From Pseudobdellovibrionaceae bacterium (GTDB lineage Bacteria > Bdellovibrionota > Bdellovibrionia > Bdellovibrionales > Bdellovibrionaceae), in NCBI GenBank assembly GCA_019637955.1, contig JAHBUS010000002.1, forward strand, positions 434,001-498,000: a stretch of 64,000 nt of DNA, read 5' to 3'. The notes under the pieces were generated by a model, which did not search any database, was not told the DNA's origin, and saw only the letters and a list, made by a program, of their open reading frames with translations. The position numbers and the translations under genes are program-made. Below are positions 1 through 64,000 of the stretch, in pieces (positions within the stretch are counted from its first letter, which is position 1; every line of letters begins with the position of its first letter).

Positions 1-271
1 CCGCGCGCTCTCCACGCTGAACGAAATTCCCGACGACGGAAGCTTCTCGAAGAAAACGATTTCGGAAATCCGTTTCGACAACAAAGAAGGTTTCTGGGCG
101 ACGATGATGAAGCAAGGCGTGCGCGTGAAGCTCGGCGATGACGGCGTGAATTTGAAAGCGGATCGCATTTCTCAAGTGCTTGACTACCTCGAAGCGCACC
201 AGTTGGATGCGCGCGTCATCGACGCCAATTTGACAAAGAAAGTTCTTGTCAGGCTGCGTAAGGGCCCCTAG
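1..271 (+). CDS. ftsQ: Cell division protein FtsQ, C-terminal end (partial)
   Basis: The frame is open from base 2 to a TAG stop at 269-271, giving the last 89 residues of a protein that starts before the window. FtsQ is a bitopic inner-membrane division protein with a periplasmic POTRA and beta domain. This fragment fits the end of that beta domain: a run about an inferred loop, then a strand ending in a basic tail (VLVRLRKGP). The assignment rests mainly on context, since ftsQ normally precedes ftsA and ftsZ in the dcw cluster. The sequence itself is too short and too divergent to be conclusive. Confidence 0.75.
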   Translation, partial: RALSTLNEIPDDGSFSKKTISEIRFDNKEGFWATMMKQGVRVKLGDDGVNLKADRISQVLDYLEAHQLDARVIDANLTKKVLVRLRKGP

Positions 272-281
272 GCTAAAAGTC

Positions 282-349
282 GTAGGACATGAGTCCTGCT
301 CGAGACTTACCTCACTGTACTTAGGTCTCGAAGTCGCTCAAGACTGAGC
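282..349 (+). promoter_or_regulatory. Three consecutive hairpins in the ftsA leader
   Basis: The 92-base gap between ftsQ and ftsA holds three inverted repeats. They are AGGAC/GTCCT with loop ATGA (284-297, extendable to 282-299), CGAGAC/GTCTCG with an 18-base loop (301-330), and GCTCA/TGAGC with loop AGAC (336-349). None is followed by a T-run, so these do not look like ordinary terminators. The last one ends three bases before the AAGGA ribosome-binding site (352-356), which is 7 bases from the ftsA ATG. Control of ftsA translation or mRNA processing is an inference. Confidence 0.45.
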
Positions 350-363
350 TTAAGGATGAGTAT

Positions 364-1629
364 ATGAAATCCAGTCTGCCCGTGATTGCGGGACTCGACA
401 TTGGATCTAGCAAAGTCTCCGTCGTTATCGGAGTCGTCAACCAGTCCGCTGGATCTGAGCCTATCCTTGAAGTTGTTGGCGTCGGCACTGCTCCCAATAC
501 CGGGATCCGCCAAGGCGTCGTCGTGAATATCGAAGCCACCACCGAAAGCATCCGCAAAGCCCGCGAAGAAGCCGAACTGATGTCCGGCTACAAAATCGAA
601 GAAGTCTGGGTCAGCGTTTCGGGTTCGCACATCCGCTCGTTTGATTCGCGCGGCATGGTCGCGATCAAGAATAAAGAAGTCACCAAGCAAGACATGGACC
701 GCGTGATCGAAGCCGCGAAAGCGGTGGCCGTTCCCACGGACCGCACCGTTTTGCACGTCATCCCCCGCGAGTACAAAGTCGATGGGCAAGATGGCATCTT
801 GGACCCGATCGGCATGGCGGGTATCCGCCTTGAAGCCAACGTTCACATCGTGACCGGCGGCCAAACCGCGATCGCCAACAATTTGAAATGCATCGAACGC
901 GCCGGCCTGCACGTGGCCGGACTCGTTTTGGATCAACTCGCTTCGGCGATGTCGGTCTTGAGCGAAGACGAAAAGAACCTGGGCGTGTGCGTGGCCGATC
1001 TCGGCGCGGGCTCTTGCCACATGGTTTACTTCGTGAACGGAAGCGTGGCGCAGACGTCGGCGATCCCGATCGGCGGTCAGCACTTCACGCACGATATTGC
1101 CATCGGTCTGCGCACGCCGCAGATCTCGGCCGAAGATTTGAAAAAACGTTATGGCTGCGCGCTTGCGACCTTGATTCATGAAGACGAAACGATCGAGGTC
1201 GAAGGCGTGGGCGGCCGGAAGTCGCGCACGGTCTTGCGCCGCGATTTGGCCGAGGTGATCGAGCCTCGCGCCGAAGAGTGTTTGCAGATGATTCAGAACG
1301 ATCTTCGCATGAGCGGTCTGGTTCCGCTGCTCGGTTCGGGCATTGTCCTGACCGGCGGCGCAGCTGAGCTCGAAGGCATGATCGAAATGGGCGAATTCTT
1401 GTTCGATATTCCCGCTCGCCGCGGGATGCCCGGTCACATCGGTGGTCTTACCGAAGTTGTGAAGTCGGGCGCATTCGCGACGGCCGTGGGCCTCTTGCTC
1501 TACGGTCACGCTCAAAAACGGTACACAAAAGCATTCAATCAGCAGGATGAAGGACTCTCCGATTCGATCAACTCGTCGTTGAACACGATTTCGAGCCGGG
1601 TGAAAGGGTTCTTCCAGGATTTATTCTAG
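364..1629 (+). CDS. ftsA: Cell division protein FtsA
   Basis: FtsA is the actin-like ATPase that tethers FtsZ filaments to the inner membrane and recruits later divisome proteins. The 421-residue protein opens with the actin-family phosphate-1 motif (GLDIGSSK, about residues 10-17). It carries a second nucleotide-binding segment (VADLGAGSC) and a phosphate-2/adenosine region (VLTGGAAELEGM). It ends in an amphipathic helix (near SRVKGFFQDLF) of the type that anchors FtsA to the membrane. Length matches the family, about 420. The ATG at 364 has AAGGA 7 bases upstream. The gene lies between ftsQ and ftsZ as in most dcw clusters. Confidence 0.97.
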   Translation: MKSSLPVIAGLDIGSSKVSVVIGVVNQSAGSEPILEVVGVGTAPNTGIRQGVVVNIEATTESIRKAREEAELMSGYKIEEVWVSVSGSHIRSFDSRGMVAIKNKEVTKQDMDRVIEAAKAVAVPTDRTVLHVIPREYKVDGQDGILDPIGMAGIRLEANVHIVTGGQTAIANNLKCIERAGLHVAGLVLDQLASAMSVLSEDEKNLGVCVADLGAGSCHMVYFVNGSVAQTSAIPIGGQHFTHDIAIGLRTPQISAEDLKKRYGCALATLIHEDETIEVEGVGGRKSRTVLRRDLAEVIEPRAEECLQMIQNDLRMSGLVPLLGSGIVLTGGAAELEGMIEMGEFLFDIPARRGMPGHIGGLTEVVKSGAFATAVGLLLYGHAQKRYTKAFNQQDEGLSDSINSSLNTISSRVKGFFQDLF

Positions 1630-1659
1630 TCGGCGTCACCGCCGGCAAGAGGGGGCATC

Positions 1660-3309
1660 ATGTTTGAACTCGAAGAAAACATCAGCATCGGGGCGAATAT
1701 CAAAGTGGTCGGCGTCGGCGGCGGCGGAAGCAACGCGGTCTCGACCATGATCGAAGGACAAATGAACGGCGTTTCGTTCATCGTCGCCAACACGGACATC
1801 CAAGCACTCAACGCCAACAAAGCGCCCGGTAAAATTCAACTGGGCCTCGATCTCACAAAAGGTCTCGGCGCGGGCGCGAATCCCGACGTCGGCCGCCGGG
1901 CCGCGATCGAATCTTACAACGAAATCGTCGAAAAACTTCAGGGCGCCGACATGGTGTTCGTCACGGCCGGTATGGGCGGTGGAACCGGAACGGGCGGAGC
2001 GCCGATCGTGGCGAAAATCGCTCGCGAAATGGGCGCGCTCACCATCGGTGTTGTGACCCGTCCGTTCGTGTTCGAAGGCAAACGCCGCTCGAAGCACGCC
2101 GAAATGGGCTTGCAAGAGCTCAAAGAAAACGTCGACACCTTGATCGTGATCCCGAATCAAAAACTTCTGGCGATCGCGGGTGACCGTACGCCTCTCACCG
2201 AGACTTTCAAAAAGGCCGATGAAGTTTTGCTCCAAGCAGTCAAAGGGATTTCGGATTTGATCAACATCCGCGGTCTCATCAACTTGGACTTCGCCGATAT
2301 CCGCACCGTCATGCAAGCCAAAGGCTTGTCGCTCATGGGCACTGGTTCCGCCAAAGGCGAAAACCGCGCGGTCGAAGCGGCCACCGCGGCGATCTCGTCG
2401 CCTCTGCTCGAGAACATCAAAATCGACGGCGCGACCGGCATCATCATCAACGTCACCGGTGGACCCGATCTCAGTCTGTTCGAAGTCAACGAAGCGTCGA
2501 CGCTCATCACTGAGGCCGCGCATGAAGACGCCGAGATCATTTTCGGCGCCGTGATCGACGATTCGATGACCGACGAAGTTCGCGTCACCGTGATCGCGAC
2601 GGGCTTCTCGGACCCCGAGAAAAAAATCCAGAGCGTCGACACCGTTTCGCGCATGCAGGATTTCTTGAACACCTCGCCGGCCGCATCGATGCCCCGAATC
2701 GAATTGCCTCCGATTCCTTCTTTCGGCACGCAAAACCCGATGGATCTGCCCCAAACGCATCAGTACCATCAGCAGCCGATGATGCCGCAAATGCCGGCGG
2801 CGCCCCAGCACATGGCGCCTCCCGCTCCGCAGCCCATCCAAACGATGATGACCCCCCAAATGCCGGCATCGGCTCCCGAGATTTTGCACCCCGTGCCTCC
2901 CGTGAGCTCATCGCCCTCGCATCACTTTCCGATCGCGCCCACGCCGAGCGTGCACCAGCCGCTGACGCCTCAACAATCCGCGCCTCAGCAAGCGGCGCCG
3001 ATGGCTCCTCAGGCTCCCTCAGTTCCCCACTTGCACACGGCTCCCGCCTTTGGAGCTCCCGACGCGATGGTGTCGGCTCGCGATCAGCTGGTGGCGAAAG
3101 CAAAAGCGTTCAAAGAAGCTCAAGATATCAAATCCAAATACGCCCAACCCGAGCAGCTCTCGATGAATGTCGAAAACTCGGTGGACGATCTCGAGAAGGC
3201 ACGTCAAATGGCGCGCGAAGTTCTGAGCTCGCCCTTCACGGCGCAAAATCTGGAAGTGCCCGCGTTCATCCGCAAACGACAGAACGCCGAAGGCGATAAG
3301 AACCTGTAA
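1660..3309 (+). CDS. ftsZ: Cell division protein FtsZ with a long Pro/Gln/Met-rich linker
   Basis: FtsZ is the tubulin-like GTPase that forms the Z ring. The tubulin signature GGGTGTG lies at residues 106-112. The catalytic T7 loop (N208, D210, D213 in NLDFAD) is intact, so the protein should assemble and hydrolyse GTP. The conserved core ends near residue 330. It is followed by about 170 residues rich in Pro, Gln, Met, His and Ala, and then a C-terminal peptide (VPAFIRKRQ) that resembles the FtsA-binding tail of other FtsZ proteins. At 549 residues it is well above the usual 350-400, and the excess is all in the linker. It starts 30 bases after ftsA, with a purine-rich AGAGGGGGC before the ATG. 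Confidence 0.98.
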
Positions 3310-3318
3310 GAGACCGAT

Positions 3319-4077
3319 GTGATTTCGGCTTGGTTTTTGTCCGATCTTCATTTGAAGACCATGCAAGAGCGGAGGAGTGAACAACTCCTCCGCTTTTTAA
3401 CTTTTTTGGCCGACAAAAAAGCGCCCGCCACCCATTTGTATTTGGTCGGCGACATCTTCGATCTCTGGGTCGGCGATCACGACTATTACGATGAAAAGTT
3501 CGGCCCCTTGATCGAACAGATCCGGCGGATCAAGTCCAACGGGGTAAAGGTCATTTACTTCGAAGGCAATCACGACGTTCACGTCAAACGTTACTGGGAG
3601 TCTCGCCATCAGATCCCATGTTACATCGAAGAGCACTACGATCAGCTCGGGCCGCACCTCGTGCGTATCGAGCACGGCGATTTGATCAACCCGAACGACG
3701 AAAAGTACCTGAAATACCGCTCCTTCATCCGTCAGCCACACATGGAAAGGCTCGCGCACATTTTACCGGCGCGCTTGATCCATTGGCTCGGCGACCGCGC
3801 CAGCAAACAAAGCCGCAAGCGCAGCTCGGTCAAACGACGGGATTCCGAAAGTGAACTCCGGCAAATGATCCGCGTTTATGCCGAGCGCACGTTTGAAAAA
3901 GAGCCTTATGATTTGATCGTGACCGGCCACATGCATATTCGCGACGACTACACGTTCGAGAGCAGGGGCCGCAAGGTTCGGAGCGTGAACCTGGGCTCGT
4001 GGTTCGACGAGCCCCTGGTGTTTCATCTAACAGATGACGGATCCGAATGGATCTCGGTCGAAAGCCTTCCGGCTTAG
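3319..4077 (+). CDS. lpxH: UDP-2,3-diacylglucosamine diphosphatase-like metallophosphoesterase
   Basis: This is a calcineurin-type phosphoesterase of the LpxH family, which removes UMP from UDP-diacylglucosamine in lipid A synthesis at the inner membrane. The metal ligands are visible in order: D9 and H11 (SDLHL), D45 (GDIFDLWVGD), N84-H85-D86 (GNHD), H119 (HGD), and H204 and H206 (GHMH). The 252-residue length fits the family (about 240). Start is a GTG, 10 bases after the ftsZ stop, with a weak ribosome-binding site. Codons 17-29 coincide with a strong terminator-like hairpin (see 3368-3406). Its 3' end overlaps the convergent next gene by 4 bases. A general LpxH-like hydrolase is the fallback call. 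Confidence 0.82.
   Translation: MISAWFLSDLHLKTMQERRSEQLLRFLTFLADKKAPATHLYLVGDIFDLWVGDHDYYDEKFGPLIEQIRRIKSNGVKVIYFEGNHDVHVKRYWESRHQIPCYIEEHYDQLGPHLVRIEHGDLINPNDEKYLKYRSFIRQPHMERLAHILPARLIHWLGDRASKQSRKRSSVKRRDSESELRQMIRVYAERTFEKEPYDLIVTGHMHIRDDYTFESRGRKVRSVNLGSWFDEPLVFHLTDDGSEWISVESLPA
3368..3406 (+). terminator. Intrinsic terminator inside the lpxH coding region
   Basis: A perfect 11-bp inverted repeat (AGCGGAGGAGT at 3368-3378, ACTCCTCCGCT at 3384-3394) with a 5-base loop is followed by TTTTAACTTTTTT. This is the form of a strong Rho-independent terminator. It lies 59 bases past the ftsZ stop but inside codons 17-29 of the next gene, so it should end or attenuate transcription of the ftsA-ftsZ unit while still encoding protein. 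Confidence 0.75.
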
Positions 4078-4844
4078 AGCATGTCCCATTTCATCGAAGA
4101 CATGGTCACGGCATCGCCGACTTTAATTTGAACGGTCGAAGGGGTCACGACTTTGGGGCGCGCGTTTTCTTCCATTCTGGTGTCGTCGGTCACCTCGGCG
4201 GTCGACTCCACGCTCACATTGAAGAACTGACGGCCCTCATCGCAGCCCGAGTTGTGGCACGAGGTGCTTGGAATGCCGACGAGGTAAGTGTGCTCTTCCC
4301 AGCCCGATGAGCAGCGCATTTCATTCGGCTTGCTCTCATTCGGGTAGCCGCAGCGCTCGCGCTGATCGACGCTCTTGGAGACGGGACCGTAAACGACGAC
4401 CTCGCTGGCCTTTTGAGGAATCGCGTAACTGCCTTCGCTATTGCGCCCATCGATCGATTTCAGCTGCATGAGGCGGATGATTCCCCCCAGCTTGGTGTTG
4501 GGCTTTTTGGCATGATTCACAAAGATTTGGGCCAGCGACCCTTTGTACGATTCCAGAGCTTTGGGTTTCTTGTCCAGTGCCATCACTTCATTGGCGTTGA
4601 CCGTGTCGTACTCGTTTTTCACGAGGCTTTCGAGACGCTTGATTTCATCCTCGGTCGAATCGGCGGGTGCGCGTGGGGGAGCGGGCTTCGCGCCTTCCGG
4701 TTTTTGCGCGCTGAAATAGCTGTCCTTGCGGAACTTGAAGAAGGCCGTCCATTCGGCATCCGTCATTTTCACGGGGGCGGGTTTCGTTTTTGCGGGAGCA
4801 TTGAGCGCCACCGCCGCGATCACGAGCATCAAAAGCGTTTTCAT
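4074..4844 (-). CDS. Secreted protein of unknown function
   Basis: The 256-residue product begins with a signal peptide (MKTLLMLVIAAVALNAPAKT), so it is probably exported to the periplasm. A Lys/Pro/Ala-rich stretch follows, then a Glu-rich helical part (about residues 50-100). The C-terminal half contains four closely placed cysteines (within RCGYP, RCSSG, TSCHNSGC) that could form disulfides. I recognise no family. An AAGGAAT ribosome-binding site supports the ATG at 4844. The 3' end overlaps lpxH by 4 bases, tail to tail. Confidence 0.7.
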   Translation of the reverse strand: MKTLLMLVIAAVALNAPAKTKPAPVKMTDAEWTAFFKFRKDSYFSAQKPEGAKPAPPRAPADSTEDEIKRLESLVKNEYDTVNANEVMALDKKPKALESYKGSLAQIFVNHAKKPNTKLGGIIRLMQLKSIDGRNSEGSYAIPQKASEVVVYGPVSKSVDQRERCGYPNESKPNEMRCSSGWEEHTYLVGIPSTSCHNSGCDEGRQFFNVSVESTAEVTDDTRMEENARPKVVTPSTVQIKVGDAVTMSSMKWDML

Positions 4845-4904
4845 TGAATTCCTTTTTGTTGAGTTTTGGAGAACCCCCTTAGGATAGAGAGGGGCCGCGA
4901 AAAG

Positions 4905-4933
4905 AAAAAGGCCAGGTTTGCACCCGGCCTTTT
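4905..4933 (-). terminator. Intrinsic terminator of the 4957-5667 gene
   Basis: On the minus strand an AAAAGGCC stem pairs with GGCCTTTT. An inner GGT/ACC extension closes a 4-base loop, and TTTTTCTTTTC follows. It lies 23 bases beyond the stop of the outer-membrane protein gene, the expected place for its terminator. Confidence 0.8.
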
Positions 4934-4956
4934 CGAACGCACAATCTTGTTTCGAC

Positions 4957-5667
4957 TTAGAAGATCAACTTGTAGCCGAGGATGCCTTGAATGCCCGAAA
5001 GCGTCGTGCCCAAGTCTTTGTTGTTGAGCTCAAGTTCGCCCTGGGTCTGAGTGATGGTTCCTCCCAAAGAGCCCGAGGAGGAGCCGGTGTTGCGCTCAAT
5101 GGGCAAGTAACGCACATTGCCCTCGACCGCTAGGCAGTGGGATTCGGTAAAACAAAAGTGAGCGCCGATGCCGCCCATCGCGCCGAAGGTGCTGCCGTCG
5201 AAACTTCCGGAGCCGACCGTGTTGGAGTTGCTGAGCTCCGTCTTGAGTTGGCCGTAACCCAAACCCACTTGCATGAAGAACTTGATGAAATTATTTTCGA
5301 GCGGATACAGGCGCAGAATCGGAAAAACGGTGAGTCCGGTCAGCTTGGCTTCAACGCCCCCGCCGCTCGCGCTCTGGGTAAAATAAGACGGGCGCATCAG
5401 CATCGAAAACATGGTCATGCTGAATTTGTACTCGTAGTCCACCATCACTTCGTAACCGGTGCCGAGATTTTTGGTTCCGGTCGTTCCGAGGGAGTCGATC
5501 CAAGAGTTCACATCGCCTTGAGACGGCGACATGATGCTGAGGCCAAGGCCCAGCGAGTGACCACCGCCCAAGCCGCCGCCGCCACTCAATCTTCCACCTC
5601 GCTGAGCCAGCGCCTGGAGTGAAGCTGCGGACAGAACAAGGACCATGACAATGTGTTTCAGACCCAT
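4957..5667 (-). CDS. Outer-membrane beta-barrel protein, unknown function
   Basis: The product of 236 residues starts with a signal peptide (MGLKHIVMVLVLSAASLQALA). A Gly-rich stretch (residues about 23-40) follows, then alternating hydrophobic strands ending in an aromatic C-terminus (GYKLIF) typical of BAM substrates. The frame is open for 32 more codons upstream, but the ATG at 5667 is preceded by GGAGG at a good distance and directly begins the signal peptide, so I chose it. It looks like a small OmpA-membrane-domain or OmpW-like barrel; no closer family is recognised. Confidence 0.75.
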   Translation of the reverse strand: MGLKHIVMVLVLSAASLQALAQRGGRLSGGGGLGGGHSLGLGLSIMSPSQGDVNSWIDSLGTTGTKNLGTGYEVMVDYEYKFSMTMFSMLMRPSYFTQSASGGGVEAKLTGLTVFPILRLYPLENNFIKFFMQVGLGYGQLKTELSNSNTVGSGSFDGSTFGAMGGIGAHFCFTESHCLAVEGNVRYLPIERNTGSSSGSLGGTITQTQGELELNNKDLGTTLSGIQGILGYKLIF

Positions 5668-5738
5668 AGACAAAACCTCCAGCCTCCAGGGTCTGAAAAA
5701 ACGGCGGACGGGGCAACCAATTGTGAGTGGTTCTAAGC

Positions 5739-5765
5739 CCTTGGCCAGGTCGATCCCGGCCAAGG
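5739..5765 (-). other. Inverted repeat downstream of recN
   Basis: CCTTGGCC (5739-5746) and GGCCAAGG (5758-5765) form a perfect 8-bp inverted repeat with an 11-base spacer. It lies 27 bases beyond the recN stop. There is no T-run, so it may be a Rho-assisted or mRNA-stabilising 3' hairpin. A second smaller repeat (AACCA/TGGTT, about 5715-5733) follows before the next gene. Confidence 0.45.
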
Positions 5766-5792
5766 TCGTGGCTTTGACTTGAATGACGGAGC

Positions 5793-7487
5793 TTACTGGC
5801 CCGCGGAGGTGAGCAGCTCCTGTGCGTGCGCGAGCGAAGTCTTGGTAATTTTCTCGCCCGAAATCAAGCGTGCGATCTCTTGGGTGCGGTCTTTTTTGAG
5901 CAGCTTGATCACTTCCATCGACACCGAGTTTTTACCGGGGCTTTTTTGGATGAAGAAGTGCTGATCGCCGAAGGCGGCAACTTGCGGCAAGTGCGTGATG
6001 CAAATGACCTGTTGGCCCTTGGCGATCGACTTGAGCTTGCGCCCGACCTTCTCGGCCGTTTCGCCCGAAACGCCGGTGTCCACCTCATCGAACAAATACG
6101 TGCGCGGCCATTTCGAAGCGCCGACCACGCGTTTGAGCGAGAGCAAAATGCGGCTCAGCTCGCCGCCCGAGGCGAATTTGGCCAAGGGACGGGGAGGATC
6201 TTTGGGCGAAGTTTGGCTCTGGAATTCGACGTCCGATGTTCCGGTCGGCGCCAGCTCGGCGCGCTCTTTGATCTCGACGTGGAACAGAACGCCCTTCATG
6301 TTGAGATCGCCCAACTCCTCGTTGACCGAGTTGCGCAGCAGTTTGGCGCCTTCGGTGCGGCGTTTGTGCATGTCGGCCGCGCGTTTCCAGAGGTCTTTTT
6401 CTTTTTTCTCGAGTTCGGCGCGCATCTCGGCGAGATGTTCGTCCGAATTCTCGAGCGACGAGATCTCGGTTTCAAGCTTCAGGAGCGCGGCGATGATGTC
6501 ATCAACCGAAGGTCCGTATTTTTTTTGCAATTTGCGAAGATCGCTCAGGCGCTCTTGCAAAGAGTCCAAACGGCCCGGTTCGGCGTCGAGCTTCGAGATC
6601 GACTGGCGGAGTTCGTAGACGAAGTCCTCAATCAGATTTTGCGCCTGGGTGAGCGAGGCGATCTTATCTTGCAGCGAAGGATCGAGCTGGGCGGTCTCGA
6701 GGCCCCGTTTGAAAATGGTCTTGATGCGCGCGACGGCCGAATCGTCATCGCCGGTCAAGACGTCTTCGGCTTGTTCGACAAAGCCGGTGAGCTTGGACGA
6801 ATTTTTGAGGCGCTTGATATCGGCTTCGAGTTCGATGTCCTCACCGGGCGACAGGTCGAGACCCGCGATCTCATCGCGCTGGAACTTGAGAAAATCGAGG
6901 CGCTGCGCCTTTTCTTGGCTCTCGCGGGTGAAGGTTTCGATCTTGTTTTTAAGTTCGAACCACTCCTCGTAGATGGTGCCGTAGGCATGGCGCAGATCCC
7001 AAACGCCCGCGTACTGATCGAGCAGATCCAAATGGTAGGCGCGCGAGAGCAGGTTGCGATTCTCGTGCTGGCCGGTCATTTCGATCAAGGGAGCGTGCGA
7101 GCCCGCCAGGTCGATCAAGGGGGCGACCACGTCACGAAGCGTGTTGAGCGTGGAGAGCGTGCCGTTGAGGTAAACTTTGGACTTGTCCTCGCTGAGCACG
7201 CGGCGCACGACGAGCGAGCCGTCTTCGGTCTCGATGCCCAGCTCGGCCAAGTGCTTTTGGATGTCTTTGCGCCCGCGCAAATCGAAAGAGCCTTCGATCG
7301 AGGCCTGAGTGCTGCCGCTGCGGATTTGCTCGCTGGAGCCTTTAAGACCCATGAGCAGGCTGAGCGAGCGGAGCAGAACCGATTTTCCGGCGCCGGTTTC
7401 ACCCGAGAGGATGTTCAGCCCGTTGCCAAACTCGATTTGCAAATTTTCGATGATCGCGAAGTTGGAAACTTTCAACTCTTGTAGCAT
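5793..7487 (-). CDS. recN: DNA repair protein RecN
   Basis: RecN is an SMC-like ATPase that gathers and tethers DNA ends in double-strand break repair. The N-terminal Walker A motif is at residues 29-36 (GETGAGKS). Long coiled-coil segments occupy roughly residues 150-380. The C-terminal half carries the ABC signature (ASGGELSRILL) and Walker B (YLFDEVDTGVSG), followed by the CITHLPQVAAF segment that is typical of RecN. Length 564 matches the family (about 550). It is the last gene of a dcp-nadK-recN run; nadK ends 18 bases upstream. The nadK-recN neighbourhood occurs in many bacteria. Confidence 0.96.
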   Translation of the reverse strand: MLQELKVSNFAIIENLQIEFGNGLNILSGETGAGKSVLLRSLSLLMGLKGSSEQIRSGSTQASIEGSFDLRGRKDIQKHLAELGIETEDGSLVVRRVLSEDKSKVYLNGTLSTLNTLRDVVAPLIDLAGSHAPLIEMTGQHENRNLLSRAYHLDLLDQYAGVWDLRHAYGTIYEEWFELKNKIETFTRESQEKAQRLDFLKFQRDEIAGLDLSPGEDIELEADIKRLKNSSKLTGFVEQAEDVLTGDDDSAVARIKTIFKRGLETAQLDPSLQDKIASLTQAQNLIEDFVYELRQSISKLDAEPGRLDSLQERLSDLRKLQKKYGPSVDDIIAALLKLETEISSLENSDEHLAEMRAELEKKEKDLWKRAADMHKRRTEGAKLLRNSVNEELGDLNMKGVLFHVEIKERAELAPTGTSDVEFQSQTSPKDPPRPLAKFASGGELSRILLSLKRVVGASKWPRTYLFDEVDTGVSGETAEKVGRKLKSIAKGQQVICITHLPQVAAFGDQHFFIQKSPGKNSVSMEVIKLLKKDRTQEIARLISGEKITKTSLAHAQELLTSAGQ

Positions 7488-7505
7488 GGGACCCCTCCAA
7501 AAAAC

Positions 7506-8399
7506 TTAGTTTCGATCTCCGAAGCGCAGTTTTTCTCTTAAAAGTAAAAAGTCATTGTGTCCGGGCTCGCGCACCATCCAGTGGTCTTCGGTGCTGCGGC
7601 GAACGACGATCTCATCATCGCTCGAAACGTCGCAGGTCTTTTGACCGTCGAGCACGAGCCGTCCGATGGGTCCCGTCTTCGGGCCGCCCACGATCTGAAA
7701 ACGCAGGTCGCGGTCGTCGGGCATGATTAGCGGACGGCTGGTGAGACTGTGGGCCGCGATCGGCGTCACCACGAGCGCGTGAACTTCGGGATGCAGCAAG
7801 GGCCCGCCCGCGGCCAAGTTGTAGGCGGTCGAGCCGGTGGGCGAGGCGATCAAGATACCGTCGGCCTTCACTTCGCTCACCAAAAACTTGTCGCTGTGGA
7901 TGGCGATGTTGATCAGATGACTTTGATTGCCGCGTTCGATGACCACGTCATTGAGGCAAAGATGCGTTCCCATTTTTTTACCACGGCGAAAGAATTCGAC
8001 CTGCAGCATGGCCCGCGGAGCGAGCTCCATTTTGTTTTGCAGGGCGTGCTCCACGGCTGCAAACACCTCGTCGGCACGGGTCGGAGTCAAAAAGCCCAAG
8101 GAACCCAGGTTCACGCCGAGGATCGGAACAGGGCTGCCTTCCAAGAGGCGCACCGCGCGCAGGTAAGTTCCGTCGCCGCCCAAGACGACGACCAGACCCA
8201 TTTGCTTGAGGGCCTTGGCCGTCTTGATCAGGGTCGTGCCGGGAACCTTTTTTTGTTCGGGCGCGGTGAAGACTTTGTAGTGCCGCTCGTTGAGCCAGGC
8301 CGCTAAGGCCTGGGCCAGGTTGACGGCCGCCGGCGTGGCGAGCCGGTACACCAGCGCCACCTTCGGAACCTGCTCGAACTTTAGCCGGGTTTTCTTCAT
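7506..8399 (-). CDS. nadK: NAD kinase
   Basis: NAD kinase phosphorylates NAD to NADP in the cytoplasm. The hallmark GGDGT motif is at residues 74-78. It is followed by the substrate-binding segments GVNLGSLGFLT, NDVVIERG and SPTGSTAYNLAAGGP and the late segment PIAAHSLTSRPL. All are family signatures. Length is 297 (family about 290). The ATG overlaps the end of the upstream peptidase gene by 4 bases (ATGA), implying translational coupling. Confidence 0.96.
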   Translation of the reverse strand: MKKTRLKFEQVPKVALVYRLATPAAVNLAQALAAWLNERHYKVFTAPEQKKVPGTTLIKTAKALKQMGLVVVLGGDGTYLRAVRLLEGSPVPILGVNLGSLGFLTPTRADEVFAAVEHALQNKMELAPRAMLQVEFFRRGKKMGTHLCLNDVVIERGNQSHLINIAIHSDKFLVSEVKADGILIASPTGSTAYNLAAGGPLLHPEVHALVVTPIAAHSLTSRPLIMPDDRDLRFQIVGGPKTGPIGRLVLDGQKTCDVSSDDEIVVRRSTEDHWMVREPGHNDFLLLREKLRFGDRN

Positions 8400-10459
8400 T
8401 GCACGTCCGTCAAGCCATCACGGCGCAAGAGAGCGTTGGGATCGGGTTCGCGCCCGCGGAACTTCTTGTAAAGCTCCATAGGGTGCTCGGTGCCCCCACG
8501 CGAGAGGACGAACTTTTTAAATTTGCCCGAAACCTCGGCGTTGAAAAGACCCTCATCCAAGAAGTACTCGAACGCATCGGCGTCCAGAACCTCGGCCCAT
8601 TTGTAGCTGTAGTAACCGGCCGAATAGCCGCCGGCAAAGATGTGGCTGAACGCGGCCGACGAATTGGTGCCCGCCACGACCGGAAACAGGCGCGTGTCCT
8701 TAGTGGCCTGCTCTTCGAAAGACGAGATGTCTTTGATTTGCGCCGGAGGCGTCGAGTGCCATTTCATGTCGAGCATCGCGAAGTTCACCTGGCGCAGGCT
8801 CATCAATCCCGACTGGAATTTGTTGGCCCGTTTGATTTTTTCGACCAGATCGGCGGGGATCTTGGCGCCGGTTTGGTAGTGAGCCGCAAACAGGTCGAGG
8901 CCCTCTTTCTCGCGCACCCAGTTCTCCATGATTTGCGAGGGGAGTTCGACGAAATCCCAATACACGTTGGTGCCCGCGACCGATCGGTACTGGCACTGCG
9001 AGAGCAGGCCGTGCAGAGCGTGGCCAAACTCGTGAAAGAGCGTCTGCACTTCGTCGTAAGTGAGCAGCGAGGGTTTCGTTGTCGTGGGTTTGGTGAAGTT
9101 GCACACGATCGAAACATGGGGACGGCGGACTTGGCCGAGCCAGAGGCCTTGCTCCCGGAACACGGTCATCCAGGCGCCGCCGCGTTTGGTCTCGCGCGGG
9201 AAGAAGTCGGTGTAGAAGAGGCCGACGTAGTCGCCGCTGGATTCATCGCGCACTTCAAACACTTCGACTTCGGGATGATAAACCGGAACGTCGGGACGTT
9301 TTTTAAACGTGAGTCCGTACAGCTGGCGCGCGTGCTCGAAAACGCCCGCCACGACTTTTTCAAGCTGGAAGTAGGGGCGGAGCTCCTCTTCGTTGAACTG
9401 GTACTTCTTCTCTTTAAGTTTTTCGGAGTAAAAAGCGGTGTCCCACGGTTGCAGGTCGCCCGCGTCGGTCGAGATCGATTTTTTGAACTCGCGAAGTTCG
9501 GCGAGATCTTTCTCGGCGGCTTTCTTCGAAGGCAGCATCAGTTGGTTCAAGAACGCAAAGACCTGCGCGGGAGTTTTGGCCATGCGCTCTTCGAGAACGA
9601 AGTCGGCGTGCGAAGCGAAGCCCAAGAGCTTGGCGCGCTCATCACGAAGCGCGACGGTTTTCACCACGACGTCGCTATTGTCGAACTCGCCCTTAAAGGC
9701 GCGCGAGCTGTAGGCGGTCCAGAGCTGCTGGCGCAGTTCGCGGTTTTCGGCGTATTGCATGAACGGCAAGAAACTGGGGGCTTGGAGCGTGAAGGCCCAT
9801 TTGCCTTTTTGCCCCTTTTTCTCGGCTTCGAGGGCGGCGGCTTCCACCGCGCCTTCGGGAAGACCGGCCAGATCCTTGGCGTTGTCGATCCACAGCGTGT
9901 ACGCGTTGGTCGCTTTGAGCACGTTCTCGGAGAACTTCGGATTCAGAAGCGAGAGTTCTTGATCGATGGCTTTGAGTTTTTCTTTTTTCTCGCCGTCGAG
10001 CAGGGCGCCGTTGCGCACGAAGTTCTTGTAGCTCTTTTCGAGCATTTGCATCTGCTCTTGCGAGAGTTTGAGCGAGGCGCGCTTGTCGTAAACGGCTTTG
10101 ATTTTTTTAAAAATCTCTTCGTCCAAAGAAATTTCGGATTGCAGCTCGGTCGCTTTGGGCGAGATTTCGGCCGCGAGCGCCTGCAACTCGGCAGACGCCT
10201 CGGCGCTGAACATGTTGAAGTAGACGTTGGTGACCAAATCGAAGGCTTCGGTCGACGTCTCGAGCGCTTCCATCACGTTTTCAAAACCGGGCTCGGCTTT
10301 GTTGGCCTTAATGGCGGCGATGTTCGTGCGCGCGAGCTGCATCGATTTTTCGAGAGCCGGCAGGTAGTGCTCGACCTTGATCGACGGAAACGGAATCACT
10401 TCATCGGGGCTGTGAAACCCCTTGTTTTCGAAGGCGGTCAGAAAGGGATTTTGTGACAT
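8396..10459 (-). CDS. dcp: M3-family zinc metallopeptidase, peptidyl-dipeptidase Dcp type
   Basis: This is a 687-residue thimet-oligopeptidase family enzyme that degrades short peptides, usually in the cytoplasm. The zinc site is HEFGH at residues 476-480, followed by the downstream HGLLSQ and YRSVAGTNVYWDFVELPSQI segments typical of the M3A family. The N-terminal region is helical. The overall sequence resembles Dcp more than oligopeptidase A, but the two are hard to separate by eye. I chose the ATG at 10459, which begins MSQNPFL, although the frame stays open for 43 codons upstream through a likely structured leader. No export signal is seen. Confidence 0.88.
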   Translation of the reverse strand: MSQNPFLTAFENKGFHSPDEVIPFPSIKVEHYLPALEKSMQLARTNIAAIKANKAEPGFENVMEALETSTEAFDLVTNVYFNMFSAEASAELQALAAEISPKATELQSEISLDEEIFKKIKAVYDKRASLKLSQEQMQMLEKSYKNFVRNGALLDGEKKEKLKAIDQELSLLNPKFSENVLKATNAYTLWIDNAKDLAGLPEGAVEAAALEAEKKGQKGKWAFTLQAPSFLPFMQYAENRELRQQLWTAYSSRAFKGEFDNSDVVVKTVALRDERAKLLGFASHADFVLEERMAKTPAQVFAFLNQLMLPSKKAAEKDLAELREFKKSISTDAGDLQPWDTAFYSEKLKEKKYQFNEEELRPYFQLEKVVAGVFEHARQLYGLTFKKRPDVPVYHPEVEVFEVRDESSGDYVGLFYTDFFPRETKRGGAWMTVFREQGLWLGQVRRPHVSIVCNFTKPTTTKPSLLTYDEVQTLFHEFGHALHGLLSQCQYRSVAGTNVYWDFVELPSQIMENWVREKEGLDLFAAHYQTGAKIPADLVEKIKRANKFQSGLMSLRQVNFAMLDMKWHSTPPAQIKDISSFEEQATKDTRLFPVVAGTNSSAAFSHIFAGGYSAGYYSYKWAEVLDADAFEYFLDEGLFNAEVSGKFKKFVLSRGGTEHPMELYKKFRGREPDPNALLRRDGLTDVQ

Positions 10460-10493
10460 AAAACTTCTCACTCCCACCATGCCAGCGCACGGC

Positions 10494-10546
10494 CGTTTGC
10501 GGGTCCCTTGAAAGGGACCTCCTGAAGTCTTCAGACTTAGCAAACG
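10494..10546 (-). ncRNA. Candidate three-way-junction RNA in the dcp leader
   Basis: A 7-bp closing stem (CGTTTGC at 10494-10500 with GCAAACG at 10540-10546) encloses two hairpins. One is GGTCCCTT/AAGGGACC (10502-10519). The other is a small hairpin at 10522-10538 that can fold in two mutually exclusive ways: AAGTC/GACTT or CTGAA/TTCAG. On the minus strand this precedes the dcp ATG by 34 bases. It matches no riboswitch consensus I know; function as a regulatory leader is inferred from shape and position only. Confidence 0.4.
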
Positions 10547-10558
10547 CGTGGTTTTGAG

Positions 10559-10584
10559 GCAGCAAAGAAGGGCTCTATTGCTGC
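10559..10584 (-). other. Hairpin after the Cys-rich lipoprotein gene
   Basis: GCAGCAA (10559-10565) and TTGCTGC (10578-10584) pair perfectly around a 12-base loop, 27 bases past the stop of the 10612-11181 gene. No T-run follows on the minus strand. It may stabilise or end that transcript before the dcp leader. Confidence 0.4.
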
Positions 10585-10611
10585 GCATAATGGGTCAGAA
10601 GTGAGGGAATC

Positions 10612-11181
10612 TTAGCGAACGCACAATCCAATCGTGGAGCCGCCAGCGACGGGTTGACAGCGCGAACCCGAGGGGCAGTTGTTGTTGCGAACGTCGCAGC
10701 CCTGGGCCGTCGACTGGCCGCAATTGTTGATGCTGCCGGCGGGCTGGTACGTGGCTTGGGGCCGGTTCAACCAACCGTTGTTTTGCGAGTAGTTCCAATA
10801 GGGTCCCCAGCTGCCGACATTGTAGTACACAACGCCGCTGAAGCCGCCGGTGCGGTACGCATTCGGAGCGCAGGCCATGCCGTAGTAAGCGGATTGAACG
10901 GGGAAGTAGCCATTCGGGCAGCCGCAAGAACCGGCCGCGATCTGATACTGTTGGGGAAACTGCCAAGCGCCATTGTACCAGTTGTACGAGTTGGGATCGG
11001 CCGAGTAGTAGTTGTTGTACACCGAACAGTTCATGGCGGGGGTGCCCAGAGCCGCTCCGTTGCAGGGTTGGGGAGTCGCTGCGTAACCGCTGTTCGAGCT
11101 GGAGCCGCCGCCGCCTTGATTGCAGGCCGCCAGGGCCGTCAGAGCGCAAGCAACAAATAGAGCTTGAAGAACGTGTTTCAT
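10612..11181 (-). CDS. Cys/Tyr/Asn-rich lipoprotein, unknown function
   Basis: The 189-residue product has a lipoprotein signal with lipobox LAAC (Cys at residue 20) followed by a Gly/Ser linker. The mature part is rich in Tyr, Asn, Gly and Pro and contains about ten cysteines in spaced pairs (for example SCGCPNG, CDVRNNNC), suggesting a disulfide-stabilised surface or periplasmic protein. A GGGAGAG ribosome-binding site supports the ATG at 11181. I recognise no family. Confidence 0.72.
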   Translation of the reverse strand: MKHVLQALFVACALTALAACNQGGGGSSSNSGYAATPQPCNGAALGTPAMNCSVYNNYYSADPNSYNWYNGAWQFPQQYQIAAGSCGCPNGYFPVQSAYYGMACAPNAYRTGGFSGVVYYNVGSWGPYWNYSQNNGWLNRPQATYQPAGSINNCGQSTAQGCDVRNNNCPSGSRCQPVAGGSTIGLCVR

Positions 11182-11335
11182 TTTTCTCTCCCAGTCTAAA
11201 GAATCCCAACCTTTTCATTTCCAAGTTCAATGCCAGCCAAAAAAGCCGCCAAACCCCTCTAAAATCGTCATGACGGGACTAAATCCGTCAAATTCTGGTC
11301 TTGGTGACAACTCTCGGCACGGTGAGAATAAAAGT

Positions 11336-12106
11336 ATGGGTCGGAACTTGGCGCTTGGCGCTTTTTTCATTTTGGCTTTTGGGCTCTCGGCGGAAGCGCG
11401 CGTTTTTCAAATCGGGGAGGAGAGCTTTGCCGCTTACCTGCGCGGTCAGTACGGCCTGGCCGGGCAAAAAGACGAGCCTTTCGCGCCCGCCAGTGGCGCG
11501 GGCTCCAAGTTTTCGGACGAGTATAAAACCAACATGTCTTACGAATTCGGCTTCGTGTACGCGACTCCGAAAGTCAGTTTGCGCATCGGCTTTGAGTTTC
11601 TCAAGCCGGCGGATCTCAAGGACATGAAGGGCACCGATAGCGGCGGCGGCACCGAGTACTACTCGGTGAGCAATAATATTTCGGGCTTTATTCCCAAGGT
11701 CGGCGTGGAGTTGAACTTCAAGCAATGGGCGCAGAGCCGCCTCTTCGCGTCGGCCAACTACGGGATGGCGACGGTCACGGTGCAAAATTCCTACACGTTC
11801 ACGCCTGCGGGCGTGACGGCGTACCCGACGCCCGGGGCGGATTTCCGGGAGGAGATCAAAGGCGATGGCAGTTTGGTCGAAGGCTCACTCGGTTTTGAAA
11901 CGCTCTTATCCGATTCGACGACCATCGTGTTGGATGCGGGTTACCGCACGCTCGAAGTCGGTTCGTTCAAGCACAACGTCGATTCCAAGGGTTTTCAAGG
12001 CAACGTGTCCAAAGGCGATACCGCCAAGAACACCAACGGCTCCGACCGCACGCTCAATCTGAACGGCGGTTTTGTCGGTCTCATGATCCGCGTCTGGATC
12101 AAGTGA
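11336..12106 (+). CDS. Outer-membrane beta-barrel protein, unknown function
   Basis: A 256-residue protein with a signal peptide (MGRNLALGAFFILAFGLSAEA) and many amphipathic strands (for example YEFGFVYATPKVSLRIGFEF). It ends in LMIRVWIK. The pattern fits an 8- to 10-stranded barrel. The frame is open 22 codons further upstream, but the ATG at 11336 starts the signal peptide. Its stop is followed directly by tandem palindromic repeats. Specific function is unknown. Confidence 0.72.
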   Translation: MGRNLALGAFFILAFGLSAEARVFQIGEESFAAYLRGQYGLAGQKDEPFAPASGAGSKFSDEYKTNMSYEFGFVYATPKVSLRIGFEFLKPADLKDMKGTDSGGGTEYYSVSNNISGFIPKVGVELNFKQWAQSRLFASANYGMATVTVQNSYTFTPAGVTAYPTPGADFREEIKGDGSLVEGSLGFETLLSDSTTIVLDAGYRTLEVGSFKHNVDSKGFQGNVSKGDTAKNTNGSDRTLNLNGGFVGLMIRVWIK

Positions 12107-12107
12107 T

Positions 12108-12157
12108 CAAGCACCACAGCGCCCACGGCGCTCAAGCGCCACAGCGCCCACGGCGCT
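12108..12157 (+). repeat. Two tandem 25-base palindromic repeats between convergent genes
   Basis: Two nearly identical 25-base units (12108-12132 and 12133-12157, one difference) each contain the palindrome AGCGCC-CAC-GGCGCT, and a partial third unit runs on to about 12166. The repeat reaches into the last codon and stop of the convergent acyl-CoA synthetase gene. The 3-base-loop GC hairpins resemble those at 20376, 35331 and 37038. Confidence 0.75.
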
Positions 12158-13950
12158 CAAGCACCATAGAGTTTTTCAATTTGATTGCGGAACTTCTGGT
12201 CCACGAATTTGCGCTTCACTTTGAGTGAAGGCGTCAGTTCGCCCGCTTCGACCGTGAAGTCTTCGGGAAGAACCGCGAACCGTTTGATGGTCTCGTAGCT
12301 GGCGAGCTGCGAGTTGGCCTCGGCGACCGACTTGCGCACCACCTCGAGAACCGCGTTGTTCTGCGTGAGGTCTTCTTTGGATGAGAACGAGAGCCCTTTT
12401 TCTTTGGCGAACTTTTCCAGATTGACAGGGTCGAGCGTGATCAGCGCCACGATGTACTTCTTGTTGTCACCGTGAATGAGGACTTGCGAAACCAAAGGAT
12501 TGAGCTTGAGGAGACCCTCGAGTTTTTGCGGCGCCACGTACTTGCCGCCGCCGGTTTTGATCAGGTCTTTCTTGCGATCGGTGATGCGGATAAAGCCGGC
12601 GGGCGTGCGCTCGCCGATGTCGCCGGTCGCGAACCAGCCGTCGTGCATCACCTTCGCGGTCGCTTCGGGATCTTCGAAGTATTCGACCATCACCTTTTTC
12701 GACTTGATGAGCAGCTCGCCGTCCTCGGCGAACTTGATTTCGACATCGCCGATGGGTTTGCCGATCGTGCCGAATTCGTAGTCGTAAGGCGTGTTCACGG
12801 TGACCGCCGCCGTGGTCTCGGTGAGGCCGTAACCTTCGAGCACCATGATGTCGCACGCGTGAAAGAACTGCGAGATTTCACGCGCGAGCGGAGCGCCGCC
12901 GCTGATCGCGAAGCGCAAACGTCCGCCAAAGGCGTCTTTGATTTTACCGAGCACGAGCTTTTGCGCCGCCATGTATTTGAGATTGAGCGCAAGAGGCAGC
13001 GGTTCGCGCTTGATGCGGTACTCGCTCACTTCAAGACCGACCTTGAGCGCGCGCTGAAACATCTTGCGTTTGAGCGGGTTGGACTCGATCTGGGTGAGAA
13101 TCGCGGCGTAGACCTTTTCAAAAATGCGGGGCACGGCCACCATGATGGTGGGGCGAACTTCGGTGAGATTCAGGCGCACGCGCTCGATACTTTCGGCGAA
13201 CGCCATCGAGTAACCGATAAACGTGTGTCCCCAATGCTCGATGCGGCCCAAGACGTGGGCGTAGGGGAGAAACGTCAGCGAAATGTCGTTGGAGTGCGCG
13301 CCGGCGTACGGGAACGCCTCGCCGACTTCACTCATGATCTGCGTGTGCGAGAGCACCACGCCTTTTGGAAGGCCGGTGGTGCCGCTGGTGTAAACGACGG
13401 TGGCGACTTGGTCGGGGGTCGTGGATTTGAGGAGTTCTTGCCAGCGTTCGGTCCATTTGGCCTTGAGCGCTTCGCCGTTTTTCAAGAGCGTGTGCCAAGA
13501 AAAGAAGTCGGGATCTTCCTCACGCACGTCTTCCAGAACGATGATCTTTTCCACGTGCGGACACGCGCCTCGGATGGAAAGAAAGAGCTTCATCATGCTG
13601 CGAGTTTCAAGAACCAAGAAACGCGAGCGGCAATTGTTCAAAATGTACTCGAGATCCGCGGGCGTCACGGTTTGATAGATCGGCACCACCACGGCGTGAA
13701 CGCTCATCGCGGCGAGGTCGGTCACCGACCACTCCCAGCGCGTGTTGGACATCAGCGCGATCTTGTCGCCCGGATTCACGCCCATTTCGAGAAATTGAGC
13801 GGCGAGAGCTTGGATCTGGGCGTGGTACTCCTGCCAGGAGACTTCTTTCCAGACGCCTTTCTTTTTAAAGCTGTAGGCGAAATGCTCCGGAGAGCGCGAC
13901 GGCATTTTGGCGATCGACTCACAAAGAGTCGTTCCGGTGGTGTTTTTCAT
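12157..13950 (-). CDS. Long-chain acyl-CoA synthetase (AMP-binding enzyme)
   Basis: The enzyme activates long-chain fatty acids with ATP and CoA. The 597-residue protein carries the AMP-binding P-loop YTSGTTGLPKG at residues 187-197, the VLEGYGLTETTA motif, and the WFATGDIGE and RITDRKKDLIKTGGGKYVAPQ segments that mark the hinge and C-terminal lid with the catalytic lysine region. The C-terminus has the long-form features of FadD15-like synthetases. I chose ATG 13950; a GTG nine bases upstream is possible. The gene follows the Ser/Thr kinase gene by 17 bases, likely in one operon. The convergent outer-membrane protein gene ends in shared repeats. Confidence 0.92.
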   Translation of the reverse strand: MKNTTGTTLCESIAKMPSRSPEHFAYSFKKKGVWKEVSWQEYHAQIQALAAQFLEMGVNPGDKIALMSNTRWEWSVTDLAAMSVHAVVVPIYQTVTPADLEYILNNCRSRFLVLETRSMMKLFLSIRGACPHVEKIIVLEDVREEDPDFFSWHTLLKNGEALKAKWTERWQELLKSTTPDQVATVVYTSGTTGLPKGVVLSHTQIMSEVGEAFPYAGAHSNDISLTFLPYAHVLGRIEHWGHTFIGYSMAFAESIERVRLNLTEVRPTIMVAVPRIFEKVYAAILTQIESNPLKRKMFQRALKVGLEVSEYRIKREPLPLALNLKYMAAQKLVLGKIKDAFGGRLRFAISGGAPLAREISQFFHACDIMVLEGYGLTETTAAVTVNTPYDYEFGTIGKPIGDVEIKFAEDGELLIKSKKVMVEYFEDPEATAKVMHDGWFATGDIGERTPAGFIRITDRKKDLIKTGGGKYVAPQKLEGLLKLNPLVSQVLIHGDNKKYIVALITLDPVNLEKFAKEKGLSFSSKEDLTQNNAVLEVVRKSVAEANSQLASYETIKRFAVLPEDFTVEAGELTPSLKVKRKFVDQKFRNQIEKLYGA

Positions 13951-13967
13951 GCGACTCACTCTGTTGA

Positions 13968-15890
13968 TTACTGCGTATTGCCCTGACGGCTCAGAATCAA
14001 TCTGACCGCTTTTTTCTGACTTTGTCCAACAGTGACCGTCTCTTCGGCGGCGACCTGCGCAAACGGATTGGTCGCGCGGATCTTCACGGGGACACCTGCA
14101 GGGACAGGATAGCGGGACAGCTGCGATTTGTCTTGGAGGCGCTGGCCATTGACGGTGATGACGGGCTCGGGGCCTCCGCCCAAAACTTCGATTGCAACAT
14201 AACCCATGGGAGGTTCGGGCTGCAGCGTGGCTTCGAGGCGGTACAAGTCCGAGCCGGCCTGTTCGCCGACACGGTCATAGACCAAGTAGCCTTCTTTGCG
14301 GATCGTGAGGCGGAATTCTTTTTGCGATTCGATGTGCCCGATGTAAGGCGTGATGCCCACATTCTTGCCGTTGATGTAAACGACCGCGCCTTGCGGGTTG
14401 CTCTGAATATTGAGCGGCACGACGTGTTTCGAGGCCGCCTCGTACTGGCCAGCGGGCGTGGGGCGCTGAGCGGTGCCTTGAGCGCCGGCTTCGGGCGTGC
14501 TCGCCGCGGCCGGAAGCTGGGGCATCGCTCCGTTCATCTTTTTGAAATAGAAGTAACCGCCGCCGATCGCGAGCGCGACCGCGAACAAACCGTAAATCCA
14601 GTTGTTGTTGGAGGCGGGCTTGGGCGGAACGTAGATGCGCGACTGCGTTCCTTGCGGGCGGAATCCGGTTTGCGTGTGCGGAAACGGACCGCTCGTGGTG
14701 CCGGTGCGAATCGGACCGCGCGCGCGCGACTGATCGCCGCTCGATTTGAGCGCGCTCAAATCCACGCGGCCTTGCATTTGCGGCTCCAAGTTCAAACGCT
14801 GTTCGGGCTCGGGCGGCGGAGAGTTGTAATGGGGAGCCGGGGCGTCCGGAGAGCCCATCGTCTCGGTCACGGTCGACGTCACCACGGTGCGGTCTTCGCT
14901 GGTCGGGGCGGGGCCTGACGAGAGCTTGGCGTAATCGGCGAGCTTGCGGCGATTTTCCAGGTACATTTTGTGGTAGAGCGACTTCATGTACTTCGAGAAC
15001 TCTTGGGTCGAGAACTCGGGGTACTGCGTGTTCAAAAATCGGTTGAGATCTTTGTGGAAAGCCGCGGCCGTTTGGTAACGGAGCGACTTGTCTTTGGCGA
15101 GCGCCTTCATGCAGATGCGCTCAAGCTCGGGCGAAATCGCCGAGTTCACTTTGCGCAGCGAGGGCACTTGGCACTCGCGCACTTTGCGAAGAGTCGCGGC
15201 TTCATTCTGGCCGGTGAACAACCGGTCTTTTGCCAAGAGTTCCCACAGAACGATCCCCAATGAGAAGATGTCGGTGCGCGGGTCGACGGCGTGGCCGTCG
15301 GCCTGCTCGGGCGACATGTAGCCGAATTTACCTTTGATGGTTCCGGCGCGGGTGTTTTCAACCTGCGTCTCGGCTTTGGCGATCCCGAAGTCGACGATTT
15401 TGATTTCGCCTTCGAAACTGAGCATCACGTTTTGCGGGCTCATGTCACGGTGAGTGATGTTGAGCGGGCGTCCCGTGGTGCCGTCCAAGCAGCGGTGGGC
15501 GTGATCCAGACCGGCGGCGACCTCTTTGACGAGGTAGATGATCTGATCGAGGCTCAGTTCTTTGCCTTCTTTTTTCATGTGATTGAGAATTTGGCGCAGG
15601 TTTTGACCTTCGACGAACTCCATCACCAAAAAGAATTGGTGCTTTTCGATACCGAAATCGTAAATCGAGACGATGTTCGAGTGGTTCAGGTTGACGGCGA
15701 TCTTCGCCTCTTCCTTGAACATGTCGATGAACTCGGCGTTGTCCGAGTACTGGGGCAGGATGCGCTTAATGGCGACGAATTTATTGATGCCGTTGGCGCC
15801 AATCGACTTTGCGAGATACACCTCGGCCATACCGCCGGCGGCAAGTCTCTCAAGTAGCAAATACTTTCCAAAGCGTTCCATTTCTGCCAT
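13968..15890 (-). CDS. Membrane Ser/Thr protein kinase with C-terminal PEGA domain
   Basis: A 640-residue Hanks-type kinase. The glycine loop is at about 16-23, the ATP lysine is K42 (VAIKR), the catalytic loop is H147-R148-D149, and DFG follows in IVDFGIAK. A Pro-rich linker leads to one transmembrane helix (about 432-452), then an extracytoplasmic region with a PEGA-type domain (around VVYINGKNVGITPY). The active residues are all present, so it should be active, sensing through the periplasmic part. I chose the ATG at 15890; no ribosome-binding site precedes it, and weak TTAACT/GATAAC elements with a 17-base spacer just upstream would give a nearly leaderless mRNA. It is divergent from coaE. 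Confidence 0.92.
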   Translation of the reverse strand: MAEMERFGKYLLLERLAAGGMAEVYLAKSIGANGINKFVAIKRILPQYSDNAEFIDMFKEEAKIAVNLNHSNIVSIYDFGIEKHQFFLVMEFVEGQNLRQILNHMKKEGKELSLDQIIYLVKEVAAGLDHAHRCLDGTTGRPLNITHRDMSPQNVMLSFEGEIKIVDFGIAKAETQVENTRAGTIKGKFGYMSPEQADGHAVDPRTDIFSLGIVLWELLAKDRLFTGQNEAATLRKVRECQVPSLRKVNSAISPELERICMKALAKDKSLRYQTAAAFHKDLNRFLNTQYPEFSTQEFSKYMKSLYHKMYLENRRKLADYAKLSSGPAPTSEDRTVVTSTVTETMGSPDAPAPHYNSPPPEPEQRLNLEPQMQGRVDLSALKSSGDQSRARGPIRTGTTSGPFPHTQTGFRPQGTQSRIYVPPKPASNNNWIYGLFAVALAIGGGYFYFKKMNGAMPQLPAAASTPEAGAQGTAQRPTPAGQYEAASKHVVPLNIQSNPQGAVVYINGKNVGITPYIGHIESQKEFRLTIRKEGYLVYDRVGEQAGSDLYRLEATLQPEPPMGYVAIEVLGGGPEPVITVNGQRLQDKSQLSRYPVPAGVPVKIRATNPFAQVAAEETVTVGQSQKKAVRLILSRQGNTQ

Positions 15891-15937
15891 CGTTGGAGTT
15901 ATCGGTCGGTTCGCTAAAGGAGTTAATAATTTAACGT

Positions 15938-16549
15938 ATGATGTGGATAGGACTGACCGGAGGTCTAGCTTCTGGTAAAAGCACCGTCTCAAATTTGCTG
16001 AAAGCGCAGGGCATCGTCGTGATCGATGCCGATGAGATCGCGCACCAAGCGCTTCAGCCGGGTGAAGAGCCGTACAAAAAAGTCGTGTCTCATTTTGGGA
16101 CGGGCATCTTGTTCGAAGGTGGAAACATCAACCGCAAGGCGCTCGCCGCCTTGGTTTTCAATCAAGAAGACCAATTGCGGGCTCTCGAGGCCGCCGTGCA
16201 CCCGTTCGTCCAGGCCCGGGTGCTTCAGATCAAGGAGCAGGCGCGACGGGCGGGTCACGGGCTCGCGGTGTACGATGTGCCGCTTCTTTTCGAAAAGAAT
16301 CTGCAAGGTCAGTTCGACCGGGTGGTCACCGTGGCCACCGACGAGGAGACGCAGATCGCGCGCGTGCAAAAACGCAATCAATTCACGCGCGACGAGGCGC
16401 TCGCGCGTCTTCGCCATCAGCTCCCGATGGCCGAGAAGGTCGCGAAATCCGATGACGTGATTTGGAACAAAGGAACTCTCGAAGACCTTGAAACCCAAAC
16501 GCGAGAGTGGCTTCAGAAACTGAAGGCGCTCTCTTCTTCGAAGGCGTAG
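15938..16549 (+). CDS. coaE: Dephospho-CoA kinase
   Basis: CoaE carries out the last step of coenzyme A synthesis, phosphorylating dephospho-CoA. The P-loop GGLASGKST is at residues 8-16, followed by the DADEIAHQ segment that binds substrate and the VYDVPLLFEK motif typical of the family. Length 203 is normal. An AAAGGAG lies 15 bases upstream of the ATG, a slightly long spacing; the second ATG at 15941 is equally possible. The 3' end overlaps the convergent gene by 37 bases. Confidence 0.96.
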   Translation: MMWIGLTGGLASGKSTVSNLLKAQGIVVIDADEIAHQALQPGEEPYKKVVSHFGTGILFEGGNINRKALAALVFNQEDQLRALEAAVHPFVQARVLQIKEQARRAGHGLAVYDVPLLFEKNLQGQFDRVVTVATDEETQIARVQKRNQFTRDEALARLRHQLPMAEKVAKSDDVIWNKGTLEDLETQTREWLQKLKALSSSKA

Positions 16550-17121
16550 CCGATTCTCAGAATGACGCTGGTGCCGCGCACGCCCACGCCCGCGAGACCT
16601 TCGATGCGCAGACGCCGTCCCAGATTCATGAAGTCTTCAACGCCGCCGCCGGCGACGGCCCAGTAAGAATCGATTTTCACGAAACCCGCGAGCTGCTCGG
16701 ACGGTTTGTACAAACTCTGAGCGCCCACGGTCCAATAGGGTTCAAAGTACTCACCCATGCAGCAATACTTTTTGGACTGTCCGTGGATTCCGAACTGTCC
16801 GTTCATAGTGACGTCGAAGCCGAATTCCAGCGCGGTCTCGTCGGCCCGCTGAAAAGTCTGCGTGAAGCTCACGACCTGCGTGGAGAGGGTTTCGTTCTTT
16901 TCTTCGAGATTGCCGGACCAAAGTCCGACGGCCACATTGTAGGTTTTGTCGCGGACCACGCGGGTGGCATGAATGCGGATCAAATCGTCGGGCGTTTCGG
17001 TGGGAGCGCCTTGATTGTACTGGCCGGGCTTCACGTCGGTCGTGGGCGCGGCGTGCGAAAAAGCCGCGATCAACGACGCCGAGACGAAGGTCAAAAAGAG
17101 GTGGGGAGCCCTGAGCCGCAT
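16513..17121 (-). CDS. Secreted, probably outer-membrane, protein
   Basis: A 202-residue product with a signal peptide ending near AFSHAA. Alternating strands then follow (for example YNVAVGLWSGN, ALEFGFDVTMNGQFGI). It ends in GYAFEEESAFSF, with a terminal phenylalanine as in many barrels. The frame is open 43 codons further upstream but without a ribosome-binding site; the ATG at 17121 begins the signal peptide. It is divergent from the barrel gene at 17165 with a 43-base gap. I recognise no family. Confidence 0.65.
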   Translation of the reverse strand: MRLRAPHLFLTFVSASLIAAFSHAAPTTDVKPGQYNQGAPTETPDDLIRIHATRVVRDKTYNVAVGLWSGNLEEKNETLSTQVVSFTQTFQRADETALEFGFDVTMNGQFGIHGQSKKYCCMGEYFEPYWTVGAQSLYKPSEQLAGFVKIDSYWAVAGGGVEDFMNLGRRLRIEGLAGVGVRGTSVILRIGYAFEEESAFSF

Positions 17122-17164
17122 GGTGAATATGATAGATGAGAATCGGTGAACAGAATAACATTTT

Positions 17165-18352
17165 ATGGAGATGAATTTAAAATCTAGCATCCTCGCCGCC
17201 GCCCTGCTTTTGCTCTCTTGCGCGGGTTGGGCGACCGATGGTCTTTTCACGAGTATCCACCACCACTACCAAGCGCCGCGCGCGCTCGGAATGGGTGACG
17301 CGTTCGTTGCCGTGGCCAACGACTACAGCGCGCTGTTTTACAACCCGGCCGGCTTGGCGCGTTTGAGCGATGGGCAGATCAATATGGCCGTGGGCACGTC
17401 GGTGTCTCGCGACTTCATGTCTTTTTACCAAGACATTCAAGACACGTCCAAAATCGAAGGCACCGACGCGCAAAAAGCGCAGGCCTACATCGAAATGCTG
17501 CAAAAAAATTACGGCAAGGCGTTTCAGTTGCGAGCCAATCTTTTAGAGGGCATCTGGGTGCGCCCGGGTTGGGGATTGGGGATTTTACCCGGCGATTTCA
17601 CATTGGATATGAGCGTGCACAACCAAGCGGCGCCCGCGATCAGCGCGCGTGCCTATTTGGATTCCACCGTGGCGTTCGGTTATGGCGCCGATGTCAAAGA
17701 TGAGTTGATCCCGGGCCGTCTGTCTTGGGGTGTGACCGGCAAGTTCGTGAATCGCGGCTACTTCAGCAAAGACGTCAACGCCCTGGATCTTGTGGCCGAT
17801 TCGAATATCATCCGCGAGGCCGATCTTCGCGAAGGTTACACGGTCGATGGCGACATCGGTTTTCTCTACACGCCTTACATCGCTGACGAAGGCTTTTGGT
17901 CCGTCTTTCAACTCGCGCGGCCCACCTTTGGCGCCGTGATCCGAAACGTGGCCGAATCCGGTTTCGGGCAGAGCCTGAACCTGATTCAAAAAAATGGGAC
18001 GACCGATCCTCCCGAAAAACTGTACCGCGTTCTCGATGTCGGGACGCGCTGGGAGTATCCGAGCTTCTGGATTTTCGGCGGCCGCGGAACTTTGGATGTT
18101 CGCGATATCGGCCACCCCAACTTTTCGGCGCGCAAAGGTTTGCACGTGGGCTTTGAGTTCGACTGGGCCGTGGCCAATTGGTGGAAGGGTCAGTACCGTT
18201 TCGGGATGAACCAGGGCTTTCTCTCGGCGGGAGCTTCGTTCCTCTTCGCCGTGTTCCGTCTGGATCTCGTGACCTACGCCGAAGATGTCGGCTCCTACGA
18301 CGTGCCCAAAGAAAACCGCGTCTACCTCCTCAAAACCAACTTCGACCTCTAA
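17165..18352 (+). CDS. PorV/FadL-like outer-membrane beta-barrel protein (cluster member 1)
   Basis: The 395-residue protein has a signal peptide (to about residue 23) and then a motif shared by PorV/PorQ, TraF-like and FadL-like barrels: GMGDAFVAVANDYSALFYNPAGL. Long stretches of alternating hydrophobic residues follow. The C-terminus (YAEDVG, then PKENRVYLLK) is clearly related to that of the barrel at 19286 (YGEDIG, then PKEDRRYVLK), so the two are paralogues. Such proteins are transport or secretion-associated barrels; the substrate is unknown. A strong terminator begins at its stop codon. Confidence 0.8.
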   Translation: MEMNLKSSILAAALLLLSCAGWATDGLFTSIHHHYQAPRALGMGDAFVAVANDYSALFYNPAGLARLSDGQINMAVGTSVSRDFMSFYQDIQDTSKIEGTDAQKAQAYIEMLQKNYGKAFQLRANLLEGIWVRPGWGLGILPGDFTLDMSVHNQAAPAISARAYLDSTVAFGYGADVKDELIPGRLSWGVTGKFVNRGYFSKDVNALDLVADSNIIREADLREGYTVDGDIGFLYTPYIADEGFWSVFQLARPTFGAVIRNVAESGFGQSLNLIQKNGTTDPPEKLYRVLDVGTRWEYPSFWIFGGRGTLDVRDIGHPNFSARKGLHVGFEFDWAVANWWKGQYRFGMNQGFLSAGASFLFAVFRLDLVTYAEDVGSYDVPKENRVYLLKTNFDL

Positions 18353-18372
18353 AAGGTGCCTGGCACCTTTTT
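18351..18372. terminator. Bidirectional intrinsic terminator
   Basis: AAAAGGTG and CACCTTTT form a perfect stem around the CCTGG core, with A-runs and T-runs on both sides. It overlaps the stop codon of the 17165 gene and lies beyond the convergent 18432 gene, so it can serve both. Confidence 0.8.
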
Positions 18373-18381
18373 GAAACTCGG

Positions 18382-18404
18382 CGTGTCACCGAATCGGTGA
18401 CGCG
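18382..18404. other. Second hairpin in the convergent intergenic region
   Basis: GTCACC (18385-18390) pairs with GGTGAC (18396-18401) around GAATC, and flanking bases extend the stem to about 9 bp with a wobble. It has no T-run. It sits between the bidirectional terminator and the stop of the convergent lipoprotein gene. Confidence 0.55.
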
Positions 18405-18431
18405 AAGCTAGACCAAAATGTAGCAGCTTGA

Positions 18432-19154
18432 TTACGGGGGGCAGGGGCCGTCTTGCGTTTGCAGATTGGTCCCGATGGTCGTGGGATCGGTGGTGCCATT
18501 GGTGATGGCCGCGAACTGTTCGCAGACCGAACTGTTTTGCTGTGAGGAACCCAAGCAGCTTTGCTGGTACGCCGCGAGAGCCGCTTCGCCGATCACGGCC
18601 GGAGAGGCTTCGCAGATGGCTTCTTTCGCTTTGTCTTTACAATCGTTGGCATCGTATCCCGGAGAGTTGGGGTCGCAGGCGTTGATCAATTCTTCCGTGT
18701 CGGGCAGGGCGGACGACGCGACCGTGGCGATCTGAGCCATTGATGAGAGCAAAAGCATGCCTTTGGATTTGGCTTTCGTGCAGTAATCCATCGTTGCCGT
18801 TGATAAGTTCGTGCGGGCGGTGGCGGCTGTCGGGTTGTTGCCCACGGGTTTTGAAAAAGCCAGCAGGCCGATCGCGGCCAGGGGAGAGCTGTTCGAGGCT
18901 TTCATCTGCTCGGCGATATTCGAGAGGCGCACGGGGTCCATGAATTCTTGGTAGATGAAATTCGCCGAGCAGCGAATCAAATAGGCCGACTCGGTTTCGA
19001 TCCCTTCGACTTTTTGCATACATTCAAGCGCGCCGCTCGAGTCGGTCTTATCCAGACAGTCTTGCGCTTCCGCAACGTAGTCGACGTCTTTCTTCTTGCA
19101 AGCGGTCACGCACACGAGAGAAAGGGCGAGGATCAAAGGTGTTTGCAGTTTCAT
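18432..19154 (-). CDS. Lipoprotein of unknown function (cluster)
   Basis: A 240-residue product with lipobox VTAC (Cys at residue 19) and a lysine-rich start of the mature protein. The remainder is predicted helical, with about ten cysteines, and it ends in GPCPP. Its helical, Ala-rich, Cys-containing layout and Cys/Pro tail resemble the lipoprotein at 20429, and both are neighbours of PorV/FadL-like barrels. I recognise no domain. It is divergent from the barrel gene at 19286 with a 130-base gap. Confidence 0.7.
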   Translation of the reverse strand: MKLQTPLILALSLVCVTACKKKDVDYVAEAQDCLDKTDSSGALECMQKVEGIETESAYLIRCSANFIYQEFMDPVRLSNIAEQMKASNSSPLAAIGLLAFSKPVGNNPTAATARTNLSTATMDYCTKAKSKGMLLLSSMAQIATVASSALPDTEELINACDPNSPGYDANDCKDKAKEAICEASPAVIGEAALAAYQQSCLGSSQQNSSVCEQFAAITNGTTDPTTIGTNLQTQDGPCPP

Positions 19155-19285
19155 CTCTCTAGTTTACGCGATTTTGCGGCGGCCTGGGGGGTCCTGATTT
19201 TTCCTGGACCGTCCCGAACGTCGAGCTTTCACGTGAATGTCTCAAGTCGGTACGCCAAGCGTCCGAAAAGAAGACGAGGATGAAC

Positions 19286-20359
19286 ATGAAGCAAGGACGC
19301 TTATTGACCATTCTAGCCACGCTCGCAGTCGCTTACTCGGCTCAAGGCCGTGAAGTGCGCGAGTTCTACAACGGAGTCCGCTCGCTCGGAATGGGCGGCG
19401 CTTCGATCGCCGTCGTCAATGACGAGACGGCTTTGCTGTCGAATCCCGCGGGCCTCGGCAAGCTGCGGGATTTTTACGGGACGATTCTTGATCCCGAGCT
19501 CGACGGCTCCTCCAATATCACCAACGCCTACTACTCAAAGCCCTTCGGCTCGCCCTTTGAGCCCTCGGAAGTTCAGAAGACGATGGATCTGCAGCGCGAG
19601 TCCTATTATCACGCCAATGCGCAGCTCTTTCCCTCGTTTGTGGTGCGCAACTTCGGGATCGGGATCTTTGGCCGCAATCTGATGGATGCGACCGTGGATG
19701 CGAGCGGCGCGAACATGCAGACTTATTACTTGAGCGATCTGGCGCTGGTGCTGGGCTACAACCTGCGACTGTGGGACGGCCGGATCAAGATCGGCGTGAC
19801 CGGCAAAGCCATCTCGCGCATCGAAATCGACAAGAACCTTCCGACCACGGGCGATCTCAGCATCTCGGGCAATGCCTCCGAAGGTGCGGGCCTCGGTGCG
19901 GATGTGGGCGTGATCCTCACGGCGCCTTGGGCCTGGCTCCCAACGGTTTCGGCCGTCGTGCGTGACGTGGGCGGAACGGGCTTCAACGCGGGCGCGGGTC
20001 TGCGCATGAGCACGACCGAACGTCCCCAGCATATCGACCAAGATATCGACGTCGCCGTGGCCTTGTTCCCGATCCACGGCAACGACCTTCGTTCGACCTT
20101 TACGATCGAGTATCAAAAAATGAAAGAGGCGGGCGAGGCGACGGACAAACTCCGTTATGCCCATCTGGGTTACGAGCTCAACTTTAGCGACATTTTCTTT
20201 GTGCGGGCCGGCGCGAACCAGCGGTTCTGGACGGCGGGACTGGAGTTGTCTTCCGAACACACACAGATCCAAATCGCGTCGTATGGAGAAGACATTGGGA
20301 CGGACAACGCCCCAAAAGAGGACAGGCGGTACGTTTTGAAGTTCTCGATTCGTTTCTAA
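19286..20359 (+). CDS. PorV/FadL-like outer-membrane beta-barrel protein (cluster member 2)
   Basis: A 357-residue barrel with a signal peptide (MKQGRLLTILATLAVAYSAQG). The family motif is SLGMGGASIAVVNDETALL followed by SNPAGL. It ends in the strand KFSIRF with a terminal phenylalanine. It is a paralogue of the 17165 protein by its matching C-terminus. The ATG at 19286 has GAGG 7 bases upstream; the ATG at 19280 is less well placed. It is followed by the lipoprotein and third barrel on the same strand, probably an operon. Confidence 0.8.
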   Translation: MKQGRLLTILATLAVAYSAQGREVREFYNGVRSLGMGGASIAVVNDETALLSNPAGLGKLRDFYGTILDPELDGSSNITNAYYSKPFGSPFEPSEVQKTMDLQRESYYHANAQLFPSFVVRNFGIGIFGRNLMDATVDASGANMQTYYLSDLALVLGYNLRLWDGRIKIGVTGKAISRIEIDKNLPTTGDLSISGNASEGAGLGADVGVILTAPWAWLPTVSAVVRDVGGTGFNAGAGLRMSTTERPQHIDQDIDVAVALFPIHGNDLRSTFTIEYQKMKEAGEATDKLRYAHLGYELNFSDIFFVRAGANQRFWTAGLELSSEHTQIQIASYGEDIGTDNAPKEDRRYVLKFSIRF

Positions 20360-20375
20360 AACGAAATGGGAGAGG

Positions 20376-20390
20376 GGCGCCGCGGGCGCC
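20376..20390. repeat. GGCGCC-3-GGCGCC palindromic element
   Basis: GGCGCC, loop GCG, GGCGCC, flanked by GAGAGG on one side and ATCGG on the other. In reverse complement the flanks match the T-GGCGCC-NNN-GGCGCC-TCTC pattern at 37061-37110. It lies between the barrel gene and the lipoprotein gene of the cluster. Confidence 0.6.
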
Positions 20391-20428
20391 ATCGGCATTT
20401 GAGAGAATAGGTCATGGAGGACCACGGT

Positions 20429-21280
20429 ATGAAACAGAACAAGAAGGCGAAGATCGCGATTGTGGCGATGATCGTTTTTTTGTCCGCGTGCGCGAACGTT
20501 TTCGAGCCCGCGTCCAATAAGACTTCGGATGAGGCGCTTTACGAAGACGCCGTGAAGCTTTTAGACGACGGCAACTACGATGGCGCTCTCGCCAAATTCA
20601 GCGGGCTCAGTGCCAGCTTCGCCAAGAAGACGGCGGTTCGTCAGAACTGGGCGGGCGCCTTTGCGGGCCGCTGCGGTTTGAATTTCGTGCAGTACCTCAC
20701 GTCGCTCGGACAAGACATCACCGGCACCCCGACGTTTTTTCAGTTCTTGGCGAGCGCTTTTGACGGCGTCGCCGTTCATCCCGAGGCGTGTACGCAGGCC
20801 GAAGCTAAAATCAAAGAGATCTGGGCGGCCGACGCGCCGACGGCTTCGCAGCAGCTTTTCATGGCGATCTTGTCGCTGGCAAAAATGGGCGCGATCGTGC
20901 GTTCGGTGACTGACAACAACGAAAACGGCGGACTTGGCAATGGCACGACCGACGCCGAATTCGACGCTTGTAACAACGCGAGTTCGACGGATCCCGATCA
21001 GATCAACGATGCCCAAGTCGTCGAGCTGGTGACGGGGCTTTCGCTGTTCTTGCAAAACATCGCCGGTTTTTCGGCGCAGCTTTCGGGCGACGTCGACGAT
21101 TTGAAGACCGCGCTTGAGACCGGCTGCAGTGCGATGACGCCCAACCCGTGCGCCACGACCGAAGCGTCGGGGGTCACGACGGCGATGATCAAATCGACAC
21201 GAAGAATTTTGGACCACCCACTGATCGGGGTGGGCGTCTGCGCCCAGCTTGATCCGAACAACTGTTGCCCAGGACTTTAA
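20429..21280 (+). CDS. Lipoprotein with TPR-like start (cluster)
   Basis: A 283-residue product with lipobox LSAC (Cys about residue 21). The start of the mature region (EALYEDAVKLLDDGNYDGALAKF) reads like a tetratricopeptide helix pair. The rest is mostly helical and ends in several cysteines (LDPNNCCPGL). The ATG at 20429 has GGAGG 8 bases upstream. Its TAA stop overlaps the next ATG (TAATG), so it is coupled to the third barrel and probably works with it at the outer membrane. Confidence 0.75.
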   Translation: MKQNKKAKIAIVAMIVFLSACANVFEPASNKTSDEALYEDAVKLLDDGNYDGALAKFSGLSASFAKKTAVRQNWAGAFAGRCGLNFVQYLTSLGQDITGTPTFFQFLASAFDGVAVHPEACTQAEAKIKEIWAADAPTASQQLFMAILSLAKMGAIVRSVTDNNENGGLGNGTTDAEFDACNNASSTDPDQINDAQVVELVTGLSLFLQNIAGFSAQLSGDVDDLKTALETGCSAMTPNPCATTEASGVTTAMIKSTRRILDHPLIGVGVCAQLDPNNCCPGL

Positions 21281-22389
21281 TGGTAAGATTGGCCACCGCG
21301 CTCATTCTAACTTTGATTCTTTCGACCGCGAACGCGGCCGAAATGTTTCAATTTGGCGAAACGCCGCGTTCCTACGGAATGGGCGGCGTGCGCGTGGGCG
21401 GAAGTCCCCACGATGCGAGCGCATTTTTGTGGAATCCGGCCAACCTGACCTACCAAAAGGGGATGAACTGGGATTTTTTCAGCATCGGAATTGGAAGCAA
21501 TGCTTACGACAAGTACGAACGCTTCCAAGGTTTTGAATTCCATGGGCTCGAAAGCCTGGATGAACTTTACGGTGAATTCGTGCAAACCGACTTCCAAGGC
21601 GTTTCGGCCTTCACGCTGCCGTTCTTCGGCGTCGCCGTTTACGACCAGGGCTACTTGAGCGCGATCGCGCACAACCCGGCGTTTCCGGTTCTGGATATGA
21701 CCTTCTTGCATGACTACGCCCTCGCGGTCGGCGCTTCGATTCCGCTCGGGCCCGAGGGCTCATTCGGCGTGAACTTTAAGCGGATCACCCGCCGAGGAGG
21801 GCCTTTGCAGTTGGGCGCCAGCGTCCTGGACAACTTGGATAACAACACGATTCTGGACCAGTTCGAGAACGAAGGCATCGGGTACGGGATCGACGCCGGT
21901 TTGATGATGAGAGCCGACGGCCCTTTTCATCCGACGGTGTCGTTGGCCTGGCAGGACATCGGTTCCACGTCGTTTGTGAAAACCAAAGGCACCGCTCCTC
22001 CTGAGCGCATCAAAGACAATCTCACGTTAGGGCTGGCGTTCGAACAAGAAATCCCCCTGGCGGGCATCGCGGGCGGCATCGAGTACCGTCACATCACCGA
22101 CACCGACGAGCAACTCGGCAAGAAGATTCACATGGGATTGGAAGTGAGTCTGGCCAACATCGATTTGCGCGCGGGCTTTTATCAGGGTTACCCCACCTAC
22201 GGTGCGGCCATCGATTTGTGGCTGCTTGAAGTGAACGCGGCGATGTACACGGTCGAGCGCGGGGCCTACCCCGGTCAGACGCCCGACAAGCGCGTGCAGA
22301 TCGGCATCGGGATGAACTTCAGCTTCGATCCGGATTTCAAGATCACCGACGAGTCGGGACGCAAGCGCCGCTTCAAGCAGCGCCGTTAG
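21280..22389 (+). CDS. PorV/FadL-like outer-membrane beta-barrel protein (cluster member 3)
   Basis: A 369-residue protein with a signal peptide (MVRLATALILTLILSTANA). It carries the family motif in a looser form (YGMGGVRVGGSPHDASAFL, then WNPANL). The barrel appears to end at IGIGMNFSF and is followed by a charged tail (to RRFKQRR). It lacks the shared C-terminal segment of the other two barrels, so it is a more distant relative. Start is chosen at the ATG that overlaps the lipoprotein stop. Its end overlaps the convergent transporter gene by 4 bases. Confidence 0.78.
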   Translation: MVRLATALILTLILSTANAAEMFQFGETPRSYGMGGVRVGGSPHDASAFLWNPANLTYQKGMNWDFFSIGIGSNAYDKYERFQGFEFHGLESLDELYGEFVQTDFQGVSAFTLPFFGVAVYDQGYLSAIAHNPAFPVLDMTFLHDYALAVGASIPLGPEGSFGVNFKRITRRGGPLQLGASVLDNLDNNTILDQFENEGIGYGIDAGLMMRADGPFHPTVSLAWQDIGSTSFVKTKGTAPPERIKDNLTLGLAFEQEIPLAGIAGGIEYRHITDTDEQLGKKIHMGLEVSLANIDLRAGFYQGYPTYGAAIDLWLLEVNAAMYTVERGAYPGQTPDKRVQIGIGMNFSFDPDFKITDESGRKRRFKQRR

Positions 22390-23669
22390 TTCGAAGTTTT
22401 TTGGCGGACCGCTTGTTCCTTGGGTTCAACCACCATGAAAAGAAGCGCGCCGCCGGCTCCTAAGAGGACGAGCGTTCCGAGCCAGCCCATTCGATGATCA
22501 TGGAAGAAGTATGTGCCGAGACCGACCAAGAGCGGGCCCAGAATCGACGCGAACTTTCCGATGAGATTGAAGAAGCCAAAGTACTCGCCGCTCTTCTCGA
22601 CGGGAGACATTTTCGAGAACATCGCGCGGCTGAGCGCCTGCACGCCGCCTTGAACCAGCCCGATCAAACCCGCGAGCGCGTAGAAGTGCCACACTTCGCT
22701 CATCATCATCGCCCCGACGACGCCCACCGCGTAAGCCGCCAAACAGATCAAGATCGGTGTGCGTGAACCAAAACGGTGCGCGAGTTTCGAAAAGGCCAGG
22801 GTCGAGGGGAAGCCGACGAATTGAACCACCAAGAGCGCCGCGATCAAATCCGACGACTTAAAGCCCAGCGAGATGCCGTAGTCCACGGCCATATTCATGA
22901 TCGTGTACACGCCGTCGATATAAAGCCAGTACGAAGCGATGAAAATCATCAGGTTGCGCTGCGAGCGCAGTTCTTTGAACGTATGTTTCAGCTGCGACGT
23001 CGACTGGCGCAGGGCCACGCCCCACGTCGCCGGCGCGCGCTCGATGCGGGGTTCGGGAACATTTTTGAACAGCGGAATCGAAAACAGAAGCCACCAGATC
23101 CCGACACTGACGAATGACAGCTTCACCGCGGTCACCCCATCCGGGATCCCGAAGAGCGCGGGTTTCAAGAACATCAAGACGTTCAGGGTAAAGAGCAGGG
23201 CACCGCCCAAATAGCCAATCGAGAATCCAAGCGAACTGGCGTGAATCGACTCTTGGCCCGGGGCGATCGAGGGGAGGATCGAATCGTAAAAAGTGGAGCT
23301 GGCGTTGAAGCCAATCATCGCCAAGCCGTAAAGCAAGGCGGCTTGCCACCAAAGGCCCGCACCCACCAGGCCCAGGCCCATGCTGCTGAGCGCGCCGATC
23401 ATCATGAACACGAAGGTGAAAAATTTCTTGTTGCCGCGCAAATCAGCAAGGGCGCCCACGAACGGGCTCATCACGGCGATGATGAGGCTTCCGACGGACA
23501 CCAGCGTCCCGAGGCGGGCGGTGGTCACGGTCGAGTCGACGCCCGCGCTCCAGTACTCTTTGAAAAAAACCGGAAAGAATCCGGCCATGATAGTCGTTGC
23601 GAACGCGCTGTTCGCAAAATCGTACAGCGCCCAGCTCCAAACTTTACGGTCGGTCTCAAAGATCTTCAT
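22386..23669 (-). CDS. MFS transporter, UMF1/Atg22-like family
   Basis: A 427-residue inner-membrane protein with about twelve hydrophobic segments. The start SWALYDFANSAFATTIMAGFFPVF is the hallmark of the UMF1 (Atg22-like) branch of the major facilitator superfamily, and the ADLRGNKK loop follows helix 3. The substrate is not known for most bacterial members; amino acid or peptide efflux is a guess from the yeast relative. ATG 23669 is used; a TTG 12 bases upstream is possible. It is divergent from addB. Confidence 0.88.
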   Translation of the reverse strand: MKIFETDRKVWSWALYDFANSAFATTIMAGFFPVFFKEYWSAGVDSTVTTARLGTLVSVGSLIIAVMSPFVGALADLRGNKKFFTFVFMMIGALSSMGLGLVGAGLWWQAALLYGLAMIGFNASSTFYDSILPSIAPGQESIHASSLGFSIGYLGGALLFTLNVLMFLKPALFGIPDGVTAVKLSFVSVGIWWLLFSIPLFKNVPEPRIERAPATWGVALRQSTSQLKHTFKELRSQRNLMIFIASYWLYIDGVYTIMNMAVDYGISLGFKSSDLIAALLVVQFVGFPSTLAFSKLAHRFGSRTPILICLAAYAVGVVGAMMMSEVWHFYALAGLIGLVQGGVQALSRAMFSKMSPVEKSGEYFGFFNLIGKFASILGPLLVGLGTYFFHDHRMGWLGTLVLLGAGGALLFMVVEPKEQAVRQKTSN

Positions 23670-23719
23670 CGGGCCATTCAAACATTGACTCCGGGGCCTG
23701 GCAAGACAAGGGTGGAGGG

Positions 23720-26422
23720 ATGCTTCAGGTCGTTCGCATCAAGCACCCCAACCAAAAGAAGGAATGGCTTGACCGGTTTCAACCCGAAACCGAGTCCTGG
23801 CTCGTTTCCGACCTGCGCTCGAAGTACGAAATCCAACAAAAATTGCTTGAGAGCCGTCCTGGTTACGAGGATTGGACCATTTACCGTGCCAGCGAACTGT
23901 GGCGTCTCTTGCTGCGGCGGGCGCGCCCCGAGCTTCAACTGATTCCGCGTGATTTTGCGCTGAGCTGGTTGACCGACGTTCTTCGCCGCGACCGCGCGAA
24001 CTCCCAGAATAAGTTGATCCAGCCGCAGTCGGCAAAAACCCTGCTTGGCGTGATGGATCTTTTTGCCCCGCTCTTTTCGCACCCGACGGGCGCGCAGATT
24101 CTGCGCGAGTTTTTCGAGGCGGAGCCGGTGGCGGCCGAACGCTTTGGTGTTTGGGCGACGCTTGCGCAGCACTACTACGCTCAGTTCGCCGAACAAAACT
24201 GGGCTTTGCCGTCTTGGGTGCCGGCGATTTTGACCAATGAACCCCGCTTACTCGAGTTTTGGGACCGTCCGCTGTGGGTCGATCTCGGGGCGGAGCTTCG
24301 TCAAAGCGAAGTCGAGATTCTCAAGCGTTTGGCTTCGGCCGTCTCGGTGACCGTCCTGGTTCCCGACGTTGTTAACGAAGAGAAGTACCGCTTCTTGCTC
24401 GAACCTTCGCTGGTGCTGGCCCGCGAGAACAAGGTGCACCAGTCGGAGCCCGTGCCCTCGCCGGCGGGAACGCGAACAGCCTTGCGCTTTTCGAGCCCCT
24501 TGGCCGAGGTGAAGCACGTGATCTCGGAAGTGCGCAAATGGGCCGACGCCGGCGTCCCGCTCTCGCAAATGGCCGTGATCGCACCCGATATCGAGGCGTA
24601 CTGGCCTTTGTTGGAGCCGTTTTTGGACTATGAAGGCCTGCCGGTTCAAAAAGATTCGGTGGCCCGGCTTCAATCTTGGCCCCACGTCGGCAAATTTTTG
24701 GCGCGTCTGCGTCTGCGCGCGGGACAGGTGAGCTTCGCCGATTCGGAGCAAGGTCTGTTTGAGGCCGGTCTGCAGGTGCGGTTCGAAAAATTTCAGTCCT
24801 TTTTTAAGCAGGCGCTCGCGCTCGAGGATTTGCAAAAAGAGAAAACGCTGCAGGGGTTTTTCATGCTCGGGCTCGCACCGGCCGAAGAGGTCAATCTCGA
24901 GGAGTTCATGAGCTGGGCCGCCCGCGACTGGCCCGATGAATCCAATTGGGAGCCTTTCGAGATGTTCTTGAAAGACCTTCTTTTGATGGTCCCCCTGGAC
25001 ATCCGCATGCATGTGGACTCGTGGATTTCTTATCTCGAAAGTTTAGCCGCCAAGAAAGAGATCCGGGTCCGCCCGGGCTCGCGCGCGGGGCTCGCGCTTT
25101 TGAACTTAATGGAGGCGGAAGGTCTTCAGTTCCGCAAGCGCATCTTCTTGGGTCTGTCGGAGTCCAACTTTAAAAAGAAAACCAACCCTCTTTTGTCGAC
25201 GCGTGATCTGCAGCGCTTGGGGTGGGATTTCGGTTTCTTTTTGGACCATCCGGAGCAGAACATCTTGAACTTCGAGTTGGAGTGGTCGCTCTTGATCGAA
25301 TCCGAGGACACGCAGCTCTGCTTCCCCGCGACCGGGTTCTCGAATCAGGCCGAGGCGCCGCATCCGTTTTGGATTCAGCAAGGCGGCGGCGAAAAAGCGC
25401 ACCGTCCGGGCTTTACCCGCTGGGACGAGATGCAAAACTCCCGTTTGCCTTTGTCCGACAAGATGAAGCGCGACCTGGGCCAGCTCGAGGTCGCCCCGCT
25501 CGCTCTCACCGAGGCCCCGAGCTTTTCGGCCTCTTCGATCGAGCGTTTTCGCAACTGCGCGTTCCAGTTTGCGGCCGAGCGTTGGTTCAATCTCTTGGAT
25601 CTTCCCGAGCGCGACATGGATCTGGATGCCCGCTCCAAAGGAAGCCTCACGCACAAGCTCTTTGAGCGTCTGACGGCGCCGCCCCGTCGTTTTGACTGGA
25701 CGGACGAGGAGCTTTCAGTTTTGGCTGAAGAGATCCGTTTGGAGCTTGAGCTCGAGCACCGCGACGGGCTGTTTTGGAAAATCGACAAGGCCCGCGCGAT
25801 CTCACTCGCCAAACGCTTTCTGGATTTTGAAAAGAACTGGTTCGAAAAGTTTCCGCAGGTCGAGATCGAAGCGCGCGAACTTCGCTTTGAGTTTTATTAC
25901 GATCCAATTGCCAAAACATTTCATCCCGATCCTTTAGAAGGGCGCCTCAAGTTCAAAGGCGCTCTCGACCGCGTCGAGCATCACCCGGCAGGCTATAAAA
26001 CTTTGGTGGACTACAAGCCCAGTTGGGATCAGAAGCGGGCTTACAACTCGTGGATGCGCGACAACTTTTTGCAGCTTGCGATCTACGCCTGGGCCATGGA
26101 CCGTGGTCTGATCCAAGGGTTGAAGCCCGGCATGGTGACCGGGATCGAAACCTACACGTACCAACCGCTCCGGCGGGGGCGCGGGTTTGTCGCTCCCGAA
26201 GCGGTGGGGCTTACGGCCGAGAAGGCCGCGCCCAAAGATAAAACCTTGGCGGACAAAGAAGCGCTCTATCAAGACCTCGAGCGGCTGCTGGTTGAACTCT
26301 TTGATTTGATTTTGATGGGAAAGATCACCCCGATGCCCTTGAACGGGGAGCACGGCGATTTTTCAATTTGCGACTCGTGCCGATGGAGTGAAGTGTGCAG
26401 AGCACCGCATCTGAACTCGTAG
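23720..26422 (+). CDS. addB: AddB-like helicase-nuclease subunit with Fe-S nuclease domain
   Basis: A 900-residue protein. AddB pairs with AddA to process double-strand breaks for RecA loading. The N-terminal two thirds resemble an inactivated UvrD helicase with no Walker A motif. The C-terminal nuclease domain shows the PD-(D/E)XK core (GALDRVEHH, then LVDYK) and the four cysteines that frame it in AddB iron-sulphur nucleases: C613, then C884, C887 and C893 (C-x2-C-x5-C). The ATG at 23720 has AAGGG 7 bases upstream; the open frame before it is not used. The 3' end overlaps addA by 28 bases. Confidence 0.88.
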   Translation: MLQVVRIKHPNQKKEWLDRFQPETESWLVSDLRSKYEIQQKLLESRPGYEDWTIYRASELWRLLLRRARPELQLIPRDFALSWLTDVLRRDRANSQNKLIQPQSAKTLLGVMDLFAPLFSHPTGAQILREFFEAEPVAAERFGVWATLAQHYYAQFAEQNWALPSWVPAILTNEPRLLEFWDRPLWVDLGAELRQSEVEILKRLASAVSVTVLVPDVVNEEKYRFLLEPSLVLARENKVHQSEPVPSPAGTRTALRFSSPLAEVKHVISEVRKWADAGVPLSQMAVIAPDIEAYWPLLEPFLDYEGLPVQKDSVARLQSWPHVGKFLARLRLRAGQVSFADSEQGLFEAGLQVRFEKFQSFFKQALALEDLQKEKTLQGFFMLGLAPAEEVNLEEFMSWAARDWPDESNWEPFEMFLKDLLLMVPLDIRMHVDSWISYLESLAAKKEIRVRPGSRAGLALLNLMEAEGLQFRKRIFLGLSESNFKKKTNPLLSTRDLQRLGWDFGFFLDHPEQNILNFELEWSLLIESEDTQLCFPATGFSNQAEAPHPFWIQQGGGEKAHRPGFTRWDEMQNSRLPLSDKMKRDLGQLEVAPLALTEAPSFSASSIERFRNCAFQFAAERWFNLLDLPERDMDLDARSKGSLTHKLFERLTAPPRRFDWTDEELSVLAEEIRLELELEHRDGLFWKIDKARAISLAKRFLDFEKNWFEKFPQVEIEARELRFEFYYDPIAKTFHPDPLEGRLKFKGALDRVEHHPAGYKTLVDYKPSWDQKRAYNSWMRDNFLQLAIYAWAMDRGLIQGLKPGMVTGIETYTYQPLRRGRGFVAPEAVGLTAEKAAPKDKTLADKEALYQDLERLLVELFDLILMGKITPMPLNGEHGDFSICDSCRWSEVCRAPHLNS

Positions 26423-29400
26423 ATAAATACTTCGACGCCTCCAAGGGTCACTTGCGCGACACGATGATCCGCGCGGGGGCGGGAGCGGGCAAGACCACCG
26501 AACTGGTGCGCCGGGTGATCTCGATCGCGCTCATGCACAAAAAGATCACGGGTGAGTGGCCGCGTCTGGTGGTGACGACGTTCACCCGCAAAGCCACGCA
26601 GGAGTTGCGAGAACGGCTGCTTCTGGGCGGGTTGATTCTCAATCAACCGGACGTGCGCACCGAGCTGGAGTCGCGCGAGAAGGGTCTGGATCTCGAAGGC
26701 CTGACGTCTTACCTGCAAAGTTCGCAGTCGCTGCACATTTCGACGATCCACGGGATCTTGAGCATTTATCTGAAGCGCTACGGCAGCCAGTTGGAGCTTC
26801 CCCCAGATTTTCAATTGGTGAACGACCGGCAAGCCCGCCGCGTCTTTCGTAAAACGCTGCGAAGCCTTTTGCAGCACAACGAAACCTTCGCCGAAGACTT
26901 TCAAGCCCTGCGCGAGGACGTCGATATGCCCGCGCTTGAGAAAAGCGTGCATGATTACGCCGCGCTCAAGCTTGAACGGGCAGGGCGGATGCGAGCCCTC
27001 GACATCGCAGAAGTTGAAGCCGATCTCGAGCGACGCCGCGAGGCCCTTCGTGCAAAGGTGCAGGACGTTCTGCCCGCGTTGCAAAGCCTGGAGCTGACCG
27101 ACACTTGGCAGCGCCGAGAAGCGGGACTGGGCGATTTTTTGGTGTCGACAAAGTCTTGGCCCGAGCGCTTGCAGGCCCTGGCCGCCAGCAAAGGCGGCGC
27201 CCTGAAAGGCAAAGCGATTCCCGAGACCGTGATTTTGCAAGTGACCGAAATCTTCGACGAGGCCAAGGCTCTCACGGACCCGTTCTTCGATCCCGCACAC
27301 CTCAAAAAACTTGGTGACCTCTCGGTGCGCTTCGAACGCGTGGCGACTCAGTGGTCCGAGAAGTTCGAAACGCAAAAAATCCAGACGTCCTTGCTCACGA
27401 TGGAGGATCTCGAGTTGGTGTCGCTGCGCCTAGCGACTCAGGCGCCCGAATCGGCGCAAAAGTTCAGCCTTGAGTGGGACTATTGGCTCATTGATGAATA
27501 TCAGGACACCTCGCCCCGGCAGGTGCAGCTCATCGAGGCGCTCACCCAAGGACAAAAGATGTTCTTGGTCGGAGACCCTCAGCAGTCGATTTACCTCTTT
27601 CGGGGCGCGCGCTCCGAAGTCTTTTTCAACGCCGAAAATAAAATGCGCTCGCAGCAGGGCCATCTGGTCGAGCAGATGACCAACTATCGAACCGTTCCAC
27701 CGGTTCTCGAGTTTATGAACGAGCTTTTTGTCTCGGCGAGCCCTCAGCTGGCCAAGATGTCGGTCGGAAAAAAACCGATGAGTCTTGATTTTGCTCCCGT
27801 CACGCTTTGGCGCGTGCTCGAAGAGAAAAAGAAAGAGCGCGTCCAGGTCGAAGCGGTGGCGCAGCGGATTTTAGAGCTGAGCGCGAGCGGCGTGCCGCTC
27901 GAGAGCATTTGCGTGATCTCGCGAAAGAAATCCGATCTTACCGCCATCGCGGCCCGCGCGACCGAGCTGGGCCTTCCCTGCCAGATGCACGCGGCGGGCG
28001 CGTTTTACCAGCGTCAAGAGATCCGCGATGCGATGGTCGCCCTGAAGTTTCTGCTCAATCCCGATGACAACGTGAACCTCGTGACACTTTTACGCAGCCC
28101 TTGGGTGCCGATGACCGATCAAGATCTTTTGGCGGTTTGCTCACGCCAGGCGCGCTCTTACTGGGCTTCGCTCGGCGCGCGTGTCGAGGATCATCCGGGA
28201 CTTCAGGAGTCGCACCGGATTTTGTCGGGCTACTTGGCGTCGATGCAAACCGAGGGCGTGGCGCGTGCTTGGCGCCGCTTCTTGAGAGAGCGGGGTTATT
28301 TCGACTACGCGATGAAGATCGACCCTTCGGGCCGGCGCGAAGCGAATTTGTGGAAACTGGTGCAGAGCCTCTTGGTGCAAGAGGGCGATCCGGGCTTTCA
28401 ATACTTGGATTTTATCGACCAGTCCGACCCGGTTTCGATCGATGAGTCGTCGGATGGCGATGCGAGCCCGGTCGTCGAGCCCAAGCGCGTTCAGTTGATG
28501 ACCGTCCACGGCTCCAAAGGCCTTCAGTTCCCACACGTGCTCGTGCCTTACGTCGAGGAGATCGCCGCCAAGCGCAAGACGCCCTTCTTCGGATTCAATC
28601 CCGAGGCGGGCGTGTGGTCGCTCTGTCTCAAAGACCCCGAGAGCAATGACAAGATCGTCCCGCCGATCTTGGATGCTCAGATCGAAGCCCATAAAGCCCG
28701 CGAGCTTGAAGAAGCCGACCGTGTTCTTTACGTCGCGCTCACGCGCGCGCAAGAGTCTCTGCATCTTTTCTGGAAGAGCGTGGACAAGAACAAGTGGGTG
28801 CAAAAGCTCGATCTCTACGCGCCTGAAGAAGGCACGGATTCGCACGAGATTCGCGGCGAAGCCTGGAACGGGCTTTTCCGCCAAGATCTCCCGAAGCCAC
28901 AAGCCCTTCGAGGGACGTTCGAAAGCGATTTTGAAGTGCGGGCGCCTTGGTCGTCAGAGACGACGCCCCCGCGCGGTCAGGTGATCTCCGTCACGCAGGT
29001 GCTCACGCTGGGACAGGCGCTAGCCCCTGCGGCGTCAGGTTCGCCTGCGCCCGCGAATGCGCGCAAAACATGGGAGCGCGTGCGACGCTCGGTTCGGGGG
29101 ACCGATGTCCACCGTCTGATGGAAAGTTTGAAGTACGATCCCGATCGCAAGCGCTCGCGTCCCGAGTTTCGGGAAGCCCTGGAGTTCTTAGACTCAGAAA
29201 GAGGACGCTTTCTTTTGGAGGTTATCAAAACCGGCGAGGTCGAGTGGGGTTTTGCCGCGCAGATGATGGGGTCCTTGATTCAAGGACAAATCGATTTGTG
29301 GGGCCGCGATGCCCAAGGCCGTCTTTGGGTGGTGGACTACAAAACCGGAAGCCCCGAGAAGGCCGACGTCGCTCTCGCGCAGCTCGAGATCTACGCCTGG

Positions 29401-29574
29401 GCCCTGCGTAAGATTGGCAAGGTGCCTGCGGACGAGCCGATCGAACTGGCCGCCGTGTTCCCTTTTCATGGCGAGATCGTCACAAAAAAAACGCCCCCTC
29501 AAGAAGACCTTGAGAGGGCGCTCACAGACAAACTGAACTTGAGCCCGGCTTCGCCGTTCTCGATTAACGGTTGA
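26395..29574 (+). CDS. addA: AddA-like UvrD helicase-nuclease subunit
   Basis: A 1059-residue SF1A helicase. Walker A is at residues 26-34 (RAGAGAGKT). Motif II (WLIDEYQDTSPRQ), motif III (FLVGDPQQSIYLFRGA), motif V (VQLMTVHGSKGLQFPHV) and motif VI (LYVALTRAQESLHLFW) are all present. A C-terminal PD-(D/E)XK nuclease follows (D981 and K983 in VVDYKTG, with a later Gln). This is the AddA layout. GTG 26395 is the best start, with GGAG six bases upstream; it overlaps addB. RecB-like naming is possible, but there is no RecC or RecD nearby. Its last codons also encode a terminator for the opposite strand. Confidence 0.92.
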   Translation: MQSTASELVDKYFDASKGHLRDTMIRAGAGAGKTTELVRRVISIALMHKKITGEWPRLVVTTFTRKATQELRERLLLGGLILNQPDVRTELESREKGLDLEGLTSYLQSSQSLHISTIHGILSIYLKRYGSQLELPPDFQLVNDRQARRVFRKTLRSLLQHNETFAEDFQALREDVDMPALEKSVHDYAALKLERAGRMRALDIAEVEADLERRREALRAKVQDVLPALQSLELTDTWQRREAGLGDFLVSTKSWPERLQALAASKGGALKGKAIPETVILQVTEIFDEAKALTDPFFDPAHLKKLGDLSVRFERVATQWSEKFETQKIQTSLLTMEDLELVSLRLATQAPESAQKFSLEWDYWLIDEYQDTSPRQVQLIEALTQGQKMFLVGDPQQSIYLFRGARSEVFFNAENKMRSQQGHLVEQMTNYRTVPPVLEFMNELFVSASPQLAKMSVGKKPMSLDFAPVTLWRVLEEKKKERVQVEAVAQRILELSASGVPLESICVISRKKSDLTAIAARATELGLPCQMHAAGAFYQRQEIRDAMVALKFLLNPDDNVNLVTLLRSPWVPMTDQDLLAVCSRQARSYWASLGARVEDHPGLQESHRILSGYLASMQTEGVARAWRRFLRERGYFDYAMKIDPSGRREANLWKLVQSLLVQEGDPGFQYLDFIDQSDPVSIDESSDGDASPVVEPKRVQLMTVHGSKGLQFPHVLVPYVEEIAAKRKTPFFGFNPEAGVWSLCLKDPESNDKIVPPILDAQIEAHKARELEEADRVLYVALTRAQESLHLFWKSVDKNKWVQKLDLYAPEEGTDSHEIRGEAWNGLFRQDLPKPQALRGTFESDFEVRAPWSSETTPPRGQVISVTQVLTLGQALAPAASGSPAPANARKTWERVRRSVRGTDVHRLMESLKYDPDRKRSRPEFREALEFLDSERGRFLLEVIKTGEVEWGFAAQMMGSLIQGQIDLWGRDAQGRLWVVDYKTGSPEKADVALAQLEIYAWALRKIGKVPADEPIELAAVFPFHGEIVTKKTPPQEDLERALTDKLNLSPASPFSING
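29484..29521 (-). terminator. Intrinsic terminator of the metalloprotease gene, inside addA
   Basis: On the minus strand CTCAAG and CTTGAG, flanked by GC-rich complementary arms with a small bulge, form a stem with a 5-base loop, followed by TTTTTTTT. It lies about 43 bases beyond the stop of the 29564 gene but inside the coding end of addA, so the two convergent genes share this DNA. Confidence 0.75.
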
Positions 29575-32500
29575 ACTCGGGGTTGAGCATCGAGTTCAAC
29601 TTGCTCATGGTCTGCAAGTTGTTGACGATGATTCCCAAGTTCGTTTTCAACGTCGAATCCTCGACGATCACTGATTTCACGAGAGCTTTGATGACCGCAT
29701 TGCCTTCTGCACGCTTGGTCATGACTTTGCCCGCGATCACGATGAACGGAACGTTCTTGGCGTTGGCCACGTTCGAACGTTTGATATTGCCCAGGATTTG
29801 TTCCGCCGCGTTGGGGATTTGATCCTCGGGAATATTCAATTTCTTCGCCTGCTCGTACAACGCCACTACCGTCTGCATCATCTGTTGGATGTGCTTAACG
29901 GTGAACACCACCTGGGCTTGATGAGTCATGCCCGCTTTGGCTTCGGCGTCGTTCAGAAGCACTTTACCAACGTTGAGCTCTTCGAAGACTTTCGCGGCCT
30001 TCTCGAGTTCGGCTTTTTGCTCGTCGGCATTTTTAGCCATGATCACTTTTTCGACCGCGGCGGCCATCACGTCACCTTTGTCCAAGATCACGCGTTTCTG
30101 AGCGGCGTCGCGCACGAGTTCGTCGGCCATCGTCGCATTGTCGAAGGCGAAGAACTTCAGGGCTCCGCGGCTGGCCGCGTTCTGATCCGCTTTGGTCACG
30201 ACCAGGCGGTCGGTCGGAGCCGACTCGAGAGCCGAACCGACGCGGAAGAGCGACGCGAAATTGTCTTTGTCCTCAAGCGTGCTCGCCTCGAGGTACACGA
30301 TCGAACCCAAGACCGAGTAGTAGCGGACCACGTCCGACGTCTGCGGCAAGAGCGACGCGGGAACCTGCGCGATGCCATCGTTCAAGAACAGCATGGAGGT
30401 CATGTTGTCCGCGAGCGTTTGGTTCAAGGCGCGCATGATGAAGCTGTTCGAAATCGGCAGCTGCATGGCGTACTTTTCGAAATCGGCGAACGACAGGCGC
30501 AGCGAGATTTGCTCGTAGCGGGGATTTCGCAGCGAGCGCTGCGTGAGCATCATCATCGACATCGCTTTGTCGAACTCGATCCCGCGAGTGCGAACCTGGT
30601 ACTCTTCGGTTCCGTTCTCGGCGATATCTTGAGTGGCTCGGGCCTCGACCACGGTCACGGCTTTCTGCGTCTCCACGACGGGTTGGCCGTCGGCGCCCAG
30701 AACGGGTTTGCCGTCCGCTCCGACTTTTGCGGCTTGACGGTTGTACTCCACCGCGGTGAAGCGGCTGGGGTCCATCACGTCGGCCGAAGTGTGGGGCGTG
30801 TTGAACGTGTTCAAGAAGAACTTGTACGACTCGAGAGCCGCGGGGACGAACTGTCCCACATCCTGGTAGCCCTGGATCGAACGGTAGAACGTCTCGTCCA
30901 TGAACTGACGGATTTGGAAGAAGGTCGTCATCATGCGGCCGATGTAAGACCCCAGGCCGACCGAGTTGATGCGGTCGCCGCGCATGTTCATGAGCGGGTA
31001 TTGGTCGTTGTACTCTTCAATGTAGAACTTCACGACTTCTTGCGGAGTGGTGCCGGCGTCCCAACGGTTACAAGTGGGGTCGCCGCCAACATGAATGTCC
31101 GTACAGAAGTGGTAGTACTTGAGCGGCAGCTTGGCCAGGTGAGCGGATGTCACATCCCACCATGACTTCACCGTTTTGCCGCTCGAATCCACACGTCCGG
31201 GAATGACCGCGTTCTTCAGATCTTCGAGACGGACGTATTTGCCGCCGACGATCTCAACCGCGCGGACTTGACCGTCGATGTTCATGCCGACGACTTTTTT
31301 ACCGTTCTGGTCTTTCGCGGCCGCTTTGACGTTGTCGGCGACTTCGATCAAACCGGTGTAGCCCGCGCGCAGCGCGTGCGCATCGTAAGGACCGGGTTTT
31401 TGGTAGTTGGTCAAACCACGGTTCGGCGAGGGGTAGTCCATGATCGACGAGTAGTGCCGCTCGGAATCTTCGCCCGCGAATTTAAAGTTGCTCTTGTCGA
31501 ACGAACCTTTGAAGTTGTGCGTAAGGCCCAGCGAGTGGCCGATCTCGTGCGACAACGTCTTGGCGTACCAGTTCGAGAAGATTTGCTCCGTGGGGACGTC
31601 GGCGATGTCGAGGCCCGTCAGCGACGGAATGCCTTCGGCCGAGATCGCGCAGCCCGCGCCTTTGCGGAAGTTCTTTTGGAACTCGGCGGCCAGAGCCAAA
31701 CGGCGCGTTTGCAGAGACAAAGCCATGCGCTCTTCGTTCGAGAGAGCGGGACCATAAGCCTTGAGAACCTCGGCGGCGCTCAAAGCCTGCATGGTCATTT
31801 CATCGCGAGTGGCGTTGAGGCCTTGCGCATCCATCTCGAGGGCTTTCTCGACGATGGCGTGCAGGTAGAGCTTGCCGTTCATTTTGCGCAGCTCATCGCT
31901 CGCCTGCGATTTGCGGGCGGTCATGTCGGCGCCGTTGGTGCGGATCGCGCGGATTTGATCGGCCATATCGCGAACGCCTTGAGCCGTTTGCAGCGCCCGG
32001 GGCGTGCGGGGCAGAGCGCGGTATTGAGCCATGTCAGACCAGCGGCGGATCAAGCGCGTGGCGTCCTGAGCCGGCGCCGCGGGAGCGGCATTCGGCGCCA
32101 CCGATGAGCGCGTCGAATTTTGGGCGAGCTGCTCGCGCATGTCGGCGTCCGCTTTTTTCATCGCTTCGGCCTTCATCTTCTTGTACTCGCGCAAGAGGCG
32201 GGCGTTATGCTTCATCGAGCCGATGTAGCCAAGCACGTTGCCGCTGTACATGAGGACGTTGTTCTGCTCGGCGATCCCGGTGCGGGGATTCGGCGCCGAT
32301 TGCGACATACCCAAAAGACCCGAGTCGAGGCCTTTGTCAAAGTTCCAGATGTAGTTGCGGTCCAAATCACCGAGGTGACCGGGAGCCACGTCCACACCGT
32401 CAACTTTCAAGTCAATGTAGATTCCCGAGCGCTCCAGGGCCGTGCCTTGAAAGGCGATGCGGAGGTTTTCATTCCAGTCGGCAACGACCTGGCGCGTGGT

Positions 32501-34441
32501 TTCAACGAAGACCTTTTTCATCGCTTCGTCCTCGGGCAGGCCGCCCAAGGTGTAAGTCAAAACTTTGCCGCCGGCGAAGTCTTGGATCACGGGGAGGGCG
32601 AGTTCGTTGTTCACGCGGCCAAAATTGCCGAACTGATCGGGAACGCGTTTACCCATGGTAAAGATCCCGAAGCCCATCAGGGCTTGCGCGCGGAAGGGGA
32701 GATCTTGGTTCTGCATGCGGTCGCGAGACTTGTCGTGAGCTTTGAACGAGATGCGCTCGCTCAAGTTGAAGCTCGACTGCAAGTTGCCGCCGTACCAGTA
32801 GTCATTGAGACCGAACTGCGACATACACTCGGGAACAAACGTGTACGAACCCGAGATCGAGAAGTTCAAGATCCCTTTGTCGAGGCGCATGTCCATGCCC
32901 GTGATGTTTTTATTCGCCACCGAGGCGAAGCAGCGACCGGCTTGGAAGAAGTTCAAAGGCGACGAGGTCGTGGGGATCTGATTTTGCGACCAGTTCAGTT
33001 TGACGTAGTCGGCGCGTTCTTTCGTCGTTTCTTGGGGCGTGACGCGGATGGTGCCGCTGGCGTCCGTCAATTTGATGTAAGTTGCGGGGATCGACATCAA
33101 CTCTTCTTTGTCGATGTCGGAGGCGCGGCGCTCGCCGTTGATCGCGTCGGCGCGGCGAACCACGATGCGGTCGTCTTCGAGGTCGAATTTCACGATTTCG
33201 AGGTTGCCCGAAGCGCCAGGACCGAAGGCGGTCAGCGACGAAGCGGCATCTTCGAAAGTTCGGCGGAACAGAAATTCTTTGTCTTTGATGTCCGAGATTT
33301 TGATCGCGTTCAAAGGATTGAGCGAGCGGGCCGCCAAGGGACCGATCTCTTCAACTTGCGAGTTGGCTTCGAGGCGCAGCAAGGTCATGCGACCGCCCGC
33401 CGAAACGTTTTCGAATTTGACGTTGCCGTTGGGCTGACCGTCTTCGTTGAGGTCCAATTTGGCCATGACCGAGGTCGCGACCAAACCGCGCTCCAAAACG
33501 AGGATACAATCGTCACCTTGATTGACCTGCGATTTGATGTCGGCAGGGCATTTCAAAACTTCGCTGTTCTCGATCGAAGAATCGAGCTTCGCGAGCAGGT
33601 CGCGGTCGGTGATGTCCGAGCGCTTCTTGATTGCGTAGATGAGGATGTCCACTTTAGTGGCGCGGTCGGGGCTCGCGCGGCGAACCAAACGGGTCGCGAT
33701 GCGCTGATCGGCAGACGCCAGACCCAGGCGGGTTTGCAGGAGCTCTTCGGTTTCGGCCACGGTGGCCACGCGGTTGTTCAACTGACCGGCCAAGAAGATT
33801 TCTTGACGGAGAGTGGGGTTGTTGCGGGGGATCTCGACGGCCTTGAATTTTTCGGGGCGCAAATCGAGAACGACGTGCGTGGCTTGAGCCAGCGATGTCG
33901 AGCGGAAATCCTGTTTGTAAGACTGCTCGCCGTAATCGTTCTTTTGACGGACGAGGATGCCGGTTTTTTGAACGGGAATCGAATAGATCGGCAGGTATTT
34001 CACGCCGTTGATGGTTTCGATGATGTCCTGATCCAAGACCGACAGGTCGCTCACGTCCGTCACTTGTTTCATGACGAAAACGGCCGAGGGTTGAACTTTA
34101 AAACGCAGAGCCACGGCTTCGCCGGGTTTACCTTGCACGGGAGCATTGGAAATGAGGCCCGAAAGTTTCGAGGGGACCGCCGCGGTTTGAACGCGGAACG
34201 CGGGTTTCTCGTTGATCGCGATCATCTTGGAGTTGTGGTCCTTGGTGCGGGCTTCGGAGCCGAGCTTCATATTGTAGCCGCCGGCCTGCAATTCGGAGAT
34301 GGGCATCAACTCGAGTTCGAGCGATTCGTCGGCAATCTTGGTGTCGCGCGGCTTCGTACACGCGGTCAGACCGAGGCCGAGTGCCATGGTCACGAGTACA
34401 AGCTTCGCTACGATCTTTTCGGTGCCTGCCATTTTCTTCAT
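29564..34441 (-). CDS. Giant zinc metalloprotease lipoprotein (DUF4953-like metzincin)
   Basis: A 1625-residue exported lipoprotein: signal with lipobox LTAC (Cys 28). The zinc site HEIGHSLGLTH begins at residue 965, an HExxHxxGxxH metzincin motif followed by NFKGS. A Met-turn-like SSIMDY and GPYDAHALRAGY come later. These match the DUF4953/DUF5117 protease family, but about 900 residues of unrecognised sequence precede them. The ATG at 34441 has GGAG six bases upstream and is preferred to the ATG at 34453. It follows the barrel gene by 32 bases. The 3' end overlaps addA by 11 bases. Role in degrading prey or environmental protein is only a guess. Confidence 0.82.
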   Translation of the reverse strand: MKKMAGTEKIVAKLVLVTMALGLGLTACTKPRDTKIADESLELELMPISELQAGGYNMKLGSEARTKDHNSKMIAINEKPAFRVQTAAVPSKLSGLISNAPVQGKPGEAVALRFKVQPSAVFVMKQVTDVSDLSVLDQDIIETINGVKYLPIYSIPVQKTGILVRQKNDYGEQSYKQDFRSTSLAQATHVVLDLRPEKFKAVEIPRNNPTLRQEIFLAGQLNNRVATVAETEELLQTRLGLASADQRIATRLVRRASPDRATKVDILIYAIKKRSDITDRDLLAKLDSSIENSEVLKCPADIKSQVNQGDDCILVLERGLVATSVMAKLDLNEDGQPNGNVKFENVSAGGRMTLLRLEANSQVEEIGPLAARSLNPLNAIKISDIKDKEFLFRRTFEDAASSLTAFGPGASGNLEIVKFDLEDDRIVVRRADAINGERRASDIDKEELMSIPATYIKLTDASGTIRVTPQETTKERADYVKLNWSQNQIPTTSSPLNFFQAGRCFASVANKNITGMDMRLDKGILNFSISGSYTFVPECMSQFGLNDYWYGGNLQSSFNLSERISFKAHDKSRDRMQNQDLPFRAQALMGFGIFTMGKRVPDQFGNFGRVNNELALPVIQDFAGGKVLTYTLGGLPEDEAMKKVFVETTRQVVADWNENLRIAFQGTALERSGIYIDLKVDGVDVAPGHLGDLDRNYIWNFDKGLDSGLLGMSQSAPNPRTGIAEQNNVLMYSGNVLGYIGSMKHNARLLREYKKMKAEAMKKADADMREQLAQNSTRSSVAPNAAPAAPAQDATRLIRRWSDMAQYRALPRTPRALQTAQGVRDMADQIRAIRTNGADMTARKSQASDELRKMNGKLYLHAIVEKALEMDAQGLNATRDEMTMQALSAAEVLKAYGPALSNEERMALSLQTRRLALAAEFQKNFRKGAGCAISAEGIPSLTGLDIADVPTEQIFSNWYAKTLSHEIGHSLGLTHNFKGSFDKSNFKFAGEDSERHYSSIMDYPSPNRGLTNYQKPGPYDAHALRAGYTGLIEVADNVKAAAKDQNGKKVVGMNIDGQVRAVEIVGGKYVRLEDLKNAVIPGRVDSSGKTVKSWWDVTSAHLAKLPLKYYHFCTDIHVGGDPTCNRWDAGTTPQEVVKFYIEEYNDQYPLMNMRGDRINSVGLGSYIGRMMTTFFQIRQFMDETFYRSIQGYQDVGQFVPAALESYKFFLNTFNTPHTSADVMDPSRFTAVEYNRQAAKVGADGKPVLGADGQPVVETQKAVTVVEARATQDIAENGTEEYQVRTRGIEFDKAMSMMMLTQRSLRNPRYEQISLRLSFADFEKYAMQLPISNSFIMRALNQTLADNMTSMLFLNDGIAQVPASLLPQTSDVVRYYSVLGSIVYLEASTLEDKDNFASLFRVGSALESAPTDRLVVTKADQNAASRGALKFFAFDNATMADELVRDAAQKRVILDKGDVMAAAVEKVIMAKNADEQKAELEKAAKVFEELNVGKVLLNDAEAKAGMTHQAQVVFTVKHIQQMMQTVVALYEQAKKLNIPEDQIPNAAEQILGNIKRSNVANAKNVPFIVIAGKVMTKRAEGNAVIKALVKSVIVEDSTLKTNLGIIVNNLQTMSKLNSMLNPEFNR

Positions 34442-34473
34442 GGGCATCTCCATTCGTTCAAGTCCAAAATCAC

Positions 34474-35319
34474 TTACAAAACATACGTAAAGGTCGCGAA
34501 GACCATCGAGTTGTCGATGTCGGCCGCCTCAACATTGAGAGACTGACCGTCATACTTGCGGGTGGAAACGTACGGTTTCCCCCACGAGTGCCCAACCGCG
34601 AAACTCGACCGGCGGGACAGGTAAAAGTTCAGGGACTCACTGTGGTACAAATAGTCTTTCGCCACGCCCTGGTATGAGATCGTGTCGAAGTGACCGAGAG
34701 TCACGCCCACGCTCATCCAGTCGGCGAAGGCCCATCCGGTGTCCAAGGCCTGGTTCGAAGCCCAAGCCGTGTTAACCGTTCCCTTGTAGGCGGTGTCATA
34801 CTGATGAAAGTTGCGCGTGACCGAGATCGATCCGCCGAGAGAAAAGCGTTTTGAAAACAGGTAGTCCGAGTTCGCATCGAAACGTCCCGACAAGGTCGAC
34901 GAGGCCTGAAGGCTGGAAGCCTTGGCCGCGCGGCTGATCGGCAGTCCCAAGTTGATCCCAGGCGTGAAACGCACGCGGTTCACGAACATCTGGTAGCCCG
35001 AAGCGCGTTTGAACGAGATCGAAGCGCGTCCAAAATCGAGGTCTTCTTCGCGCATGTCCTGTGCGTATTCGATCAGGGCGCCCAAAGTGTAATCGCGATT
35101 GAGTACGATCGTAGGAGCCAAAGCGAAGTCCCATCCGGCCGCGTTTTCGCCGCCTTCGGTGACGTAAAGAGAGTTGGAACGGCCCACGCTCATGGCGAGA
35201 GACCAAAACTGAGGAGACAGTCCCAAGTCGATGGAGCGGTCGGCGCGTGCGGGAGCCGTCAGGAGAAGAATCCCCATGATTTGGACCGCCAGCATGATCA
35301 AAGACACCGCTCTCTTCAT
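34474..35319 (-). CDS. Outer-membrane beta-barrel protein, unknown function
   Basis: A 281-residue protein with a signal peptide (cleavage near PARA), amphipathic strands throughout (for example AGWDFALAPTIVLN, RFSLGGSISVTRNF) and a C-terminal strand MVFATFTYVL. It is upstream of, and probably co-transcribed with, the giant metalloprotease, so it may help place or export that protein. No ribosome-binding site precedes the ATG. A TATAGA box (35348-35353, minus strand) lies about 30 bases upstream, beyond a palindromic repeat that would fall in the 5' leader. Confidence 0.7.
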   Translation of the reverse strand: MKRAVSLIMLAVQIMGILLLTAPARADRSIDLGLSPQFWSLAMSVGRSNSLYVTEGGENAAGWDFALAPTIVLNRDYTLGALIEYAQDMREEDLDFGRASISFKRASGYQMFVNRVRFTPGINLGLPISRAAKASSLQASSTLSGRFDANSDYLFSKRFSLGGSISVTRNFHQYDTAYKGTVNTAWASNQALDTGWAFADWMSVGVTLGHFDTISYQGVAKDYLYHSESLNFYLSRRSSFAVGHSWGKPYVSTRKYDGQSLNVEAADIDNSMVFATFTYVL

Positions 35320-35325
35320 CTATTT

Positions 35326-35350
35326 CCCGTGGCGCCTTCGGCGCGTCTCT
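35326..35350. repeat. GCGCC-TTC-GGCGC palindromic element
   Basis: CCCGTGGCGCC-TTC-GGCGCG followed by TCTCT. It shares the CCCGTGGCGCC start, 3-base loop and TCTC tail with the two tandem units at 37057-37110. Here it lies in the probable 5' leader of the minus-strand barrel gene. Confidence 0.65.
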
Positions 35351-35516
35351 ATAGTTCAGCCTGGACGCCCGGAACTTGGGCGCACCACCATCTGGGCAAT
35401 ACAAAGCACTCTTCGTGCCGTGATTTTGGGTGTCATTTTGCGACTATGTAAGAAGTGGCCGATTTGGACTGTCAAAAAGATTGTCAGGGGACGGTTTTTG
35501 CCTCAACACTACCTTC

Positions 35517-36260
35517 ATGTCGAATTGGCTCAAATCCATCGTCGTCTATACGGACGGCGCTTGCTCCGGCAATCCCGGCCCAGGCGGCTGGGCCTCCATC
35601 GTCGCCTTCCCCGAGGGGCACGTTCGCGAGCTGGGGGGCAAAGAGGCCCCGACGACCAACAATCAAATGGAACTCATGGGTACCATTCGCGCCTTGGATT
35701 TGATCAAAGACCGCGATGAGCCCGTCGTGATTTTTACCGATTCGACCTACGTCATTCGTGGCATCACTCAGTGGGTCTGGGGCTGGAAGAAGCGCGGCTG
35801 GAAAAACGCCGAAGGCCAAGAGGTTTTGAACCGCGACCTCTGGGAGCGTCTGCACCGTCTTGTGCTCGCCCGCAAAGAGGGCAAAGTCGAATGGAAATAC
35901 ATCCGTGGCCACACGGGAAATCCCGGCAACGAACGTTGCGATGAGATCGCGGTGCAATTTTCAAAAGGGCGATGGATCGAACTCTACGACGGACCGCTGG
36001 TCGGCTACGGCGTCGCGATTCATGACTTTCCCGAAGACGTCCCCCTTCCCGAGATGAGACCCAAGGTCGAAAAGAAGGCGGCGTACTCGTATTTATCAAA
36101 CGTCAATGGCGAGACCATGCGGCATCGCGATTGGGCGTCTTGTGAAAAACGTGTCAAAGGCCAGAGCGGCGCCAAGTTCAAAAAGGCGGGCACACCGGCC
36201 GAAGAGGCCGGCATTCTCAGCGACTGGGGTGTGGACCCCTCGCGAGTCAAAGGAGACTGA
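35517..36260 (+). CDS. rnhA: Ribonuclease HI with C-terminal viroplasmin-like domain
   Basis: RNase HI cuts the RNA strand of RNA-DNA hybrids. The active site is complete: D13 (YTDGACSGNPGPGGW), E52, D75 (FTDSTYV), H132 and D142. After the normal domain (about residues 1-150) the 247-residue protein has an extra tail. Residues 190-240 (YLSNVNGE, DWASCEKRVKGQSGAKFKK, ILSDWGV) read like the viroplasmin/hybrid-binding domain, which sits at the N-terminus in eukaryotic RNase H1. The ATG at 35517 begins just before the first strand; the frame is open upstream but implausible. The SDR gene follows after 2 bases. Confidence 0.92.
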   Translation: MSNWLKSIVVYTDGACSGNPGPGGWASIVAFPEGHVRELGGKEAPTTNNQMELMGTIRALDLIKDRDEPVVIFTDSTYVIRGITQWVWGWKKRGWKNAEGQEVLNRDLWERLHRLVLARKEGKVEWKYIRGHTGNPGNERCDEIAVQFSKGRWIELYDGPLVGYGVAIHDFPEDVPLPEMRPKVEKKAAYSYLSNVNGETMRHRDWASCEKRVKGQSGAKFKKAGTPAEEAGILSDWGVDPSRVKGD

Positions 36261-36262
36261 TC

Positions 36263-37039
36263 ATGGAAATTTCAGGCCATCACGTGATGATCACTGGCGC
36301 TAACCGCGGCATCGGCCGTGCGGTGGCGATGATGTGCGCCGAGAACAAAGCGCATTTGCATTTGGTCAACCGCACGCCGGATGACGAACTTCTCGAGGCC
36401 CTCAAGACCGCCGGTGCTTCGTCGGTCACGCAGTACCAAGCCGATCTTGGAACTCGCGCCGGCGTCGACGCGTTTTTGCGAGCTCACGGTGCGCTGGAAG
36501 TCGACATTTTGTTCAACAACGCCGGTCAGCTGACGGGCGGTCTGTTCGAAACGCAAGAGTTTGATGAGATCGAAACCATGATGCAGGTGAACGTGAACGC
36601 GCTCATTCAGCTGAGCCGCCATTACTTGCCGGGGATGCTGACGCGCAAAACCGGGAAGATCATCAATCATTCCTCGGTGGCGGCGTACATGCACTTTCCT
36701 TGCGCCAGCACCTACGCGGCCTCGAAGGCGGCGGTGGCGGCGTTTACAGACTGCCTGCACACGGAACTCAAAGGCACGGGCGTTTCGACTTTGCTTTTGA
36801 TCACCGCGGGCGTTGAAACCCGCATGTTCAAAGACATTCCCAAATTGTACGGCAAAAATCTGGATGTGACTTGGTTGACCAGCATCCCGCCGAAGAAGTA
36901 CGCCGAAATGATCAAGGAGGCGATTCTCGAGGACTTGGACGTGCTCAAGCCGCACGGCCTGAGCGGCCTGGGTCTGCGCTTCGCGCAGCATTTGCCCGAG
37001 GCCTTTCAGAAGATCGTGACCAAGCGATTCACGCGTTAG
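36263..37039 (+). CDS. Short-chain dehydrogenase/reductase
   Basis: A 258-residue classical SDR. The NAD(P)-binding motif TGANRGIG is at residues 11-18, NNAG at 85-88, and the catalytic set is N110, S138, Y151 and K155. The substrate cannot be read from sequence; the classical layout fits a ketone or alcohol of lipid or small-molecule metabolism. It is two bases after rnhA and therefore co-transcribed and probably coupled. Palindromic repeats begin at its stop codon. Confidence 0.92.
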   Translation: MEISGHHVMITGANRGIGRAVAMMCAENKAHLHLVNRTPDDELLEALKTAGASSVTQYQADLGTRAGVDAFLRAHGALEVDILFNNAGQLTGGLFETQEFDEIETMMQVNVNALIQLSRHYLPGMLTRKTGKIINHSSVAAYMHFPCASTYAASKAAVAAFTDCLHTELKGTGVSTLLLITAGVETRMFKDIPKLYGKNLDVTWLTSIPPKKYAEMIKEAILEDLDVLKPHGLSGLGLRFAQHLPEAFQKIVTKRFTR

Positions 37040-37110
37040 CGCTTCGCGCTCGATCTCCCGTGGCGCCTTTGGCGCCTCTCAATCTCCCGTGGCGCCGCCG
37101 GCGCCTCTCG
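37038..37110. repeat. Cluster of three short GC palindromes with 3-base loops
   Basis: AGCGC-TTC-GCGCT (37038-37050) is followed by two tandem 30-base units, each containing GGCGCC, a 3-base loop (TTT, then GCC) and GGCGCC. The units are nearly identical (ATCTCCCGT before, TCTC after). The block fills the gap between the convergent SDR and protease genes and could act as a two-way terminator or mRNA stabiliser. Confidence 0.8.
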
Positions 37111-37114
37111 ATCT

Positions 37115-38302
37115 CTATTGCATTTTTTCGAGGGCCGAGGACCAGTTGGTTTCCTGGTCGAACTTGAGGCCGCGGTAGCGCTCTTGATATTGTGACCAAT
37201 CCCAGCTTGTCGTCGGAATCCAAACCGCCATGCCGTGCGAGTCTTTAAACGCGCTAGACACGCGGTTCACGATGACGACGTCGCTGAGGGCGGCTTGCAC
37301 GTTGGTGAGAGCCGATGCACTCAGCGCGAGAGCGGGCTGCGTTTGCAGGCGCCTCACAAAATCACCCACGTCTTTATAATCGCTGAAGGTGTAGTCTTGC
37401 GTGGCGGTGGCGATGGTTTTGGCTTGGGCCATGTCGGCCGCAGGGAGCGAGTTCAGTTCGCGGGCGAGATTGGCGAAGCTGCGATTAAAGGCGGGCATCT
37501 TCGTCAGATCCATCGCCGAGAGCGTGACCGCACGGGTGCCGTAAATGCCGCCCGAATAGGCCTTCAGATATTCATCCGCGAGATATTCCGACACTTGTGC
37601 GCCGTCGGAGGCCGGCGCGTTGGTCCACCGGCGCAAGAACGTGCTGTAGGGCCAGCCCTGTCCGGGTTCGACCTCCTCGGAGCCGACCATGTAGTGAACG
37701 GAGTCTTGGATTTCGGTGGCGACCTCGGCCATCGCCATTAAGCATGCGTCCGAGCCCATGATGTCGACCTTCTGACCGAGCCGAGTCGCGATCTCTTTAA
37801 ACGCGACGCCCATTTCTTCGGTGGTGATCTTGCTTCCGGTGTAGTCGTCCCAAGAGATGTCTTGAGTTTCAAGCGCCGAGCGCTTGCCATCGGTCGTGAG
37901 CACCCGGTGCCAGCCGCCACCATGGTTCCAGATCGCCACGAAGTAACGCTTCGCGGGGTAGTTGCGCGCGCCCCAATCCACGAAATCCACCAGGTTTTGC
38001 CATTGCCCCATGTCCACGCGCGGAAGTTCTTCGACCACGTCGTGGCTGCCTTTGTGAACCAAAATGCGGCGGGTGGTGGGATGCATTTTCGACGCCCATT
38101 GCACCACCACGTTCACGTCAGATGTCGACCCGATCTCCTGCATCTGCTCGACGTTCATTTCACCGTACCAATCCAGATTGTTGTGACCATTCAGGAAGAC
38201 CAGAAAGGTCCACTCTTTGAGTGGCTGCGACGCGCGCGCAGGTAGGGCCGAGCAGAAAAACGCAAAGCCAAGGATGACCAGCATCCGTGCGTGGTGGTTC
38301 AT
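37115..38302 (-). CDS. Secreted clostripain-like cysteine protease (C11)
   Basis: A 395-residue product with a signal peptide (to about SALPARA). The C11 catalytic dyad is visible: H127 in AIWNHGGGW and C187 in GSDACLMAM, each in its family context, plus the N-terminal FLNGHNNLD and SEEVEPGQGWPY segments. Clostripain-family enzymes usually cut after Arg or Lys. The ATG at 38302 has a strong AGGAGG upstream; the frame is open 35 codons earlier but without support. It is divergent from the patatin gene with a 200-base gap that holds the promoter listed at 38466. Confidence 0.9.
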   Translation of the reverse strand: MNHHARMLVILGFAFFCSALPARASQPLKEWTFLVFLNGHNNLDWYGEMNVEQMQEIGSTSDVNVVVQWASKMHPTTRRILVHKGSHDVVEELPRVDMGQWQNLVDFVDWGARNYPAKRYFVAIWNHGGGWHRVLTTDGKRSALETQDISWDDYTGSKITTEEMGVAFKEIATRLGQKVDIMGSDACLMAMAEVATEIQDSVHYMVGSEEVEPGQGWPYSTFLRRWTNAPASDGAQVSEYLADEYLKAYSGGIYGTRAVTLSAMDLTKMPAFNRSFANLARELNSLPAADMAQAKTIATATQDYTFSDYKDVGDFVRRLQTQPALALSASALTNVQAALSDVVIVNRVSSAFKDSHGMAVWIPTTSWDWSQYQERYRGLKFDQETNWSSALEKMQ

Positions 38303-38465
38303 TCTTCCTCCTGAAGAAATCGGTTCAATCCGGGTTTCTCTCAGGATAGACGCAGGACCCCGGGTGCGTTCAAAAGCCGCCACTGGTTCCAGCTTGAAAC
38401 TGGGCATGCGTCCTCGGCAAATTCTGCCGGTCTAGTCGGCATTTGCTTTGTGAAGGGAACTTGAA

Positions 38466-38494
38466 TTGTCATTCGCCACAGGTGTTCGTATTTT
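38466..38494 (+). promoter_or_regulatory. Candidate sigma70-type promoter for the patatin gene
   Basis: TTGTCA (38466-38471) and TATTTT (38489-38494) are 17 bases apart. A start of transcription about 7 bases on would fall at or just before the ATG at 38503, which has no ribosome-binding site, so a leaderless mRNA is possible. Confidence 0.4.
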
Positions 38495-38502
38495 GGTCAG
38501 CG

Positions 38503-39654
38503 ATGACTCCTGTTCCCCACGCCCGCAAACATGCCCTAGTCCTCACCGGTGGCGGTGCTCGTGCCGCTTATCAAGTCGGCGCGCTCAAAGCGATCGCCGA
38601 GCTGATGAAGTTCGATGGCTGTCCGTTTCAGATCATCTCCGGCTACTCGGCTGGGGCGATCAATGGCGTGTGGCTCGCGAGCCGGTGCGAAAGTTTTGCG
38701 GAGGCCACCCAAGGCATGTGGGATCAGTGGGCGAATCTCAAAACCGAAAAGATCTTTAAGACCGACGCGCCCAACTTTTTCATGATCGGCTTGCGCTGGC
38801 TCAAAGACCGATCCCTGGGCGGCGCCACGGGAGAAAAGCAAATCACCTACCTGCTCAATACCGAGCCGCTTCGCAAGTTCATCAATGAGCAGATCAATTT
38901 TAACAATATTAAGCGCCACATCGAGGCGGGGACCCTGCAAGGTCTTTCGGTCACGGCCGCTAATTACAACAGCGGTTATTCAACGACCTTCTTTTCAACG
39001 CCAGATGGAGTCCAAGAGTGGTCCAACTTCAACCGCGTGGGCGTGCGCACGGACATCACGGCCGAGCACGTGATGGCCTCGGCGGCCATCCCGATTTTTT
39101 TTCCGCCCGTGCAGTTGAATGGCGCCTTCTACGGCGACGGCATGGTGCGCCTCGGGTCTCCGTTGAGCTCGGCCATTCGAATGGGCGCCGATAAGATGTT
39201 GGTGATTGGCGTTCGCGGTGTCAGCGCGCACCCGGAGCTTCCGTCGCAGCAGCACTTCAAGACCGTTTCCATTAGCGAGATTGCCGGCACGATTCTCAAT
39301 GGATTGTTCTTAGACTCTTTGGAGTCCGATCTGCAGCGCATGGAACGGGTGAACCGGACGCTCTCGCTCATGACCGAGGACGAGCTGGGACGACAGAAAG
39401 ACCATCTGCGCGCCATCCCCGTTCTGAGTTTGAGGCCTTCGAAAGAGGTCAGCAACCTCTCGGCCTGCGAGAGTGAAAGCCTGCCTTCAACTTTGCGATT
39501 TCTTCTTCGCGGCATCGGAATGCGCGACGGGAAAGGCTCCGACCTTTTGAGTTACCTGTCCTTTGAGCCCGAATACATGCAGTCACTTCTTCGGCTCGGT
39601 TTTGAGGACACGATGGCGCGCGAACAAGAGATTCGTGATTTTTTCAAAGACTAA
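38503..39654 (+). CDS. Patatin-like phospholipase
   Basis: A 383-residue serine hydrolase of the patatin family. The oxyanion glycines GGGAR are at residues 16-20, the nucleophile is S49 in GYSAG, and the catalytic aspartate is D212 in YGDG. No signal peptide is seen, so it is cytoplasmic or exported by another route. It has a long C-terminal part after the catalytic domain. The open frame starts 20 codons earlier with TTG, but ATG 38503 fits the family start. A strong hairpin terminator begins inside its stop codon. Confidence 0.9.
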   Translation: MTPVPHARKHALVLTGGGARAAYQVGALKAIAELMKFDGCPFQIISGYSAGAINGVWLASRCESFAEATQGMWDQWANLKTEKIFKTDAPNFFMIGLRWLKDRSLGGATGEKQITYLLNTEPLRKFINEQINFNNIKRHIEAGTLQGLSVTAANYNSGYSTTFFSTPDGVQEWSNFNRVGVRTDITAEHVMASAAIPIFFPPVQLNGAFYGDGMVRLGSPLSSAIRMGADKMLVIGVRGVSAHPELPSQQHFKTVSISEIAGTILNGLFLDSLESDLQRMERVNRTLSLMTEDELGRQKDHLRAIPVLSLRPSKEVSNLSACESESLPSTLRFLLRGIGMRDGKGSDLLSYLSFEPEYMQSLLRLGFEDTMAREQEIRDFFKD

Positions 39655-39673
39655 CCTCCGCTACGGAGGTTTT
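39653..39673 (+). terminator. Intrinsic terminator of the patatin gene
   Basis: AACCTCCG (39653-39660), loop CTA, CGGAGGTT (39664-39671), then TT. The stem is perfect, 8 bp long, and starts within the TAA stop codon. The T-run is short. A similar hairpin with one mismatch lies at 60982-60998. Confidence 0.65.
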
Positions 39674-39710
39674 GCACTTGAGATGCCGTCATGAGCGTTG
39701 TTTCAAAAGC

Positions 39711-40934
39711 TTATTTCAAGGCCCACTTCGAAAGGCTGAGTGTTTGATCTGGCACTGATGCGAACCGCTTGCGCGAGATTCCCAGCGATTCGATCAAAGT
39801 GGCCGCGACATTCTCGGGTCGAATGATGCGCGCGCCTTCACGCACGCGCGTGGGGAGGCCCGTTGCGGGGTCGATCGGCGAGGCGATGTGGTACGACGAG
39901 CCGGTTTTCGACTGGGCGTGGGTGACCAGGTTCGAGCCCCCGATCGTGGTGCCGCCCTTGATGCGCGGGCCGAGGAGCACGACGGAGTTGGTGAGCGGGT
40001 TGTGATCTTTGCCGTTCGAAGTGTTCAAGGCTGCCGTGCGCGAAAATTCTGACGTGATCATAAAGGTGGTGCGGTCGAGAAGACTTTGGCCGGAGCCGTT
40101 CACTTCGACTTTCGAGAAAAGATCGAAGACCTCCGCGACTTTTTCCCACGCCTTGGTCTGCTGTGCGAGGTGCGTGCCCGGGTGGGCGGCGTGCGTGTCG
40201 AGGTTCTCATTGAAGGAGAGAACACCGATTTGCGAGAGGCCCGCGCCGAAGAGGCCGGCCAAGTGATGTAGATCGCCCACGTTCGAACCTTGCTGCTTGA
40301 ACATCTCGACGATGTCTTTGAGCGTTTTGAGCTTTTGCGCCGAGCCCGCGAGTCCCGCTTCGATACGCGAGATCAGATTGCGGTCGTTCTGCGAGGATTG
40401 AAAAGGTGCACTTGAGCCATTCATGAATGAAGGCACGTTGCCGAGCTGCGTGACCAGTTGCCCGCGCACGCCCAAGTAAACGCTTGAATTGGTGGCCACG
40501 CCCATCAGTTCGGCGGGGCGTGTTTCCAAAACCTCGACGCCGAAATCGCCCCAGGATTGATTGGTCGAACCGCTCTGCATGTAGCGTTCGGCGGCACCGT
40601 GCCCGTTGTCCGAAGGACTTAAGAAAACGCCATTCACCACGCAAAGCCGTGAAGCATAATTCTTGATTGGCAGCATCGAAGGGCCAAAGGCGATATTGCC
40701 GATGCGGGCGATGTCGGAGGGGTTGTATTCGATGTACATGTCACGCTGATCGGGGAGCGCCGTGAGCCAGGGGTCCGCCCCGAGTGTGATGTCCCAACCG
40801 CCCGTGATCGCGATCTGCACGAAGAACCAAGGCGCCTCGCCTTGGGCACGTGCCGCGGGCAAAAAGGCAAGCTCCGCGAGGCTCGCGGCGAGAGCGAAAG
40901 ATCCGGATGTTTTTAGAAAATCACGTCGGTTCAT
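39711..40934 (-). CDS. Tat-exported DUF1501 family protein
   Basis: A 407-residue product with a twin-arginine signal (MNRRDFLKTSGSFALAASLAELAF, cut near ARA). The mature protein has the sulfatase/alkaline-phosphatase-like DUF1501 layout, with a GGWD motif and a late HNPLTNSVVLLGPRIKGG segment. The reaction catalysed is unknown. The ATG at 40934 has GAGG six bases upstream. It is the last gene of a coupled four-gene operon with a cytochrome-like protein; DUF1501 proteins are often found next to DUF1800 or DUF1549/1553 proteins in planctomycetes and myxobacteria. Confidence 0.85.
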   Translation of the reverse strand: MNRRDFLKTSGSFALAASLAELAFLPAARAQGEAPWFFVQIAITGGWDITLGADPWLTALPDQRDMYIEYNPSDIARIGNIAFGPSMLPIKNYASRLCVVNGVFLSPSDNGHGAAERYMQSGSTNQSWGDFGVEVLETRPAELMGVATNSSVYLGVRGQLVTQLGNVPSFMNGSSAPFQSSQNDRNLISRIEAGLAGSAQKLKTLKDIVEMFKQQGSNVGDLHHLAGLFGAGLSQIGVLSFNENLDTHAAHPGTHLAQQTKAWEKVAEVFDLFSKVEVNGSGQSLLDRTTFMITSEFSRTAALNTSNGKDHNPLTNSVVLLGPRIKGGTTIGGSNLVTHAQSKTGSSYHIASPIDPATGLPTRVREGARIIRPENVAATLIESLGISRKRFASVPDQTLSLSKWALK

Positions 40935-40942
40935 TCTCGTCC

Positions 40943-41578
40943 TCACTGGTACATCAAAAATTCGTCGCGTTTGAGCAAGATTAGGAGCGCTTGACGGGTG
41001 CCTTCCATCGCGTAGGCGCTAACTCCGGGAGGAAACACGTGGCGCATCAGGTCTTGGCGGTACTGCTTCGGGTCGGTCATGCGTCCGTAAGCTTGAATTT
41101 CTTCATCGGTTCCGAGCACCCAGCGCATCAGGTGCGCGATGTAGGCTTCGCGCTCGGCCTCGCTCGCGGGAACCATGACGGTCGTCATCGCCTTGAGCAC
41201 CTGCTCGTCGACAACTCCCGCAAGCAGAGGGGCCATGATCTCGCGCACGATTTGGGTTCGCTTCGCCAAGAGTTCGGGCGAGGTGTCCGTGCTGTAGAAA
41301 AGGTTGTAGGAGTAGTTGTTCAAACACGTCGACCACACCGTCACGAAGGCGGCGCCCGGCTCGTCGGCAAAAGGCTCGCCCGTTTGCATGTTCTGGTCGC
41401 CCATGGCGGCGCGGTCGTTGTCCGAGAGCGAATCGCAGCTCGAGCCCGAGATCCCGTTGAATTTTTCTTTGAGAGAAAGCAACAGGTCCTGCGGCGATTT
41501 GTAACCGCCGCGGAAGCTCGCCTGGCTATGGAGGCCGAGGGCCATCGTTAAAAGAAGAATCGAGATCGCGAGTTTCAC
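40943..41578 (-). CDS. Small secreted protein of the DUF1501 operon
   Basis: A 211-residue product with a signal peptide (MKLAISILLLTMALGLHSQA). The mature protein is helical and holds two cysteines (SSCDSL and STCLNN). The C-terminal third contains helices ending in LLILLKRDEFLMYQ. It resembles no domain I know, though the layout recalls DUF1592/DUF1587-style segments. It overlaps the upstream cytochrome gene by 4 bases and is followed by the DUF1501 gene after 8 bases. Confidence 0.65.
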   Translation of the reverse strand: MKLAISILLLTMALGLHSQASFRGGYKSPQDLLLSLKEKFNGISGSSCDSLSDNDRAAMGDQNMQTGEPFADEPGAAFVTVWSTCLNNYSYNLFYSTDTSPELLAKRTQIVREIMAPLLAGVVDEQVLKAMTTVMVPASEAEREAYIAHLMRWVLGTDEEIQAYGRMTDPKQYRQDLMRHVFPPGVSAYAMEGTRQALLILLKRDEFLMYQ

Positions 41579-43092
41579 GGAGCCACCGTTCTGCGCCCGG
41601 TTTCATCGGGGGCGCCATCCGCAATCCAAGATTTGAGCAAGTTCACTTCGCGCAAAGACGTCCGCCAGGGCGCCGTGCGGGGAGGCATAACGGGGCTTTC
41701 GCCGTCATGGGCGAGATCCATCGCGCGCGAGATCTTGCGCGTCCATCGGGCCATTTCATCGGCGCTACCGCCGATCGGCCATTTGGTGAAGTCAGGGAAG
41801 CTGCCATCGTCCGAGTTCGAATTGTACTGATCTTTGTGGCAGTCCTGGCATTTTTTGAGGAAGGTCTTGACGTGCTGTGCGCGAATCTCGGCCTCGCTCA
41901 TGAGTCGGCCCAATTCAAAAAACTCGGGCTGTTTCAAGAGAATTTTGATGAAGTCGTTGGTGCGGCGTCCGACGCGGTCGAACTCGGCGCTGAGCTGCGC
42001 GCGGCGGGCATCGCTCAACTTGTGGCGCGAACCCATGAACCAGGACCAAAAGTGATCGACCTGACACGAGACATATTCGGGCTGCTGCGTGATCGCGGCC
42101 CCGAGCTCGCCGATTCCCTTCACGGGCACTTTAACGATCTGCTGCCCGCGCTTAAAGCTGAGCGCGCCGGGAGAGGCTTGCGCCGAGAGCGCGAACGGCG
42201 ATGTCAAGAAGGTGCGGCCCATCGGATCGAGCTTGAAGTGGCAGGCATTGCAGTCGGGACGAGACCCGTGAAGCGAATCGCTCTGTTGAGCCATGGTGCG
42301 GATTTCGTTTTCGGTCATGCTCTGGTCGTGCGGGAGCATCAGATCAAAAATTTGATCGTCTTTGCCCTCGGTCGACGGGATCGCCGCTGACATCGAGTCG
42401 CACAAGAAAACGCGGAACACTTCGGCCGCGCGTTTGCGGTTCTTATTCAGGCCCGTGGTCACGAACCGGGTCATAAAGCGGCTGGTGGTGATCGCGCCCG
42501 CGACGCGAGGGTCGTTGCCGCTAAAGCGAACGTCGCGGTGAGTTTCATTGGAGAGTTCCGACGAGTAGGTCCCCGAAAGCGACTTGAGATCCGGGATCAG
42601 CGCGGCCATAAAGCCGTAGTCGTTGACGCCGATGCCTTGAATCACCGCGAAGCGCTCGCTCGGAAAGAGGCGGTAGTCTTTTGCTATCAAGAGGTCGTCC
42701 CAAGAGCGGTTTTGGCGCCCCATCTCGGTGAACAAATAGGTCAGCGCGTTCTTCTCATGATATTCGGATTCAAAAAGGCTGGGTGAGCCGCCCTCGCGTC
42801 CCAGCAAGCGGGCCGCGGTTTTCAGGCGAAAGAGCTCTTCAAGCCGCACGCGCATCTTGAACGCGTGTTGATCGCTGGCCAAATACTGGTCGGTCTTGGT
42901 TTCGAGAAAACGCGCACCGTTCCCAAGACGCAGGGCCGTCTCGAGTTCGGCCCGTTCGCCTTGGGTGGGCCCGTGTCCGCGAATCACCTGGCTGAGCCGG
43001 TTCAGTTTGGCGAAGTCGCCAATGGTTTCGGCCTTCGCCTGAAATATCAGGCCAAAGCTCAAGGCCCAGCCCACCATCAAGAGCGGTTTCAT
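41575..43092 (-). CDS. Secreted DUF1588/DUF1585-like protein with two haem c motifs
   Basis: A 505-residue exported protein (signal peptide to about residue 21). Two CXXCH sites are present: C281-x-x-C284-H285 in PDCNACHFKLDPMGRTF, the DUF1588 signature, and C415-x-x-C418-H419 in KKCQDCHKD. The segment QPEYVSCQVDHFWSWFMG matches DUF1585. These are domains of planctomycete and myxobacterial multi-domain cytochromes of unknown function. The ATG overlaps the upstream stop by 4 bases, and its stop overlaps the downstream start by 4 bases. Confidence 0.82.
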   Translation of the reverse strand: MKPLLMVGWALSFGLIFQAKAETIGDFAKLNRLSQVIRGHGPTQGERAELETALRLGNGARFLETKTDQYLASDQHAFKMRVRLEELFRLKTAARLLGREGGSPSLFESEYHEKNALTYLFTEMGRQNRSWDDLLIAKDYRLFPSERFAVIQGIGVNDYGFMAALIPDLKSLSGTYSSELSNETHRDVRFSGNDPRVAGAITTSRFMTRFVTTGLNKNRKRAAEVFRVFLCDSMSAAIPSTEGKDDQIFDLMLPHDQSMTENEIRTMAQQSDSLHGSRPDCNACHFKLDPMGRTFLTSPFALSAQASPGALSFKRGQQIVKVPVKGIGELGAAITQQPEYVSCQVDHFWSWFMGSRHKLSDARRAQLSAEFDRVGRRTNDFIKILLKQPEFFELGRLMSEAEIRAQHVKTFLKKCQDCHKDQYNSNSDDGSFPDFTKWPIGGSADEMARWTRKISRAMDLAHDGESPVMPPRTAPWRTSLREVNLLKSWIADGAPDETGRRTVAP

Positions 43093-44033
43093 TCAAAGGC
43101 TCCCGCGAATGTGGCCGATTCGGCGTTGGTGGCAATGCCTTTCATCGAAAATTCAATGCGCGTGAGAATGTCGATTGGAAAAGGGCCTTGCACCGGAGTG
43201 ACATTCTTAATCTCTTCGCGAAGCTCGTTGATGATCTGCGTGGTTTTTCCGAGGCTCATATTGAAAGTCGTCTGGCAGAGTTCGCCTTGTTTGTCGTGCG
43301 TGACCAGCGTCGCGGGACCTTGCGAGACCAAGGCGGGCGAACCCGCGAAGGCGGTGTAATAAGTGGCATTGTCGATCTGATACGTATTGCCATTCAGAAT
43401 CGAAAGCTGAACATCGAAGCCGCCATTGACTGCTTGGTTCTCGGCGACGTTGGTTTCGAGCGTGGATGTGTTGGTCTCTCCCGACCACGAAGCCACCGAC
43501 AACGCGGTGGGAAGCACGCGGCCCGGAACATTGGGCACATTGGTGAGCCATTCGAACTTATCGCAGCTCAGACGCCCCTTCAGACCCGCGAGCGTGCGCG
43601 AGCCTAGACGCTGCTGCTCTTCGATCGAAACAAAGTGAACGCCTTGCTGCTCGACCAGATGCTGTTTGGGTTGTCCGCCGCCGGGCAGATACATCACTTC
43701 TTGGCCGAGGCGGGACGCCTCGGGGTGTTTGGTCCAAATAAAAAGACCGTCGGCGACGACGAGGGGGAGCGTCAGTTCGCAGCGAGCGGCCGCCTGAGAA
43801 GATACGCAGAGAGTTTCGGTGAGATCCATTTGCATCGCGCTCCAACGCATTTGCGAGCGGCGCTGCAAGTACCGGGCTTCGCGCCCATCCTCGAAGCTCA
43901 TCACGATCACGGTGCCGGTGGGCTCGGCGCTTTTCAAAACTTTGAATCGTTGGTTGGTCTGCGCGCCCGCCATTGCGGCTTGGAGACAGCCGGAGATCAG
44001 AACTAAAATGGAGAGAGCTCGAAGTGGGTGCAT
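43089..44033 (-). CDS. Secreted protein heading the DUF1501 operon
   Basis: A 314-residue product with a signal peptide cut near AMAGA, possibly with a cysteine (SGC) that could be a lipobox. The rest is beta-rich, with several cysteines and no domain I recognise. It is the first gene of the operon whose members overlap by 4 bases, so it is probably made in step with the cytochrome-like protein. The upstream ribosome-binding site is weak. Confidence 0.65.
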   Translation of the reverse strand: MHPLRALSILVLISGCLQAAMAGAQTNQRFKVLKSAEPTGTVIVMSFEDGREARYLQRRSQMRWSAMQMDLTETLCVSSQAAARCELTLPLVVADGLFIWTKHPEASRLGQEVMYLPGGGQPKQHLVEQQGVHFVSIEEQQRLGSRTLAGLKGRLSCDKFEWLTNVPNVPGRVLPTALSVASWSGETNTSTLETNVAENQAVNGGFDVQLSILNGNTYQIDNATYYTAFAGSPALVSQGPATLVTHDKQGELCQTTFNMSLGKTTQIINELREEIKNVTPVQGPFPIDILTRIEFSMKGIATNAESATFAGAFE

Positions 44034-44142
44034 CGGCCGGAGCCGGTGCGAGCCTTGTTCCAGCCCAAGAAGCGTTCAAACGCCGTTAGGGCATGGGTCT
44101 GGTGACCAGCTTTTAGCGGGGTGACGATTCTGGGCCCAACCT

Positions 44143-44742
44143 TTAGTTGGACGGCGCTTTAAACGTGACCGAGGCCGAACCGACGGGGCCGGTGAGGGTG
44201 ATCTTCTTTTCGTCTTTTTCGATCACGCTCATGGGAACATTGAAGGTCAATTTGTACGAGGTTTGCCAGCGCGTGTGGTGCGGGTAGAGCACGGTGATTT
44301 CGGCGAGCTGCGCCTTGATCCGCGCGGCCTTGCCTTCAAAGCGGCGGCCGCCGGCATCCAAAAAAATTTTCCAGCGAGTCGTGGGCTTGGCCAGATCGTC
44401 GTATTTTTTCTCGGGGATGAAGAAGCTCAAGTACACTTGCGACTCTTTTTGCAGGTTCGCTTCGGACGTCGCTTTCTCTTTTTCGTACTGCTCGGGGTTC
44501 CATTGATAGATGCGGGCATTCTGATCGGCCTGCGCGCGCACGACTTCGGCATTCAGCAAGGTCGCTTTGAAGTCCATGGTGTTCATGAAACCATCGTAAA
44601 CCTTGGCGCCTTCAGTATTGCGAGCAACGACACTTTCGTACTCGCCGACCGAGATCAGTTTGAGTTGAGGATTGTCCGGCAAAGTCGCGCAGCCGATCAG
44701 ACCAAACACCAAGAAAATCGCGGCAAATAAAATCTTCGACAT
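44143..44742 (-). CDS. Lipoprotein of unknown function
   Basis: A 199-residue product with lipobox LIGC (Cys 18). After a short linker it has a helical, charged part (residues 55-105) followed by beta strands (VYLSFFIPEKKYDDLAKPTTRWKIFLDAGG). I recognise no family. GGAGG lies 11 bases before the ATG. It is separated by 108 bases from the DUF1501 operon, so co-transcription is uncertain. Confidence 0.7.
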   Translation of the reverse strand: MSKILFAAIFLVFGLIGCATLPDNPQLKLISVGEYESVVARNTEGAKVYDGFMNTMDFKATLLNAEVVRAQADQNARIYQWNPEQYEKEKATSEANLQKESQVYLSFFIPEKKYDDLAKPTTRWKIFLDAGGRRFEGKAARIKAQLAEITVLYPHHTRWQTSYKLTFNVPMSVIEKDEKKITLTGPVGSASVTFKAPSN

Positions 44743-44828
44743 ACGGGGGCGGACCTCCGTGTTCGATCATGGGCTAAAAATGGAGGGCGGGCAACAGCTG
44801 TCTTGCTGGCCCTAGGACTGTTTCTGTT

Positions 44829-45719
44829 TCAAGGCAGTCTCTGTTGATAGCGCCGCTCGAGACGGTTGATCACGCCTTCGGTTTGCTCTGGAGGGACCGA
44901 AGGACGTTCGGATTCGCCCAGCACGTAAGTGAATCCCACCAAGTAAGTCACGTTACGGTCGGATTTATGCAGCGGGCTCTCGCGATTGCTTGAAGCGGTG
45001 TAGTCCGCAATGGCGGCACCGAGATAAAACGCCGCGCGTCCCGAGCGGAAACTTTGAAAGTACGCGAGCTCGCTGCCAAGAAGGCCCGCTTTCGCCTCAT
45101 AACTGGGGCGCGCGCTTGTGCTCTGCATGAGCGGCACCTCGAAATAGGTGCTCAAGAACTGCCGATCGCCGCCTTTGAGCGAGAGCGTGAGTTTGCCGTG
45201 CGCCTGCCCCGGAACGACAAACCTCCAGCCCGCGAAATCACGAATCCAACGGTACTCCAAGCGTCCGTCGAAAACGGCGCCGGCGGTTTTCGTGTTCACA
45301 AAATCGCTCGAGACCGCCTGAAAAACCGCGATCTTAAATTCCAAATCGTGAGTGAGTTTCACCACGAGCTGCGGCCCGAGCTGCGCCATCCAAGGCAGAT
45401 CTTCCATCCCGCGGCGGGCATCGTTGGTTCCGGAGTCAAGCGTCGGGTAGCCTCCGCCGGCGAGCTCAAAGGACCATCGATCCGATTTGAGCAGGTACGC
45501 GCGCGTGCCTTCGCGGTCATCGGCGCGCAGGATGCGGCCACGGTACTGAAAGGTTGGAAACGGCAAAAACAGATTCGAGAATTGATTCGAGGCGGGGTAG
45601 TGCTCGAAGTGCACGTAACCGAAACCCGCGCCGTACTCCCAGAGAGACGTCTCCTCGTCTTGGGGCCAAGCCGCGAGAGGCACGAGCAGCGTCAAAAGCC
45701 AGAGAAGCCCCGCGCGCAT
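44829..45719 (-). CDS. MipA/OmpV-like outer-membrane protein
   Basis: A 296-residue protein with a signal peptide (MRAGLLWLLTLLVPLAAWPQ). Its early strand GAGFGYVHFEHYPASNQ and the later FPTFQYRGRILRADD fit the MipA/OmpV family of barrels. The C-terminus has a short charged tail after the last strand (YLVGFTYVLGE). The ATG at 45719 lies 2 bases after the nadB stop (TGAGGATG), so it is coupled to nadB. MipA scaffolds murein enzymes in E. coli, but many relatives have no known role. Confidence 0.78.
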   Translation of the reverse strand: MRAGLLWLLTLLVPLAAWPQDEETSLWEYGAGFGYVHFEHYPASNQFSNLFLPFPTFQYRGRILRADDREGTRAYLLKSDRWSFELAGGGYPTLDSGTNDARRGMEDLPWMAQLGPQLVVKLTHDLEFKIAVFQAVSSDFVNTKTAGAVFDGRLEYRWIRDFAGWRFVVPGQAHGKLTLSLKGGDRQFLSTYFEVPLMQSTSARPSYEAKAGLLGSELAYFQSFRSGRAAFYLGAAIADYTASSNRESPLHKSDRNVTYLVGFTYVLGESERPSVPPEQTEGVINRLERRYQQRLP

Positions 45720-45721
45720 CC

Positions 45722-47323
45722 TCAGCTTCCGCGCACGAGGATCGTGTCTTTTCCCGGCGCTTCGATTTCGGCCCAAGGATAATCCAGGTTGTAATGAATC
45801 CCGCGCGATTCTTTGCGCTTGAGCGCGCACTCGACCGAGAGATCGGCCACGATCGCGATGTTGCGCAGTTCAAGAATGTCGCTATTGAGGCGGAAGATGG
45901 AGTAGTACTCCTTCACCTCGCTCAAAATGTTTTTCAGCCGGTGAGACGCGCGCTCCAGGCGTTTGTCCGAGCGCACGATGCCCACGTAGTTCCACATCAG
46001 ACGGCGGATTTCGTCCCACATGTGATGGATCACGACCATCTCGTCGGCGTCCGAATGCGACGGGTGGTGCCACTCGGGGGGATCGGTTTCCGGGAGTTTG
46101 ATCGCGGGGCCGAGCGCGCGCAATTTTTCCGAGCACTCGTGCGCCATCGCCAAGCACTCGAGCAGAGAGTTCGAGGCCAGGCGGTTGGCGCCGTGCAGGC
46201 CCGTACAGGCCGTCTCGCCGAGCGCCCAAAGGCCCGGCAGATCGGTTTGTCCCGAGACATCGGTGAGCACGCCGCCGCAGAGGTAGTGCGCCGCGGGCAC
46301 GACGGGAATCGGCTCGCTCGACATGTCGATGCCGTACTCGAGGCATTTTTTAAAGATCACGGGGAAACGCCTCTGCAAATAATCCCGGCTGTGTGAACGC
46401 ATGTCGAGATACACGCACGCATCGCCCGACGTTTTCATCTCGGCATCGATCGAGCGCGCGACGATGTCACGCGGGGCGAGCGAACCCATCGCGTGGTACT
46501 TTTTCATGAACGCTTCGCCCTTTGAATTAACCAGCTCGCCGCCTTCGCCGCGCAAAGCCTCGCTGATCAAGAAGTTGCGCGAGTCGCGGTGGTAAAGACA
46601 CGTCGGGTGGAACTGCATGAATTCCAAATTGGCGATGCGCGCGCCCGCCCGGTGAGCCATCGCGATGCCGTCACCGGTCGCCCCGCTCCAGTTGGTGGTG
46701 TAGAGATACACCTTGCCCGCACCGCCGGTTGAGAGAATCACCGACTTCGCCAAGAAGGCTTTCACGTCGCCGGTGGTTTTTTCGAGAACGTACGCGCCCA
46801 CGCACGCCGTGGGCTCGACCGATAAGGGGTCGATCTGCTTATTCACGATGAGGTCGATCGCGAAGTGCTCTTCCAGAATTTCGATGTTGGGATGGCTCAA
46901 GCATTGCTGCAAAAGCGCGCGGTGAATTTCGGAGCCCGTGTGATCCTCGAAATGCAGAATCCGGCGCTCCGAGTGGCCGCCTTCGCGGGTGAGATCGATT
47001 GAGGCGTCGTCTTTGAGGTCAAAATGCACGCCCCAGTTCAGAAGATCTTGAATTCTTTCGGGAGCTTGCTCAACGATGTTTCGAACCGAGTCGAGACGGC
47101 AGAGCCCGGCCCCAGCACGCAATGTGTCACGAACGTGTGCCTCGAACGTATCTCCCGGCGCCATCACGGCCGCGATGCCGCCTTGAGCCCACGCGGTGTT
47201 CGCGGAGGGCGCTTTTTCCTTGGTGATGAGCGTGACACGCGCCGTGGACGCGGCTTTCAGGGCGAAAGCGAGCCCCGCAAGGCCGGATCCAATCACCAAA
47301 AAGTCGGTTCGCTGTGTCTTCAT
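45722..47323 (-). CDS. nadB: L-aspartate oxidase
   Basis: NadB oxidises L-aspartate to iminoaspartate in de novo NAD synthesis, with FAD as cofactor. The FAD motif GSGLAG is at residues 12-17 of the 533-residue protein. The active-site region SANTAWAQGGIAAV, the histidine-rich HRDSRNFLISEALRGEGG segment and GETACTGLHGANRLASNSL are family features. The ATG at 47323 was preferred to the open frame 12 codons upstream. nadA and nadC are not in the window. Confidence 0.96.
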   Translation of the reverse strand: MKTQRTDFLVIGSGLAGLAFALKAASTARVTLITKEKAPSANTAWAQGGIAAVMAPGDTFEAHVRDTLRAGAGLCRLDSVRNIVEQAPERIQDLLNWGVHFDLKDDASIDLTREGGHSERRILHFEDHTGSEIHRALLQQCLSHPNIEILEEHFAIDLIVNKQIDPLSVEPTACVGAYVLEKTTGDVKAFLAKSVILSTGGAGKVYLYTTNWSGATGDGIAMAHRAGARIANLEFMQFHPTCLYHRDSRNFLISEALRGEGGELVNSKGEAFMKKYHAMGSLAPRDIVARSIDAEMKTSGDACVYLDMRSHSRDYLQRRFPVIFKKCLEYGIDMSSEPIPVVPAAHYLCGGVLTDVSGQTDLPGLWALGETACTGLHGANRLASNSLLECLAMAHECSEKLRALGPAIKLPETDPPEWHHPSHSDADEMVVIHHMWDEIRRLMWNYVGIVRSDKRLERASHRLKNILSEVKEYYSIFRLNSDILELRNIAIVADLSVECALKRKESRGIHYNLDYPWAEIEAPGKDTILVRGS

Positions 47324-47390
47324 CTCAGGGAGTCCCTCTCGAGGTGAGCCTTTTTCCAATACTTTCTTGGATTTGGCAAAGACCTCTTGC

Positions 47391-47420
47391 TTGATTCCCG
47401 TCAGAGTCTGAAACTACAAT
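47391..47420 (+). promoter_or_regulatory. Candidate sigma70-type promoter for the sensor kinase operon
   Basis: TTGATT (47391-47396) and TACAAT (47415-47420) are 18 bases apart in the divergent nadB/kinase gap. Transcription would start about 15 bases before the ATG at 47442. The boxes match the sigma70 consensus closely. Confidence 0.5.
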
Positions 47421-47441
47421 AAAATTCGATAGGTAACGCAA

Positions 47442-49568
47442 ATGCGCGGAAAGTTCGTCACAATCTTTTTAGGCTTGCTCGGACTCCTGGTCGCGGCGGT
47501 GGTTTTTCGCGTCGATCAGGTGCTGTTCGCGGATAAGCTCGACTGGAGCGAGTCTCAGGCGCGCGTTCAGGTGGGCGCCGTTTCCGAATCGCTGCAAAGT
47601 GAGCTGCGCCTCGTGCGCGAGACGCTCGAACTCGCGTGGCCGCAAATTCAGGCCGAGAAAAAAGACTATCCTGCCGGTAAGCCCTACTCCCGTTTTCAGA
47701 TGATCGGCACCCTCAGCCAAGCGGCGAACGGGGAGTGGTCGTTGGGCGAGAAGTTCTTCCTCGAAGGCTCCAGCGTCAAGTCCTGGGCCACCAACTACTC
47801 GGTGCTCGCGCTCCGTCAGCTCAACGCCAAAAACATTCCCGTTGGTGGTTCGGGTGTTTTGTCGATCCTGGATCCGTCACGCCGGATTTACTTTTTGGTC
47901 GTGAACCGCGTGAACGCGGGCTGGCTGGCGGCGCTGGTCGGCCCCGAACTCTTTCAGGGCGCGGTGGACCGGCAAAAAGGAAGCCTCGGCCAAGTCTACG
48001 CGGTCAATTCGCTCGGCCAAACTTTGGGACATACCACGCCCGAATACGTGGGCAGCTTGCTCACCGATGACCCCCTCGTCGCCGATTTGATGAAGTCCGA
48101 AGGCGGAGCGGGTGCCGGGATGTTCAAAACTGCGCAAGGGCCCGTGCAGGGGCTTTACGAACAGGTGCCGAACACCAACGTTTACGTTGTCGTCTCGACC
48201 AAGCTCTCGCAGATCCTCGGCAACCGCAAAGAGGTGCAGATCCAGCTGATTCTGCTGGGCCTCGGTTTCGCGCTCGTCGGGTCGGCGGTGATTTTGGCGG
48301 TGAGCAAACCCAGCACGCCCAAAACGGCGGTGGCCGCGATTCCCGCATCGGTGATGCCCGCTCCCGTGGTCAAGCCCGTTCTTGGTTCGTCCCCGGGTGC
48401 CGACAGCCAGCGCCGCGAGGCCTATTCGAAAGCGGCGGCGGGACTTGCGCATGAATTGCGCGGCCCCTTGCTCAGTCTGCTCGGTCAAGCGCGCCTGCTC
48501 CGTGAGAACACAAGCGATGAACACTTGGCCCAAGAGCTCAAAAAACTCGAAGAGGGCGCGCGCGAAGCGCATGGCACCGTCCACAAAATGCTGACCTTCG
48601 CCGGCGAAAAAGATGAGCCCGTGGTTGAGACCTCGGTGGCCGAAGTTTTGAAGCGCACGATCCGTCTTCTTGATTCGAAAATCCGCGGCAAGGGCATCGA
48701 GATTCTCACCAACGTGCAGGCCGATGCGCCGCTCATCAAAGGGCAGCCGCTCATGCTCTCGCGTGCGTTCGAGCAGGTTCTGCTCAACGCGATCGAATCC
48801 ATGGAGCGCAGCCTCGAGCGCAAACTGTTCGTCGAGTTGTCGACGGATGAGAATGGCGATATCCGCTTGAACATTCGTGACACGGGTTCGGGCATCGCGC
48901 CCGAAAATGTGGCGCAAGTTTTCGATCCGTTCTTCTCGACGAAAAATAAAAACGACCACTCGGGTTTGGGGCTGTCTTTGGCTCTGGGCGTGGTGAAAGG
49001 TTCGGGCGGCGATATTCAGGTGCGTTCCGAAAGCGGAAAGGGGACCACCGTGGAAATCACGTTTAAAAAAGATGCCGAGATTCTCGCCGCGGCCCCCGCC
49101 GATACCGCTCCTCGAGCCGCGAGCCGTCCCGAAGCCTCGTCTCCGTTCGCGCCTCGCGAGAGCGAACCGGCACCCGCGCAAACGGCAGAGACCGATCTTC
49201 CGGGCGTCTTGAACGAGAAACTCATGCAGCGCACGCTGGACATGATCGACCGTCTCGACGAACTCAATGAGCCGTTCGTGGACAAGCGCCTTGAAGTGCC
49301 GGTCGTCAAATCCCGCACCACGGACGAGAACGAAGACTCGTTCAGCTTCGGCGGTTCCGCCGAAAACGCGCAGAACGAATCGATCGAGTTTTCACCCGAC
49401 GATCAGCTCAAAGCCGACGGTTCGAACGCCTCGGGCTCGAGCCAAGAAGACTTCATGAAATTCACGGCCAAGATCGACAAACCAAAGTCGGTCAAGCCGT
49501 CGCGCGCGCGCCAAGAACGTCTGCTTGAAGCCGACGTGCACATCCGGCGTCCCGGGGAGCGCACGTGA
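47442..49568 (+). CDS. Membrane sensor histidine kinase
   Basis: A 708-residue hybrid-free histidine kinase. A transmembrane helix (about residues 5-24) and a second (about 266-289) bracket a periplasmic sensor region. The phosphoacceptor H337 lies in GLAHELRGPL, followed by a coiled dimerisation region. The ATP-binding domain shows an N box (LLNAIESME), G1 (DTGSGI) and G2 (GLGLSLALG). After about residue 540 there is a 165-residue acidic, low-complexity tail. No receiver domain is fused. The degenerate GGDEF gene starts in the last 4 bases. Confidence 0.92.
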   Translation: MRGKFVTIFLGLLGLLVAAVVFRVDQVLFADKLDWSESQARVQVGAVSESLQSELRLVRETLELAWPQIQAEKKDYPAGKPYSRFQMIGTLSQAANGEWSLGEKFFLEGSSVKSWATNYSVLALRQLNAKNIPVGGSGVLSILDPSRRIYFLVVNRVNAGWLAALVGPELFQGAVDRQKGSLGQVYAVNSLGQTLGHTTPEYVGSLLTDDPLVADLMKSEGGAGAGMFKTAQGPVQGLYEQVPNTNVYVVVSTKLSQILGNRKEVQIQLILLGLGFALVGSAVILAVSKPSTPKTAVAAIPASVMPAPVVKPVLGSSPGADSQRREAYSKAAAGLAHELRGPLLSLLGQARLLRENTSDEHLAQELKKLEEGAREAHGTVHKMLTFAGEKDEPVVETSVAEVLKRTIRLLDSKIRGKGIEILTNVQADAPLIKGQPLMLSRAFEQVLLNAIESMERSLERKLFVELSTDENGDIRLNIRDTGSGIAPENVAQVFDPFFSTKNKNDHSGLGLSLALGVVKGSGGDIQVRSESGKGTTVEITFKKDAEILAAAPADTAPRAASRPEASSPFAPRESEPAPAQTAETDLPGVLNEKLMQRTLDMIDRLDELNEPFVDKRLEVPVVKSRTTDENEDSFSFGGSAENAQNESIEFSPDDQLKADGSNASGSSQEDFMKFTAKIDKPKSVKPSRARQERLLEADVHIRRPGERT

Positions 49569-51082
49569 TTCTGACTCCCGAGATTCGATCGAAGTTCACC
49601 GTGTTCTTGTTCCTGGAGGATCTTGATCAGGGAACGGATCTGCGAGGCCATTTGGCCGTGTCGGGCTACGAAGTTTTCATGTTCCGCGATCAGGACACGA
49701 TTTTAAGCCGCATCAAAGAGGCCGCGCCGCACGTGGTGATTTTTGAAATCGAAGCGCTGCAGACAACGCTGAGCGAGTTCGTCGAAAAGGCTTTGGAAGC
49801 CAACAACGAAGTCGCGTTCGTTCCCATGGCGTCGGTGTCGCAGGCGCTCGCGCTGAACGAGTACCGTGAGTACAACTTTGCCGCGCTTTTCACCAAGGGC
49901 GACGACCGCGATTTGCGCGCGCTCTGGATCGTCGATCAAGTCTGTTCGGAACTTTATTTTCAGTATCAGAACGAGCAGCTTCTGGATCAAGTGGCCGAGA
50001 TGAAGCGCAAAACCGAGACGCAAGAGGCGCGCATCAACCAACTCGACACGCGCAAGCGCGAGCTCGAATCGGTGGAGCCCTTTCAAGTCAAAACCGAGCT
50101 GCAAGTTTACGCGCGCGCGAAAAGCAAAGAAGAGATCATGGACGCGTTTCTGCATCACCTCGAGCAGAAGTGCCTGCGCCAGAATCTCAAGCTCTGCGCG
50201 TTGGTGCTGAAGTTCCTGCCGACCGTGCAGTCGTTCGTGGCGACGCAGGCGCTGGGCCTGGATCTCGAAAAGATCAAGGGCGTGGGCGCGCGTCTCGAAA
50301 AAGAAGAGTCCCAAGATCTCATGGGTTTTCTCGAATCCGGCAAGTTTCCCGCGCAGTTGATTCAGCTTCTCGAAACCGGCCTCGCGGTGAAACATTTTGT
50401 CGGTAAGCCCTTGGTTCTACCCGATGCCATCGAAGCCTTGATGGTGTTCTGGAGCCCGAACGGAATTTTGAAAGCCGAAGATTTTGAGAACGAGTACATG
50501 GTGTTTCAGATCGCCTATCAGAATCTGCACCTCGCGCGCCGTCTGAACGAAACCGACACGCGCGACTCGGTCACCGATCTCGAGGGCCGTGAATTTTACT
50601 TCAAAAAAATCGACGAAGAGATCGCCCGCGCGCGCCGATTGCAAAAAGCCATTTCGGTGGTCAAGGTCTCGATCGACCATTTGCCCGAGATCGAGCAGTC
50701 GTTCGGCGTCGGCAACCGCAACGCGGTTTTGCGCACGGTTGCGACGCTCATCAAGCGCACCAGCCGGGTCAACGATTTCTCGTGCCGCACGGACGACAAC
50801 GAAATTTCGCTCGTGCTTCCGCATTGCCCGCGCAAAGGCGCCGCGATTCGCGCCGAGCGCATCCGCCGCATGATCGAGAACCACTCGTTCAACTTGAGCG
50901 GTCACCGCGTGACCTTGAGTTGCGGCATCAGTGAATACCCCACGCTTTGTTCGAGCAGCGAAGAGCTTGAACAGACCACCCAGCAGGCCCTGAGTTTCAT
51001 TCAAGAAAAAGGCGGCAATAAGGTCTGCTTGTACCGTGCGAGACAGGATTTCAAACCTGATTTCGACGTGCCGCCGATTTGA
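49565..51082 (+). CDS. Degenerate GGDEF protein with intact I-site
   Basis: A 505-residue protein. The N-terminal about 120 residues resemble a receiver domain without clear catalytic aspartates; a coiled coil (about 140-170) and a GAF-like middle follow. The C-terminal GGDEF domain has DDNEI at residues 410-414 in place of GG(D/E)EF, so it is very unlikely to make c-di-GMP. RVND at 401-404 lies exactly five residues upstream, where the inhibitory c-di-GMP-binding RxxD site sits, suggesting a c-di-GMP receptor. The GTG start overlaps the kinase gene by 4 bases. Receiver-like signalling with that kinase is inferred. Confidence 0.85.
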   Translation: MILTPEIRSKFTVFLFLEDLDQGTDLRGHLAVSGYEVFMFRDQDTILSRIKEAAPHVVIFEIEALQTTLSEFVEKALEANNEVAFVPMASVSQALALNEYREYNFAALFTKGDDRDLRALWIVDQVCSELYFQYQNEQLLDQVAEMKRKTETQEARINQLDTRKRELESVEPFQVKTELQVYARAKSKEEIMDAFLHHLEQKCLRQNLKLCALVLKFLPTVQSFVATQALGLDLEKIKGVGARLEKEESQDLMGFLESGKFPAQLIQLLETGLAVKHFVGKPLVLPDAIEALMVFWSPNGILKAEDFENEYMVFQIAYQNLHLARRLNETDTRDSVTDLEGREFYFKKIDEEIARARRLQKAISVVKVSIDHLPEIEQSFGVGNRNAVLRTVATLIKRTSRVNDFSCRTDDNEISLVLPHCPRKGAAIRAERIRRMIENHSFNLSGHRVTLSCGISEYPTLCSSSEELEQTTQQALSFIQEKGGNKVCLYRARQDFKPDFDVPPI

Positions 51083-51087
51083 GGCGC

Positions 51088-52269
51088 ATGGCTTTTTCAT
51101 TCGAACAGCACCGGCCCACGCAGGCCGTGATCCATTTGGATCATTTGCGGCACAATCTCCAACTCCTCGAGTCGCTGACGGCCGAAGGGCAGTTTTTTTG
51201 CCCGATGGTGAAAGCCAATGCTTACGGACACGGCGACGTCGAGATCGCGCTGGCGCTCGAGCAGGCGGGCGTCACGGCGATGGGCGTGGGATTGATTGAA
51301 GAGGGCGTGCTGCTTCGAAGCATGGGCCTGAAGAGCCAACTTTTGTTTTTTGGCACGATGGACGCCAAAGGCGCCCGGGCCTGCATCGACGCGAAGCTCA
51401 CGCCGGTTTTAAGCTCGTGGGATCAAGTGCGCGCGCTGCGGGCGTTGATTCCGAACGGCCAAACCTTCGGCGTTCATCTCAAGTTCGACACCGGGATGCA
51501 CCGCTTGGGATTTGAACCCGATCAGGTTGAAAAACTGGTCGAGTACTTTCACGAGAATCCCGAACTCGACCTGCAAGGCGTGATGACGCACTTGCATTCG
51601 GGTGAAGATGCGCTCGACCCGCAGGGCGAAAGCTTCAAGCAGCTTCGCGCTTTCGAGAGTCTTGCCGGCGAATTCGATGCGTGGGCCCCCTGGCGTCACA
51701 CGCTGAACTCGGCGGGACTGCTCAACCTCGCGCGGCTGCGACGTTCGGGCCGAGACGAGATGGCGGGCGTTTCGTTGAAACAGGGAGTGCGTCCAGGTCT
51801 GGCTTTGTATGGACTTTCACCGGTCGAGGGCTTATCCGAATTGGGAGAGTTCAAGCCCGTCATGAGTTTGCGCTCGAAAGTGATCCGCGTTCGCCGGATC
51901 AAGCAGGGCGAAGGGGTCGCGTACGGCCACCGCTGGAAAGCGCCTCGAGATTCGGTGATCGGCGTGGTGCCGGTGGGTTATGCCGACGGGTATCACCGCG
52001 CGCTCTCGGGTCGTGCTCAAGTCCTGTGCGACGGACGGCGTTTGCCGGTGGTCGGCAATGTGACGATGGACTATTTCATGATCGATATGACGGACTTGGT
52101 CGGGGACGGGACCCCCGAGGCTTTTCAGTGGAAGGAAGTCACTCTCTTTGGCTATGATTCCAAAGGGAACTTGCTGAGCGCAATTGAACTTGCGGAATGG
52201 TCACAGACCATCTCGTGGGAAATTTTGACCAGCGTGGGCGAACGGGTTCCGCGAGTTATTGACGGGTAG
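51088..52269 (+). CDS. alr: Alanine racemase
   Basis: Alr converts L- to D-alanine for peptidoglycan, with PLP. The PLP lysine is K42 in VKANAYGHG. The GFEPDQV and HLHSGED segments and the late GVAYGHRW motif with the catalytic tyrosine are present, as is VGYADGY. The 393-residue length fits the family. ATG 51088 is used; a TTG at 51079 overlaps the GGDEF stop. It is followed by the mla genes after 14 bases. Confidence 0.95.
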   Translation: MAFSFEQHRPTQAVIHLDHLRHNLQLLESLTAEGQFFCPMVKANAYGHGDVEIALALEQAGVTAMGVGLIEEGVLLRSMGLKSQLLFFGTMDAKGARACIDAKLTPVLSSWDQVRALRALIPNGQTFGVHLKFDTGMHRLGFEPDQVEKLVEYFHENPELDLQGVMTHLHSGEDALDPQGESFKQLRAFESLAGEFDAWAPWRHTLNSAGLLNLARLRRSGRDEMAGVSLKQGVRPGLALYGLSPVEGLSELGEFKPVMSLRSKVIRVRRIKQGEGVAYGHRWKAPRDSVIGVVPVGYADGYHRALSGRAQVLCDGRRLPVVGNVTMDYFMIDMTDLVGDGTPEAFQWKEVTLFGYDSKGNLLSAIELAEWSQTISWEILTSVGERVPRVIDG

Positions 52270-52283
52270 TGGAAGGAGCCACG

Positions 52284-53102
52284 GTGGAACAAACCTCCGT
52301 TTTCATTCAAGCGCGCGAGCGCGTGAAGTCGAACGTGATCGATTTCGTTAACGAAATCGGCGCGATGGTTCAGTTCGGCTACTCATCCATCAAAGTCGGC
52401 TTTGAAAAACCATACCGTTATCTCGAGATCATCCGCCACATGGAGTTCGTCGGGAATCAATCAGTCTTCATCATCGCGCTGACGGGCCTGTTCACCGGCC
52501 TCGCGCTGTCGTTTCAAGTTTACCTCGGATTTAAAATGGTCAACGCCACGAATCTGGTGGGACCGATCGTCGCGCTCGGCATCACGCGCGAACTCGGCCC
52601 GGTGCTCACCGGTTTGATCGTCGCCGCGCGCGCGGGCGGCGCGATGGCCGCGCGCCTGGGCACCATGCGCGTGAACGAACAGATCGACGCGCTCGACGTG
52701 ATGGGCGTGAACACCCGGCAGTATCTGATCGCGCCGCGAATTTGGGCCACGGTCATCTGCATGCCGCTGCTCACGGCGATTTTCGATTTCGTGGCGATGA
52801 TCGGCTCGTGGTTCTTGGTCGTGAAGCTTGTCGATCTCGACGAGGCGATCTTCTGGGACAAGGTCAAATCGGTTCTTGAGTTCCGCCACATCAACGAGGG
52901 CCTTTTCAAAGCCGCGGTCTTCGGACTGGTCTTCTCCGTGGTTTGCACGTACCGCGGATTCAACACCACGGGCGGAGCCAAAGGCGTGGGCGAGGCCACC
53001 AATCGCGGCGTCGTCACCTCGATGGTGATGATCATTATCCTCGATTACTTCCTCTCGAATTTGATTCGGATCTTCTACCTCCTCATCGGAACGAAGGTTT
53101 AA
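52284..53102 (+). CDS. mlaE: MlaE-type ABC transporter permease
   Basis: MlaE is the membrane subunit of the MCE-type phospholipid transporter. The 272-residue protein has five to six hydrophobic helices and the family stretch ITRELGPVLTGLIVAARAGGAMAARLGTM, plus EQIDALDVMGV. GTG 52284 has AAGGAG five bases upstream and is preferred to GTG 52269. The stop is directly followed by the ATPase ATG, so the mlaE-mlaF-mlaD genes are coupled. Confidence 0.93.
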   Translation: MEQTSVFIQARERVKSNVIDFVNEIGAMVQFGYSSIKVGFEKPYRYLEIIRHMEFVGNQSVFIIALTGLFTGLALSFQVYLGFKMVNATNLVGPIVALGITRELGPVLTGLIVAARAGGAMAARLGTMRVNEQIDALDVMGVNTRQYLIAPRIWATVICMPLLTAIFDFVAMIGSWFLVVKLVDLDEAIFWDKVKSVLEFRHINEGLFKAAVFGLVFSVVCTYRGFNTTGGAKGVGEATNRGVVTSMVMIIILDYFLSNLIRIFYLLIGTKV

Positions 53103-53915
53103 ATGGGCACCGAGAAGACGCCAGCGGCGGATCCCAAAAAAGAGACCTTCGATGTGACCAAGCTGGAGCCCGCGATTAAGATCGAAGACGTTTGGAAAAC
53201 CTTCGACGGCAAAGAATACGTCGTCAAAGGCATGAATTTGACGATTCCCAAAGGCAGTCTCACCGCGATCATCGGTTTTTCGGGGACGGGCAAGTCGGTG
53301 ATTCTGAAACACATTCTTGGTCTTTACCGTCCCACACGTGGACGGATCGAAGTTTTGGGTCAAGACTTGGCCCACATGGACAACAACGAGCTGACCAAAT
53401 TTCGCCGCCGCTTCGGCGTTCTCTTTCAAGGAGCCGCGCTCTTTGACGATATGACCGTTCTTGAAAACGTCTGTTTCCCTTTGATCGAGCACCGTCCTGA
53501 ATTGAGCATCGACGAAGTCATTCAGATCGCGACGCAAAAGTTGGTCGAGGTCGGTCTCGAAGCGAAACACTACGAGAAACTGCCGTCGCAAATTTCGGGC
53601 GGTATGCAAAAACGCACGGGACTGGCGCGGTCGCTGGCCCTTGATCCAGAAATTCTTTTCTACGACGAACCCACCACGGGATTAGATCCCATCCTCACGG
53701 AAATGGTGGATAATTTGATTCTGGAAACCCACCAGCGAACGAAGGCGACATCCGTCATGGTCTCGCACGACCTGCAGGCCGCCTTTCGAATCGCCGATTT
53801 TGTTGCGATGCTGAACGCCGGTGAGGTTTTGTTGTTTGGCCCGCCCGATGTCTTTTTTAATACGGACATCGAGCTGGTGAACAAGTTCGTCGCCAAAGGG
53901 ATGAGACATCAATGA
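53103..53915 (+). CDS. mlaF: MlaF-type ABC transporter ATPase
   Basis: MlaF powers the MCE phospholipid transporter from the cytoplasm. Walker A is at residues 58-65 (GFSGTGKS), the signature is ISGGMQKRTGLARSL, and Walker B is EILFYDEPTTGLDP, with the switch histidine in MVSHDLQ. The 270-residue protein has a short 22-residue N-terminal extension before the first strand. The start is the ATG directly after the mlaE stop; the end overlaps mlaD by 4 bases. Confidence 0.95.
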   Translation: MGTEKTPAADPKKETFDVTKLEPAIKIEDVWKTFDGKEYVVKGMNLTIPKGSLTAIIGFSGTGKSVILKHILGLYRPTRGRIEVLGQDLAHMDNNELTKFRRRFGVLFQGAALFDDMTVLENVCFPLIEHRPELSIDEVIQIATQKLVEVGLEAKHYEKLPSQISGGMQKRTGLARSLALDPEILFYDEPTTGLDPILTEMVDNLILETHQRTKATSVMVSHDLQAAFRIADFVAMLNAGEVLLFGPPDVFFNTDIELVNKFVAKGMRHQ

Positions 53916-55288
53916 ATTTGCTTCGGGCTGCGGAATTTAAAGTCGGTGCGTTGGTTCTCGGGGTGGCGACACTGATCGCGGTCATGTCCGTGCAGGTCAG
54001 TGACAACCCGAGTTTCTTGGGACGCAGTAAAAAAGCGCACTTCCTCATGGCGGATGCCGGCGGTCTCGTGAAAGGATCGCAAATCAAAACCGCGGGGATT
54101 CCCGTGGGCACGATCTCCAATATCAGTCTCGAAGACGGGATGGCGCGCGTCGATCTCAGTTTCAAGCGCGACACCGAGCTCACGGTTTCGGCGGCGGTCG
54201 TGATCAAGTCGGCCGGGATCCTGGGCGACAAGTACATCGACGTTTATCCGGGCTCTCCGACCGATCCTCCCTTGGAGGACGGCGGTCGTATCAACAATAT
54301 TAAAGACAAGGGCTCGCTCGACAGCGTGATCAGCTCGGTCGGCGACATCGCCAATTCGCTCAAGGACGTCTCGGCCAACCTCAAAGAGGCGGTCAGTGAA
54401 GACGGCAGCCGCAAGCACGTTCTCGGCCGCATCATTTTGAATATTGAAAAAGTGACGCAAGACCTCTCCGAGATCACGTCGCAAAACAAAGGCAAAGTGA
54501 ACGAGATTGTCGATCAGGTTCACGGCATCACCAAGACCCTGGACGAGATCCTCAACGACCCTTCGGACAAGGGCTTCAAAAAACGTTGGGCCGTGGCCTT
54601 GGACCGCATCGACAGCTCGCTCAAAAACATCGATGAGATCACCACCAAGATCAACAATGGCGAAGGCACCATCGGAAAACTCGTGAGCGATGAAGCCACC
54701 GCCGAAAAAGTCGAGAATGCCATCGACAGCGTCAACGAATTCTTGGGCGGCGCGGCCACTCTGCAAACGGGCCTCGACTTCAAAGCGGATTACCTCGCCA
54801 ATATCGGCAAAACCAAAACGCAAGTGGGCATCCGCCTGCAACCGGGCTTGGACCGCTACTACTATATCGGTGTGGTGGATGACCCGGCGGGCGTGGTCGA
54901 GACGACCGACATCAAGACGACGACGTCGACGGGCGAAAGCAAGATCACCGAAGAGAAGACCTACCACAACGAACTCAAGTTCAATTTGATCTTCGCCAAG
55001 AACTTCTACGACCTGACCGTGCGCGGCGGGATCATGGAGAACTCGGGCGGTGTCGGTTTCGATTACACCGTTTGGAATCAGAAGCTGAAGTTCACGCTCG
55101 ATCTCTTCGACTTCACGAACCTCAACGTCAGGACGCAAGTGCAATACAATATCTGGAAGGGGATTTACCTTTCGGGTGGTGTCACAGATATGTTAAACAA
55201 AGGCCAGAAGTACTCCAACTATCTGGGCGCAGGTCTTTTGCTGACGAACGACGATTTGAAGCTGCTGATGACCAAAGTGCCCATGTGA
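53912..55288 (+). CDS. mlaD: MlaD/MCE protein with a C-terminal beta-rich domain
   Basis: A 458-residue protein with one N-terminal helix (about residues 8-27) and a single MCE domain (about 40-115), including GLVKGSQIKTAGIPVG. A helical, coiled region follows (about 140-270), then a C-terminal part (about 290-458) of alternating hydrophobic strands (YYYIGVVDDPAG, RGGIMENSGGVGFDY, GIYLSGGVTDML). The MCE domain carries lipid; the C-terminal strands look like a barrel or beta sheet that could reach the outer membrane. Standard MlaD is only about 180 residues. ATGA overlap with mlaF. Confidence 0.9.
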   Translation: MNLLRAAEFKVGALVLGVATLIAVMSVQVSDNPSFLGRSKKAHFLMADAGGLVKGSQIKTAGIPVGTISNISLEDGMARVDLSFKRDTELTVSAAVVIKSAGILGDKYIDVYPGSPTDPPLEDGGRINNIKDKGSLDSVISSVGDIANSLKDVSANLKEAVSEDGSRKHVLGRIILNIEKVTQDLSEITSQNKGKVNEIVDQVHGITKTLDEILNDPSDKGFKKRWAVALDRIDSSLKNIDEITTKINNGEGTIGKLVSDEATAEKVENAIDSVNEFLGGAATLQTGLDFKADYLANIGKTKTQVGIRLQPGLDRYYYIGVVDDPAGVVETTDIKTTTSTGESKITEEKTYHNELKFNLIFAKNFYDLTVRGGIMENSGGVGFDYTVWNQKLKFTLDLFDFTNLNVRTQVQYNIWKGIYLSGGVTDMLNKGQKYSNYLGAGLLLTNDDLKLLMTKVPM

Positions 55289-55307
55289 CACGGCATAGGT
55301 TCGAAAA

Positions 55308-56831
55308 ATGTTTAAAAATGCGCTCGTGAGCGTTTCCGACAAAACTGGTCTGGTCGAATTTTTGAAACCTCTCGCGGCGAAAGGTCTGCGGATCGTTTCG
55401 ACCGGCGGCACCGCCGAGCATCTCAAGGCCGCGGGTCTTCAGATCACCGAACTCAAAGAACAAACCGGGTTTCCCGAAGTGATGGGCGGCCGGGTGAAGA
55501 CCCTGCACCCGCGCATCCATATGCCGATCCTGGCCCGCGACTTCGAAGCGAGCGATCTGGAGCTGCTCAAAAAAGAAGGGCTTGAGCCTTTCGATCTGGT
55601 GATCGTGAATCTGTACCCGTTCGAAGAGACGCTTCTGAAAAAAGACAAGGACGGTCTTGGTGAGCAGGACCTGATCGAAAAAATCGACATTGGCGGTCCC
55701 ACTTTGTTGCGGGCTTCGGCCAAAAACTTTTCTCGCATCACGGTGGTCGCGGACCCTCGCGACTACGAGTGGATTTCGTCGCAAGGACAGACCAGCCTTG
55801 AGGACCGCAAAAAACTTGCGGGCAAAGTCTTCGCCCATGTTTCGCGCTACGACTCCCTGATTTCGCAGTGGCTGGGCGCCGTGAATGGCCCCGAGCTTTC
55901 GTTCGGAGGCTCCAAAGTTTTGGATCTTCGGTATGGCGAGAACCCGAACCAAAAAGCCAGCTGGTATGCCGCCTCGGGCGACCGTAAAGGTCTGCACACC
56001 GCCAAAATTCTTCAGGGCAAAGCGCTCTCGTACAATAATATTCTGGATCTTGAAGCGGCCTCGCAGCTCGCGCGCGAATTCGATGAGCCCACCGCCGTTG
56101 CGGTCAAACACAACAATCCGTGCGGCGTCGGGATGGCAGAGTCTTTGCTGGTCGCCGTCGAGCGTGCCGCCGCCGCTGACCCCGTGAGCGTGTTTGGCGG
56201 CATCGTCGCCGTGAACCGCGAAATTGACGCGGATGTGGCCGAGCTCCTCGGAAAGATTTTTCTCGAGTGCGTGGTCGCGCCCAAAATTTCGGCGGCCGCC
56301 CTTGAGGTCTTCGCGAAAAAGAAAAACCTGCGCGTTCTTGAATGGCCCGATCTCATGACCTGCGAGCGCGGGACCGAGATCCGCACGTTGGCCGGAGGCT
56401 TTCTGACCCAAACACCGCAAGATTTGGGTTCCAGCACCGCGAACTGGAAGTTCTTGGGGGAAGTTCCGGGAGATGCGGTGATGAAAGATCTGCAGTTCGC
56501 CGAAAAAGTCTGCGCGGCGCTCAAGAGCAACTCCATTGCCATCGTCAAAAACGGGCAGACGCTCGGACTTGGCATGGGGCAAGTCAACCGCGTTGAGGCC
56601 GTGACCCACGCGGTGACCCGCATGAAGTCCCATCATAAAATAACGAATCAAATGGTTCTGGCTAGCGACGCGTTCTTTCCGTTTCCGGATTCGATCGAGA
56701 AAGCGTCGGAGGCCGGCGTGAAGTGGATTCTCCAGCCCGGAGGATCGCTGCGCGATGAAGAGGTGTTCGCGGCCGCGCGCCGGCTCGGCGTGAACATGGT
56801 CTTAACTGGCGAAAGACATTTCCGCCACTAG
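55308..56831 (+). CDS. purH: Bifunctional AICAR transformylase/IMP cyclohydrolase
   Basis: PurH performs the last two steps of IMP synthesis. The N-terminal cyclohydrolase domain begins with ALVSVSDKTGL and includes STGGTAEHL and GGRVKTLHP. The transformylase domain has RYGENPNQ and the K267-H268 pair in VKHNNPCGVG, and ends with SDAFFPFPDSIE and QPGGSLRDEEV. Length 507 is near the family norm of about 520. It starts 19 bases after mlaD. Confidence 0.97.
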   Translation: MFKNALVSVSDKTGLVEFLKPLAAKGLRIVSTGGTAEHLKAAGLQITELKEQTGFPEVMGGRVKTLHPRIHMPILARDFEASDLELLKKEGLEPFDLVIVNLYPFEETLLKKDKDGLGEQDLIEKIDIGGPTLLRASAKNFSRITVVADPRDYEWISSQGQTSLEDRKKLAGKVFAHVSRYDSLISQWLGAVNGPELSFGGSKVLDLRYGENPNQKASWYAASGDRKGLHTAKILQGKALSYNNILDLEAASQLAREFDEPTAVAVKHNNPCGVGMAESLLVAVERAAAADPVSVFGGIVAVNREIDADVAELLGKIFLECVVAPKISAAALEVFAKKKNLRVLEWPDLMTCERGTEIRTLAGGFLTQTPQDLGSSTANWKFLGEVPGDAVMKDLQFAEKVCAALKSNSIAIVKNGQTLGLGMGQVNRVEAVTHAVTRMKSHHKITNQMVLASDAFFPFPDSIEKASEAGVKWILQPGGSLRDEEVFAAARRLGVNMVLTGERHFRH

Positions 56832-56841
56832 GAGTTGCTCG

Positions 56842-58590
56842 ATGCATGAAGAGCGCTGGCTCGTAAAGTCATCAGGACGGGTGTTGGGGCCTTTCACGTT
56901 GGAAGAGCTCATTCAGCATCTGCGCGCCCGCACGCTCTCGATCATCGACGAAGTCCGCGATCCCAGCACGCGCTGGAACTTTATCCGTGAACATCCCTTG
57001 CTGCGCGATCTGGTCCGCCAGCTTCGCGAGGAGCAAGACACCGCGCACGACTCGACGCAAACGACCTTCGTCGGCAGCAGCGGCGGCCGTACCGTGACCT
57101 TGAGCGTGACCGAAGGATTGGCCCAAGAGGGTGAGCTGACGCCCAACCCATCGGCCCTGCACAACATTCCTCGTGGTGGCAAAGACGTCCGGCCGATTTC
57201 GGGCACCGAGCGCAACCTGTCGTCCACGTTCGGCGGTGGCAAAGCTTACGGTTCGCTCTCCGATGCGCGCGTTCAATCCAATCTGCAAAAACGCGGCAAT
57301 CTTTCGCGCAACATTCTGTTCGGCGTGGCGATCGCGCTCATCGCGGGATCGGCGTTTTATTTTTACAATCAAAAGAAGAACCGCGTGGTCGCCAACGATC
57401 AGGCCCGTTCGTTCGTGAAGCTCGCGCGTGAACAGGTCCGCTACGGCCAAACCGAAAAGGCGCTCGATTATATGGTCCGCGCCCGCGGCGCGATGGCTTT
57501 TAGCGCCGAAGACCGGTTGCTGTTCTCGGAGCTGCTCTTGCAAGTCGAAGGAAAAACCGTCGAGGCCCAGCGAGCGCTGACCGAAGTCCAAAATCTTCAA
57601 GACCCGCGGCTCTTGCGCGAAATGTCGCTCGCGAAAATCTTGATCCATCTCAAAGAACAGCGCTGGAACGACGCCTCGGTGGAGATCAATCATCTTTTAA
57701 GTTTCAATCCGAACGATGAAGAGGCCCTGCACAACATGGCACTCTTGCAATACTACCAAGGCCTCTACACCACCTCGGCACAGACCGTGAGCCGCCTGGT
57801 GGAACGCGGTTACCGCAGCACCGAGCTGATTTTACTCAAAGGTCTGCTCGCGCTCAGTTGGCCCGAGAAAGCCGGTCAGGTTCAGCGTCTGTCCCAGGCC
57901 GCGGATGAAATCAAAAAAGATCTCGACGGCAATTTTGAACTGCACTTTGAGAAGAGCCTTCTTTACGTGACGCTCAAAATTCAGGCGGGTAAGGCCGACG
58001 AGGTTCGCCACTGGCTCAAGTCGATGTGGATCGCCGACCCTTTTGATTCGCGCAACTTCTCGCAGAATCTTCTGGTTGATCACCAGATCATTCGCTGGGA
58101 CCGCTTGGCGCCCCTGTGCAACCGCATCGGGCAAGCCATTCCCGATGCCGAAGGCACCAAGGGCGTTCAGTCGCTTTGCCTGTTTTTCCAAGGCGAAACG
58201 GCCTCGGCCCTTCAGCGCTTGGATGAGGCCCGCAAGCAGCTCTCGCAAAGCGGTTTGCTCGCCGCAATTCAAAGCCTGATGTACATGCAGGTCAACCGTC
58301 AGGCCGAAGCCAAAGCCCTTCTGCAGCTCTCACAAGGTGAAGTGTTGGGTCTGCTCGCGCAGGGGCAAATGTGCCAGGCCGATACCGATTGGCCCTGCGC
58401 CGAGCAGGCGTGGGAGAAGGTCTTGCAAGTGGTTCCCGACAACCCGATGGCCCTTTACGGAAAAGCGTTTGTGATGAAGCAACGGGGCAATGACAATGGC
58501 GCGCGCGAGCAAATCCGCCGCAGCATTCTGAGTTCGCCTCGGTACCGTCCTTTCTTGGAAGCACGCGGGGAGACGAGCGGTGGGCTTTAA
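56842..58590 (+). CDS. GYF_2-domain membrane protein with TPR-like repeats
   Basis: A 582-residue protein. The N-terminal 65 residues (WLVKSSGRVLGPFTLEELIQ) are a GYF_2-type domain, expected in the cytoplasm and often used to bind proline-rich peptides. A transmembrane helix is at about 153-172 (NILFGVAIALIAGSAFYFY). The remaining 400 residues are helical with TPR-like repeats (LAREQVRYGQTEKALDYMVRA, MALLQYYQGLYTTSAQTV). It may be a membrane scaffold. It follows purH by 10 bases, with AGGAG before the ATG, and overlaps the lipoprotein gene by 11 bases. Confidence 0.82.
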   Translation: MHEERWLVKSSGRVLGPFTLEELIQHLRARTLSIIDEVRDPSTRWNFIREHPLLRDLVRQLREEQDTAHDSTQTTFVGSSGGRTVTLSVTEGLAQEGELTPNPSALHNIPRGGKDVRPISGTERNLSSTFGGGKAYGSLSDARVQSNLQKRGNLSRNILFGVAIALIAGSAFYFYNQKKNRVVANDQARSFVKLAREQVRYGQTEKALDYMVRARGAMAFSAEDRLLFSELLLQVEGKTVEAQRALTEVQNLQDPRLLREMSLAKILIHLKEQRWNDASVEINHLLSFNPNDEEALHNMALLQYYQGLYTTSAQTVSRLVERGYRSTELILLKGLLALSWPEKAGQVQRLSQAADEIKKDLDGNFELHFEKSLLYVTLKIQAGKADEVRHWLKSMWIADPFDSRNFSQNLLVDHQIIRWDRLAPLCNRIGQAIPDAEGTKGVQSLCLFFQGETASALQRLDEARKQLSQSGLLAAIQSLMYMQVNRQAEAKALLQLSQGEVLGLLAQGQMCQADTDWPCAEQAWEKVLQVVPDNPMALYGKAFVMKQRGNDNGAREQIRRSILSSPRYRPFLEARGETSGGL

Positions 58591-59341
58591 ATCCAAATGG
58601 CTCTTCGCAGGTCTTTGTCTTCCGTTGCTCGCGGCCAGCGGCTGCAGCAAGGATGAACACACCCACGAAGCCCACTACGACGGCCCCACCATGCGCGTGC
58701 GCGAGCAGGGTGCCGATTTCTTGATCCCGTCGATGGCTTGGGATCTCCTGCTGACCAGTCCCGCCGACAAAGCCAAGGCGGCCGAAAAGGCCAAAGGCAG
58801 CGGCGGCGGAGAGCACGGTGGGGGACACGGTGGCGGCGGTGAAGGCGGCGCCGGGGAGGACACGGCGATGACCACGTCGTCTTTCGTGTACGCGCCGGTG
58901 ACCGTCATCTTGAAAGAAAAAAATCCCGGTGTTCTGAAAGAACGCGAGATTCATTTCGAAATGCCCGAGGGCGGCTCCGAAATCGATTTGGCCAAATGGG
59001 TGACCGGGCAGCCCGGTACCTTCCACGTGCGCTTTGAATACGAAGGCCAGCAGGCCGAAAAAATCGAGGATGCTAAAATTCTCTTCTACAGCCGCGCGAA
59101 GAAACGCCGCGTGGGTGATGACATTGTCGGTGCCGGTTGCCAAAAAGTTTTGGAGTTGACCAAGTATCTTGGCGCTCAGGGCGAGGCCGGTCTGACCCTG
59201 AACACGACCCGCAATTTTCACACGACGGTGATTGGTGGACATTTTTTATTTTCGTGGATGAAGGACGGTATGCGCAAAGTCAGCCGCGTAACCTTCCTCG
59301 ATTCTTCAAACCCCGCGCTGTTCTGCGAGAGTGAAAAATGA
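58580..59341 (+). CDS. Lipoprotein with His/Gly-rich segment
   Basis: A 253-residue exported lipoprotein with a lipobox (LAASGC, Cys 22). Early mature residues [11 protein letters not shown] and a later glycine-rich stretch with several histidines (around [15 protein letters not shown]) could bind metal. The rest is beta-rich, without a domain I recognise. The GTG start overlaps the GYF gene by 11 bases, and the stop overlaps cysE by 4 bases, so all three are coupled. Confidence 0.72.
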
Positions 59342-59835
59342 TTTCTTTTTTGCGCGCCTATAAAAGTTACGACCCTGCGGCCAAATCGCTCCTCGAGATC
59401 GGCCTGCTGTACCCAGGTCCGAAGGCCGTGTTCTTCCACCGGATCGCGCACTTCTTTTACGGCATCAAGCTCTTCTTCATCGCGCGCCTCTTTGCCGAGA
59501 TCAGCCGCTTTCTCACCGGGATCGAGATCCACCCGGGTGCGACCGTGGGCTGCCGTCTCGTGATCGATCACGGCATCGGCGTGGTGATCGGGGAGACGGC
59601 CGTGATCGGCGACGATTGCATCATTTTCCACGGCGTTACTTTGGGCGGCATGAAGTTCGACCCGGTTAAGCGCCATCCCACCGTGGGCAACAAGGTTTTG
59701 ATCGGCGCGGGCGCGAAGGTTCTGGGGCCGATCACTTTGGGTGACGGCTGCCGCGTGGGTGCCAACGCGGTCATCACAAAAGATGTTCCTCCCGGCAAGA
59801 CCGCCGTGGGCAATCCCATGCGCGTGCTGGAGTAA
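59338..59835 (+). CDS. cysE: Serine O-acetyltransferase, short form
   Basis: This enzyme makes O-acetylserine for cysteine synthesis. The 165-residue protein is the short EpsC-like form: a brief helical start, then left-handed beta-helix hexapeptide repeats. The catalytic D77-H78 pair is in [13 protein letters not shown], and FHGVTLGG and [11 protein letters not shown] follow. It overlaps the upstream lipoprotein by 4 bases. A close relative of unrelated acetyltransferase function cannot be ruled out, but the motif is typical. Confidence 0.9.
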
Positions 59836-59841
59836 TCTGGC

Positions 59842-59877
59842 CTCGACTCCGGTCGAGCGAACGCCACCCGAGTGGCG
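59842..59877. other. Two tandem hairpins downstream of cysE
   Basis: CTCGAC-TCCG-GTCGAG (59842-59857) and CGCCAC-CCGA-GTGGCG (59862-59877) are both perfect 6-bp stems with 4-base loops, with no T-run after them. They lie 7 bases beyond the cysE stop and may slow or stabilise the transcript end. Confidence 0.55.
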
Positions 59878-59962
59878 CTCGAGCGTTTCAAAGTGAGAAG
59901 CCCGCCCCCGCGAATGTGCCGAAGTCCTCATTGAAACCTGAAGATGAACCGATAAACCAAGC

Positions 59963-60967
59963 ATGTCAGAGCAATCGACCGGGACGACGCTAACGATTGA
60001 AGACGGCGAAATGAGCCAAATTCCGAAGAGTTTTATCTTCGACGGCATGACGTTGCCGATTCCGATCTTTGTTCGACTCAAAGAACACACCTACCTGATG
60101 ATTTCGAAAAAGGGCGACAAGGCCCAGGTTTCGAACCTCAAAAGCTTTAAGAACGACAACTTCCGCGTTTACGTGCGTGCCGCCGAAAAATTCATTCTCA
60201 CGTCGTTCATCGAATCTTTGACCGAAAAGACGATCGACAATCCGGGCGTCACGGTCGAAAAGAAGAATCAATTCATCGCGGGCCTTCTTGATGAGTCCTT
60301 CCAGGACCTCGAGAAAGCGCAGTTCACCAGCATCGCGCGTTTAAAAAGCGCGGGCAGCCTCGTCGTCAAGTTGTCGGCGCAGGTCCCCTCCCTCGCGAAG
60401 GCTCTCGAGATCATGGAGGCGCAAAGTCCTTCGGAGTCGAAGCACGCGATGATGACGTGCATGGTGTCCATGCTCTTGGCCGAAGAGGCGAGCATGCTCA
60501 ACAATTTGGTTCAGGATAAGCTGGCCGTGGGCGCTTTGCTTCACGATGTGGGGATGAAGTTTATTCCCGCCGCGATCGTGCAAAAGCCCCGTCACGAGTG
60601 GAGCGCCGAAGAACTCACGATTTACCAAACGCATCCCATCAAAGGGGCCGAGGCTTTGCGCCACATCCAAGGGATGTCGGTCGAGGTCTTGATGATCGTG
60701 GCCGAACACCATGAGCTATCGAACGGAACGGGCTACCCCAAAAATATTCGCGACGTTCGGATCAACAACCTAGCAAAAATCGTGGGCCTCGCGGATCAGT
60801 TCTGCGAGTTGGTCTCGAACTCCGAGGGCCAAACCTACTCGGCCGATCAGGCCGTGGCGTACATCGAAAATGTTCTGGGTCAGCCCTACAACAAAGGTCT
60901 TTTCTCGTCGCTCAAGAACCTGGTCAATGTCCAGATGCTCGCCGACAAAATGAAGAAGACCTCTTAA
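59963..60967 (+). CDS. HD-GYP domain protein, probable c-di-GMP phosphodiesterase
   Basis: A 334-residue cytoplasmic protein with an N-terminal 120-residue region of unknown type (PilZ-like or unrelated) and a C-terminal HD-GYP domain. H194-D195 begin HDVGMKFIP; the usual lysine of HDxGK is M198. The second half shows THPIKGAEAL, then H249-H250-E251 and NGTGYP at 254-259, so the metal ligands and GYP are present. It is probably a c-di-GMP phosphodiesterase, with reduced certainty because of the lost lysine. It is 127 bases from cysE and likely has its own promoter. Confidence 0.88.
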   Translation: MSEQSTGTTLTIEDGEMSQIPKSFIFDGMTLPIPIFVRLKEHTYLMISKKGDKAQVSNLKSFKNDNFRVYVRAAEKFILTSFIESLTEKTIDNPGVTVEKKNQFIAGLLDESFQDLEKAQFTSIARLKSAGSLVVKLSAQVPSLAKALEIMEAQSPSESKHAMMTCMVSMLLAEEASMLNNLVQDKLAVGALLHDVGMKFIPAAIVQKPRHEWSAEELTIYQTHPIKGAEALRHIQGMSVEVLMIVAEHHELSNGTGYPKNIRDVRINNLAKIVGLADQFCELVSNSEGQTYSADQAVAYIENVLGQPYNKGLFSSLKNLVNVQMLADKMKKTS

Positions 60968-60981
60968 TCCACCCACTTTTG

Positions 60982-60998
60982 ACCTCCGTAGCGGTGGT
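60982..60998. other. Hairpin between HD-GYP gene and hrpB
   Basis: ACCTCCG (60982-60988), loop TAG, CGGTGGT (60992-60998), with one mismatch. It recalls the perfect AACCTCCG/CGGAGGTT terminator at 39653. It lies in the 68-base gap between two convergent genes. Confidence 0.4.
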
Positions 60999-61035
60999 GA
61001 TTGCGTGACGCACCGTTTTCTGAGCGCCGCGGGAG

Positions 61036-63543
61036 TTAGTGGGAGCGGGTGGACCGGCCTTTGGCGACCGCCGGGGCTTCGAGCGGATTTTCGGGCCAGC
61101 TGTGTTTGGGGTAGCGGGTCTTCATTTCTTTGCGCACTTCAACGTAGCCATTTTTCCAAAAGCTCGCCAGATCGCGCGTGACTTGGACCGGACGGTAATT
61201 GGGACCGAGCAAAAACAAGGTGAGCTTTTGTCCGGCGACCGTCGGGCTTTCGGCCAGACCAAAGAGTTCCTGCAGTCGAACTTCGCAAAACGGACCCTGT
61301 TCATCTGAATACTGAATTTTCATGCGGCTTCCGCTGGGAACCACCCACGTGGACGGGCAGTCTTTCTCCAGGCGTCTCATCACGTCACCGTCGAAGAGCG
61401 GTTCAAAAAACGAGATCAAATTTTTCGCGCCCACAGCCTTGAGACTCGACTCTCCATAGGTCGCAAGCTCAAGACCTTCGGCAAACTTCGCCTGCGAGAG
61501 CGCGGGGATCGGACTGGGATCTTCGCTCGCGAATTTGGGCTCGAGACGGACCAAGAACTCAAGGCGTTTGATCCAAGCAGCGAGAGCGTCGTTGTCCTTG
61601 AGCAGATCGTCCCAACGCTCGCCCGCAAGCCGCGCGAGCTGATCGGTGATTTCGTCGGGCTTCGCGGGACGGCGGTTCTCATTGCCAATCTCCAAATTCT
61701 GCCACGTGTACGACTGCACGAATTGAAACTGACGGGCGTCTTCGTTCCATTCGACGCGCGCGTCGGGTTTGGCCTTGGGCTTGATGGCCTTCTCAACCAA
61801 GGCCGTCGGCACGCCCACCGCGCGGTGAACCGTGGTTTCAGCACTCTGCGCTCCTTCAACCACATCCAAAGCCAAGAAGTACTCGGACTGCTTCACGCTC
61901 GAAGAGGGGTGCAGCTTCACTCCGCGCCCACCCACCATCTTGGCGCTCGCTTCACCCATCCGCCGTCGGCGGCAGAGCCGATCGGGATAAATTTCGAGCA
62001 GCATCGCGGGCGCCCAATCCACAAACGAGGGCTCACGCGCGGTGGTCTTGCTTGAAAGCGTTTGCAGGAGCTGACGCTTCGTTTTGTCCAGCAGACGAAA
62101 GCGCGACGGATCCCGGCGCCACGACTCCCACGCATCAAACAGATCGTTCTCCTGTCCATGATGGGAGTTTCCCGACGGGATCTTTTCGGAGAGAAGCGTG
62201 GCGAGCTCGGCGCCCAGTTCCGCGGTGCCTTGGTCCTCGCTCAAGAGCAAGAGCTTGGCGAGACGCGGATGCAACGGCAAGCGGCGCATGCGGCTGCCGA
62301 GGTCGGTGAGCGCACCTTCGGTCGTGAGCGCCCCGATGAAACGTAAGAATTCTCCGGCGGTCTTGAGCGCGCCGGGTGAGGGTTGTTCGAACCAACTCAC
62401 GTTTTCGGGTCGGGTGAGACCCAGGGCGGCCAGCAAAAGCACGGTTTCAGAAAGTTCCGAGCGGTGAATCTCGGGCGTTTCAAAATCCTTCATCGAGATC
62501 TCGTCGTGCACAGACCAGGCTCGGTAGACATGACCCGGACCGGTGCGAGCGGCCCGGCCCGCCCGCTGCGTGGCGGAGGCGAGAGACACGCGCTGCAGAT
62601 CCAAAGACTCAAAACCCGTCTTGGGGTGCAGTTGATTCACGCGCGCCAGGCCCGAGTCGACCACCGTTGACACACCCTGCACGGTGAGCGAACTCTCGGC
62701 CACATTGGTGGCGAGAATGATTTTTCGTTTCTGCGGGTGCGGCAAAAGCGCGCGGCGCTGTTCGTCCAGCGTGAGGCTTCCGTGCAGAGGCAAGACCAGG
62801 GCCGAATCGCCCAGGCGCGCGCGCAGCTTTTCGCCCACGCGCTCGATCTCACCGCGGCCCGGAAGAAAAACCAGCACGTCGGCCCCCGCCTGCGCGCCGA
62901 ACGCCGAAAGCGTGAGCGAGGACAAACGGTCGGTAAAGTCCGGTCCCGTCCGCAGGAGCATCGTTTTGTTCTCGTAATGAGTTTGCAGAGGAAACGTTTT
63001 GCCCGGGACCTTGAGCAGGGCTTCGGTGGCCAAGTAGGCTGTGAGTTTTTTAGTTTCAAGCGTTGCCGACATCACCACGATCTTCAAATCGGGACGCGAA
63101 AGCTCTTGCAGCTCTTTGAGCAGGGCGATGGCGACGTCCGTGTGGAGCGAGCGTTCATGAAACTCATCCAAGATCACGCACGACACGTCTTTGAGATCGG
63201 GATCGGCCAGCATCTTGCGCGTGAGCAGCGCCTCGGTCAAAAAAATCAGCCGCGTGTTTTTCGAAGATTTGTTGTCGAAGCGGACTTGGTAGCCGACCTG
63301 ATCGCCGCCGAGCTCCCAACCCCTTTCTTCGGCGATGCGGGCCGCCGCCGAAACCGCGGCGATCCGCCGGGGCTCGAGAACCAAAATTTTTCCGGTGACT
63401 TCAGTTAAGAGGGCGGGAGGAATCCGCGTCGTTTTTCCGGCGCCAGGTTCGGCGGTCAGCACCAAATTCTGGTGGCGCGCGAAGAGATCGCGGGCCTGAC
63501 TCAGAAAATCGTCAATCGGGAGGGAAACGGGCGGGACGCTCAT
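61036..63543 (-). CDS. hrpB: ATP-dependent helicase HrpB
   Basis: A DEAH-box helicase of 835 residues. Walker A is at residues 33-39 (PGAGKTT). Motif II is LDEFHERS rather than DEIH/DEAH, motif III is MSATLE, and later motifs include FLPGRGEIE, ATNVAESSLTVQGV and QRAGRAARTGPG. The C-terminal HrpB-specific region (about residue 560 on) confirms the type. HrpB function is poorly known; RNA handling is inferred. It overlaps the methyltransferase gene by 4 bases at its start. Confidence 0.93.
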   Translation of the reverse strand: MSVPPVSLPIDDFLSQARDLFARHQNLVLTAEPGAGKTTRIPPALLTEVTGKILVLEPRRIAAVSAAARIAEERGWELGGDQVGYQVRFDNKSSKNTRLIFLTEALLTRKMLADPDLKDVSCVILDEFHERSLHTDVAIALLKELQELSRPDLKIVVMSATLETKKLTAYLATEALLKVPGKTFPLQTHYENKTMLLRTGPDFTDRLSSLTLSAFGAQAGADVLVFLPGRGEIERVGEKLRARLGDSALVLPLHGSLTLDEQRRALLPHPQKRKIILATNVAESSLTVQGVSTVVDSGLARVNQLHPKTGFESLDLQRVSLASATQRAGRAARTGPGHVYRAWSVHDEISMKDFETPEIHRSELSETVLLLAALGLTRPENVSWFEQPSPGALKTAGEFLRFIGALTTEGALTDLGSRMRRLPLHPRLAKLLLLSEDQGTAELGAELATLLSEKIPSGNSHHGQENDLFDAWESWRRDPSRFRLLDKTKRQLLQTLSSKTTAREPSFVDWAPAMLLEIYPDRLCRRRRMGEASAKMVGGRGVKLHPSSSVKQSEYFLALDVVEGAQSAETTVHRAVGVPTALVEKAIKPKAKPDARVEWNEDARQFQFVQSYTWQNLEIGNENRRPAKPDEITDQLARLAGERWDDLLKDNDALAAWIKRLEFLVRLEPKFASEDPSPIPALSQAKFAEGLELATYGESSLKAVGAKNLISFFEPLFDGDVMRRLEKDCPSTWVVPSGSRMKIQYSDEQGPFCEVRLQELFGLAESPTVAGQKLTLFLLGPNYRPVQVTRDLASFWKNGYVEVRKEMKTRYPKHSWPENPLEAPAVAKGRSTRSH

Positions 63544-64000
63544 GTCGCCGCAGGATAGACCAAAATCAGAAATTCCGCTTTCTTTTCTTTGGGCGCGGCC
63601 TTCAGCGCGGCGGGTGAGCCTTCGATCACGCGCTCGCCCTCTTGCGTAAGGTTCATCACCAGCAGGCAGGTGCGTGAGGCAAAGTGTTTTTCAAGTTCGC
63701 CCAGCATTTTTTCGAAGCGGTAAGGCGTGTCCATCAAGATGACCGCGCGTTTTTCTTTGGCGATGTGCTGCCATTCTTTTTCGCGGGCCACGTTTTCGGC
63801 GGGTAAAAACCCTCGAAACACAAACTCGTCCAAGCGGCGGCTCGAGAGCGACAGCAGGGTCATCAAGCTCGAAGGTCCGGGCAGGGCTTTGACTTGGATT
63901 CCCGCTTCGCGGCAGAGCCGCACCAAGTCCGCGCCGGGATCGCAAAACCCTGGCGTGCCGCAATCAGTGATGAGCGGGATGTCCTGCTCCCGGCACAAAT
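63540..64000 (-). CDS. RsmI-type tetrapyrrole-methylase-fold methyltransferase (partial)
   Basis: The gene is cut by the window edge, leaving the C-terminal 153 residues. The segments GTPGFCDPG, LPGPSS and FRGFLP are typical of RsmI (16S rRNA 2'-O-methyltransferase) and its paralogues. After VMNLTQEGERVIEG the protein ends within about 35 residues, without the roughly 55-residue C-terminal helical extension of E. coli RsmI. It may therefore be the shorter SAM-dependent paralogue seen in some phyla. Its stop overlaps the hrpB start by 4 bases. Confidence 0.78.
   Translation of the reverse strand, partial: LCREQDIPLITDCGTPGFCDPGADLVRLCREAGIQVKALPGPSSLMTLLSLSSRRLDEFVFRGFLPAENVAREKEWQHIAKEKRAVILMDTPYRFEKMLGELEKHFASRTCLLVMNLTQEGERVIEGSPAALKAAPKEKKAEFLILVYPAAT

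Follow-up and report, generated by a model that had tools for sequence, protein, structure and literature searches.

We found that four minus-strand genes in the window (the whole 64,000-nucleotide stretch of Pseudobdellovibrionaceae DNA analysed here) make up a conserved cassette. It is an as yet undescribed, compact form of the cytochrome/DUF1501 pairs of planctomycete type, and it could plausibly encode a single periplasmic redox enzyme complex. Proteins with DUF1549, DUF1553, DUF1588 and DUF1501 domains are abundant in Planctomycetes and Verrucomicrobia and have no known function; the abundant PSCyt genes, likewise of unknown function, are suspected of a role in carbohydrate metabolism (PMC5615132). 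Rhodopirellula carries DUF1549 and DUF1553 in 41 copies each, and a PSD1/PSC2 gene of this organism has been interpreted as redox-related (PMC2754498).

The original prediction of a coupled four-gene operon, with 4-base overlaps followed by an 8-base gap, was borne out by ORF calling for every gene. The genes span 39711-44033 and are transcribed in the order A-B-C-D:

43089..44033, minus strand: gene A, a 314 aa protein of a beta-rich orphan family, with signal peptide
41575..43092, minus strand: gene B, 505 aa, exported, two CxxCH motifs (putative dihaem protein); in domain order, a candidate DUF1549-like region at the N-terminus, then DUF1588 and a DUF1585-like stretch, and cytochrome c at the C-terminus
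40943..41578, minus strand: gene C, a 211 aa protein of an orphan family, with signal peptide
39711..40934, minus strand: gene D, DUF1501 protein with Tat signal, 407 aa from ATG

The 4-base overlaps join A to B and B to C. An alternative GTG start for D at 40946 would yield 411 aa and the ATG at 40934 lies 8 bases after the C stop, with an AGGA-type, ribosome-binding-site-like GAGGACGAGA upstream. This upstream element, together with the D starts of most relatives, which fall at the equivalent M-x-RR position, makes the 8-base C/D gap the better reading. Export of all four products, also part of the prediction, was seen in the signal peptides of A and C, the exported B and the Tat-type N-terminus of D. 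A promoter and terminator scan of the operon stayed near chance level, a search for RNA elements found none, and PADLOC models for anti-phage defence matched none of A, B, C or D. A gene for a MipA-family protein lies upstream of the operon within the window and points in the same direction.

A single-protein query of genome contigs gave no match, and an alignment-based query then found relatives. The genes A-B-C-D lie side by side in 22 genomes, which represent six families of the phylum, and identity is only about 15-50%; C is a separate gene in 20 of these genomes and fused to B in 2. Copies of B are 22-50% identical to the window protein, and those of A and C mostly 15-36%. The other loci comprise one with the order B-C-D-A, one divided between two contigs, and others in which A is missing or a contig end cuts the cassette. 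Intergenic distances in the relatives were mostly -4 for A/B and B/C and 1 to 19 bases for C/D. A profile of B recovered copies, complete or partial, in about 25 of the 141 genomes of the order (E < 1e-15) and, across the whole phylum, in 33 of 369 genomes at E <= 1e-20. Since the whole arrangement is kept in distant genomes, chance is excluded as its cause. Flanking genes mostly differ between genera (a few exceptions link three or four loci), so that the conserved block starts and ends with the operon at 39711-44033. The four genes are present as a single-copy, 4.3 kb cassette in closed Bdellovibrionales genomes, and plasmid carriage was essentially nil. Genomes G043, G051 and G053 place the cassette in the largest sampled genus as well.

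Pairwise distances of B and D were strongly correlated across 30 loci (r = 0.92), as were those of B and C and of A and B (0.81 each); all were computed without species-tree control, and shared ancestry contributes to them. The B and D trees also hold the same 100/100-supported clade (L097, L102 and L099/L100), which mixes three families, and in either tree one family, f4, cannot be explained with fewer than four changes. Together, the B-D correlation and the common cross-family clade suggest that the cassette was inherited and moved between lineages as a unit.

The candidate haem-binding features of B are as follows:

42238..42252, minus strand: first haem motif, CNACH, B aa 281-285, inside DUF1588
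41836..41850, minus strand: second haem motif, CQDCH, B aa 415-419, in the cytochrome c domain
41680..41688, minus strand: M469-P-P of B, candidate distal haem ligand

Both CxxCH motifs, as predicted for this protein, are invariant in 18 of 18 family members, and every complete copy of B found in a cassette retains two. A CxxCH motif by itself is no proof of haem. In the family alignment (A5, n = 18), M469, P470, C231 and C343 are also invariant, and P471 is nearly so. The features of a class I cytochrome c, CxxCH at 415-419 and a distal Met, are thus both conserved throughout these 18 proteins, and by analogy M469 is probably the distal haem ligand of such a domain. The cytochrome c domain family PF13442 was matched by all 18 members, weakly in the B of the window. 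The description of B as a DUF1588 protein stands insofar as this domain was matched in 18 of 18 members (best E 1.1e-10), while the window protein itself scores 25.6 bits against PF07627, just below the cut-off of 27. The label is incomplete, as it missed both the C-terminal cytochrome c domain and a candidate DUF1549-like (PSCyt2) N-terminus. The latter was matched in 12 of the 18 members (best 1.1e-7), with no match in the window protein at E 1. The region that separates DUF1588 from the cytochrome domain can be assigned, transitively, as DUF1585-like, through longer relatives whose DUF1585 aligns with it. DUF1553 was not among the families matched by the window protein or the 18 members; DUF1587 and DUF1595 were absent from the 18, and DUF1592 gave one chance-level match. 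DUF1800 was found in none of A, B or C of the window and appeared once, at chance level, among the 18. A comparison of B with solved structures found no relative.

D was correctly recognised as a Tat-exported DUF1501 protein, and two features mark it as such:

40911..40928, minus strand: twin-arginine motif RRDFLK, with RR invariant in D alignments A8 and A11
39903..40088, minus strand: DUF1501 core, S-E-F-x-R...G-K-D-H-N, PF07394 match at aa 287-348

D scored 53 bits against PF07394 (cut-off 27), a family matched by 23 of 23 D family members, and its Tat-type N-terminus scored 21.7 bits against PF10518 (cut-off 22.7). Within the core, R303, G312, H315 and N316 are invariant, and the residues that remain invariant when alphaproteobacterial relatives are included are R7, R8, D52, H116, D250, H252, R303, H315, N316, N320 and others. 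An AF2 model of D (pLDDT 81.7, pTM 0.82) was matched by Foldseek to the sulfatase/alkaline phosphatase superfamily with a best E of 1e-5 and a probability of 1.0. The matches included choline sulfatases, nucleotide pyrophosphatases (NPP), YejM and phosphoglycerate mutase (iPGM), at E 1e-5 to 1e-3, and TM-scores to the solved structures were low, mostly 0.3-0.4. The predicted fold of D is that of the alkaline phosphatase superfamily. D lacks the [CS]xPxR sulfatase nucleophile motif and a match to PF00884, and its profile gave no profile-profile match to the PF00884 proteins of relatives, a weak test in that only one of these carries CxPSR. Given TM-scores of about 0.4 and no sulfatase profile link, active-site residues were mapped by topology only. 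By strand order in the model, D52, coming after strand 1, would correspond to the superfamily's first metal ligand, H116, which begins the helix that follows the second strand, would occupy the nucleophile position, and D250/H252 and D314-H315 would take later metal-ligand positions; D314 is not invariant.

A and C had been described as two small unique proteins. Both are orphan families with no convincing Pfam, NCBIfam or PDB relative, but they are not unique to the host genome, as about 20 Bdellovibrionales genomes have A, and C is present throughout the cassette family. The AF2 model of A is beta-rich and of low confidence (pLDDT 65.5), and its fold had no structural match in the PDB. Homologues of A sit at the head of the cassette. 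Among the 20 genomes of the order with gene A, 19 also carry B and the exception is a weak match; A is missing beside B-C in four relatives whose contigs would show it, and is therefore not strictly required. In nine relatives (L018, L019, L021, L060/L131, L090, L101, L103, L104 and L105) B and C form one chain, with C at the C-terminal end of B, and these fusions indicate that C is likely a direct partner of B.

Our preferred reading, which we consider plausible though by no means assured, is that A-D encode one periplasmic redox enzyme complex in which D is catalytic, B carries electrons, and C and A are structural or accessory. D would be folded and loaded with metal in the cytoplasm, exported through Tat, and act as the complex's catalytic subunit, built on a fold like that of alkaline phosphatase. 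B would be exported through Sec and exchange electrons with the D active site, in either direction, through the haem of DUF1588, while its class I cytochrome c domain would hand electrons to the periplasmic cytochrome c pool. C would be a structural partner holding to B, and A a beta-rich accessory or a substrate- or envelope-binding subunit. The sequences and the model of D show how the genes are ordered and linked, which domains, haem motifs and export signals they carry, the predicted fold class of D, the B-C fusions and the co-inheritance; complex formation, the binding of haem and metal, the direction of electron flow, and the roles of A and C are what we infer. For cytochrome c assembly the host genome (3.77 Mb in 14 contigs) encodes a PF01578 protein, and for Tat export TatC; these genes, like the divergent second operon of this genome, speak for the reading. 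Conserved operons may encode parts that act in sequence, not as one complex.

The original prediction had allowed for either an oxidative or a hydrolytic system. In the hydrolytic case, D would be a metal-dependent enzyme, whether phosphatase, sulfatase or transferase, with esters of the envelope or of polymers as its substrates, and B would be regulatory, or would act separately and happen to be co-expressed. The sulfatase/alkaline phosphatase fold predicted for D and its conserved Asp and His residues, typical of metal sites, are in keeping with such an enzyme, as are the location of PSCyt genes near sulfatase genes in Verrucomicrobia and the carbohydrate-binding modules that some PSCyt genes carry (PMC5615132). 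However, the nucleophile position of D is by topology the invariant H116, with no [CS]xPxR, and a purely hydrolytic system needs none of the CxxCH motifs that come in pairs in every complete cassette B. It is because of these invariant haem motifs beside D and the missing hydrolase nucleophile that we prefer a redox function, which the invariant, putatively dihaem partner favours, and regard hydrolysis as the main alternative, credible but unlikely. Less probable again is a module that builds or modifies a cell-surface polymer, comparable to the islands in which DUF1501-DUF1800 pairs have been co-transferred with bacterial chitin synthase genes (PMC5122149). The MipA-family gene upstream would fit this role, but neither a synthase nor any other neighbour recurs widely around the cassette, and the cassette in the window has no DUF1800 domain.

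Periplasmic dihaem proteins include peroxidases, and B might accordingly detoxify an oxidant in peroxidase-like fashion with D as its partner. A stress connection has a precedent in the Rhodopirellula PSD1/PSC2 gene RB10051, for which control by a stress-induced ECF sigma factor has been proposed (PMC2754498), but B matches no dihaem cytochrome c peroxidase family and no solved structure, and we consider a role in peroxide defence quite improbable. That the operon is a degraded remnant of a standard DUF1501 pair, which had been named as grounds for abandoning the prediction, we consider scarcely credible. B is indeed shorter than its 600-700 aa relatives outside the cassette family, but none of the four reading frames is interrupted, and highly diverged copies from many genomes keep key residues invariant, and on this conservation we rejected the possibility.

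A bolder form of the redox enzyme reading is that the cassette represents a periplasmic redox enzyme of a new class, a Tat-exported metalloprotein that has the alkaline phosphatase fold and an invariant His at the nucleophile position and is wired to a dihaem protein; we offer this tentatively, as a possibility that is more doubtful than the complex itself. If true, oxidation would be carried out on a fold known for ester hydrolysis, with the cassette as the compact form of this enzyme, spread by horizontal transfer. With a small single-copy cassette that has natural B-C fusions, deletion and co-purification become a way to test the subunits and function of this group of domains; genomes with 40 copies offer no such access.

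The neighbourhoods of the B copies showed DUF1501 beside a DUF1588 cytochrome to be a real and recurring combination, and a literature search on DUF1501/DUF1588 found no description of the cassette, in line with its being put forward as an undescribed periplasmic gene set; a paper on PVC DUF1501 clusters (cited in PMC4452313) fell outside this search. The claim that the combination is unusual held in part: the set is distinct and self-contained, but it is less alien than supposed, given the DUF1549-like region in 12 of 18 B proteins and the related trios found elsewhere. Like the cassette, PSCyt2 (DUF1549)/PSD1 (DUF1553) pairs with DUF1501 place an exported, putative haem protein beside DUF1501, and the DUF1549 region may have a counterpart at the N-terminus of B, whereas the cassette lacks DUF1553, contains DUF1588, has its cytochrome c at the C-terminus, and adds genes A and C. 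The PSCyt3 (DUF1588) group consists of DUF1587/1595/1592/1588/1585 proteins with DUF1552 neighbours. It shares with B a DUF1588 domain with CxxCH and a DUF1585-like stretch, but the cassette is without DUF1587 and DUF1595, reaches DUF1592 once and at chance level, and has DUF1501, not DUF1552, as its partner. DUF1501-DUF1800 pairs (PMC5122149) resemble the cassette in that a Tat DUF1501 protein shares its operon with a partner that lacks an assigned function, with the difference that a haem protein takes the place of the DUF1800 protein.

Three-gene relatives (L069-L084) were found in Oligoflexales, Silvanigrellales, Rhodomicrobium and Hyphomicrobiaceae, Alphaproteobacteria included. They follow the order B'', a protein of about 200 aa, and D'', with two CxxCH motifs in B'' and a DUF1501 D'', but their B'' is 600-700 aa long, gene A is missing, and the middle protein is not detectably a homologue of C. 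We rejected such homology on an hhalign probability of 3.8 and negative HMM searches in both directions; with none detectable, the two are positional analogues only. A DUF1588-type haem protein thus stands beside a DUF1501-type Tat protein in several architectures, of which the cassette is a compact form.

The host genome itself contains a divergent operon (L020, 5839-12608) that, like the cassette, encodes a DUF1588/1585-like protein with one haem motif, a Tat DUF1501-like protein and a cytochrome c. In contrast to the cassette, its cytochrome c is on a separate lipoprotein gene and other small lipoproteins are present, and its D-like protein, at 578 aa and below the DUF1501 cut-off, is unlike the D of the window. 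Homology of C to the 236 aa lipoprotein of a divergent operon was considered and rejected, as none was detected. The layout of the operon at L020 looks as if the haem parts of B had been divided over two genes.

The cassettes at four of the fetched loci (L097, L099, L100 and L102) formed one group with full support, both in the tree of B, the dihaem DUF1588 protein, and in that of D, the Tat-exported DUF1501 protein. Because this fully supported group spans three GTDB families, its recovery in the two phylogenies indicates that the whole cassette was probably transferred horizontally. A variant gene order, B-C-D-A, was found in one genome (L128 and L057), with gene A placed after D and not ahead of B.

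In the window, the operon is flanked by the following genes:

Within 37115-39654, minus strand: clostripain-family peptidase, adjoining the D end
Within 37115-39654, plus strand: patatin-like phospholipase, adjoining the D end and convergent with D
44143-44742, minus strand: putative lipoprotein, 199 aa, no known family
44829-45740, minus strand: MipA-family outer membrane protein

The latter two lie directly upstream of the operon and are co-directional with it; neither was kept next to the cassette at other loci.

The window's own genome (G000) also carries a divergent operon:

L020 5839-12608 (G000:C1, about 91.8-98.6 kb): DUF1588/1585-like and Tat DUF1501-like genes

Several lipoproteins encoded there have a common FQNC(S/A) lipobox, one of them with two CxxCH motifs, and similar gene sets occur at L023, L024 and L025. 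Three-gene cassettes from Oligoflexales, Silvanigrellales and Alphaproteobacteria (L069-L084) have the order B'' (the B counterpart), small protein, DUF1501 protein, in which the middle protein, of roughly 200 aa, belongs to an orphan family and ends in an LMNPYFLL-like C-terminus.

Follow-up and report, generated by a model that had tools for sequence, protein, structure and literature searches.

The window, the whole 64,000-nucleotide stretch of Pseudobdellovibrionaceae DNA that was analysed, encodes a membrane sensor histidine kinase followed by a degenerate GGDEF protein, which we identify from its sequence and its locus as the syntenic ortholog of Bdellovibrio bacteriovorus CdgA (Bd3125). 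As the earlier note had read, the two genes share 4 bases (49565-49568) where the GGDEF gene starts. The features of the two genes, with the evidence for each in brackets, are the following.

47442..49568, + strand: membrane sensor histidine kinase, 708 aa (ORF, Pfam HisKA and HATPase_c, structure matches)
48450..48452, + strand: kinase phospho-acceptor His337, kept in the window and absent in many orthologs
49536..49553, + strand: conserved kinase C-terminal peptide V699-H-I-R-R-P704, pattern VxI-R-R/K-P (tail comparison)
49554..49559, + strand: GGGGAG, likely ribosome-binding site of the GGDEF gene (sequence reading)
49565..51082, + strand: CdgA ortholog, GTG start, 505 aa (ORF, Pfam, locus, model)
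49565..49900, + strand: pseudo-receiver domain, residues 1-112 (alignment, model)
49745..49747, + strand: Glu61 replacing the phospho-acceptor Asp (alignment with orthologs)
49907..50071, + strand: long helix, residues 115-169, probable coiled coil (model)
50078..50464, + strand: predicted GAF/PAS-like middle domain, residues ~172-300 (model only)
50561..51034, + strand: degenerate GGDEF domain, residues 333-490 (Pfam, structure matches)
50669..50671, + strand: Ser369 replacing the metal-binding Asp (alignment)
50765..50776, + strand: I-site R401-V-N-D404 (sequence, alignment)
50792..50806, + strand: lost active site D410-D-N-E-I414 at the GGDEF position (sequence, alignment)
50858..50860, + strand: Arg432, secondary I-site position (sequence, alignment)

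The kinase is composed of a first transmembrane helix (TM1), an alpha/beta sensor region (residues ~73-255), a second transmembrane helix (TM2, ~262-288), a DHp domain (318-387), an ATPase domain (395-545) and a disordered tail (549-708); the transmembrane helices were placed by visual inspection of the hydrophobic stretches and of the structure model. It has the H, N, G1, F and G2 boxes of a histidine kinase. The Pfam search gave no match for the sensor region, and the structure matches came mainly from the kinase core. Because His337 and the ATP boxes are kept, the window kinase may still be active for some target.

From the N to the C terminus CdgA is organised as a pseudo-receiver, a long helix, a GAF/PAS-like middle domain and a degenerate GGDEF domain. 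Pfam matched the GGDEF domain with 82 bits (residues 333-486) and returned neither a receiver domain nor any match for the middle domain. The predicted structure has a pLDDT of 87.8, and its best Foldseek matches, ranked by E-value, were PleD and WspR (PA3702). Window CdgA has the domain order and fold of PleD/WspR-type cyclases but lacks their active site and their phospho-Asp.

The gene order nadB< kinase> CdgA> alr> mlaE> mlaF> mlaD> is common to the window and to a genome that fits strain HD100 (G036). The CdgA ortholog of that genome carries GVNEF at the GGDEF position, which is the motif given for Bd3125 in the available part of the report (PMC3271064). The assignment of G036 to HD100 draws on its set of five GGDEF genes, of which G006 lacks one; the same difference is described for strain Tiberius (PMC3271064). 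Window CdgA lies at the same locus and is 38% identical to the B. bacteriovorus ortholog over nearly its full length (query residues 7-502). The two proteins share gene order, the aligned domain plan, a degenerate GGDEF domain with RxxD five residues upstream, and the absence of the receiver Asp; they differ in the motif itself (DDNEI in the window versus GVNEF) and at the acceptor position (Glu versus Ser). According to the accessible text, CdgA of HD100 has no cyclase activity and binds c-di-GMP with a Kd of about 2 uM (PMC3271064), localises to the pole used for prey invasion, where it makes entry faster (PMC3271064, PMC3983030), and has the hub proteins RomR and SgmX as partners (PMC3983030); location and contacts are described for this strain alone. 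The earlier note had stated that degenerate GGDEF receptors such as CdgA matter in predation, and the window protein turns out to be the ortholog of CdgA itself.

The analysis covered 82 of the 100 genomes with a match and a minority of the 26 genomes with none. The named records L071-L090 largely duplicate other genomes and were not counted separately, and the tree was restricted to loci with at least two neighbour genes, which removed four. A search of viral_contigs found no relatives. An upstream ORF of 400 aa or longer is present at 71 loci, and at 64 of these the gap between it and CdgA lies between -11 and +8; the adjacency is kept across the order, including loci whose kinase has no His.

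The replacement of GGDEF by DDNEI (residues 410-414) was confirmed in the ORF translation and alters 4/5 motif residues. In addition Ser369 takes the place of the metal Asp, whose metal-binding role we take over from PleD, and the FK and ND positions are changed too; neither GG(D/E)EF nor the metal-binding Asp of a diguanylate cyclase is therefore present. That CdgA nevertheless retains residual or altered cyclase activity has a precedent in changed motifs that stay active, such as AGDEF in VCA0965 (PMC3974145, in the part available), but the extent of the changes in the window and the inactivity described for HD100 CdgA (PMC3271064, likewise in part) leave it next to no likelihood.

The I-site is preserved. 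RVND (R401-D404) lies exactly five residues before DDNEI, in I-site register as the earlier note had proposed, and the remaining active site varies around it. R401 and D404 are invariant in 75/75 degenerate orthologs of the main set and take first and second place in a conservation listing of 165 domain columns. The sole further invariant column is P459 (74/74 orthologs having that position), and the five positions of the GGDEF motif rank 107, 156, 84, 31 and 62 among the 165. Examination of 12 further stretches yielded 10 more diverged orthologs, L198 and L201 holding only unrelated GGDEF proteins; eight of these 10 carry RxxD, the two exceptions coming from one genus, so that the motif is present in 83/85 degenerate orthologs read. 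The metal Asp is retained in just 3/74 assessable degenerate orthologs, and window CdgA is not one of them. Arg432, at the secondary I-site position, presumably corresponds to PleD R390 and SgmT R794; a role of R794 is described in the accessible portion of the Myxococcus xanthus SgmT literature.

RxxD is also found in 40/40 intact paralogous GGDEF domains from the same genomes, among the matches listed. RxxD alone is therefore an inherited default, its presence in CdgA is partly inheritance, and we rejected it as a receptor mark by itself. As we read the alignments, the receptor signal is the retention of RxxD during decay of the active site. The earlier claim that an inactive GGDEF domain with a retained I-site denotes a c-di-GMP receptor is borne out in this form by the invariance of R401 and D404 and by the orthology to CdgA. 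On these sequence grounds the receptor reading is well supported: window CdgA, a dead enzyme, is very probably now only a c-di-GMP sensor, and would itself bind c-di-GMP. The ligand of the I-site might, however, not be c-di-GMP alone but a different cyclic dinucleotide, for example 3',3'-cGAMP, or more than one of them. The binding of c-di-GMP by HD100 CdgA (Kd about 2 uM; PMC3271064, in the part available) speaks against this, the accessible CdgA literature offered no data on cGAMP, and we regard it as improbable.

The earlier note had also remarked that the N-terminus resembles a receiver and that the pair may link phosphorelay to c-di-GMP. Descent from a receiver is supported: orthologs in which the receiver is canonical align to the N-terminus, and PleD, WspR and DgcR were matched structurally from residues 6-11 onwards (whole-chain rmsd 20-36 A, a superposition of the whole chain and not of the receiver separately). 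The phosphorelay finds no support. Of the acidic pair, phospho-Asp, Thr/Ser and Lys of a working receiver, just E18 and K111 are left in window CdgA: the first acidic-pair Asp is L17, the acceptor is E61 and the Thr position is A89. The full set is found in 0/70 assessable degenerate orthologs; L132 comes nearest, missing only one of the acidic pair. Position 61 holds many residues across the 75 degenerate orthologs (25 have D, 16 S and 6 E, 5 have a gap and the remainder other residues), so that Glu61 as a selected phospho-mimic is not supported.

The ancestral state can be read outside the degenerate group. The receiver set, GGEE(F/Y) and the kinase His are intact in 3/3 genomes of the outgroup f11, which belongs to another order, and in 5/5 assessable loci of sister families (four families); in families f2, f3, f5, f8 and f11 the orthologous locus encodes apparently intact enzymes of the PleD/WspR type. 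A phospho-regulated cyclase thus appears to have become a receptor at the same locus. Phosphorylation of CdgA by the kinase, gating c-di-GMP binding, would agree with the receiver descent, the intact window kinase and the full set at outgroup loci, but given the receiver residues and the many partners with no kinase His (below) we consider it very unlikely. Window CdgA would accordingly not be phosphorylated, and the neighbouring kinase probably no longer controls it by phosphate transfer.

Upstream partners were scored for 67 of the 75 main-set loci, 8/75 being cut or shorter than 400 aa. The His is absent or unrecognisable in 42/67: 26 kinases keep the ATP-binding boxes and not the His, and 16 partners were scored with neither. 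Some of these 16 have no kinase-core match, which leaves position and tail as the only signs of their kinship. His and ATP boxes are both present in the window kinase and 24 others. L108 was also scored as having both, but its H-box context is doubtful. Judged from these sequences, the phospho-His has been lost repeatedly among the relatives. The 26 kinases with ATP boxes and no His can be likened to DivL-type kinases, which have no phospho-His; DivL (4q20) was among the structural matches of the window kinase, which unlike them keeps its His. A correlation between GGDEF loss and kinase-His loss was dropped, as only 2 independent pairs were available, too few for statistical weight.

The kinase also ends in a conserved peptide. 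Among 77 tails, taken from all upstream ORFs of 60 aa or more and from fragments too, 55 contain the strict core, versus about 0.78 expected and 0/328 in neighbouring proteins. The loose core is missing in 9/77, and five of these nine (L059, L062, L063, L067 and L117) show a near variant by eye. GGGGAG lies inside the kinase gene, and the peptide could be a by-product of this overlapping ribosome-binding site. This is unlikely because the VxIRRP codons directly precede GGGGAG and because 54 strict-core cases between them draw on every one of the six Arg codons and the four Pro codons.

Both genomes read from genus g5 have a broken I-site: K or G replaces R401, and D404 has become N in one genome, the other (L191) still having D. 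The kinase tail is gone in one genome and eroded in the other, where the remnant still ends in ..TIRRDFDA, with IRR and no Pro (L191). This is a single genus, and I-site break and tail loss coincide there with loss of the middle domain (11-13 of 129 columns filled).

Alternatively, the kinase could be active for another response regulator and share only a transcript with CdgA, its tail binding, for example, a polar hub protein. The intact His, N, G1 and G2 of the window kinase, the missing acceptor Asp of CdgA and the hub partners RomR and SgmX described for B. bacteriovorus CdgA in the accessible text (PMC3983030) all suit this possibility. The adjacency kept even where the kinase His is gone argues against it, as does, in one case, the tail loss in g5, and we hold it to be rather unlikely.

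We favour, with some confidence, the reading of window CdgA as a phosphate-independent c-di-GMP receptor, with the kinase probably coupled to it through the VxIRRP tail and no phosphorelay. The ancestor of the locus would have been an ordinary two-component cyclase, a sensor kinase with a receiver-GGDEF enzyme, and the window lineage has lost both the catalytic site and the phospho-acceptor. The GGDEF domain would no longer make c-di-GMP and would bind it at R401 and D404, with R432 helping, and the receiver relic would serve contacts and not phosphate switching. The membrane kinase probably stays coupled to CdgA by its tail, which would contact CdgA; we propose that the tail, and not phosphate, couples the two proteins. 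The outcome would be a complex that senses c-di-GMP while bound to the membrane or the pole. More tentatively, we put forward the wider course, which may be right but to which we give less than even weight, that a two-component cyclase became a phosphate-free receptor complex in place, the kinase serving as an anchor and sensor that holds CdgA by VxIRRP, with phosphotransfer dropped several times and the pair kept.

Parallels exist, as far as the accessible descriptions go. PopA of Caulobacter crescentus is, like window CdgA, a response regulator with a degenerate A-site and an intact I-site, in which c-di-GMP binding leads to polar sequestration; it acts in the cell cycle and is likened to window CdgA through literature descriptions only. 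We take PopA to have two receivers, unlike window CdgA. ActA of M. xanthus combines a receiver with a degenerate GGDEF domain bearing an I-site. SgmT of M. xanthus, the partner kinase of DigR, unites a histidine kinase, a receiver of its own and a degenerate, I-site-bearing GGDEF domain in a single cytoplasmic chain, whereas in the window the two functions are divided between separate proteins and the kinase sits in the membrane.

For the HD100 neighbour kinase, a search of the open-access literature under the guessed locus tags Bd3124, Bd3126 and Bd3127 found no paper. The conserved kinase neighbour is a ready candidate for an input to CdgA besides c-di-GMP, and the tail peptide is a short candidate contact that is directly testable. 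Together with its intact outgroup copies, the locus shows a route from cyclase to receptor in which the active site and the phospho-site decay while the I-site and the kinase tail mostly stay.

The two genes of the pair lie in the window as follows:

47442-49568, same strand as the GGDEF gene, kinase gene
49565-51082, same strand as the kinase gene, GGDEF protein gene (CdgA ortholog)

The earlier note had described an overlap of these genes and an RVND at the place of an inhibitory site, and both are correct: GTGA is common to the two genes, and R401-V-N-D404 is followed after five residues by D410-D-N-E-I414, the register of an I-site. The GGDEF domain is recognized by Pfam with 82 bits and is the weakest of the five in the genome (85 bits versus 134-158 in the genome-wide comparison). 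The conserved gene run consists of nadB on one strand and, on the other, kinase, CdgA, alr, mlaE, mlaF, mlaD and purH. From the kinase to mlaD (47442-55288) the genes overlap or are nearly gapless, so that a c-di-GMP receptor gene is embedded in a cell-envelope gene run, and nearly every fetched locus that extends far enough shows this order. alr was found downstream of CdgA on the same strand, within about 150 bases, in 78 of the 80 fetched loci; in the other two the contig stops within CdgA. HD100 is reported to have five GGDEF genes, one of which, Bd3766, is not conserved in strain Tiberius, and GVNEF is the motif reported for CdgA, Bd3125 (PMC3271064). Since the syntenic ortholog of the relative G036 bears GVNEF and the GGDEF gene counts fit (exactly five in G036, four in the genome G006), the window protein is, on sequence grounds, the CdgA of another genus in the same family. 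Identity to the CdgA ortholog is 38% across query residues 7-502. The B. bacteriovorus strain kdesi record (L080) has GVNEL. A metagenome bin titled Streptomyces griseus (L074) also contains a Bdellovibrio-kind CdgA ortholog; its title looks wrong.

We aligned the window protein with its orthologs from 80 loci; of these 81 proteins, six have GGEEF and 75 a degenerate motif. R401 and D404 are invariant in the 75 degenerate proteins and are listed first and second among 165 domain columns, P459 being the sole further invariant column, and the five GGDEF-motif positions rank 107, 156, 84, 31 and 62. Position 432 is Arg in 67/74 degenerate orthologs, and the metal-binding Asp is retained in 3/74. 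RxxD is also kept in 8 of 10 additional diverged degenerate orthologs and in four further intact copies (L185-L188). The other two diverged orthologs belong to one genus, g5, and have lost the I-site Arg: R401 is K in L190 and G in L191, and D404 is N in L190 and still D in L191. Both are shortened to about 320 residues and have no middle domain, with just 11-13 of its 129 columns occupied. The earlier note had taken active-site loss with a kept I-site as the mark of a receptor. RxxD by itself does not carry this, because 40/40 intact GGDEF paralogs, picked among the listed matches of the homology search, have it, and the site was therefore inherited. What is telling, and what stands of the claim, is that RxxD has outlasted the active site across so many lineages.

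The AlphaFold model of the window protein (mean pLDDT 87.8, pTM 0.44) begins with a receiver-like part, continues with a long helix and a middle region resembling GAF/PAS, and closes with the GGDEF domain. PleD and WspR are the best Foldseek matches by E-value, with query TM-scores of only about 0.3 because the domains are placed differently; the GGDEF domain alone gives Z about 25 and rmsd 1.4-1.7 A across 157-166 residues (6d9m, 3ign, 4iob). The resemblance of the N-terminus to a receiver, proposed earlier, holds as to descent, which is clear because orthologs carry canonical receivers, but Pfam found no receiver domain in the window protein, and its key positions are partly changed (Glu61 for the phospho-acceptor Asp, L17, A89), with E18 and K111 retained. 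The full receiver set is present in the five GGEEF orthologs having a complete N-terminus and in 0/70 assessable degenerate orthologs. Together with Glu61, this speaks against the suggested phosphorelay from the kinase to the GGDEF protein. One ortholog of family f10 (L132) has the degenerate motif GPDEF, but its receiver is nearly complete (D17, D61, K), with a single acidic-pair residue of the set missing; it could represent an intermediate stage on the way from cyclase to receptor.

In three genomes of f11, a family from another order of the class, the receiver is intact, the cyclase motif reads GGEEF or GGEEY, and the kinase has its H box; their gene order around the locus matches as well (nadB lies beyond the contig in L185). 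A quick-method tree built from five neighbour genes (LG+G4, 80 rows) places the family of the window, f1, in one clade and the intact families f2, f3, f5 and f8 near the base, alongside f7 and f9, which are degenerate and have one genome each. An intact ancestor with later loss is the simplest reading. The fewest changes on the tree are two for the GGDEF state and seven for the kinase His, numbers that do not fix the count of losses because part of the deep branching is unresolved and L057 sits on a long branch.

The window kinase retains His337, N449, D480 and the glycine boxes, and may in addition phosphorylate some other regulator. Among the 75 proteins encoded directly upstream of a degenerate CdgA, 25 (window included) have the His and the ATP boxes, 26 the ATP boxes without the His and 16 neither; eight were cut or too short and were left unscored. 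In the kinase model (mean pLDDT 71) a long N-terminal helix, a sensor region and the kinase core are followed by a disordered tail from residue 549. This low-confidence tail includes a predicted short helix (residues 591-609, window 49212-49268), adjoining the alignment-kept residues L605 and P611, which is possibly a second contact site.

Near its C-terminus the kinase tail terminates in V-x-I-R-R/K-P. Within their final 40 residues, 55/77 upstream proteins contain the strict core [VIL]R[RK]P (0.78 expected from the same tails shuffled) and 68/77 the loose form [VIL][RK]xP (9.9 expected), counts that are inflated by kinship among genomes. The strict core was found in 0/328 neighbouring proteins and 0/81 CdgA, the loose form in 10 alr and two CdgA proteins. 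Outside the anchor, V at -2 (54/74) and D at -6 (43/74) are enriched. All six Arg codons and all four Pro codons are in use in 54 strict cases; the mixed codons and the spread of the peptide over families argue for selection on its protein sequence. Of the outgroup kinases, L186 has the strict core, L187 the loose form and L185 an altered one. Among diverged loci, IRxP is kept in L192, L196 and L197, and a [VI]RPV variant is found in L193-L195 and L200. The peptide persists where the kinase core is undetectable (e.g. L047, L068). Beside the broken I-sites it is gone in L190 and reduced to IRR without Pro in L191. However, the L070 kinase has no tail peptide and its CdgA retains RxxD, which does not fit a strict link between peptide and I-site.

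HD100 CdgA is reported to have no cyclase activity, to bind c-di-GMP with a Kd of about 2 uM and to be located at the prey-facing pole, and invasion is slower upon its loss (PMC3271064). Its described partners are RomR and the TPR protein SgmX (Bd2492) (PMC3983030, PMC11025332), and the EAL protein Bd1971 contacts it in two-hybrid tests (PMC6717892). A single EAL protein is described for HD100. A search of the window genome gave 13 matches for PilZ but none for EAL at E 0.001; a contact of the CdgA-Bd1971 type is therefore probably absent there.

We propose that c-di-GMP binding at the I-site would be the input, that the receiver relic and the middle domain would serve as contact surfaces, and that the kinase would give membrane placement and perhaps a contact-borne signal, its link to CdgA likely being the tail peptide. 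Experimental backing, from HD100, covers the c-di-GMP/I-site input step; the other steps are proposed. The portions of the literature covered by our search hold no mention of a conserved kinase partner, repeated His loss, the C-terminal peptide or an intact outgroup locus. Compared with PopA, SgmT and ActA as they are described in PMC3509222 and PMC3359988, the window protein is a fresh member of the CdgA / PopA kind.
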